Source: Nitrospirota bacterium (lineage in GTDB: Bacteria; Nitrospirota; Thermodesulfovibrionia; Thermodesulfovibrionales; SM23-35). From it: 34,672 nt of DNA. A program made the translations under genes and the position numbers. Every line of letters begins with the position of its first letter. Position 1 is the stretch's first letter. The notes under the pieces are model-generated. The model searched no databases and was not told where the DNA came from. It saw only the letters and a program-made list of their open reading frames with translations. Shown piece by piece: positions 1-34,672 of the stretch. The DNA lies in contig JACUUX010000028.1 of assembly GCA_014859105.1 (NCBI GenBank), positions 1-34,672 of the forward strand, given 5' to 3'.

Positions 1-48
1 TCCCGACAAGCCCTGTTAGAAAGTTTATTTCTAACAGGGCAAGCGGGA
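1..48. repeat. Nested palindromic intergenic repeat
   Basis: CCCTGTTAGAAA (11-22) and TTTCTAACAGGG (28-39) form a perfect 12-bp stem around a 5-nt loop. An outer TCCCG (1-5) pairs with CGGGA (44-48). It lies downstream of the minus-strand YceI-like gene and may continue beyond the window edge. It resembles the short REP-like palindromes scattered through many genomes. It has no T-tract typical of an intrinsic terminator. Confidence 0.7.
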
Positions 49-140
49 ATGACGGGTTAGCGTATCAACTATTGGAACAGAGTTCGCTATGTATTTGAAG
101 GTATTAAATGCCCAACCTTTAATCCCGAAAATTGAGGTGG

Positions 141-665
141 TCAGGAAAGGTCAGCCTCAATATCAAGATTAATCTGAACATCCTTCCCTACCATGATACC
201 TCCACTTCCCAGAGCTACATTCCATGTCATTCCGAAGTCTTCACGGTTGAGCCTGGTTATCGCAGAAAAGCCCATAGTGGTCTCGTCATAAGGACTTTTC
301 TCCGGGCCGGTACATTCAACATCGAGGGCAACTGTTTTTGTTATCCCATGAATAGTTAACTCACCGATTACCCTGAACCTGGTTCCTACACCGGCCTCTA
401 CTTTTTTGCTCTTAAAGGTTATTTGCGGACATTTTTGAACATCGAAAAAGTCAGGGCTGCGGAGGTGGTCATCCCGTTTCTGAATTCCTGTATAAATGCC
501 GTTTGCATCTATCGATACCTCAACTGAAGCGTTATTAATATCATTAGGATCAAAGTGGATAATACCGTTTATTTTATTGAACTGGCCCCGCACATTTGCT
601 ACCATCATGTGACGGATGACAAAAGCCGCTACCGAATGATCGGGATCTATAACCCATTTAGGCAT
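141..665 (-). CDS. YceI-like polyisoprenoid-binding family protein
   Basis: 174 aa, the usual size of a single YceI domain (a lipocalin-like beta barrel that binds isoprenoid or other amphiphilic ligands). Recognisable family segments are the N-terminal WVIDPDHSVAAFVIRH, the central HLRSPDFFDV followed by PQITFKSKK, then FRVIGELTIHGITK, and a C-terminal GFSAITRLNREDFGM. No signal peptide is visible, so a cytoplasmic location is inferred, unlike periplasmic E. coli YceI. The ATG is preceded by GGGAGGT at good spacing. It sits about 100 bp downstream of trpS on the same strand. The physiological ligand cannot be read from sequence. Confidence 0.88.
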   Translation of the reverse strand: MPKWVIDPDHSVAAFVIRHMMVANVRGQFNKINGIIHFDPNDINNASVEVSIDANGIYTGIQKRDDHLRSPDFFDVQKCPQITFKSKKVEAGVGTRFRVIGELTIHGITKTVALDVECTGPEKSPYDETTMGFSAITRLNREDFGMTWNVALGSGGIMVGKDVQINLDIEADLS

Positions 666-764
666 AGTCTACCTCCCTGTCGAGAATTAAAAAATTTTTA
701 ATAATTGCACCATTTTAAATATTTACGGAACATAAATACGGACATAAGATACTTATATCAAAAA

Positions 765-1763
765 CTAATATAATCCGATTGCCTTGCGGACGAGTTGCAT
801 GGTATCGCCTGCAACCTTTTTGGCTTTATTTGTTCCTTTATCCACAATATCATTAAGAAGAAAGGTATTATTCATGAGTTCATTACGCTTTTTCCATATA
901 GGCTCAAGAGCTTTAAAGACATTCTTAATAAGGATTTTTTTACAATCAATACAGCCCATGCCTGCTGTCCTGCAACCTTTTGCCACCTCTTGTTGTTCTT
1001 CCTCAGAAGAGAAAATTTTGTGAAGATGAAACACAGGCGACAACTCAGGGGTCCCCGGGTCTGTCTTCTTAACCCTCGCAGGATCGGTTACCATTGTCTT
1101 TATTTTCTGCTCCACTACCTTTGGGTCATCAGAAAGATAAATAGCATTGTCATAGCTTTTTGACATCTTCCTTCCGTCTGTCCCGACTACTTTGGGAAAT
1201 TCTGTTAGCAAAGCCTCCGGTTCAGGGAAGACCTCCTTATAAAGGTAGTTGAATCTTCTGGCAATCTCCCTGCTTATCTCAAGGTGGGGAACCTGATCAA
1301 TGCCCACAGGCACATACTTTGCTCTGTATATTATAATATCAGCAGTCTGTAGCAGCGGATACCCAAGGAACCCGTATGTAGATAAATCTCTGTCCTGTAA
1401 TTCTATCTGTTTTTCTTTATAAGTGGGAACCCTTTCAAGCCAGCCGACAGGAGTTACCATTGAAAGTAGCAGATGAAGTTCTGCATGTTCGATAACCCTT
1501 GATTGTATAAATATAGTGCATTTTTCAGGGTCCAGGCCTGCTGCCAGAAAATTGATCAGGATATCTTTTGTATATTCTTTTATGGATGATGTATCTGCAT
1601 ATCCTGTCGTAAGACCATGCCAGTCTGCAACAAAATAATAACAATCATACTTGTCCTGAAGTTTCACCCAGTTCTGAAGGGCTCCCACAAGATTGCCAAG
1701 ATGTAATTTGCCGCTCGACTGCATACCGCTCAGTACACGTTCTTTATTCATATGTAAACTCAC
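765..1763 (-). CDS. trpS: Tryptophanyl-tRNA synthetase
   Basis: Class I aminoacyl-tRNA synthetase that charges tRNA-Trp. The HIGH-type motif is HLGN (residues 21-24) and the second signature is KMSKS (199-203). The 332-aa length is typical of bacterial TrpRS. The C-terminal part carries C263-x6-C270-x2-C273, the last three positions of the [4Fe-4S] motif known from Thermotoga maritima TrpRS; the region of the first cysteine holds Leu-Ser (240-241) instead. The start is ambiguous. The GTG at 1763 lies only 2 nt after GGAG, while an ATG at 1751 (MNKERV) is about 14 nt after it. It is the second gene after the M50 protease, a pairing common in bacteria, although scpA/scpB do not follow here. The cognate tRNA-Trp is at 34367-34443. 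Confidence 0.96.
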   Translation of the reverse strand: MSLHMNKERVLSGMQSSGKLHLGNLVGALQNWVKLQDKYDCYYFVADWHGLTTGYADTSSIKEYTKDILINFLAAGLDPEKCTIFIQSRVIEHAELHLLLSMVTPVGWLERVPTYKEKQIELQDRDLSTYGFLGYPLLQTADIIIYRAKYVPVGIDQVPHLEISREIARRFNYLYKEVFPEPEALLTEFPKVVGTDGRKMSKSYDNAIYLSDDPKVVEQKIKTMVTDPARVKKTDPGTPELSPVFHLHKIFSSEEEQQEVAKGCRTAGMGCIDCKKILIKNVFKALEPIWKKRNELMNNTFLLNDIVDKGTNKAKKVAGDTMQLVRKAIGLY

Positions 1764-1798
1764 AACTCCTGACTTTTTTTATATATCTAACCATTATT

Positions 1799-2467
1799 CT
1801 AAAATAATTGCAGAATACGCAAAAAGAGATTTACCAGGGGAACAACAAAATAATGGGCTATTCCCGTAAAAATCAATAAAATAACAATTAAAAACCCAAA
1901 CGGTTCTATCCTGCTGAATGAGATAGCATGCTTGTATGGAAGGATACCTACTAAAACCCTGCCCCCGTCAAGCGGAGGGATCGGAATCATATTGAATGCT
2001 GCAAGCACTACGTTAATTACAACACTGGCTTTGAAGATCATTATTAACGGTATCATCACGGTTGAACTAATTGTCTCAGGCAAAATAAGTGCTAAAGGCA
2101 GAAGGAAAAATTTTAGAATTATAATGCTTGCAAATGAAAGCATTATATTCGTTACAGGACCTGCAGCTGCCGAGATAGCCATGTCTCTTCTGGGGTGTTT
2201 GAAATTCATCGGATTTATGGGGACCGGTTTTGCATATCCAAAGACAAACTGGCCATTTGTAAATATGATAAGCATTAGGGGCATCAGTACTGTTCCGATA
2301 GGATCAATATGGGCAAGTGGATTCAATGTAAGCCTGCCCATCATCTTGGCTGTCGGGTCACCCAATTTGTTTGCTACAAAGCCATGCGAAAGCTCATGAA
2401 ATGTAATAGCTATTAGAATTGGAAATGCTGATATAATTATATGTCTTGCAATACTTGAAAATTCCAA
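1799..2467 (-). CDS. Site-2 protease family (M50) membrane metalloprotease
   Basis: 222-aa polytopic membrane protein of the small M50 / SpoIVFB-like group. The zinc site is HELSH (H24, E25, H28) in the first hydrophobic segment. The second conserved block is NMIPIPPLDGG, with D167 as the third ligand. About five hydrophobic segments are seen. There is no PDZ domain, so this is not the RseP type. The start is a TTG preceded by GAAGGAA; no better in-frame start is evident. It is immediately upstream of trpS on the same strand (about 35 bp apart) and probably co-transcribed with it. The substrate is unknown. Confidence 0.93.
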   Translation of the reverse strand: MEFSSIARHIIISAFPILIAITFHELSHGFVANKLGDPTAKMMGRLTLNPLAHIDPIGTVLMPLMLIIFTNGQFVFGYAKPVPINPMNFKHPRRDMAISAAAGPVTNIMLSFASIIILKFFLLPLALILPETISSTVMIPLIMIFKASVVINVVLAAFNMIPIPPLDGGRVLVGILPYKHAISFSRIEPFGFLIVILLIFTGIAHYFVVPLVNLFLRILQLF

Positions 2468-2570
2468 AAATGTTTATTCCTTCAAATAAATAAGTGATCA
2501 TAATACTTAACCCAATAATGCATTTCCGGGTTAAATCAACTCCGTAAAATATACTTTGTATAAAAAACTA

Positions 2571-2600
2571 TTGTCAAGATATTGTAAGGCATTATATAAT
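2571..2600 (+). promoter_or_regulatory. Sigma-70-like promoter for the kdsB operon
   Basis: -35 TTGTCA (2571-2576) and a consensus -10 TATAAT (2595-2600) are separated by 18 nt. The expected transcription start near 2606-2608 is only 6-8 nt before the kdsB ATG at 2614, and no Shine-Dalgarno sequence is present. Confidence 0.65.
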
Positions 2601-2613
2601 AAAAATAAACTGA

Positions 2614-3369
2614 ATGACTTCTGTAGTCATAATTCCCGCCCGTTATGATTCGACCCGTTTTCCGGGAAAACCCCTTTATCTCCTTAAGGGAATGCCTTTA
2701 ATACAGCATGTTTATGAAAACTCCAAACTGTCACGTCTTGCGGACGATGTGATTGTGGCAACTGATAGTGAAGATATATTTGAGAAAGTGCATTTATTCG
2801 GTGGCAAGGCGGTAATGACCGATAAAAAACATCCTTCCGGAACAGATAGAGTAGCTGAAGTCGCTGGATCTGTCAATTATGATATAATTGTAAACGTGCA
2901 GGCTGATGAACCCCTCATACGTCCTCAAATGATTGATGATGTTATTACCATCCTTGATGATGAAAGAGCCTCTATAGGAACTCTTGTAAAGAAAATCGGA
3001 GACCCTCTTGAAATAACCGACCCAAACATAGTTAAAGTCGTTTTTGATAAAGAGGGATTTGCAATTTATTTTTCAAGAGCCCCGATACCATATCATCGGG
3101 ATGAATGGGAAATTCGAAATTCAAAATTCAAAATTCGAAATTTCAATTGTTATAAGCATATAGGTATTTATAGCTACAGGAGAGAAATCCTCCTTTCATT
3201 CGCAGGAATGCAGCCCGCAGAACTGGAGCAGATAGAAAAGCTTGAGCAGCTGCGTGCCCTTGAAAACGGGCTGAAGATCAAAACAAAAGAGACGTATTTC
3301 GAAATATACGGGGTTGATACCCCTGAAGATCTGGAGAAGGTGAAAAAATGTCTAAGTACATCTTTGTAA
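2614..3369 (+). CDS. kdsB: 3-deoxy-manno-octulosonate cytidylyltransferase (CMP-KDO synthetase)
   Basis: Activates KDO with CTP to CMP-KDO for lipid A/LPS inner-core assembly. It begins with the nucleotidyltransferase signature [18 protein letters not shown] and has NVQADEPLI (metal/CTP site), SRAPIPY and HIGIYSYR, with [16 protein letters not shown] in the C-terminal half. 251 aa, against about 248 for E. coli KdsB. The loop between RAPIPY and HIGIY is encoded by a 7-bp tandem repeat (3111-3145) and is unlike the rest of the protein. Its last 22 bp overlap the start of pyrG, indicating coupled expression. There is no clear ribosome-binding site, consistent with a nearly leaderless mRNA. Confidence 0.97.
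3111..3145 (+). repeat. Heptamer tandem repeat inside kdsB
   Basis: Four copies of AATTCRA (AATTCGA, AATTCAA, AATTCAA, AATTCGA) plus a degenerate fifth (AATTTCA), all within the coding frame. They encode the variable loop [13 protein letters not shown]. The same heptamer family, in another rotation on the opposite strand, occurs at 33594-33621. Confidence 0.85.
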
Positions 3370-5015
3370 CAGGTGGTGTTGTTTCAGCACTGGGCAAAGG
3401 GATTGCAGCAGCTGCTACCGGTGCTCTCCTGGAGGCAAAAGGTTTGAAAGTCACACTCCAGAAATTAGACCCCTATATAAATGTTGATCCCGGGACATTG
3501 AGTCCGTTTCAACATGGTGAGGTATTTGTCACGGATGACGGTGCAGAAACAGATCTCGACCTCGGGCACTACGAAAGGTTTACTTCAATAAGGACATCGC
3601 AGGTTAACAACTATACAACAGGGAAGATTTATTACAATGTAATAACAAAAGAGAGACAGGGTGAATATTTGGGAGAGACGGTTCAGGTTATCCCTCATAT
3701 AACAGACGAGATTAAGAGTGCAATAAAAACTGTAAGCGACGACTATGATGTAGCAATTGTAGAGATCGGGGGAACCATCGGAGATATCGAAAGCCTTCCA
3801 TTCCTTGAGGCCATAAGACAGTTGCGGTATGACGTGGGGAGAGAAAATGTACTTTATATGCATCTTACACTCATTCCTTATGTGAAAACAGCAGGTGAAC
3901 TCAAGACAAAGCCAACTCAGCACAGCGTCAAGGAGTTCAGGGAAATAGGTATTCAGCCTGACATACTTTTATGCAGGACTGAAATCTCCCTTCCTCCTGA
4001 TTCAAAAAAGAAAATAGCCATTCACTGCAACCTTGACATAGATGCGGTTATTTCAGCAAGGGATGTTGAAACCATTTATGAAGTTCCTCTCATATTGCAT
4101 AATGAAGGGCTTGATAATCTTATTGACAGGAAGCTCAACCTGAACAGGAGCGAACCGGACCTCTCACTCTGGAAAGATATAGTAAGGAAGATAAAGGAAC
4201 CCAGAAATGAGGTCAATATAGCAATAGTTGGAAAATACACAGGGCTGAAGGACTCTTATAAGAGCCTCATGGAGGCCCTTATCCATGGGGGGATCGCCAA
4301 TGATGCCCGTGTTAACCTGCAGTGGATTGATTCTGAAGAAATAGAAGTTCAGGGACCTGAAAGGTATTTATCGGATGCTGATGGAATTCTTGTACCTGGA
4401 GGATTCGGCTACAGGGGAATTGAAGGGAAGGTAAGGGCTGTAAGATACGCACGTGAGAAAAAGATACCGTACTTCGGGATATGTCTTGGAATGCAGTGTG
4501 CAGTGATAGAGTTTGCAAGGAATCTCTGCGGTCTATCTGCTAACAGCACAGAATTTGATTTAAATACAAAAGACCCTGTCATCTATCTTATGGAAAGATG
4601 GTATGACTTCAGAAGAGGAAAGATAGAGGAACGCACAGAGAACTCGCATAAAGGCGGTACTATGAGGCTCGGTGCATATCCATGCATACTTCAAGAAGAT
4701 ACCCATGCCTCAGGGGCATACGGTGTTAAAGAGATTTCAGAGAGACACAGACACAGGTATGAATTTAATAATGCTTACAGGGACATCCTCAAAAGGCACG
4801 GGTTAAGGATCAGCGGCTTAAGTCCTGACGGTGAGCTTGTAGAGATAATTGAGATTGAAGATCATCCATGGTTCCTCGGATGTCAGTTCCACCCCGAGTT
4901 TAAATCAAGGCCTACTGACCCGCATCCTTTATTCAGGGCATTCATTGCAGCGTCTATTAGAGAAAAAAGATCCTTGTTCCCTTATGTGGCTATTAATACA
5001 GAAGAAAGAAAGTAG
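3348..5015 (+). CDS. pyrG: CTP synthase
   Basis: Makes CTP from UTP, ATP and glutamine. The N-terminal synthetase domain (about 1-270) starts [14 protein letters not shown] and has GGTIGDIES (141-149). The C-terminal class I glutamine amidotransferase domain has VPGGFGYRG, nucleophile C379 in GICLGMQ, and the His-Glu pair in FHPEF. 555 aa, close to E. coli PyrG, with the nucleophile at the same number. Its ATG lies inside the end of kdsB (22-bp overlap). Its product CTP is the co-substrate of KdsB, so the operon couples CTP supply with KDO activation. kdsA follows 13 bp downstream. Confidence 0.98.
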
Positions 5016-5028
5016 GGGTGCTTAAAGA

Positions 5029-5853
5029 TTGACAGGGGAAATAAATATATCAGACATAAAGTTTGGTGGAAACAATTCACTTTTAATTATCGCAGGCCCA
5101 TGCGTTATCGAAAACGAGGATATTGTATTTTATACTGCAGAGACTCTGAAAAAAATATGTAATAAAACCGGCCTTCCACTTTTATTCAAGAGTTCATATG
5201 ACAAGGCAAACAGGACGTCTCTGTCTTCATTCAGAGGACCGGGTTTGAATAAAGGTTTAAGGATACTTTCTGATGTGAGGAGCAAATTCAATATCCCGGT
5301 TATCTCTGATGTGCACACAGTCGAAGAAGTCAAACCTGCCTCAGATGTCCTTGACGCCCTCCAGATCCCTGCTTTTTTATGCAGGCAGACTGATTTAATT
5401 ATTACAGCATCGAATACAGGCAAACCTGTAAATATCAAGAAAGGGCAGTTTTTTGCCCCATGGGATGTAAAGAATATTATTGATAAATTTATTTCAACAG
5501 GGAATGAAAACCTGTTTATTACAGAGAGAGGTACATCTTTCGGATATAATAATCTTGTTGTGGATTTCAGGGGATTTCCAGTTATGCGGTCTTTTGGATA
5601 CCCCGTTGTTTTCGATGTTACTCACAGCCTTCAGCTTCCAGGTGGAATGGGAAAAAGCTCGGGCGGGCAGAGGGAGTTTGCAGCACCACTGGCAAGAGCA
5701 GCAGTTGCAGCAGGCATTGACGGCCTCTTTATGGAAGTTCATCCAGAGCCGGATAAGGCATTATGTGATGGTCCTAACATGATAAAGCTGGATGAATTGG
5801 AGAAAATACTTTTCAATGTTAAGGCTATCAGTGAATTACTAAAAAATAATTAA
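5029..5853 (+). CDS. kdsA: 3-deoxy-8-phosphooctulonate synthase (KDO8P synthase), metal-dependent type
   Basis: Condenses phosphoenolpyruvate with arabinose 5-phosphate to KDO 8-phosphate. Conserved blocks are IIAGPCVIE, FKSSYDKANR, IPAFLCRQTDL, KKGQFFAPWD, FITERGTSFGYNNLVVD and THSLQLPGG. C25 in AGPCVIE, where E. coli KdsA has Asn, marks the metal-dependent class known from Aquifex. The other expected ligands are His in THSLQ, Glu in MEVHPEP and Asp in LCDGP. 274 aa is normal. The start is a TTG 13 bp after pyrG, with a GGGGTG upstream as ribosome-binding site. It sits between pyrG and kdsD. Confidence 0.97.
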   Translation: MTGEINISDIKFGGNNSLLIIAGPCVIENEDIVFYTAETLKKICNKTGLPLLFKSSYDKANRTSLSSFRGPGLNKGLRILSDVRSKFNIPVISDVHTVEEVKPASDVLDALQIPAFLCRQTDLIITASNTGKPVNIKKGQFFAPWDVKNIIDKFISTGNENLFITERGTSFGYNNLVVDFRGFPVMRSFGYPVVFDVTHSLQLPGGMGKSSGGQREFAAPLARAAVAAGIDGLFMEVHPEPDKALCDGPNMIKLDELEKILFNVKAISELLKNN

Positions 5854-5875
5854 AATTATTTAAATAGTAATATAT

Positions 5876-6844
5876 ATGGAAAACATTCTTGACATAGCAA
5901 GGAAGGTTTTAAAGACAGAAGCAGAAGCCGTTTATTCATTGATTGAGAAACTCAACAGCAATTTCGAAAAGGCAGTTGAGATTATTTATGGAAGCAAGGG
6001 CAGGGTTGTTGTCATCGGTATGGGCAAGTCAGGGCTTATAGGAAGGAAGACCGCAGCAACACTTGCGTCAACCGGCACACCTGCATTTTTTCTCCATCCT
6101 GCAGAGGCAAGTCATGGAGACCTTGGAATGGTCACGTCACATGATGTTATCATTGCGATTTCTAATAGTGGTGAGACAGAGGAAATTCTTGGTCTTATAC
6201 CCTTTTTGAAAAGATATAATGTCAGAATAATCTCTATAACAGGAAACCAGAATTCCACACTTTCAAAATCAGCCGATGTCATCCTTGATGTATCAGTTAA
6301 AGAAGAAGCATGTCCTATAGCTTTTGTTCCGACAGCGTCCACAACAGCAGCCATGGCAATGGGTGACGCCCTTGCAGTTGCCCTGCTTTTAAAAAGAGGA
6401 TTAAAAGAAGAGGACTTTGCCTTCTTCCACCCCAGGGGAAGCATTGGTAAAAAACTTTTAATAAAAGTAAAAGACCTCATGCATACAGGTGAGAATCTAC
6501 CAGTGGTTAAACCTGATATCCCCATGTCAAAAGCTTTGATAGAGATGTCCTCAAAGAGGCTCGGTCACACTATTATCGCAGACTCAGAAGGTAAAGTTGC
6601 AGGGATAATAACAGACGGAGATGTCAGGAGGGGACTGGAAAAATGGGGTGGAAAACTTTTTGAGATGACCGCCGGTGAAGTGATGACAAAAAACCCTAAG
6701 ACAATATCCGGAGATGAGCTTGCTGCGAAGTCATTATCCATTATGGAAAGCTATTCCATAACAGCTCTCGTCGTATCAGATGAAGAAGGAAAACCCATCG
6801 GTATCATTCACTTGCATGATATCCTGAAGCAGGGAATAGTTTAA
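5876..6844 (+). CDS. kdsD: Arabinose-5-phosphate isomerase (KpsF/GutQ family)
   Basis: Interconverts ribulose 5-phosphate and arabinose 5-phosphate, the substrate of KdsA. An N-terminal SIS sugar-isomerase domain (about 35-170) has VIGMGKSGLIG, the catalytic His in EASHGDLG (H80) and SNSGET (96-101). Two CBS domains follow (about 205-262 and 272-322), with GIITDGDVRRG and a terminal GIIHLHDILKQG. 322 aa is standard. It is the last gene of the kdsB-pyrG-kdsA-kdsD run. The phosphatase kdsC, often adjacent, is not in this window. Confidence 0.97.
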   Translation: MENILDIARKVLKTEAEAVYSLIEKLNSNFEKAVEIIYGSKGRVVVIGMGKSGLIGRKTAATLASTGTPAFFLHPAEASHGDLGMVTSHDVIIAISNSGETEEILGLIPFLKRYNVRIISITGNQNSTLSKSADVILDVSVKEEACPIAFVPTASTTAAMAMGDALAVALLLKRGLKEEDFAFFHPRGSIGKKLLIKVKDLMHTGENLPVVKPDIPMSKALIEMSSKRLGHTIIADSEGKVAGIITDGDVRRGLEKWGGKLFEMTAGEVMTKNPKTISGDELAAKSLSIMESYSITALVVSDEEGKPIGIIHLHDILKQGIV

Positions 6845-6893
6845 CCCGGTTAATGCAGGCGATATAGCCCATTCTATTCATAAATCTTACCGA

Positions 6894-7056
6894 GTATTGA
6901 CAGGATATAGTATTTGAGCGGCTTTATTTTGCCGATATTCAAGTAACCCCCCTTCATCCCCCCTTAATAAGGGGGGAATATAAGGGGGGTGAGGCAAAAT
7001 ACCTCGGAGGTCGAAGACCGAGAATGAGTGAAAATACTATGTTCCGTCTTGATAGT
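6894..7056. repeat. MITE-like composite element with imperfect terminal inverted repeats
   Basis: The left arm (about 6898-6917, GACAGGATATAGTATTT) is imperfectly complementary to the right arm (about 7033-7052), whose reverse complement reads GACGGAACATAGTATTT. Inside are a C-run/G-run hairpin (6947-6989) and a 64-bp block (6991-7054) that recurs at 20676-20739. It carries no coding sequence and lies between the 3' ends of kdsD and the 190-aa gene. Confidence 0.6.
6947..6989. repeat. Double C6/G6 hairpin
   Basis: Runs of six C at 6947-6952 and 6958-6963 face runs of six G at 6971-6976 and 6984-6989, each flanked by TT/AA, giving a two-step stem around TTAATAA. No T-tract follows on the plus strand, so it is not a classical terminator for kdsD, though it could stall or protect RNA. 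Similar C/G-run palindromes are common dispersed repeats. Confidence 0.75.
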
Positions 7057-7080
7057 GTAAGATTAATCTGGGATGGGGAA

Positions 7081-7653
7081 TTATTCGATTGTAATGCCAT
7101 ATCGTGATGTGAGTTGTACCAATTCCTTATAACTGGTTTCAATGTTAGCAGAATAATACTTCTCATTGCAGACTTCACAAAGAAACCCGCTTACGGAAAA
7201 TGACTCTGAGAAGTGATAGGCTGCCCAGCCTATTGCGAAAGGTTCCGAGCTAAGCTGAACAATCTGTTTGCACATGCAGCAGATGCCCATATTAATAGAA
7301 ACCGGATAAGCATATTGGGCCCTGTATCCGAGTTCATGCTTCTGGATTACTCCCCAGAGGTTTACTTTTCCTAAAAAAGAGCCCCGATAACAACAACGGT
7401 CGAGATTTTCGAGTGCATTGCGAGAAGTTTTATAGGCATATATACCACACTTAGAATGAGTTTCTGGAGGAACTCCGGTTTGACTTACTCCTTTAGATAC
7501 ACGCTGCGCTTCAAATTTTTCCTTTGGCGGCCATAAGTCATTCCGAATAACTGATTTAAGCCACAGGTTGCCGTCTTTTGGGCTTTTCCTGATTTTCCAG
7601 AACCGCCATCCAGTAACCGGAGTCACATAATCAGGAGCTACAGACTCCTTCAC
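7081..7653 (-). CDS. Uncharacterised conserved protein with C-terminal zinc-ribbon-like cysteines
   Basis: 190 aa, not assigned to a named function. Features seen are an opening APDYVTPVTGWRFWKI, a central CGIYAYKTSRNAL, then LWGVIQKHELGYRAQYAYP, and a C-terminal pair CCMC...CEVC that could bind zinc. The Trp-rich opening with a CGIYAYK core recalls a family of hypothetical proteins I know mainly from actinobacteria; this is from memory and not certain. The start is a GTG at 7653, 5 nt after the stop of the small gene at 7659-7787. A GGAGGT lies 15 nt upstream inside that gene, so translation is probably coupled. Confidence 0.75.
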   Translation of the reverse strand: MKESVAPDYVTPVTGWRFWKIRKSPKDGNLWLKSVIRNDLWPPKEKFEAQRVSKGVSQTGVPPETHSKCGIYAYKTSRNALENLDRCCYRGSFLGKVNLWGVIQKHELGYRAQYAYPVSINMGICCMCKQIVQLSSEPFAIGWAAYHFSESFSVSGFLCEVCNEKYYSANIETSYKELVQLTSRYGITIE

Positions 7654-7658
7654 TTCTT

Positions 7659-7787
7659 TTATGGTGACACCTCCAGAGGTTCTGTTGCAGGTTTTTCCGG
7701 AACCTTTTGTGGTGTCTTTTCCACAGGCAGTGGTTCCTCAATAGGTTCCGCCACTATTGTTTTTTCAAATTCTCCAATCCTGCTCAT
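7659..7787 (-). CDS. Small acidic Pro/Glu-rich protein (42 aa)
   Basis: Begins MSRIGEFEKTIVAEPIEEP and continues with alternating Pro, Glu, Val and Lys, ending PLEVSP. It has its own strong ribosome-binding site (AAAGGAG, 7 nt before the ATG) and ends 5 nt before the GTG of the 190-aa gene. It looks disordered, with no membrane segment or signal. I believe similar short Glu/Pro-rich peptides accompany relatives of the 190-aa protein, but that is inference. Function unknown. Confidence 0.65.
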   Translation of the reverse strand: MSRIGEFEKTIVAEPIEEPLPVEKTPQKVPEKPATEPLEVSP

Positions 7788-7826
7788 AATTGCTCTCCTT
7801 TAAAATGTCCTCTTTTTAAGTATTTG

Positions 7827-7845
7827 GCTAAACTCAAGGTTTAGC
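7827..7845 (-). terminator. Hairpin after the FmdB-like gene
   Basis: GCTAAAC (7827-7833) and GTTTAGC (7839-7845) form a perfect 7-bp stem with a 5-nt loop, 14 nt beyond the stop of the zinc-ribbon gene on the minus strand. Only a weak AT-rich tail follows, so it may be a poor terminator or an mRNA-processing hairpin. Confidence 0.4.
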
Positions 7846-7858
7846 AGAAAGAAGGCCT

Positions 7859-8065
7859 TCAACCACCTCCACCGAATCCTGAGGACGAACCACCAGATGA
7901 ATTTCCCGGATTAACCGAACAGGAACAGCTAAATGATGAAAGCTTCTTTTGAACATCTTTTGAGCCACATTTGGGACAGGTAATATCCCTTTTTGGCGCG
8001 CTGCTCCACAGAAGGAGAGAAAAAATTTCGTTACAGTTAGTGCAGATATATTCATATATTGGCAT
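7859..8065 (-). CDS. FmdB-family zinc ribbon protein
   Basis: 68 aa. MPIYEYICTNC is the FmdB signature. Two knuckles, CTNC and CPKCG, form the zinc ribbon, and a Ser/Gly-rich tail (SSGGSSSGFGGGG) follows. Family members are putative regulatory proteins of unknown biochemical role. The ATG at 8065 is chosen because AGGGGT lies just upstream and the family begins MPxYEY; an in-frame extension of 25 residues further upstream has no family resemblance. Confidence 0.9.
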   Translation of the reverse strand: MPIYEYICTNCNEIFSLLLWSSAPKRDITCPKCGSKDVQKKLSSFSCSCSVNPGNSSGGSSSGFGGGG

Positions 8066-8194
8066 TTTATACCCCTGAAAATTTGTATTTTTTATATATT
8101 TAATTTTATTATTTTGTATTAATATGAAATTACATGTCAAGTTTTTTGAACTTTCGGTGTTGGGTGTTTTTATTGTTATTAGTTTTTTTTAAAA

Positions 8195-8245
8195 GCTAAC
8201 GCCGGAAATCAGCGGATTTGCTGAAAGCAAATTCCGCGTTATGAT
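8195..8245 (-). other. attC-like folded site downstream of the HEYGH gene
   Basis: Read on the minus strand, ATAACGC and GCGTTA flank an imperfect hairpin. GGAA/TTCC pair with one extra base, and inside them TTTGC/GCAAA form a second stem. This is the general shape of an integron attC site, placed just after the stop of the adjacent gene as in a gene cassette. It is short (about 50 nt), its outer boxes do not fully match RYYYAAC/GTTRRRY, and no integrase is in view. Confidence 0.3.
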
Positions 8246-8255
8246 TTGTCAGGCA

Positions 8256-8666
8256 TTAATAATGCTTCATTCCCAACTTATCTGCCCAATTCTCAGGATA
8301 TCCATTATAGTAGTTCGCCCATTTTATTTTGTTTAGCCGGTAATAAATAGAACTATAAACGACTCTTGAAATTGATGGGATTCCAACAAGGATCAAATAT
8401 AACGGACCAAAAATCAATGATTGAATCGTGTGTCCATATTCGTGCTCTTTATTTTTGGGAGCTATTGACACTATTGCATCGTTTGAATTCGACCAAAAAA
8501 CAAAACTACCAAGACTGATGCCAAAATTATGTGTCTGGAAAAATAATCTTTTATGTATAATTTCTACTCTTGTAATTTTATGTCGTATGATCAACCATAC
8601 GATGATACCAACAATGTTTTGCGGTAACTCCCAAATACATCTCATAATAGGAAGTATTGAATTCAT
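8256..8666 (-). CDS. Small membrane protein with HEYGH metalloprotease-like motif
   Basis: 136 aa. An N-terminal hydrophobic segment around LPQNIVGIIVWLII is followed by a short soluble stretch (FFQTHNFGISLGSFVFW), then KEHEYGHTIQS and a second hydrophobic segment (LIFGPLYLILVGIPS). It ends NWADKLG. The HEYGH sequence fits HExxH, a zinc-protease signature, and similar small proteins with this block are known to me as hypothetical proteins, mainly in Bacteroidetes. The start at 8666 is preferred because AAAGGT lies 7 nt upstream; the longer frame to 8738 lacks a ribosome-binding site. It is AT-rich and isolated, and could be a transferred cassette. Enzymatic activity is not shown. Confidence 0.7.
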   Translation of the reverse strand: MNSILPIMRCIWELPQNIVGIIVWLIIRHKITRVEIIHKRLFFQTHNFGISLGSFVFWSNSNDAIVSIAPKNKEHEYGHTIQSLIFGPLYLILVGIPSISRVVYSSIYYRLNKIKWANYYNGYPENWADKLGMKHY

Positions 8667-8811
8667 AATTATACCTTTAAAAAAGCCTAACATTATTTTT
8701 ATACTAATTAGAGTTATTCTGAGAAATATAAACACCATAGGGACTGAATGTCAATTTTTCTGGGCTCGGATGCCAAATCATGAGGTCATTATTCAATAAA
8801 GTGGGCATATC

Positions 8812-8828
8812 AGGGATATTATATCCCT
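8812..8828. repeat. Short palindrome upstream of the FBP aldolase/phosphatase
   Basis: AGGGATA TTA TATCCCT: a 7-bp perfect stem with a 3-nt spacer. It could be a regulator site or a weak terminator; no T-tract follows. Confidence 0.4.
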
Positions 8829-8878
8829 CCTTATTGATCCTCTCCCGCTGTGCTATTATTAAAATTAGGATGAAGTTT

Positions 8879-8890
8879 GTCCGGCCGGAC
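8879..8890. promoter_or_regulatory. Perfect 12-bp palindrome GTCCGGCCGGAC
   Basis: It is GC-rich in an AT-rich spacer and sits about 55 bp before the ATG of the FBP aldolase/phosphatase. It is followed by TTGACA at 8900-8905 and an overlapping TATAAT that is too close to act as its -10. It may be an operator, or simply the left border of the GC-rich segment. Confidence 0.35.
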
Positions 8891-8945
8891 TGAGGGGTAT
8901 TGACATCTTATAATTTTTTACAACCTGTTCATGAAGGAGGCTGTT

Positions 8946-10061
8946 ATGAAGATTACGGTGAGCGTTATAAAGGCTGATATTGGTTCTGTGGGAGGCCACA
9001 TTGCGCCTTCGGCAAAGCTGATCGAGACTGTAAAAAAGCATGTGCAGGAAAAAGGGAAAGGATTTCTCATCGACAATTATGTGAGTTTCACAGGCGATGA
9101 TATAGCGATCCTCATGACCCATAGGTTGGGAGAGAGGAACGAACAGGTCCATAAGCTTGCATGGGACGCCTTCGTTGCGGGGACCGCAGTGGCGAAAGCA
9201 CAAGGCCTTTATGGCGCTGGGCAGGACCTATTGAAGGACGCCTTCTCGGGCAACGTGCACGGTATGGGGCCCGCAGTCACGGAGATGGCGTTCGATGAAC
9301 GTCCCGGGGAACCCTTTATGTTTTTCGCAGCGGATAAAACCGATCCGGGTGCTTTCAACTTTCCGTTGTACCTCGCCTTTGCAGATGCCATGAACACGCC
9401 GGGTTTGATGCTCTCGCCCAAGCTGGCAAAAGGATTCAAGTTCGTGATCATGGACGTGAATTATACCGATGGCGACCGGGTCATCGAGTTGAACGCGCCT
9501 GAGGACCTATACGATATCGCCACACTGCTCCGCGACCCTGAGCGGTACGTGGTAGAGTCGGTCTGGTCGCGCGCGGCAGGAACGCAGGCTGTATCCGTGG
9601 CAACGTCGAGGCTCCACAACATCGCGGGAAAGTATACAGGCAAGGACGATCCGGTCATGCTTGTCCGGACGCAGATGGATTTTCCCGCAACCGGAGAAGT
9701 CCTGCAGCCGTTCGCAGTCGGCCATTTCGTTGCAGGCTGCATGCGCGGGTCGCACAACATGCCGATCATGCCGGTGAAGCTGAATACTACGGTCAGCTAC
9801 TTTGACGGGCCTTCAGTGGTGAGCTGCGCTACGTTCTGCATTCGGGATGGGAAATTAACGGAGCCCGTCGATGCTTTTGCCCATCCCTTCTGGGACCGGG
9901 TGCGGGACCATGTGGCGGACAAGGCTATGGATATGAGGAGACAGGGGTTCTTCGGCGCCGCCATGCTGCCCATGAATGAGCTGGAGTATACGGGCATTAT
10001 GGAAAAGCTTGCAGCCCTCGAAAAAAAGTTTGCGATACGGGAGAAGTCTCCGGCTTCGTAG
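8946..10061 (+). CDS. fbp: Fructose-1,6-bisphosphate aldolase/phosphatase (class V FBPase, archaeal type)
   Basis: Bifunctional gluconeogenic enzyme that condenses the two triose phosphates and then dephosphorylates FBP to fructose 6-phosphate. From the ATG at 8946 it is 371 aa. Metal/phosphate residues are D11 and H18 in KADIGSVGGH, D51-D52 in FTGDD, and the Asp pair in AADKTDPGAFN. The Schiff-base region is KYTGKDDP with Y230 and K233, matching the Tyr/Lys pair of the Thermoproteus and Sulfolobus enzymes. FDGPSVVS and a C-terminal YTGIMEKL complete it. The ATG at 8931 overlaps the ribosome-binding site AAGGAGG and is rejected. The gene is visibly more GC-rich than its neighbours and is followed by a transposase remnant, suggesting acquisition. 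Confidence 0.95.
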   Translation: MKITVSVIKADIGSVGGHIAPSAKLIETVKKHVQEKGKGFLIDNYVSFTGDDIAILMTHRLGERNEQVHKLAWDAFVAGTAVAKAQGLYGAGQDLLKDAFSGNVHGMGPAVTEMAFDERPGEPFMFFAADKTDPGAFNFPLYLAFADAMNTPGLMLSPKLAKGFKFVIMDVNYTDGDRVIELNAPEDLYDIATLLRDPERYVVESVWSRAAGTQAVSVATSRLHNIAGKYTGKDDPVMLVRTQMDFPATGEVLQPFAVGHFVAGCMRGSHNMPIMPVKLNTTVSYFDGPSVVSCATFCIRDGKLTEPVDAFAHPFWDRVRDHVADKAMDMRRQGFFGAAMLPMNELEYTGIMEKLAALEKKFAIREKSPAS

Positions 10062-10128
10062 TATCGTCGGGCCTGTTTTGGAACAAGGCATCAATGTCTC
10101 TAAAAGGTAAATGATAGAACGTGGAAGA

Positions 10129-10221
10129 TCAGCCTTTGTCATATGCCTACTTATCGACTGCCTTACATATAAATTCGCTTCCGTTATCAACCCGTATACT
10201 TCCCGGTGTTCCCCCCGGTAC
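10129..10221 (-). pseudogene. Remnant of an IS3-type transposase (OrfB, DDE domain)
   Basis: In one minus-strand frame the sequence reads GSIRVDNGSEFICKAVDK, stop, AYDKG, stop. This matches the IS3-family integrase-core block R-x-DNG-x-EF...K-A-x-D-x-WAY-x-x-G, where DNG contains the second catalytic Asp. The first internal stop (TAG) replaces the conserved Trp (TGG), and a further TAA lies just upstream, so it is dead. It occupies the 311-bp gap between the FBP aldolase/phosphatase and HD-GYP genes, which holds nothing else I can recognise. Confidence 0.75.
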
Positions 10222-10372
10222 TTATTGATGGTCCGGTTTCTGGGGACAGGACCCGCGCTGAGTGAAGACATATGTGACGAAATATATCAGCAGATATTGA
10301 CAATAACTGTCATCGACTATTACCTATTAAAGACCAAAATTAAATTTTATTTTAAACTGATAAGGTTATCTT

Positions 10373-11965
10373 ATGGGTTGTAATGGCATAAATTTTGCTT
10401 CTTTAACACAAGAAATCGTAGGACATTTAGTGAATGGTCTAATAACTCAACTCTGGTGGACAATATTAGAAAAGCCAAAGAGTATCATATTAAAGTTAAA
10501 AATCTGTGCAATGCATAGGTTTCTTGTTATGAGACCGTTCATATCAAAAGCAATTTCATATACGCTCATAGTTTGGAATTATTTACATACTATTTTTGAA
10601 AATATAACCTTTAGATTTCCTATAAAAACCTTACGATCCAAGGTTTCCCTTTTTGTGCTTATTCTTCTTATCGTTACCACATTTATTTTTTACCTGGCTA
10701 CAGTTCGAATAATGAAACAGCATATCCTTGGCGAGGTTATCAAGAGGGCAGAATCATTGAGCAAAAGTATCGCGGTGTCCGCAGGACATAGCTTTATATC
10801 AAAGGACATTCTGGGCCTTGACAACATTGTTTTTAAAATAAAGGATTCAAATGAGGATCTTGAATACATTGCAATTGTCAATAACGATATGAAGATAATA
10901 GTCCACAGCGATATTAAAAAAAATGGCGAGATATTTAGAATGTCAGAAGGACGTGTATCGAGTAAGAGCCTTGATGGCACTATTGTAAAAGAAATTCCTT
11001 TGCATTCCGGTAATATTTTCGAGGTGTCAAGCCCAATTATTTTTATGGATAAAAAACTCGGGACCATCCTGCTGGGTGTTAACAAATCTGTATTGATGAA
11101 TGCACAACATAAAGCTATTAACAGAATCCTGAAGTCCTTCGCCTTTATCATCCTGACAGGCTTAATCGGCAGTATTATAATTTCATCTTTTATAACAAAA
11201 CCGATCGAAGAACTCTCCATTGGTGTAAATGAACTCAAAGAAGGTAAAAGGGGCAGACCTCTCAAGGTTTATTCAAGAGATGAATTGGGAAAACTGATAG
11301 AAAATTTTAATGAGATGACAGCATTGATAACAGAACAGCGTGAGAGAATTGATAAATATGCAGGTGATCTTGAAGAATCATATGTCTCCACAATTAAAGT
11401 ACTTGCAGCAGCTATTGATGCTCGGGATCCTTACACTCATGGTCACTCTGAAAGGGTTTCCCGTTTATCTTTGAAGATTGGCACCGCCATCGGTCTAAGC
11501 AAAAAGGAACTCGAAGATCTTGAAGTTGCATGTCTATTCCATGATGTTGGAAAGATAAAAATTTCGGATTCAATACTTCATAAGACATCCATTCTTAATC
11601 AATCAGAGATCAAAGAGATGATGCAACACGTCGAATACGGCGCGGAGATTCTCAGTAAAGCTTCGTCTCTTCATAAGTATATTCCTGCTGTCAGGCATCA
11701 TCATGAGTGGTATAATGGCAAAGGATACCCCGATGGGCTGAGAGAAGATAACATCCCGCTTTTCGCGTCGATAATATCCATAGCCGACGCATTTGATGCA
11801 ATGACTTCGGAAAGACCTTATAGATACGCCCTCCCCGAAACGGAGGCACTCAGGGAATTAATTGATTTATCCGGCAAACAGTTTAATCCCCATCTCATTA
11901 AGGTCTTCATGAGAATAAAGGAGAAAAATATCGTCTCGTCCCAGAGCTATCATGTTATGCAGTAA
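10373..11965 (+). CDS. Membrane sensor with HAMP and HD-GYP domain (probable c-di-GMP phosphodiesterase)
   Basis: 530 aa. There is an N-terminal extension of about 85 residues, then a membrane segment at about 90-112. A periplasmic sensor region (about 113-250, single-Cache-like, with EYIAIVNNDMKIIVHSD) follows, then a second membrane segment at about 253-273, a HAMP linker at 275-327 and an HD-GYP domain at about 340-515. Catalytic motifs are intact: HGHSERV, the HD pair H390-D391 in LFHDVGKI, HHHEWYNGKGYPDG with GYP at 451-453, and ADAFDAMTSERPYR. The 10373 start has AAGG 7 nt upstream. The first 50 residues are not typical of the family, so a later start is possible. It probably hydrolyses cyclic di-GMP in response to a periplasmic signal. 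The lipoprotein gene follows directly. Confidence 0.92.
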   Translation: MGCNGINFASLTQEIVGHLVNGLITQLWWTILEKPKSIILKLKICAMHRFLVMRPFISKAISYTLIVWNYLHTIFENITFRFPIKTLRSKVSLFVLILLIVTTFIFYLATVRIMKQHILGEVIKRAESLSKSIAVSAGHSFISKDILGLDNIVFKIKDSNEDLEYIAIVNNDMKIIVHSDIKKNGEIFRMSEGRVSSKSLDGTIVKEIPLHSGNIFEVSSPIIFMDKKLGTILLGVNKSVLMNAQHKAINRILKSFAFIILTGLIGSIIISSFITKPIEELSIGVNELKEGKRGRPLKVYSRDELGKLIENFNEMTALITEQRERIDKYAGDLEESYVSTIKVLAAAIDARDPYTHGHSERVSRLSLKIGTAIGLSKKELEDLEVACLFHDVGKIKISDSILHKTSILNQSEIKEMMQHVEYGAEILSKASSLHKYIPAVRHHHEWYNGKGYPDGLREDNIPLFASIISIADAFDAMTSERPYRYALPETEALRELIDLSGKQFNPHLIKVFMRIKEKNIVSSQSYHVMQ

Positions 11966-11966
11966 A

Positions 11967-12545
11967 ATGACAATACAATTTTCAAAAAAGACAATATATT
12001 TGCTCGGTGTCTTATCGCTTTTATTACTCTCTTCTTGCACATATTTGAAGAAAACAGATTTATACAAACAAGATGCAGAGGTAGAGGGAACAATTATGCA
12101 GTCCAAACAAGACTTTAATATCGGTGATTATAGCAGAGCAATAGATGTGTACAGGTTTTCTTTTGCTAAATATCCAGAAAACCAGAAATTATTGAGTAAC
12201 TATCTTAAAACACTTGAAAATATAAAACGTGTTGCTGACAGAGCATTTGAAAAAAAAGATTATAACCTTGCAGGGAAAACTTACTATACCTTACAAAGGA
12301 ACTATTCTTACTTTAAAAATTTCGCTCATTTACTGTCATTTGATTTAGAATTCCTGAATGCAAGGGTCACGGAGTGCCGAACTTGCGTCTCGAAAAAAGG
12401 ACTCGAGCAATACAGAAAAAGAAATATCAGGGAAGCAATTTCTATCTGGAAAAATCTGCTGACGTTCGATCCTGATAATATATATATCAGTAATGCCATT
12501 GACACAGCCACCATCCAATTAAAAACACTTGAAGGCAAGAAATAA
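11967..12545 (+). CDS. TPR-like lipoprotein
   Basis: 192 aa from the ATG just after the HD-GYP stop; a start at 11952, overlapping that gene by 14 bp, is equally possible. Neither has a clear ribosome-binding site, so coupling is likely. An N-terminal hydrophobic stretch ends in the lipobox LSSC, predicting cleavage and lipid attachment at that Cys. The rest is helical with TPR-like repeats: QSKQDFNIGDYSRAIDVYRF, AFEKKDYNLAGKTYY and YRKRNIREAISIWKN. Envelope location and a scaffolding role are inferred. It is probably co-transcribed with the HD-GYP sensor and could act with it. Confidence 0.75.
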   Translation: MTIQFSKKTIYLLGVLSLLLLSSCTYLKKTDLYKQDAEVEGTIMQSKQDFNIGDYSRAIDVYRFSFAKYPENQKLLSNYLKTLENIKRVADRAFEKKDYNLAGKTYYTLQRNYSYFKNFAHLLSFDLEFLNARVTECRTCVSKKGLEQYRKRNIREAISIWKNLLTFDPDNIYISNAIDTATIQLKTLEGKK

Positions 12546-12548
12546 ATT

Positions 12549-12626
12549 GTGGAATACCTTACCAGAAATATGTATATGTATGAAGCAAAGAAAAAGGATA
12601 GGAATCGGGTTGAAGTGGTTGTCTAA
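12549..12626 (+). pseudogene. Scrap of a GGDEF (diguanylate cyclase) domain C-terminus
   Basis: Reads VEYLTRNMYMYEAKKKDRNRVEVVV then TAA. The stretch MYEAKKKDRNRV is the characteristic final helix of GGDEF domains (usually A-D-x-A-L-Y-x-A-K-x-x-G-R-N-x-V). It is in the same frame as the lipoprotein, one codon after its stop, and has no ribosome-binding site or upstream catalytic GGDEF core. A deletion probably removed most of a cyclase gene. The rest of the 12546-12894 spacer holds the CRP-like site and no convincing gene. Confidence 0.6.
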
Positions 12627-12806
12627 AGCAAAAAATTTTTTTTCAGCCAGTAATCACCAATATTTAATGATGTTACAAATTGCTTGGAAGCAGGTGAGGG
12701 TAGCATCCTTTCTGCCCCAAGATACTCCTTACGAGAAGCTTTGGAAGATGCATAGTTCAGCTTTCTAATCGTAATAGATATTAATTTTTATAACAAAGTA
12801 AATTTT

Positions 12807-12822
12807 TGTGATTAAAATCACA
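12807..12822. promoter_or_regulatory. CRP/FNR-family binding site candidate
   Basis: TGTGA-TTAAAA-TCACA is a perfect match to the CRP consensus TGTGA-N6-TCACA. It lies 73 bp before the start of the M23 peptidase gene, in a promoter-like AT-rich stretch. The -10 and -35 elements are not clear. Which CRP/FNR-type regulator would bind is unknown. Confidence 0.55.
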
Positions 12823-12894
12823 GTTATTTCACAAAAAAATATTAATCTTAAAAGCTATAAGCTATTTATCATCTGAAACACTGAGAGGGCTGAA

Positions 12895-13746
12895 GTGTTC
12901 AAATTTCAAAAGTTTATGCAATTATGGAAAAAAGCTTTTACTCCTGTAACAATAATGTTAATTCCTCACACAAAAAATAAGCCTCTGAATTTTAAACTTT
13001 CTTTTATCGGAATTTTTTTTGCAGTATTATTCTGCTTTTCAGGAATTGTCTATACTTTTTCAATAGCAGTAAACACTTTTGAATATTACAGGATGAAGGA
13101 TAAATTAAATTATTATACACAGGAATTTATGGAACTCAATGTCACAATTTCTGCATTAAAAAAGGCTGAAGATGAATTTAAAAGATTGTTTTCACTTGAC
13201 TCCAGGGAAAAAATTCTTGAAAACATCGATACATCAGACAGCGGTTCGGTTGATTTTGATATGGAAAAAATCAGGCAACAGATTATAAATACAACTGAGA
13301 CTGTTGGTGAAATAAAAAATTATCTGCGTATCCAGAAGGACATTTATCTTTCCACTCCAAATGGATTACCTGTTCAGGGGAAAATATCTTCTCATTATGG
13401 TAAACGGATTCATCCCATTAACGGAAAAAATGATTTTCATTCAGGTATTGACATCTCAACAGAACTTGGCAGCCCGGTGATAGCAACAGCAGATGGAATA
13501 GTAAGCTTTTCGGGATGGAGCGGAGGCAGTGGAAACCTCGTTGTATTGGAACATGGACATGGTTTTTCAACGGTCTATGCTCACAATAAGAAGAATACGG
13601 TAAAAGTTGGACAGAAGGTCATGAGGGGAGACATAATCGGATACGCTGGTTCAACCGGAAACTCTACTGGTCCGCATGTGCATTATGAGGTATGGAGGTA
13701 TGGTAAACACATAAATCCTACTAAATATACAATGGAGGCATCATGA
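12895..13746 (+). CDS. Membrane-anchored M23 (LytM-type) peptidoglycan endopeptidase
   Basis: 283 aa. A short cytoplasmic N-terminus is followed by a membrane segment (about 34-58), a helical, probably coiled-coil region (about 65-150) and a C-terminal M23 domain (about 158-278). The domain shows the Zn ligands H182 and D186 in FHSGIDIS, H230 in VYAH, and H261/H263 in PHVHYEV; all catalytic positions are present. It should cleave peptide cross-bridges in the periplasm. The start is a GTG with AGAGGG upstream. The stop overlaps the bactofilin ATG by 4 bp (ATGA). M23-bactofilin pairs are recurrent and link wall cleavage to cell-shape control. A CRP-like site lies upstream. Confidence 0.95.
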   Translation: MFKFQKFMQLWKKAFTPVTIMLIPHTKNKPLNFKLSFIGIFFAVLFCFSGIVYTFSIAVNTFEYYRMKDKLNYYTQEFMELNVTISALKKAEDEFKRLFSLDSREKILENIDTSDSGSVDFDMEKIRQQIINTTETVGEIKNYLRIQKDIYLSTPNGLPVQGKISSHYGKRIHPINGKNDFHSGIDISTELGSPVIATADGIVSFSGWSGGSGNLVVLEHGHGFSTVYAHNKKNTVKVGQKVMRGDIIGYAGSTGNSTGPHVHYEVWRYGKHINPTKYTMEAS

Positions 13747-14114
13747 CGTTTATAAAGAATACCAAGAAGCTGGAGTCTTTTATTGGTACGAATTCAATTT
13801 TCAAAGGTGATATAGAGACGAAAGGGACATTAAGGATAGACGGCACTGTGGATGGAAATATAAATGCTGACTGGGTAATACTCGGAGAAAAAGCCAGCCT
13901 AAATGGAAACATAACGGCAAAAGGCATCATTATTGGCGGAAATGTAGTCGGGAATTTAACCGCAAATGAAAATATAGAGATAAAACCTAAAGGAAAGGTT
14001 CATGGTGAGATCTCTACAGTCAAATTGATAATAGCAGAAGGTGGTCTTTTCGATGGACGGTCTATAATGGGTAAAGAAGAATCAAAAATCGTAGAATTTT
14101 ATGCAAAAGGTTGA
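13743..14114 (+). CDS. Bactofilin
   Basis: 123-aa polymer-forming cytoskeletal protein. The core of short beta repeats runs from GTNSIFKGDIETKGTLRIDG through DGNINADWVILGEKASLNGN to IEIKPKGKVHGEIST. Flanking tails are short, as in BacA/BacM-type proteins. It overlaps the M23 gene by 4 bp and has GGAGG just upstream of its ATG, so the two are made together. Inferred role: a cytoplasmic scaffold that positions the wall hydrolase. Confidence 0.96.
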   Translation: MTFIKNTKKLESFIGTNSIFKGDIETKGTLRIDGTVDGNINADWVILGEKASLNGNITAKGIIIGGNVVGNLTANENIEIKPKGKVHGEISTVKLIIAEGGLFDGRSIMGKEESKIVEFYAKG

Positions 14115-14307
14115 CATATAATCATTAATGTAACCCAAGACTATGATTCTTTATGAGTTTAGAAATGAGGCTGTTGCGGCAACCCCAATGAGTACGATCC
14201 CTAAAAGCCACCCCTTGTTAAGCCTGATCATAGTGGTTCTACAGTAGATGGATTTTCATACTCTTCTATCTACACTTCTTTACTTTTCACGCAATCCCCT
14301 CTGGACT

Positions 14308-15720
14308 TCACTCACCCGCACCTCCACCCAGCACCTTGTAGAGCGTCACCAGATTGGCAAGACGCGAAAGACGAACGGAAATCAGGCCCTGCTGCGCCCC
14401 GTAGAGCGAGCGCTGCGCGTCGAGAACGCTCAGGTAGCTGTCAATCCCGCTTTTATATCTCAGATTGGAGAGGCGATAGCTCTCGGCAGTGGCTTCAACA
14501 AGAGACTGTTGTGCCGCTATTTGATCCCCCAGGGTTCCCCGTTGTGCCAGGGCATCGGCAACCTCTCTGAAAGCCACCTGGATCGCCTTCTCATACTGGG
14601 TCGATACGATTTCCCTGTCCACTTTACTCGCATCCAGGGCAGACCACGTGCGAGGATCAAAAACCGGCATAAGTATCTGCGGCGCGAAACTCCACTTACC
14701 TGATCCAGAGTTGAATAAGCCGGACAGTTCGTTACTCGCAGTTCCAATTGTGCCGGTAAGAGTAATCCGGGGAAAGAATGCCGCACGTGCCGCACCGATA
14801 TTGGCGTTGGCAGCCTTTAGCTGGTTCTCGGCCTGCAGGATGTCGGGGCGGCGTTGCAGAGCATCTGAAGGCAATCCGGGGGAAATATCCTGCAGCAGCG
14901 TAACCGCATTCAGCTCTGTTGGCAGAAGTCCGTCCGGAATAGGTGAGCCGACAAACAGCATCAGTGCGTTCTCATCCACGGCCACTATGCTGGTATATCG
15001 GGCTACGTCCACCCGCGCCGCATCCACGCGGGTTTGCGCCTGACGGAGATCAAGCTCGGACGAGGCCCCGACCTCGTGGCGACGCCGGATCAGCTTGTAG
15101 GTTTCCTCCTGGGTCTCCAGAGTTTCCTGCGCCAGCTTCAATAACTCGCGGTCAGCGGCCAGTGTCAGGTATGTGTTTGCAACCTCGGCCACCAGGCTAA
15201 TCTGCGCGCTGCGACGTGCCTGTTCCGTCGCTAAATATTCTTGAAGCGCTGCATCTTTCAGACTGCGAATCCGGCCGAAAAAGTCAATCTCCCATGAGCT
15301 GATGCCGAGACTGACATCGTATCGCTCAATCGTCAACGGTTCCGGGAAGCCCATAACATTGGCTGGGATCCGTTGTTTGCTTCCGCTGGCTTCAGCATTG
15401 ACCGTCGGCAAAAGCTCAGCCCGTTTAATGCCGTATAATGCGCGGGCCATCTCAACATTCAAGGCGGCAAGCCGCAGATCCCTGTTGTTGTTCAAGGCAA
15501 TCTCAATGATTTGTTGCAGCTTTGTGTCGGTGAAAAAGTCCTGCCACCTCAGTTCAGGTGCTTTCGGAGCGCCGGCCTCACCTTTGGTTTCATTGTATGC
15601 CTCACCGCTCTGCCAGACTTCGGGGACGGGCGCTTCAGGCCTTGTGTATTCAGGGGTCAGCGTGCATCCTCCCAGTACCATTACAAATCCAATAATTGCA
15701 AAAAGAAGGTTTTTATTCAT
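14308..15720 (-). CDS. RND efflux outer-membrane channel lipoprotein (OprM/NodT family)
   Basis: 470 aa from the preferred ATG at 15720, which lies 9 nt after AGGAG; the ATG at 15729 abuts the ribosome-binding site. The signal peptide ends in the lipobox LGGC (C19), followed by [17 protein letters not shown], typical of the family. Two TolC-like outer-membrane-efflux halves follow; recognisable segments are [20 protein letters not shown] and [17 protein letters not shown]. It forms the trimeric exit duct of a tripartite pump. It starts 1 nt after the acrB stop and is the last gene of the tetR-acrA-acrB-oprM operon. It is GC-rich relative to the core genes. Confidence 0.96.
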
Positions 15721-15721
15721 T

Positions 15722-18591
15722 TCATTCATCTCCTGATGGATTTATCTCAGTGCCCTTGGTTGCTTCATGCTTCCTCTGTTTGCCGAAGGTCTTTTCGATC
15801 AGTACATAGAATAGCGGTGCAAATATGGTCACCAGGAAGGTGGCGGTCACCACGCCGCCTACTACCGCGGTGCCGATGGCCTTTTGTGCGCCGGCACCCG
15901 CGCCGCTGGCCAGCGCCAGCGGCAACACGCCAAAGCCAAAGGCCAGCGAGGTCATAACGATCGGGCGCAACCGGAGTTTGGCCCCCTCGAGCGTCGCCTC
16001 AATCAGGCCCATGCCTTGTTCCAACCGGGCTTTGGCGAACTGGACGATCAGGATGGCGTTCTTGGTGGTCAGTCCGAGGGTGGCCAACAGGCCGATCTGG
16101 AAATAGACGTCGTTGGGCATTCCGCGCAGCGACGAGGCGATCACGCCGCCAATTGCCCCCAGCGGCAGGCCCAGCAGAATTGAAATGGGAATAGGCCAGC
16201 TTTCATACAGTGCCGCAAGGCAAAGGAAGATCACCAGGATGGAAAAGGCATAGAGCGGGACGGTCTGAGCACCCGCCTGCCGCCCTGGATGAAGTCATTG
16301 ACATATGCGCTGCCGAAGGCAGCCGAGATCATATGGTGGATTGAGGTAATAGGCACTCCCAGCGCTCCGGCCTTCTCCCAATCCACATCAATCCGGTATT
16401 CGGGCACGTCTTCCAGACCGTTGGGCCGGACATTTGTCAATACCGGGTTCTTTGCAGCCATGCCAAGAAGTTGGTTGCGAGCTGTCATAAGCTCGGCGTG
16501 GCCCAGACCGCCACGGTCAAGCAACTGAAAATCAAACCCCTTTGCCATGCCCAATTCAACAACAGCCGGCGGCGGAAAAGCAAATACCATGGCGTTGCGT
16601 ATCCTGGAAAACTCCCCCATGGCTCTTCCGGCTACGGCGCCCACCTTCAGGTCCGGCCGGTCGCGGAGTTCCCAGTCCTTAAGCTTGACGAATGCCATTC
16701 CCGCATTCTGTCCGCGACCGGAGAAATTTATGCCGGAGACCGCCATAAAGGATTCAACAGCGTCTTTTTCATGCTCCAGAAAATAGTTTTTGATCTCATC
16801 CATGACCTTTTTGGTCTGCTCCAGTGTCGAGTTCGCCGGAAGCAGGGCCTGCACCATCAAGATTCCCTGATCTTCATCCGGGAGATAGGCGGTAGGCATT
16901 CGTTGAAACAGGAATCCCATTACCGCTATAATCAAAAGAAAAATGACTATGTAGCGGATTTTTTTGGATAGGGTCCGGCCAACAAATTGCAGATATTGGT
17001 CTCTGGCCCAAAAAAAGATGCGGTTAAACCATCGGAAGAACGGTCGCAGGAACTTTACCCCAACCTCCGATGCTGCATGTCCCTTGGGCACGGGTTTGAG
17101 AAACGATGCGCATAACACCGGCGTCAGGATAAGGGCCACCACTACCGAAAGGAGCATGGCGGCTATGATGGTTACGGAGAACTGGCGGTAGATGACTCCC
17201 GTTGACCCGGCGAAAAACGCCATCGGTCCGAAGACCGCTGATAGCACCAGCCCGATTCCGATCAGTGCACTGGTGATCTGGTCCATGGATTTGCGGGTGG
17301 CCTCTCTCGGGGAAAGCCCTTCTTCTCTCATGATTCTCTCCACGTTCTCCACCACGACGATGGCGTCGTCTACCAGCAGGCCGATGGCCAGCACCATGGC
17401 GAACATGGTAAGCATGTTGATAGAGAAACCGAAAATCCCCAGTACAGCGAATGTCCCGAGGATCACGACCGGCACCGCGATGGTCGGGATCAGTGTGGCA
17501 CGCATGTTTCCCAAGAACAGAAACATCACCAAAAAAACCAGCAGGATCGCTTCGAAAAGGGTCTTGACCACTTCATTGATGGCTACCCTGACGAAGGGCG
17601 TAGTGTCGAAGGGATAAATGACCTTCATGCCGGAGGGGAAGAAATGGCTCATCTCTTCCATCTTGTCCCGGATGGCATTGGCCGTATCCAGGGCATTGGC
17701 GCCGGCCGCCTGCCGGATAGCCAGACCAGCTGAGGGCTTGCCGTTGAAATAGGCCTCGACATCGTAGGATTCGGTTCCGAGTTCAGTCCGCCCCACATCC
17801 CTGACCCGCACGATGGAACCATCAGGGTTTGTGCGGAGGGGGATCGCGGCAAATTCATCGGGCGTCTTGAGCAGGCTCTGAACGACAATTGAGGCGTTCA
17901 GCCGTTGGCCTGCAACAGCCGGAGCCCCACCGAACTGGCCGGCGGATACCTCCACGTTGTAAGCCTGCAGCGCCGTGATCACATCCTGAACCGTCATCTG
18001 GTAGTCGTTCAGCTTGTCGGGGTTCAGCCAGATCCGCATGGCATACTGGCCGCCAAAAACTTCCACCTCGCCCACCCCCGGCACACGCGAGAGCACCTTA
18101 TCCAGGTTGGATTGTGCATAATCCCGTAAATCATTCCCGTCCATGCTCGCATCCTCCGAGATCAGGCCGACGATCAACAGGTAGTTCCGGGTGGACTTGC
18201 TCACCTTCACGCCCTGGCGCTGCACCACCTCAGGCAGGCTAGCCATGGCAAGCTGAAGCTTGTTCTGCACCTGGGCCCAGGCGAGGTCCGGATCAGTCCC
18301 CGGCGCAAAGGTCAGTTCAACGCGGGAAGCACCGGCCGAATCACTGCTGGCTGAAAGATACAGCATATTGTCGAAGCCGGTCATCTTTTGTTCTATGATC
18401 TGCGTCACGCTGTTTTCGACAGTTTCCGCCGAGGCCCCCGGATAAAATGCGGTGATGGCAATGGAAGGAGGAGCAATGGGAGGATACTGCGAAATCGGCA
18501 GGTTATAGATCGCCAGCAAGCCCGCAATCATAAGGATGATGGCGATAACCCAGGCGAAGACCGGACGATCAAGGAAGAATCTTGATAACAT
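15722..18591 (-). pseudogene. acrB: RND (HAE1/AcrB-type) efflux pump gene with internal deletion and frameshift
   Basis: The first frame (16231-18591) encodes the N-terminal about 775 residues of an AcrB-type proton-driven exporter, beginning [15 protein letters not shown] and including the TM4 pair in [13 protein letters not shown]. It stops making sense after [10 protein letters not shown]. The family sequence resumes in a different frame near 16276 with [35 protein letters not shown] and LRLRPIVMTSLAFG, to the stop at 15722. Compared with E. coli AcrB about 100 residues are missing: most of the docking subdomain and the second part of PC2. The proton-relay Asp, Lys and Arg positions survive but lie on separate frames. 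Flanking acrA and oprM are intact, so this is a recent lesion or a sequence/assembly error. Confidence 0.9.
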
Positions 18592-18603
18592 CATGCGCCT
18601 CCG

Positions 18604-19806
18604 TTAGTTGGATTTTGCGGCCGGCTGTGCCGTATTCTCAGGTTTCGTAACATCATTCTGTCCTTCGTCAAAAGGAACAACTTTAACAGAAGTACCCGGT
18701 CTCACTCTTTGCATCCCCTCGAGAATCACGCGATCGCCTTGTGCAATGCCTGATGAAACCAGCCATTTATCGCCAATGGTGCGGTCTACCGTAAGTATTC
18801 GCTGTTGTACTTTCCCGTCAGTATCCACAATCAGCGCCACAGGATTCCCCTTTGGATCCCTTGACACAGCCTGCTGGGGGATCAGAAGTGCCTGTTTATC
18901 GGCTCCCTCTTTTAGCACAGCCCGGACAAACATACCCGGCAGCAGAATACCTTTCGGATTGGGAAAGATAACTCGCAGGATGACAGAACCGGTGGATGGA
19001 TCTACAGAGACATCGCGAAACTGCAAAACTCCTTCCCACAGATATTCTGTGCCATCTTCCAGGATGAGCCTGACCTTGTTCTGGCTGGCTGCTTCGTATT
19101 TGAGGCGGCCTTCCTCTAAGCGCCGCTGTAATCGCAGCAACTCTGCGGTAGATTGCGGAACATCTACATAAATGGGGTCCAGTTGTTGAATGGTAGCCAG
19201 GGCTGCCGGCTGATGCGCCGTCACCAGCGCCCCCACTGTCACAGTGGATATGCCGATGCGACCGGAGATTGGGGCAATAATGCGGGTGTATTCAAGATTG
19301 ATGCGGGCCGTTTCAACCATTGCCTTCCAATATTGAACATCGGCCTCGGCTTGTTTCAGAGCGGCTGCCGCATCATCATAATCCTGTTGGCTGACTGCCT
19401 TATCAGCGAGCAATTCTTGAAAGCGTTCGGCCCTCGACCGTATTGCGGGAAGATTTGCCTCGGCCCTTCCAAGGGAAGCATTGGCATTGTCAAGCACTGC
19501 CTGAAAAGGTGCCGGGTCAATCCGGTAGAGCATCTGGCCGGCCTTGACATAGGAACCTTCCGTAAAAAGGCGTTTCTGTATGAGGCCGCTGACCTGGGGC
19601 CGGATTTCCGCCACAAGGTAGGCAGATGTACGGCCCGGCAATTCAGTGGTGAGCACGACTTGCTGTGGCTTTACCGTTACTACAGACACTTCTGCAACAG
19701 GAGCAGGAGACTGAGATTTTTGCTGGCGGTCACAGCCGCCCGATATGAGGCCGAGGAGAAGAATTCCCGAAATGGCAATTAGTTTAATTCTGTAGTTTTT
19801 TTTCAT
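18604..19806 (-). CDS. acrA: RND efflux periplasmic adaptor (AcrA/MexA family lipoprotein)
   Basis: 400 aa. The hydrophobic leader ends SGGC (C25), a slightly atypical lipobox. A barrel-sandwich/lipoyl half-motif begins TELPGRTSAYLVAEIRPQVS, an alpha-hairpin spans about 100-170, and the second lipoyl half contains ISGRIGISTVTVGALV. A beta-barrel domain and the membrane-proximal region (GNPVALIVDTDGKVQQR) follow. It bridges the inner-membrane pump and the outer-membrane channel. The ATG has AGGGGT 6 nt upstream. It lies 126 bp after tetR and 12 bp before acrB, with one TAAC-N3-GTTA operator in the upstream gap. Confidence 0.97.
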   Translation of the reverse strand: MKKNYRIKLIAISGILLLGLISGGCDRQQKSQSPAPVAEVSVVTVKPQQVVLTTELPGRTSAYLVAEIRPQVSGLIQKRLFTEGSYVKAGQMLYRIDPAPFQAVLDNANASLGRAEANLPAIRSRAERFQELLADKAVSQQDYDDAAAALKQAEADVQYWKAMVETARINLEYTRIIAPISGRIGISTVTVGALVTAHQPAALATIQQLDPIYVDVPQSTAELLRLQRRLEEGRLKYEAASQNKVRLILEDGTEYLWEGVLQFRDVSVDPSTGSVILRVIFPNPKGILLPGMFVRAVLKEGADKQALLIPQQAVSRDPKGNPVALIVDTDGKVQQRILTVDRTIGDKWLVSSGIAQGDRVILEGMQRVRPGTSVKVVPFDEGQNDVTKPENTAQPAAKSN

Positions 19807-19902
19807 ACAATACCCCTATCTGGCTTGAATTTTCCATGTACCTGTCTGTTCACTTCTTATCACTCCTTATCTCATAGATCTTTCAAAAATTTATTTGACG
19901 AT

Positions 19903-19913
19903 TAACAGTGTTA
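19903..19913. promoter_or_regulatory. TetR-type operator candidate before acrA
   Basis: TAACAGTGTTA, the palindrome TAAC-N3-GTTA, lies in the tetR-acrA gap. The same pattern occurs twice before tetR (20548-20558 and 20567-20577), supporting a shared repressor site. Confidence 0.55.
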
Positions 19914-19932
19914 GTCTTTATGAATAAAAAAT

Positions 19933-20544
19933 TTACTTCTGAAATCCCTTCAATAAACCATCAACCAATGTGGTAGCAAGTACTTTTCGGTCAGCCCACG
20001 GGAAGCTGCTCCGATAGAGGGTCATAGTTATCAAGCCGTGAGGTGCTGTTGAGAGCACCTGCGTTAATACATCGATATCCATACGCCGGAGTTTACCCGC
20101 TTTGATACAAGCCTGTACTATTTCCCTGAATTCAAAACATGAATTCCGCGCCATTGACTCTCTTTTCATGAATTCCTCTTGCGTGCCGTACACATTATGC
20201 CTCGTCAAAAAAAATACCTTGTATTGATTCGGATTGTCGAACGCGAACTCTACAAGATAAAGCATGGCCTTACGCAGAGCTTGGTAAGGCTCACTCTGAA
20301 CCGATCTGAGATAGCGCAGCCTGGCAAGAAATTGTTCGGCAACCTCTTCACAAATAGCAAAAAGTAAATCGTCCTTGTTCTTAAAATAGTGATAGATAGT
20401 AGTTGGTGAATATTTAATTTTTGCGGCGAGTCTACGCATGGAGAATTTTTCATAACCAGCATCAATGAAAAGATCGCGGGCTGAATTAAGAATCTCCCGG
20501 CGAAATTCCTCCTTATACCTAAGTCTTTTTTCTTTAACACTCAT
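19933..20544 (-). CDS. TetR-family transcriptional repressor of the efflux operon
   Basis: 203 aa from the ATG at 20544; a GTG at 20553 is also possible but falls inside an operator. The N-terminal HTH has ILNSARDLFIDAGYEKFSMR, then AAKIKYSPTTIYHYFKNKDDLL. The C-terminal ligand domain is helical and resembles the WHG-type TetR group. It is the first gene of the minus-strand efflux operon. Two TAAC-N3-GTTA palindromes overlie its promoter and leader, consistent with autorepression relieved by a pump substrate. The ligand is unknown. Confidence 0.93.
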   Translation of the reverse strand: MSVKEKRLRYKEEFRREILNSARDLFIDAGYEKFSMRRLAAKIKYSPTTIYHYFKNKDDLLFAICEEVAEQFLARLRYLRSVQSEPYQALRKAMLYLVEFAFDNPNQYKVFFLTRHNVYGTQEEFMKRESMARNSCFEFREIVQACIKAGKLRRMDIDVLTQVLSTAPHGLITMTLYRSSFPWADRKVLATTLVDGLLKGFQK

Positions 20545-20547
20545 TTT

Positions 20548-20558
20548 TAACACCGTTA
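20548..20558. promoter_or_regulatory. TetR-type operator candidate 1 before tetR
   Basis: TAACACCGTTA (TAAC-N3-GTTA) just upstream of the tetR ATG at 20544. Its centre is 19 bp from the second copy, roughly two helical turns. Confidence 0.6.
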
Positions 20559-20566
20559 TAAAAATT

Positions 20567-20577
20567 TAACGCTGTTA
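20567..20577. promoter_or_regulatory. TetR-type operator candidate 2 before tetR
   Basis: TAACGCTGTTA (TAAC-N3-GTTA) touches the -10 box of the tetR promoter, so an occupied site would block RNA polymerase. Confidence 0.6.
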
Positions 20578-20606
20578 TTTTAAATATTCGCATTATTTTA
20601 TGTCAA
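20577..20606 (-). promoter_or_regulatory. Sigma-70-like promoter of tetR / efflux operon
   Basis: On the minus strand a consensus -35 TTGACA (20601-20606) and a -10 TAAAAT (20577-20582) are separated by 18 nt. Both operator palindromes lie at or just downstream of the -10. Confidence 0.65.
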
Positions 20607-20675
20607 CTTTTTTCTGCAGTTTGCCTGTTTTTAAAAATAGATACTTAAGCCTGCAGTGTGTATATTGATAATAAA

Positions 20676-20739
20676 GAGGCAAAATACCTCGGAGGTCGAA
20701 GACCGAGAATGAGCAAAAATATTATGCCCTGTCTTGATA
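20676..20739. repeat. Second copy of the dispersed 64-bp repeat
   Basis: The first 38 nt (through GACCGAGAATGAG) are identical to 6991-7028, and about 58 of 64 positions match overall. It contains the palindromes ACCTC-G-GAGGT and GGTC-GAA-GACC. It lies in the 352-bp gap between tetR and the disulfide oxidoreductase gene. Apart from this repeat and the tetR promoter region I see nothing else in that gap. The C6/G6 hairpin of the first copy is absent here. Confidence 0.85.
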
Positions 20740-20896
20740 AACATAGTTTGTGAATAATCCGGGCTAAAACTAATAAGGAAATTCAAGAGTTGCAAAAAAG
20801 TTAGGGGCAAACTACGATTTTTTACTGGCAGAACTAACTTACTAACTAATTAATTAAGTGGCGATTAGCGGGCAGGAAAGGTCATACCTTCAAAAT

Positions 20897-21541
20897 TTAT
20901 TCTTTTATTGCGTTTAAAACAGCTTCTGCAAAATCCTTTTCGGGAATTGCTCCGGCTATGCTGAATTTTTCGTTAATAATGATCTTTGGAACTCCCTGGA
21001 CATCATATTTAACCGCTAGATGAGGGAACTCTTTTATTTCTACCATATCTGCTGTTATGTTGTTATTAGCCATTGCAAAACGGTGAGCTGTTACAACAGC
21101 CTGCGCACAGTACGGTCAGGTAGGTGAAATCATCACCTGGATATGAACCGGTTTGTATACTTTAGATAAAACTGCAAGCACATCATGGGGAAGCTTGGGG
21201 TCCCGCTGGCTTACATTTATTATGTCCTGAATAAAAGTTGTAAATTCATAACCAGCAGGCATGCCATAGAAACGAATCCCGTAATCCCCGTCTCCAATAA
21301 GAATTATGGCTGGAATCTTATCTATATTGTAAGTTTTAGCGAGATCTGCTTCTTTAACGAAATCGTGAACCTCAAGTAAGATTTTCTCTGAAAGTTCTGC
21401 AACTTCTTGGAGCAGTTCTCTTGTTAATCTGCAGTGTTCGCATTCAATTTCTTGAGTAAACATAACGATTTTTACACTTTGCGGAAGGGATTTAAAAATA
21501 TCCTTTAATTGCTTGCGGTCTTTTTCTGAGATTTTTCCCAT
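20897..21541 (-). CDS. Protein disulfide oxidoreductase with in-frame TGA at the active-site Cys (probable selenoprotein, UPYC)
   Basis: Two tandem thioredoxin folds, as in the PDO/glutaredoxin-like family (Pyrococcus PDO is about 226 aa). Domain 1 has CEHC (C34, C37) and a cis-Pro in KIPAIIL. Domain 2 should carry CPYC in the family context VTPTCPYC; here the codons read ISPT, TGA, PYC. After the TGA (21116-21118) the frame continues for 72 codons with good family match (AHRFAMANN, DMVEIKEFP, YDVQGVPKIII, GAIPEKDF) to a TAA at 20897. With the TGA read as residue 142 the protein is 214 aa. Conventional callers stop at 141 aa. A SECIS-like hairpin follows the TGA. The ATG has AAAGGT upstream and lies 11 bp after the flavoprotein gene. 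A nonsense mutation is the alternative. Confidence 0.8.
21086..21101 (-). promoter_or_regulatory. SECIS-like hairpin after the in-frame TGA
   Basis: On the minus strand GGCTGT-TGTA-ACAGCT forms a 5-bp perfect stem plus a G.U pair with apical loop TGTA. The perfect stem (GCTGT/ACAGC) begins 15 nt, and the loop 20 nt, after the TGA, and G is among the first two loop bases. These fit the known bacterial SECIS constraints (loop about 16-37 nt from UGA, G at the start of the loop). The stem is short, so the call is provisional. Confidence 0.5.
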
Positions 21542-21552
21542 GTCTTACCTTT

Positions 21553-22542
21553 CTATATTAGAGAAGTCCGGACAAGATAATCGTAAGCAGATAAAGCTGC
21601 CTTTGCCCCTTCTCCTGCTGATATGATTATTTGTTTGTATGGGACAGATGTTACATCACCCGCACTGAAGAGTCCTCGTACACTGGTGCGGCACAAACAG
21701 TCAACTATTACTTCACCCTCTTCATTAAGTTCAACTAAATTCTTGACAGGGGCGGAGTTAGGCAAAAGGCCGATCTCTATAAATATCGCGTCTATATCTA
21801 TCCTCTTTTCCTCGCCAGTATCTCTATTTTTGATTATACATGATTCTACTTTATCTTTACCCTCTATCCGGATAATTTCATGATTATCTAAAAAATGTAT
21901 TTTTTCATATTTTTTTACTCTTTGTTTGAGTATTTCGTCTGCCTGCCACTCTTTCATAAGATTCACAAGGATGATTTCTGCATTGACTCTGATCAAATCG
22001 AGGGCTGTTGTAAATGCAGAGTTCCCGCCACCGATTATTATCACTTTTTTATCCCTGAACAGGGGAGCATCACAGGTAGCACAATAGGAAATCCCTTTCC
22101 CCACAAAATCTCTCCCTCCAGGGACCCGGAGTTCCCTGTGGCGTTCCCCTGTTGTAAATATGACAGTACGGCCTGAATAAACTGTACCGTCTTCAAGGAA
22201 AACAGAAAAAAAATCATCCTTCTTTTTAATTTCCTTTACAGGAACTCCGTAATTTGCGGGTATTTCGAAACTTTTCACATGTTCTTCAAATCTTGAGACA
22301 AGGTCTCTTGCATTTATGTTTTGAAATCCCAGATAGTTTTCTATTTCGGTTGTTTCATTCATCAGTCCCCCGAAATCGATTGTGAGGATGGCCAGATTTA
22401 TCATTTTCCTTGCTGCATATACAGCAGCACTCATAGCTGCAGGACCGGCACCAACTATCAACATGTCGTATAATATATTCCGGGCAGGTTTCTGGATCTG
22501 TATGATCGTTGAAGTATCCAGTATAATACCGGGAAATTCCAT
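21553..22542 (-). CDS. Thioredoxin reductase-like flavoprotein, AhpF-type nucleotide-binding region
   Basis: 329 aa. The FAD motif is GAGPAA (31-36), the redox disulfide is CATC (C154, C157) in ISYCATCDAP, and the pyridine-nucleotide Rossmann motif is GGGNSA (171-176). It closes with GLFSAGDVTSVPYKQIIIS, as in AhpF and TrxR. The HRRxxxRA signature of NADPH-dependent TrxR is replaced by NLMKEWQAD, closer to the AhpF form, suggesting NADH or another donor. A 25-residue leader precedes the FAD domain, but there is no AhpF-type N-terminal domain. The oxidoreductase gene 11 bp downstream supplies an equivalent two-fold domain, so this enzyme probably reduces that protein. Confidence 0.94.
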   Translation of the reverse strand: MEFPGIILDTSTIIQIQKPARNILYDMLIVGAGPAAMSAAVYAARKMINLAILTIDFGGLMNETTEIENYLGFQNINARDLVSRFEEHVKSFEIPANYGVPVKEIKKKDDFFSVFLEDGTVYSGRTVIFTTGERHRELRVPGGRDFVGKGISYCATCDAPLFRDKKVIIIGGGNSAFTTALDLIRVNAEIILVNLMKEWQADEILKQRVKKYEKIHFLDNHEIIRIEGKDKVESCIIKNRDTGEEKRIDIDAIFIEIGLLPNSAPVKNLVELNEEGEVIVDCLCRTSVRGLFSAGDVTSVPYKQIIISAGEGAKAALSAYDYLVRTSLI

Positions 22543-22553
22543 AAATTTATTTC

Positions 22554-23012
22554 CTATTCCTTTTTCAGTATATCAACAAGTTTTTCCTTAAATTTCCTCG
22601 GGTGAGAACCTTCCCAGTAAATTTTACCACAATCATTACATCTGAAAAAGACTTTATAATGAAGAAAGACGTATTCAGGAACTAAATCCTTAACCTCCGT
22701 CTTGTCTGAAATCTGAGAAAGCTGCCCATTACATGCAACACATCTGCTTAATGGTTTAAAACGTCTTATTTTGAGTGTGTCCAGAACCTGAAAGAGCTGC
22801 TTAAAAGAATTATTTGCATTGATAAGAAGGTAATTGTTAAGTCCTTTTCTTTTTACAAGCCGCGTGTCTCTTGTTAAGATAAACCTGTCCTGCTCTCTTG
22901 CAATACGGATTAACCTGCCGTCGCTTATATCAGGATAATACAGTGTATCAAAGCCCAAAAACCGCAGCCATCTTGCAAGCCTGCCGAGCATGGCATCAGC
23001 GATAAATCGCAA
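22554..23012 (-). CDS. Mut7-C (PIN-like) domain protein with zinc ribbon
   Basis: 152 aa. The N-terminal PIN-like RNase fold has FIADAMLGRLARWLRFLGFD (first acidic residue D6), ISDGRLIRIA and FILTRDTRL. A C-terminal zinc ribbon has CVAC and CNDC followed by KIYWEGSH. This is the Mut7-C family, putative nucleases of unknown target. The start is a TTG with CAGGT upstream. It begins 30 bp after the rpoC stop and 11 bp before the flavoprotein gene, so the redox genes may be read through from the rpoBC operon; no terminator is visible. Confidence 0.9.
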   Translation of the reverse strand: MRFIADAMLGRLARWLRFLGFDTLYYPDISDGRLIRIAREQDRFILTRDTRLVKRKGLNNYLLINANNSFKQLFQVLDTLKIRRFKPLSRCVACNGQLSQISDKTEVKDLVPEYVFLHYKVFFRCNDCGKIYWEGSHPRKFKEKLVDILKKE

Positions 23013-23042
23013 AATAACTACCTGCTTCTTGCAATTAGCAAA

Positions 23043-26000
23043 TTAACCTGAAGGTTCCTCAGCTGGTTCAGGAAGCCGGTCTTGAAATTCCCTTTTTACA
23101 AAGGTATTCCGGTATCTGGACATTCCTGTTCCGGCAGGAATCATACTTCCCATTATAACATTCTCTTTAAGCCCCTTAAGTTCATCTATTGCACCGCTGA
23201 TAGCTGCTTCTGTTAGAACCCTTGTTGTTTCCTGGAAAGAGGCAGCAGAGATAAAACTATCTGTGGTCAGAGATGCCTTTGTTATACCCAGTAATAAAGG
23301 CTTACCTTGAGATGGTTTCCCGCCTTCAGCTTTTACCCTTGCATTCTCTTCCTGAAAAACCCTCCTGTCCACCTGATCGCCTATAAGGAAATTCGTGTCT
23401 CCCGGGTCTTCGATTTTTACCTTTTTCATCATCTGCCTTACGATAACTTCTATATGTTTATCATTGATCGAGACGCCCTGTAATCTGTATACCTTCTGGA
23501 CTTCGTCAACAAGGTACCTCTGAAGTTCCTGGGGCCCGAGGATGTCAAGTATATTGTGAGGATTTACAGCACCATCCATGAGTGGCTCACCTGCTCTTAC
23601 CCAGTCACCTTCATGCACACTGACATGTTTACCTTTAGGTATGAGGTATTCCCTTGTTTCATCTCCTCCCCTCACAACAACAACGCGCATACCCTTATGT
23701 GCACCTTTAAACTCAACCATCCCATCTATTTCTGTAACTATTGCCTGCTCTTTAGGCCGTCTTGCCTCAAAGAGTTCGGCCACCCTTGGAAGGCCGCCTG
23801 TGATATCTTTAGTCTTTGTAGTTTCCCTTGGTATTTTCGCAAGTATATCTCCCGGGTATACCGTATCGTTTCTTTCAACAAGTATATGTGCACCTGCAGG
23901 CAGGAGGTACCGTGCAAGGGCATTTATTCCCGGAATCTTCTGAGTCACCTTTCCCTGTTCATCTTTTATAGAAATCCTCGGTCTCATATTGGCAGGATAG
24001 TCTATAATAACCTTGTGAGAAAGACCTGTTATCTCATCAACCTCCTCTTTAACGGTCACTCCTTCAATAATGTCTCCGAGGGCTATTTTACCTCCTATTT
24101 CTGTAAGTATCGGTGTCGAATAAGGGTCCCATTCAACTATTTTCTGACCTATTTCGACCCTTTGTCCATTCTTGACCATGAGCTTTGCACCATAAACAAC
24201 AGAGTACTTCTCTTTTTCTCTCCCCCTGGCGTCCACTATGGCAATACTCCCATTCCTGTTCATGACAACAAGGAGACCTTCCTTATTTTTAACGGTGCTA
24301 ATATTAATAAACTTTATTGTACCCGAGTTTTTTGCTTCCAGCACCGTGCGTTCAACAACTTTCGAGGCTGCACCACCAATATGGAATGTCCTCATTGTAA
24401 GCTGTGTCCCGGGCTCTCCTATTGACTGTGCTGCTATTATTCCAACTGCTTCACCTATCCCAACAAGCTCTCCTATTGCAAGGTCCCTTCCGTAGCACTT
24501 TGTACATACACCAAACCTTGACTGGCAGGTAAGTACCGATCTTATCTTGACCCTGTCTATTCCTGCATCGATAATCTTCCGGGTGAATTCCTCATCTATT
24601 TCATGATTCTTTTTGACCAGAAGTTCTTTAGTCAGGGGGTCTTTTATGTCCTCTACTGCTAATCTTCCAAGAATTCTCTCTTCAAGAGGCTGTATTATCT
24701 CTCCACCTTCAACGAGAGAAGTTACAGTGATCCCGTCTGTCGTTCCACAGTCTTGCTCGGAAATATTAACATCCTGGGCAACATCAACAAGTCTTCGTGT
24801 AAGATATCCTGAATTTGCGGTCTTCAAGGCTGTATCAGCAAGCCCCTTTCTTGCTCCATGAGTTGATATAAAGTATTGCAAGGGTGTTAATCCCTCTCTG
24901 AAGTTTGCAGTTATCGGTGTCTCAATAATCTCACCTGAAGGCTTTGCCATCAGTCCCCTCATACCTGCAAGCTGTCTTATCTGAGCGGTACTTCCTCTTG
25001 CACCCGAGTCAGCCATCATGAAGGTGCTGTTAAATGATCTCCTCTCCTTTAGCTCTTCTTCAGAGAAGGTTTTCCCATCCTCTGCTCCGAGTTCTTTCAT
25101 CATCTCGTCAGCAACTTTTTCGGTTACATTTGCCCATATATCTATTACTTTGTTGTAACGTTCACCATGTGTTATAAGACCTTCTGCATACTGTTTCTGA
25201 ACCTCAATGACTTCCTGTTCAGCATTACGTATAAGTTCTGCTTTCTTTGTCGGAATGTGCATGTCTGTCATAGATATAGACACACCTGATTTTGTTGCAT
25301 AATAAAACCCGAGAGACTCCAGGTTATCGAGGAAGACAACAGTGTCACGCTTGCCTGATTTTTTATATATATATTCAATCAACTTGCCAAGTTCTTTTTT
25401 TGTCATTTCCTTATTAATCATAGAGAATGGTATTCCTGCCGGGAATATTTCGCTGAAGATTACCCTGCCAGTTGTTGTGTCAACGAATTCTCCGTTTATT
25501 CTAACTTTAATCCTTGCGTGTTCATCCAGGATACCATTATCGTATGCGATCCTGACGTCCTCGGGGCTTTCATACCTGCCCTGAAGTTCAGCCTTAACCC
25601 TTTCGATCGGGTCCTTTATATATAAGATTTCTGTGTCGGAGTACTTTCTCTCTCCCTTAGCTCCCTTCCGCTCCTTCATAAGGTAGTAAATACCAAGGAC
25701 CATATCCTGAGTTGGCACAACTATCGGTTTACCGTTTGCAGGGGATAAAATATTGTTAATCGACATCATAAGGACCCTGGCTTCAATCTGGGCTTCGATT
25801 GAGAGAGGAACATGAACTGCCATCTGGTCTCCATCAAAGTCTGCATTAAAAGCTGTACAGACAAGAGGATGCAGTTTTATCGCCTTGCCTTCCACAAGCA
25901 CAGGGTCAAATGCCTGAATACCGAGCCTGTGCAAAGTGGGTGCCCGGTTTAGCATTACCGGGTGTTCTCTTATCACCTCATCAAGAGCATCCCATACTTC

Positions 26001-27221
26001 ATGACTCTCTTTCTCTACAAGTTTTTTAGCTGCTTTGATCGTAGTTGCATGTCCTTTCTCTTCAAGTTTATTAAAAATAAAAGGTTTAAACAGTTCCAGG
26101 GCCATCCTTTTCGGGAGGCCGCATTGATGAAGTTTCAGCTCGGGTCCGACAACAATGACAGACCTTCCGGAATAGTCAACACGTTTTCCCAGAAGGTTCT
26201 GTCTGAACCGGCCCTGTTTACCTTTTATCATATCGCTGAGGGATTTCAGCGGCCGCTTTGTGGTGGTCTTTAAGACCTTGCTTCTTCTGCCGTTATCAAA
26301 AAGTGCATCTACAGCCTCCTGGAGCATCCTTTTTTCGTTCTTTATGATTACGCCAGGCGCTTTTAACTCCATTAATCTCTTAAGCCTGTTGTTTCTGTTT
26401 ATAACCCTCCTGTAGAGGTCATTAAGATCAGAAGTCGCAAACCGGCCACCTTCCAATGGTACAAGAGGTCTTAGATCAGGTGGTAAAACCGGTATGACAT
26501 CCATGATCATCCATTCAGGTTTATTGCCGGATTTTCTGAATGAGTCGACAACCTTGAGTCTTTTAGTGAATTTCTTTTTAGCTCCCATTGATACTGCTTC
26601 ATTGATTTTGCTCCTGAGGTCTGCATAAAGACCTTCAAGATCAACCTTTCTTAAAAGCTCCCTTATTGCCTCAGCTCCCATCCCTGCCTTAAATCTTGAA
26701 CCGTATTCTGATACCTTCTTCTTGTATTCCTCTTCAGACAGCAAATCTTTTTCCTTAAGAGAAGTATCACAGGGATCGACGACAATGTAGCTTTCAAAAT
26801 AAAGAACTCTTTCAAGCTGCCTCATTGTCATATCGAGAAGTGTGCCAATTCTGCTAGGGAGACCTTTGAGAAACCATATGTGCGCAACAGGACTTGCAAG
26901 TTCGATATGTCCTAATCTTTCACGCCTTACTTTGGACTGTATGACTTCGACCCCGCATTTATCACATACGACCCCTCTGTGCTTCATCCTTTTATATTTG
27001 CCGCAAATACATTCCCAGTCCTTAATGGGACCAAAGATCTTTGCACAGAAAAGCCCGTCTCTTTCCGGCTTGAAAGTCCGATAATTTATGGTCTCAGGTT
27101 TTTTAACCTCACCATAAGACCATTCCCTTATTTTTTCCGGTGAAGCAAGTCTTATCCTGACGGCCTCAAAATCTGTTGGATCTTTTGGCCTTTGAAAAAT
27201 TGAATATATGTCCTCTGTCAA
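23043..27221 (-). CDS. rpoC: DNA-directed RNA polymerase subunit beta'
   Basis: 1392 aa, the expected size. The N-terminal zinc site is CICG...CDKCG, the catalytic Mg site is [12 protein letters not shown], and the bridge-helix/trigger-loop region includes [19 protein letters not shown] second zinc site is [13 protein letters not shown]. The start is a TTG only 2 nt after the rpoB stop, with GGGGGAG upstream (inside the rpoB end), indicating tight coupling. No insertion or damage is seen. Confidence 0.99.
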
Positions 27222-27223
27222 AA

Positions 27224-30200
27224 CTACTCCCCCTTAGCTTTTTTCTCCAGAAGTTCGATATCAAGTCCGAGACTCTGGAGTTCTTTTATTAATACATGGA
27301 AAGATTCAGGAACCCCTGGTTCGAGGGTTGCATCACCTTTCACGATTGCTTCATACATACGTGCCCTGCCGGCAACATCGTCACTTTTTACAGTTAAAAA
27401 CTCCTGTAATGTATATGCAGCACCGTAAGCCTCAAGTGCCCAGACTTCCATCTCACCGAGCCTCTGTCCGCCGAATTGAGCCTTTCCGCCAAGAGGCTGC
27501 TGGGTAACCAGAGAATAGGGTCCGATCGAACGGGCATGAATCTTGTCCTCCACAAGGTGGTGAAGTTTCATTATATACATGTAGCCGACTGTTACAGGCG
27601 TATCGAATGGGTCACCTGTTTTCCCGTCATAAAGTGTTATCTGTCCGGTTATGGGAAGTTTTGCCTTCTTAAGAAGGTCCTTTATCTCTATTTCTTTAGC
27701 ACCTTCAAATACAGGTGTTGCCACAAATAAACCAAGTGCTTTAGCCGCCCATCCAAGATGGGTCTCGAGAACCTGGCCAACATTCATTCTTGAAGGAACG
27801 CCGAGTGGATTTAGGACTATGTCTACAGGTGTACCGTCAGGCAGATAGGGCATATCCTCTTCAGGCAGAACCATCGCAACAACACCTTTATTTCCGTGTC
27901 TCCCCGCCATTTTATCACCTATCTGGATTTTCCGTTTCATGGCTATGTAAACCTTAACTACCTTATTAACCCCCGGAGGCAGCTCATCCCCCTTTTTTAC
28001 CCTGTCAATCATTTCATAATATTTTGATTCAAGATGGCGAATATAATGATTAACCTCGCTGTTCATGGAGTCTATTTTCTCGCGTACGTCAGCATTTTCC
28101 AATTTAATGCGCATGAGATGTTCATCTTTTATTCGCTCAAGATGTTTTTCAGTGAGCTTCTTTCCTTTCGGGCATATTACTTCCTTTGTTTTTGGATCCT
28201 TGACATCTTCTGAAACTGTCTGTTCAACAAGAAGCCCGATGATCTTTCTGTTTTTTTCGTTTTTTATTATCCTTTCTTCTTCTTCAAGATCTCTGTGGAG
28301 ACGCTGAATATCTTCTTCTTCTATGCTTTTAGCCCTTTCGTCTTTTTCAATACCTTTTCTTGAGAATATTCTTGCATCAACAACCGTACCCTCAATCCCG
28401 GGAGGCACATAAAGGCAGCTTTCTTTTACTTCTTCGGCCTTTTCTCCGAAAATAGCCCTGAGGAGTTTTTCCTCGGGTGTCAATTGTGTCTCACCTTTTG
28501 GTGTAACTTTACCGACAAGTATGTCTCCTGGCTTCACTTCTGCACCAATTCTGATTATTCCACTTTCATCAAGGTTTTTTAGAGTCTCTTCTCCAACATT
28601 CGGAATATCACGGGTAATATCTTCCGGGCCGAGCTTTGTCTCTCTTGACTCTATGCTGAACTCTTCTATGTGTACTGATGTATAGACGTCTTCTTTTACG
28701 AGTTTCTCGCTGATAAGTATTGCATCTTCAAAATTGTATCCGCCCCATGGCATAAAAGCCACGAGTACATTCTTACCGAGTGAGAGTTCACCCTGTTCGG
28801 TACAGGTTCCGTCAGCAAGTATATCGCCTGCTTTAACAACGTCACCAACATTTACAGTAGCCTTCTGATTGATACATGTAGCCTGGTTTGACCGCTGGAA
28901 TTTTATCAGATTATATATATCGACTCCTCCCTTATCTTCCGAAGTCCTCACAACGATCCTTGAAGCATCTACGCTCTCTATAACCCCACCGAGCCTTGCA
29001 ATTACAAGTGCACCCGAGTCTCTCGCAGCAACATGCTCCATACCCGTACCTACTATCGGAGCCTCTGTCTGGAGTAAAGGAACTGCCTGTCTTTGCATAT
29101 TCGAGCCCATCAATGCCCTATTTGCATCGTCGTTTTCAAGAAAAGGTATCAGAGATGCAGAGACTCCAACAATCTGTTTTGGGGAGACATCCATATAATG
29201 AACATCTTGAGGAGATACCATTTTAAAGTCTCCACCTACTCTGGCAGAGACTGTTTCTCCGGTTAAATTCCCCTTTTCATCAATAGGAGAGGTTGCCTCT
29301 GCAATTACATATTTTTCACCTTCTATCGCCGAAAGGTATTCAATGTTTTTTGTAACTTTGCCGTTTATAATTTTTCTGTAGGGAACTTCAATAAATCCGA
29401 AATCGTTTACCCTTGCATATGTTGCAAGAGATGTAATAAGTCCGATATTTGGACCTTCCGGCGTTTCTATCGGGCATATCCTTCCATAATGGGTTGGATG
29501 GACATCTCTAACTTCAAAACCTGCCCGTTCACGTGTAAGACCACCCGGTCCAAGGGCAGAAAGCCTCCTTTTATGGGTAATCTCGGATAGAGGATTTGTT
29601 TGGTCCATAAACTGACTCAACTGGCTGGAACCGAAAAACTCTTTGATAGCAGCCATTACAGGTTTAGCATTTATCAAATCGTGAGGCATGGCTGTTTCAA
29701 GGTCTGTAAGGGTCATCTTCTCCTTTATAGTTCTTTCCATTCTGACGAGACCTATCCTGAACTGGTTTTCAAGGAGTTCACCAACCCTTCTTACCCTTCT
29801 GTTACCGAGATGGTCAATATCGTCAATCTCTCCTTTGCCTGTTCTAAGGTTGAATAGATATTTAACTATCTCCACAATATCATTGTCTGTTAATACTCTT
29901 GTTCCTAAAGGGATATCGAGGTTCAGCCTTTTGTTAAGTTTTAAACGTCCTACAGGTGAAAGGTCATATCTTTTGGGATCAAAAAATAATCCATTGAAAA
30001 GGTCTTTTGCGGCAGTTAGGGTTGGCGGTTCGCCGGGTCTTAATTTCTTGTATATTTCGATGAGGCCTTCCTCCTGCGTGTTAACCTTGTCTGTCAATAA
30101 GGTATCCCTGAGCGAAGGAAGATAATGCACATTGTCGATAAACAAAAGGCTGAGAGTATCAATCTTTAGTGAAAGTATCCTGTTTAGAGCAGTTTCTGTG

Positions 30201-31156
30201 ATTGGTTCATTCCCTTCAACTACTACTTCTCCGGTTGAAGGATCAATTATGTCTTTTAAAGTAATCCTGCCGATAATTTCTTCTTTGGATATAGGTACTG
30301 TTTTAATACCTGATGCCTCCATTTTCCTGATGGCAACTCTTGTTATTTTGCTTCCTTCCTTGACAATTAATTCTTTTGTATCAGGTGCAACAATGTTTAT
30401 TGATGACTTCTGTCCCAGCAATACTTCACTAACATTACGTGTGAATTTGTTACCTGCTATTTTTATTTCTTCTATTGGATAGAATATCTTTAATAAATCT
30501 TCATTAGTATATCCGATAGCCTTGAGGACTATTGTTGCAGGCAGCTTTCTTCTTCTGTCTATTCTCACATAGAGGATGTCTTTTGAATCAAATTCGAAAT
30601 CAAGCCAGGAACCGCGCGAAGGGATTACCCTTGCAGAATAAAGTAGCCTTCCACTGATATGTGTCTTACCCTTGTCGTGGCTGAAAAATACACCGGGTGA
30701 CCGGTGAAGCTGACTGACTACAACGCGCTCTGTCCCATTTATTATAAAAGTGCCTGTACCGGTCATTAAAGGTATTTCGCCGATATATACATCTTCCTCC
30801 CTTGATTCTTTTAATCTTTTAGTTTCTTTTGGTTCATATTCCCACAGGTTAAGTTTAACCTTTATCTTAAGAGGGGCAGCATAAGTAATCCCTTTCTGCC
30901 AGCAGTCACGAACGTTAAATTTTGGTTCTCCAATCATATAACCGAGCAACTCTATAGAGGCTGTCTCGTTGTAATCTACTATTGGAAATACACTTAAAAA
31001 TGCTGCCTGCAATCCCGATTCCTCTCTTTCTTCGAGAGGAACTTCTTTCTGCAAAAATTTCTCGTAAGACATCTTCTGGATTTCTACGAGGTTTGAAATT
31101 TCTAAGATATGTGGGACTTTTCCAAAATTTTGTCTTTTTCTGAGAGCCCTTATCAT
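27224..31156 (-). CDS. rpoB: DNA-directed RNA polymerase subunit beta
   Basis: 1310 aa. The rifampicin-pocket region is the wild-type consensus ([18 protein letters not shown], then [13 protein letters not shown]), so no resistance substitution is seen there. Further conserved blocks are [34 protein letters not shown] and a C-terminal [15 protein letters not shown]. The ATG has AAGGAG 4 nt upstream. It is separated from rplL by a 100-bp spacer filled with an inverted repeat. Confidence 0.99.
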
Positions 31157-31173
31157 ATGTCTCCTTCTTATTA

Positions 31174-31252
31174 GTCAACAGTCATCAGTCAATGGTTATT
31201 GGTTTAGTGACAGATGACCAGTGACTAATGACCATAGCTATTAACTGTTGAC
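31174..31252. repeat. Palindromic GTCA-type repeat between rplL and rpoB
   Basis: GTCAACAGT (31174-31182) is inverted as ACTGTTGAC (31244-31252). Between them are iterations of roughly 10-nt units such as CAGTCATCAGTCAATGG and ATGACCAGTGACTAATGACC. The element fills the rplL-rpoB spacer, so it is transcribed with the operon. A related copy lies at 31685-31748. Confidence 0.75.
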
Positions 31253-31257
31253 CGATA

Positions 31258-31650
31258 TTACTTAATCTCAACTGTTGCTCCCTGTTCTTCGAGTTTAGCC
31301 TTTATGGCTTCGGCCTCTTCTTTTGAGACACCGGTTTTAACAGGCTTTGGAGCTCCATCAACAAGTTCTTTTGCCTCTTTAAGGCCAAGAGCGGTCAGTT
31401 CCCTTACCACCTTGATAACCTGGATTTTTTTCTCACCTGCTGAAGAGAGTATTACATCAAAACTTGTTTTCTCTTCAACTTCTGTTGCAGCCCCGCCGGC
31501 AGGAAAGGCTGCGCCATGTGCAGCTGCCAGAGCAACAGGTGCCGCTGCAGTCACATCGTATCTCTCCTCGAACTCTTTTATAAACTTTGACATATCGAGG
31601 ACTGTCATGTTATCGATAAATTCGAAAACTTGTTCTTTTGTAACAGCCAT
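31258..31650 (-). CDS. rplL: 50S ribosomal protein L7/L12
   Basis: 130 aa. The N-terminal dimerisation helices ([19 protein letters not shown]) are followed by an Ala/Gly-rich hinge (about 35-55) and the C-terminal factor-binding domain, with [20 protein letters not shown] and [13 protein letters not shown]. It forms the stalk that recruits translation GTPases. The ATG has AAGGAGG at 8 nt. It lies between rplJ and rpoB and is flanked on both sides by GTCA-type repeats. Confidence 0.98.
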
Positions 31651-31684
31651 TTTGAAATCCTCCTTTTCTTGTTAGTAAATGTTC

Positions 31685-31748
31685 ACCAGTCAATAGTCAT
31701 TAGTCACTAATTCAATAATAAATGACCGTGGACCAATGACTGATGACT
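31685..31748. repeat. GTCA-type repeat between rplJ and rplL
   Basis: ACCAGTCAATAGTCATTAGTCA on one side and CCAATGACTGATGAC on the other form an imperfect inverted repeat. It is of the same family as 31174-31252 and lies upstream of the rplL ribosome-binding site within the operon. Confidence 0.65.
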
Positions 31749-31754
31749 TTAATT

Positions 31755-32273
31755 TTATTGACTCTTCTTATTTTTTAAAGCTTCCATTACGTAAATGAAC
31801 TTGCTTAAGGTAGCATTTAATGCATATGCCAGTTTATTAAAGGGTGCCTGTAACCCACAGGCGAGCATTGAAAGCAAAACCTGTCTGGGCGGTATTTCAG
31901 CAACAGACTTTAAATCATCTGAGGTACAGAGGTTGCCTTCTATTACCCCGGCAGCAATTTTGAGTTTGGCATTTCTCTTAGAGTATTCAAGAATCTTTCT
32001 TACTATAAGTACCGGATCGTCATAACTGATGGCAATACCTACAGGACCTTTAAAAGAATTTTTCGCAACAGAAACAGGAGTACCTTCAGTGGCAATTTTG
32101 GCGAGCGTGTTTTTAACAACTTTGTACTCAAGATTTCCTTCCAGAAGTGACTTTCTTAAATCTGAAAGTTCAGCGACAGTCATGCCCCTGTAATCTGTAA
32201 AAATTACGGCCTTTGCTTTATCGAATTCGCCTTTCAGGTTATTTATGACCTGTTCTTTTTGTTCCCTTTTCAG
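31755..32273 (-). CDS. rplJ: 50S ribosomal protein L10 (CTG start)
   Basis: From the first ATG (32183) the protein would be only 142 aa and lack the conserved L10 N-terminus. In the same frame, upstream, the sequence reads [16 protein letters not shown] and [11 protein letters not shown], the canonical L10 opening. The only plausible initiator there is CTG at 32271-32273, preceded by a strong AAGGGGG at 6 nt and lying 1 nt after the rplA stop. This gives 172 aa, the usual length. L10 anchors the L7/L12 stalk to 23S rRNA and typically autoregulates the rplJL leader. Confidence 0.9.
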
Positions 32274-32274
32274 T

Positions 32275-32967
32275 TTATACCCCCTTCCCCAGAGATGCTA
32301 AATCGACAGCGACCCCCGGTCCCATAGTTGACGAGATAGATATCCTCTTAAGGTATTTACCTTTACTTGAAGCAGGTTTGGCCTTTAATATTGAGCCAAT
32401 TACGGTTTTAGCATTGTCAATAAGCTTATCGGTATCAAATGAAACCTTACCAACAGTGATATGTACAATTCCGGCTTTATCAGCTTTATATTCGACTTTT
32501 CCAGCCTTTATCTCTTTGACTGCTCTGGCTATATCAAATGTTACAGTGCCAAGTTTCGGATTTGGCATGAGTCCTCGCGGGCCGAGTATCTTACCGAGCT
32601 TTCCTACCATGCCCATAACATCAGGAGTTGCAACAGCCTTGTCAAAGTCAAGCCAGCCTTTGTTTATTTTCTCCACAATGTCTTCTGCCCCTGTATAATC
32701 AGCACCTGCATCCAGAGCCTCTTTTTCCTTTTCTCCCTTTGCGAAAACAAGTACCCTTACTTTCTTTCCTGTGCCATGCGGAAGAACAACAGTGCCCCTA
32801 ACCATCTGTTCTGATTTTCTCGGATCTATACCAAGATTTACTGCTAAATCGATGGTCTCATTAAATTTGGTATAGGAAGAATCCTTTACAAGCTTTATTG
32901 CATCTTCAAGTGAGTAATCTTTTCCCTTTTCAATCTTTTCTTTAACAGATATTAGTTTTTTCCCCAT
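32275..32967 (-). CDS. rplA: 50S ribosomal protein L1
   Basis: 230 aa. Characteristic segments are [55 protein letters not shown] and [16 protein letters not shown]. It forms the L1 stalk at the ribosomal E site, and in many bacteria represses its own operon. The ATG has AGAGGT upstream. It follows rplK by 9 bp and precedes rplJ by 1 bp. Confidence 0.99.
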
Positions 32968-32976
32968 CTCTACCTC

Positions 32977-33405
32977 TTACTCTATTATTTCTATTCCCAT
33001 GCTTCTCGCTGTTCCCTCTATTATTTTTATTGCTTTATCCAGCGAGTACGCATTCAGATCAGGAAGTTTCTTCTGTGCTGCTTCTTTTATCTGCTCGGAT
33101 GTAACTTTGCCAACCTTCTCCTTATTAGGAGTGCTTGAACCCTTTATAATTCCAGCAGCTTTTTTCAGGAGCTCCGACGCAGGAGGAGTCTTTGTGATAA
33201 ATGTAAATGACCTGTCAGCATATACTGTCAGTATTACCGGTATTATAGTATCTCCGAGTGCCTGAGTCTGTGCATTGAATGCCTTACAGAACTCCATGAT
33301 ATTTACACCATGAGGACCGAGCGCAGGCCCTACGGGCGGGGCAGGATTTGCCTTGCCAGCAGGTATCTGGAGTTTAACCTGAGCAGTTACTTCTTTTTTA
33401 GCCAT
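32977..33405 (-). CDS. rplK: 50S ribosomal protein L11
   Basis: 142 aa, standard length. The N-terminal domain has [19 protein letters not shown] and [15 protein letters not shown]. The C-terminal rRNA-binding domain has [19 protein letters not shown] and an ending [10 protein letters not shown]. It binds the GTPase-associated centre of 23S rRNA and is needed for RelA-type stringent responses. The ATG has GGAGGT upstream. It is separated from nusG by a 228-bp repeat-filled spacer. Confidence 0.99.
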
Positions 33406-33436
33406 CTATACCTCCATAATTACAAAATACGTCTAA

Positions 33437-33537
33437 CGGTTACGGTAACGAAGCTCGTTTCGTTTACGTTTTAACGGTAACGTAAAAAAGCCGAAAGACG
33501 CAGCCGATAGACGATACGGGCTTCGTTACCGTAACCG
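33437..33537. repeat. 101-bp element with 18-bp perfect inverted repeats between nusG and rplK
   Basis: CGGTTACGGTAACGAAGC (33437-33454) is perfectly inverted at 33520-33537. Nested inside is a second stem, TTTACGTT (33463-33470) with AACGTAAA (33479-33486). It has no coding content. It would fold into a strong hairpin in the nusG-rplK transcript and looks like a non-autonomous mobile palindrome. Confidence 0.85.
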
Positions 33538-33593
33538 CTTGACATTCCTTAAAATAGTCCTTGTAACCGTAGCCTAATTGTACTTTTTCTCTG

Positions 33594-33628
33594 TTTAGAA
33601 TTTCGAATTTAGGATTTAGAATTTTTTC
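33594..33628. repeat. Heptamer tandem repeat before rplK
   Basis: TTTAGAA, TTTCGAA, TTTAGGA, TTTAGAA and a degenerate fifth unit lie directly after the nusG 3' end on the minus strand. TTTCGAA is the reverse complement, in rotation, of the AATTCGA unit inside kdsB. Confidence 0.75.
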
Positions 33629-33633
33629 TATAG

Positions 33634-34158
33634 TCATGCCTTCTCCACCTGGAAGAAGTTTAGTTCTACCGGGGTCTGCCTGCCGAAGATGCTCACCATT
33701 ACGCAGAGCCTGCCGTGATCTATATCCACATCCTCAACGTTCCCGATGAAATTGGTGAAGGGTCCGTCAATAATCCTGACATTCTCTCCTTTCTGGAATT
33801 GAGTTTTGACCTGTGGTGTTGGTGCTTTTTCTATCTGTTGAAGAATAACGGAAACCTCTTCCTCGGAAAGTGGAACAGGTTTTGCCCCTCCCACAAAGCC
33901 CGTTACCCGTGGAGTACTTCTTATAAGATGCCACGTTTCTTCATCAAGCTCCATCTCAACAATAATGTAACTGGGATAAAATTTCTTGTCACTTTCTATC
34001 TTTTTCCCTCCTTTTAATTCTATGACCCGTTCGGTAGGGATAAGTATCCTCGAAATCTTATCGTTGAGTTTCTGCTTGACTATTTTTTCTTCTATAGTGA
34101 GCTTTACTTTTTCCTCAAACCCTGAATATGTATGTACTACGTACCAATTTTTTCCCAT
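33634..34158 (-). CDS. nusG: Transcription termination/antitermination factor NusG
   Basis: 174 aa. The N-terminal NGN domain starts KNWYVVHTYSGFEEKVK and contains FYPSYIIVEMELDEETW and TPRVTGFVGG. A C-terminal KOW domain has FQKGENVRIIDGPFTNF and VSIFGRQTPVELNF. It binds RNA polymerase to suppress pausing and links to Rho or ribosomal S10. It starts 3 nt after secE with no clear ribosome-binding site, implying coupled translation. Confidence 0.99.
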   Translation of the reverse strand: MGKNWYVVHTYSGFEEKVKLTIEEKIVKQKLNDKISRILIPTERVIELKGGKKIESDKKFYPSYIIVEMELDEETWHLIRSTPRVTGFVGGAKPVPLSEEEVSVILQQIEKAPTPQVKTQFQKGENVRIIDGPFTNFIGNVEDVDIDHGRLCVMVSIFGRQTPVELNFFQVEKA

Positions 34159-34161
34159 AGC

Positions 34162-34347
34162 TTATTTAATCGCCATACCCACCAATTTTGAAAGACCGAT
34201 GTCAATAGTACCCAGGAATAACGAAATAGCTAAAACAGTTATTATTACAACCCATGTAGAACCGATAAGTTCATCCCTTGACGGGAAAACAACCTTCTTT
34301 ATTTCTATCTTCACTTCGCTGAAAAATCCCTTTATCTTTTTTATCAT
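34162..34347 (-). CDS. secE: Preprotein translocase subunit SecE
   Basis: 61 aa, the short single-span form. An amphipathic N-terminal helix (FFSEVKIEIKKVVFPSRDEL) is followed by one membrane segment (STWVVIITVLAISLFLG). It is part of the SecYEG channel. The conserved FPSRDE motif and position between tRNA-Trp and nusG leave little doubt. AAGGT lies upstream of the ATG. Confidence 0.97.
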   Translation of the reverse strand: MIKKIKGFFSEVKIEIKKVVFPSRDELIGSTWVVIITVLAISLFLGTIDIGLSKLVGMAIK

Positions 34348-34366
34348 AATATGATTACCTTATAGA

Positions 34367-34443
34367 TGGCAGGCCAGGAGGGATTTGAACCCCCAACCCT
34401 CGGATTTGGAGTCCGATGCTCTATCCGTTAGAGCTACTGGCCT
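34367..34443 (-). tRNA. trnW: tRNA-Trp (anticodon CCA)
   Basis: Acceptor AGGCCAG/CTGGCCT, D-arm GCTC/GAGC, anticodon stem TCGGA/TCCGA with loop CTCCAAA, T-arm GGGGG-TTCAAAT-CCCTC, discriminator G and an encoded CCA end (34367-34369). Its first base is the A of the rpmG TAG stop codon, so the two genes overlap by 2 nt. Placement between rpmG and secE is a common bacterial order. Confidence 0.97.
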
Positions 34444-34594
34444 ATGCCTTTGTCTCTTTATGTAATGTATGCCTCCTGCAGTGTCTACAGTATTTTTTTA
34501 TTTGAAGCTTATCAGTTGTATTTTTTTTATTTTTCATACTTGAATAATTTCTGTTTTTGCATTCCGTACATTGAAATAATATTATATCTCTCAT
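34442..34594 (-). CDS. rpmG: 50S ribosomal protein L33
   Basis: 50 aa, short but complete. It opens [18 protein letters not shown], is Lys/Asn-rich in the middle, and ends [16 protein letters not shown]. Two CxxC pairs (C9/C12 and C36/C39) make it the zinc-binding form of L33. A GGGGT lies 10 nt before the ATG. The TAG stop runs into the 5' end of tRNA-Trp. It follows tuf by about 24 bp. Confidence 0.95.
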
Positions 34595-34618
34595 ATCGGT
34601 TTTACCCCGTTACAATAT

Positions 34619-34672
34619 TTACTCCCTTATTTCTGTAACAACACCGGCACCAACTGTCCTTCCACCTTCCCT
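34619..34672 (-). CDS. tuf: Elongation factor Tu, C-terminal end (partial)
   Basis: The last 17 codons and TAA stop are present: REGGRTVGAGVVTEIRE, the conserved EF-Tu domain III ending. The gene continues beyond the right edge of the window. It is the expected leader of the rpmG-tRNA-Trp-secE-nusG block. Confidence 0.93.
   Translation of the reverse strand, partial: REGGRTVGAGVVTEIRE

Follow-up and report, generated by a model that had tools for sequence, protein, structure and literature searches.

AhpF and the archaeal PDO-TrxR couples are models for a flavoprotein that passes NAD(P)H electrons to a protein disulfide oxidoreductase (PDO). AhpF (TIGR03140) and its fused homologues combine a PDO-like domain with a TrxR domain that carries CATC. 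PDOs are also known from archaea and Aquifex, including the structures that we take to be the Pyrococcus (1A8L, 1J08) and Aquifex (2AYT, 2YWM) enzymes, together with that of Aeropyrum (2HLS). These have an N-terminal CxxC and a C-terminal CPYC at equivalent places. PDOs with selenocysteine (Sec) have also been described: a survey from 2006 listed two members, in Carboxydothermus hydrogenoformans (ABB15282.1) and Symbiobacterium thermophilum (PMC1794560), and four have been reported from Asgard archaea (Sifarchaeia/Borrarchaeales; PMC11227280).

We analyzed a 34,672-nt stretch of DNA from a Nitrospirota bacterium (contig JACUUX010000028.1; hereafter the window) that encodes a PDO with a predicted Sec residue. 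The protein resembles the known Sec-PDOs in its match to the TIGR02187 model, in its UxxC pattern, and in having Sec/Cys pairs among its homologues, but belongs to a different bacterial lineage. Its gene immediately follows one for a TrxR-like protein; the known Sec-PDOs were compared by family model and UxxC pattern. With the archaeal and Aquifex PDOs it shares the same two-domain fold over the full length, but these have Cys where the window PDO has Sec. The initial annotation regarded a Sec form of the two-fold PDO, paired with an AhpF-like reductase, as little described, which did not hold up, as the selenoprotein family was catalogued by 2006 (PMC1794560) and its Asgard members have been published too (PMC11227280). 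The window PDO is thus a new addition to a known selenoprotein family.

The PDO Gene and Its Family

Features of the locus are listed in Table 1. The coordinates first given for the PDO gene were correct, but came without a strand: it is the minus strand that carries the gene, and the plus-strand reading of the same interval translates to noise. Under translation table 11 the product ends at 141 residues. When the TGA is read as U, the reverse complement yields 141 residues, U, and 72 further residues, in a frame that has no other stops or frameshifts and continues to a TAA. The TGA is codon 142, in the local context VMISPT-U-PYCAQ. Alignment to PDB 1j08 places one CxxC/UxxC site in each of two thioredoxin folds, an intact CEHC at residues 34–37 and UPYC at 142–145.

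Table 1. Features of the PDO locus, with positions numbered within the window.
Feature	Positions	Strand	Details
PDO gene, TGA read as Sec, 214 aa	20897..21541	minus	ATG at 21541-21539, TAA at 20899-20897; translation, TIGR02187 and PDB matches
In-frame TGA, predicted Sec142 codon	21116..21118	minus	replaces first Cys of C-terminal CxxC
bSECIS-like hairpin	21080..21106	minus	GGCUGU-UGUA-ACAGCU
TrxR/AhpF-like flavin reductase, 329 aa, CATC	21553..22542	minus	directly upstream of PDO gene

The read-through protein scores 269.5 bits against NCBIfam TIGR02187 (curated cut-off 185 bits) over profile positions 2–208 of 209, and the current NCBIfam name of this model, PDO_seleno_TRX, itself includes “seleno.” Matches to PDO structures include 1j08 (E = 2e-48) and 1a8l (E = 3e-47), as well as 2ayt and 2ywm. 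Both 1J08 and TIGR02187 have Cys aligned to residue 142. Two proposals of the initial annotation are thereby borne out, namely that in the C-terminal CPYC the TGA takes the position of the first Cys, and that the frame goes on for 72 codons with PDO resemblance to a total of 214 aa. Standard gene calling would truncate this protein at 141 residues, with loss of the active site.

Elsewhere in the window, an RND efflux permease gene (15722-18594, minus strand) is broken. Its first piece extends to profile position 766 and its second begins at 882 in another frame, with about 115 codons absent at the junction near 16231; this is either a degraded gene or an assembly fault.

Selenocysteine Decoding Machinery

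The initial annotation named a genome without Sec machinery as grounds for rejecting its proposal. The source genome (3.16 Mb in 148 contigs, estimated 100% complete) proved to encode all the components sought. Profile searches identified SelA (524.7 bits), SelB (364.3 bits vs. a cut-off of 242), and SelD (381 bits), and a tRNA-Sec scored 71.7 bits against a gathering threshold of 47, with the anticodon UCA according to ARAGORN. A single contig (C42) carries selA, selB, and tRNA-Sec together. The SelD gene (L065, G000:C6:57115-58041) has an in-frame UGA of its own at the known Sec site (AAGUASKISPG), and so provides an internal control that the organism decodes UGA as Sec.

SelA is present in all eight of the other genomes with a TGA form of the PDO, and tRNA-Sec was above the cut-off in seven of them; none was above it in the eighth (G102), possibly due to an assembly gap. 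Because SelA is common in the order (154 of 176 genomes), its agreement with TGA is expected and only weakly informative.

A Candidate SECIS Element

Published criteria for bSECIS elements specify a loop of 3–9 nt, a stem of 4–16 bp, a G in one of the first two loop places, a distance of 16–37 nt from the UGA, and an energy of at most -7.5 kcal/mol (PMC13188914). The window hairpin is within all of these limits, with an upper stem of 6 bp, a UGUA loop (G second), a short lower stem, 20 nt between UGA and loop, and -8.1 kcal/mol. Taken alone it is not unusual, as 18–30% of synonymous-codon shuffles are as stable, and an Rfam scan of the window returned only a tRNA. The 59 nt after the UGA, folded without constraints, show no excess stability (z = 0.03), so hairpins were instead sought under SECIS geometry and compared with synonymous-codon shuffles. 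SECIS-like hairpins are present in all nine Sec forms, which have lower z-scores relative to their own shuffles than the Cys forms (n = 46; rank test with 16–37 nt spacing and loops of at most 14 nt, p = 0.002). Given the relatedness of the sequences, this p-value is a guide only. A narrower geometry (loop start at 16–21 nt) was picked post hoc, and we place no weight on its p-value.

Distribution of Sec and Cys Forms

We searched the 176 genomes of the order for homologues and added a wider sample of the phylum. Apart from the window's own genome, six genomes of its family have a stand-alone PDO. Two of these PDOs (L011 and L012; 69 and 65% identity) come from other genera and carry TGA at codon 142, and four (L013–L016; 58–62% identity) have TGC or TGT, which is the Cys/TGA alternation that the initial annotation had suggested looking for. 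Fused PDO-TrxR proteins make up most of the more distant forms in the order, and four of them (L070 in G130, L071 in G001, L072 in G055, and L073 in G002) have TGA at the equivalent of codon 142. The phylum sample contributes one more stand-alone (L077) and one more fused (L078, in G423) TGA form. The five fused TGA forms, with the motifs UPYC, UPLC, and UPIC, are probably Sec fusion forms of AhpF type.

Altogether, TGA is found at this codon in nine homologues and TGT or TGC in the rest; in every Cys-form homologue the residue aligned to the TGA is Cys. The searches of the order and the phylum gave ten homologues with an in-frame TGA inside the match, and in nine of the ten it falls at one codon out of about 210, a concentration that goes beyond chance.

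When Sec and Cys are mapped onto a tree of 53 homologues, at least five changes of the Sec label are required, even if only well-supported branches are considered. The Sec clade to which the window PDO belongs (n = 3) is nested within Cys relatives, which suggests a possible gain of Sec from Cys in the window's family. We lean toward a broader interpretation, that Cys and Sec have been exchanged repeatedly at the PDO/TrxR transfer site in the phylum, with at least five gains or losses across stand-alone proteins and AhpF-type fusions. For fused PDO-TrxR proteins, the recurrence of Sec at the same codon may be less described; a non-exhaustive literature search found no paper on it, and a search on selenoproteins in Nitrospirota returned nothing useful.

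Two further loci with TGA were observed. One (L079, in G271) encodes the C-terminal half of a PDO beside a TrxR-like gene, with a normal CPYC and a TGA elsewhere upstream; it has the appearance of a copy that is decaying or was misassembled, and was left out of the Sec count, its TGA being at another place. The other is a PDO homologue in a Chloroflexota MAG (L042, JAUVSX010000199.1), also beside a TrxR-like gene, in which TGA replaces the second Cys (CPYU). It was set aside as a second Sec position, as SelA was not found in that genome; either the TGA is an error, or the gene is a pseudogene, or the genome is incomplete and uses a different Sec position.

Alternative Explanations for the TGA

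A pseudogene, or a sequencing error, would need just one base change from TGT or TGC, in a draft genome of 148 contigs. The same TGA, however, recurs in the two other genera at 65–69% identity, where the rest of the frame is intact, and in six more distant homologues, and the window frame itself is otherwise undamaged. A codon common to separate genomes makes a read error, another of the grounds for rejection named in the initial annotation, untenable, and we consider this explanation very improbable. We give equally little credence to a true stop, with a 141-residue product whose C-terminal domain is disabled. TGA does end 5 of the 24 genes in the window, but the 72 codons downstream evolve as coding sequence. 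Among the three Sec genes of the window's clade dN is 0.14–0.25 after the TGA vs. 0.23–0.26 before it (dS is saturated or nearly so), and most differences after the TGA are at third codon positions, e.g., 12, 8, and 42 changes at positions 1, 2, and 3 between L010 and L011. Frame decay in relatives, which the initial annotation had listed as counter-evidence, is thus not seen, and the substitution pattern indicates that the half downstream of the TGA is selected as protein. A true stop would also leave unexplained why nine homologues are all interrupted precisely at their catalytic residue.

An in-frame TGA in a well-kept frame might also point to a genome-wide change of code, with TGA assigned to a different amino acid (as in a Trp or Gly code). 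The code cannot simply have changed, since TGA is also an ordinary stop in the window (the 5 of 24 genes above), and both the complete Sec machinery and the consistent alignment with Cys oppose this explanation, to which we assign a negligible probability. The in-frame TGA almost certainly encodes Sec at the reactive site of the PDO, and every check proposed in the initial annotation that could be run supported this interpretation.

The Adjacent Reductase and a Proposed Electron Route

The reductase scores 327.6 bits against AhpF, in its C-terminal part, and 310.8 bits against TRX_reduct, in both cases below the cut-off. The AhpF equivalog TIGR03140 calls for one fused chain above 502.9 bits, and the locus is not a member, having two genes of which the PDO alone scores 80.6 bits and the reductase alone 327.6. 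In the source order the PDO and the TrxR-like protein are mostly one fused chain, in contrast to the separate, adjoining genes here. A TrxR-like neighbor is kept in all seven genomes of the family with a stand-alone PDO, and, judging from gene order and homology, the adjacent reductase is probably the electron donor to the PDO. The window PDO keeps its N-terminal CxxC, unlike most of its fused AhpF-type relatives. In a set of fused homologues (L020–L039), the N-terminal CxxC is mostly replaced (by N, D, F, T, or S) and the C-terminal CPYC is kept, suggesting that the C-terminal site has the transfer function.

We regard the following explanation as very likely correct as a whole: a Sec-PDO of the TIGR02187 family, formed by decoding of UGA142, that most likely receives electrons from the adjacent flavoprotein. 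Given the machinery, the conservation, and the agreement with bSECIS criteria, UGA142 would be decoded by SelB and tRNA-Sec with help from the downstream hairpin. In the C-terminal domain, Sec142 and Cys145 would then make up a reactive selenol/thiol pair, this site corresponding by homology to the Trx-like domain of AhpF. NAD(P)H would supply electrons to the flavoprotein (CATC), from which they would move on to the PDO (CEHC and/or UPYC), and finally to disulfides or a peroxiredoxin-type acceptor. In this scheme Sec142 would attack the substrate disulfide, and Cys145 would resolve the mixed selenosulfide.

Significance

The locus represents a well-supported Sec-PDO with a likely reductase adjoining, rather than a new class. 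The close Cys relatives permit a direct comparison of Sec and Cys within one family. If the exchange is indeed recurrent, the PDO/TrxR couple would be a natural test bed for the contribution of Sec to one redox relay.
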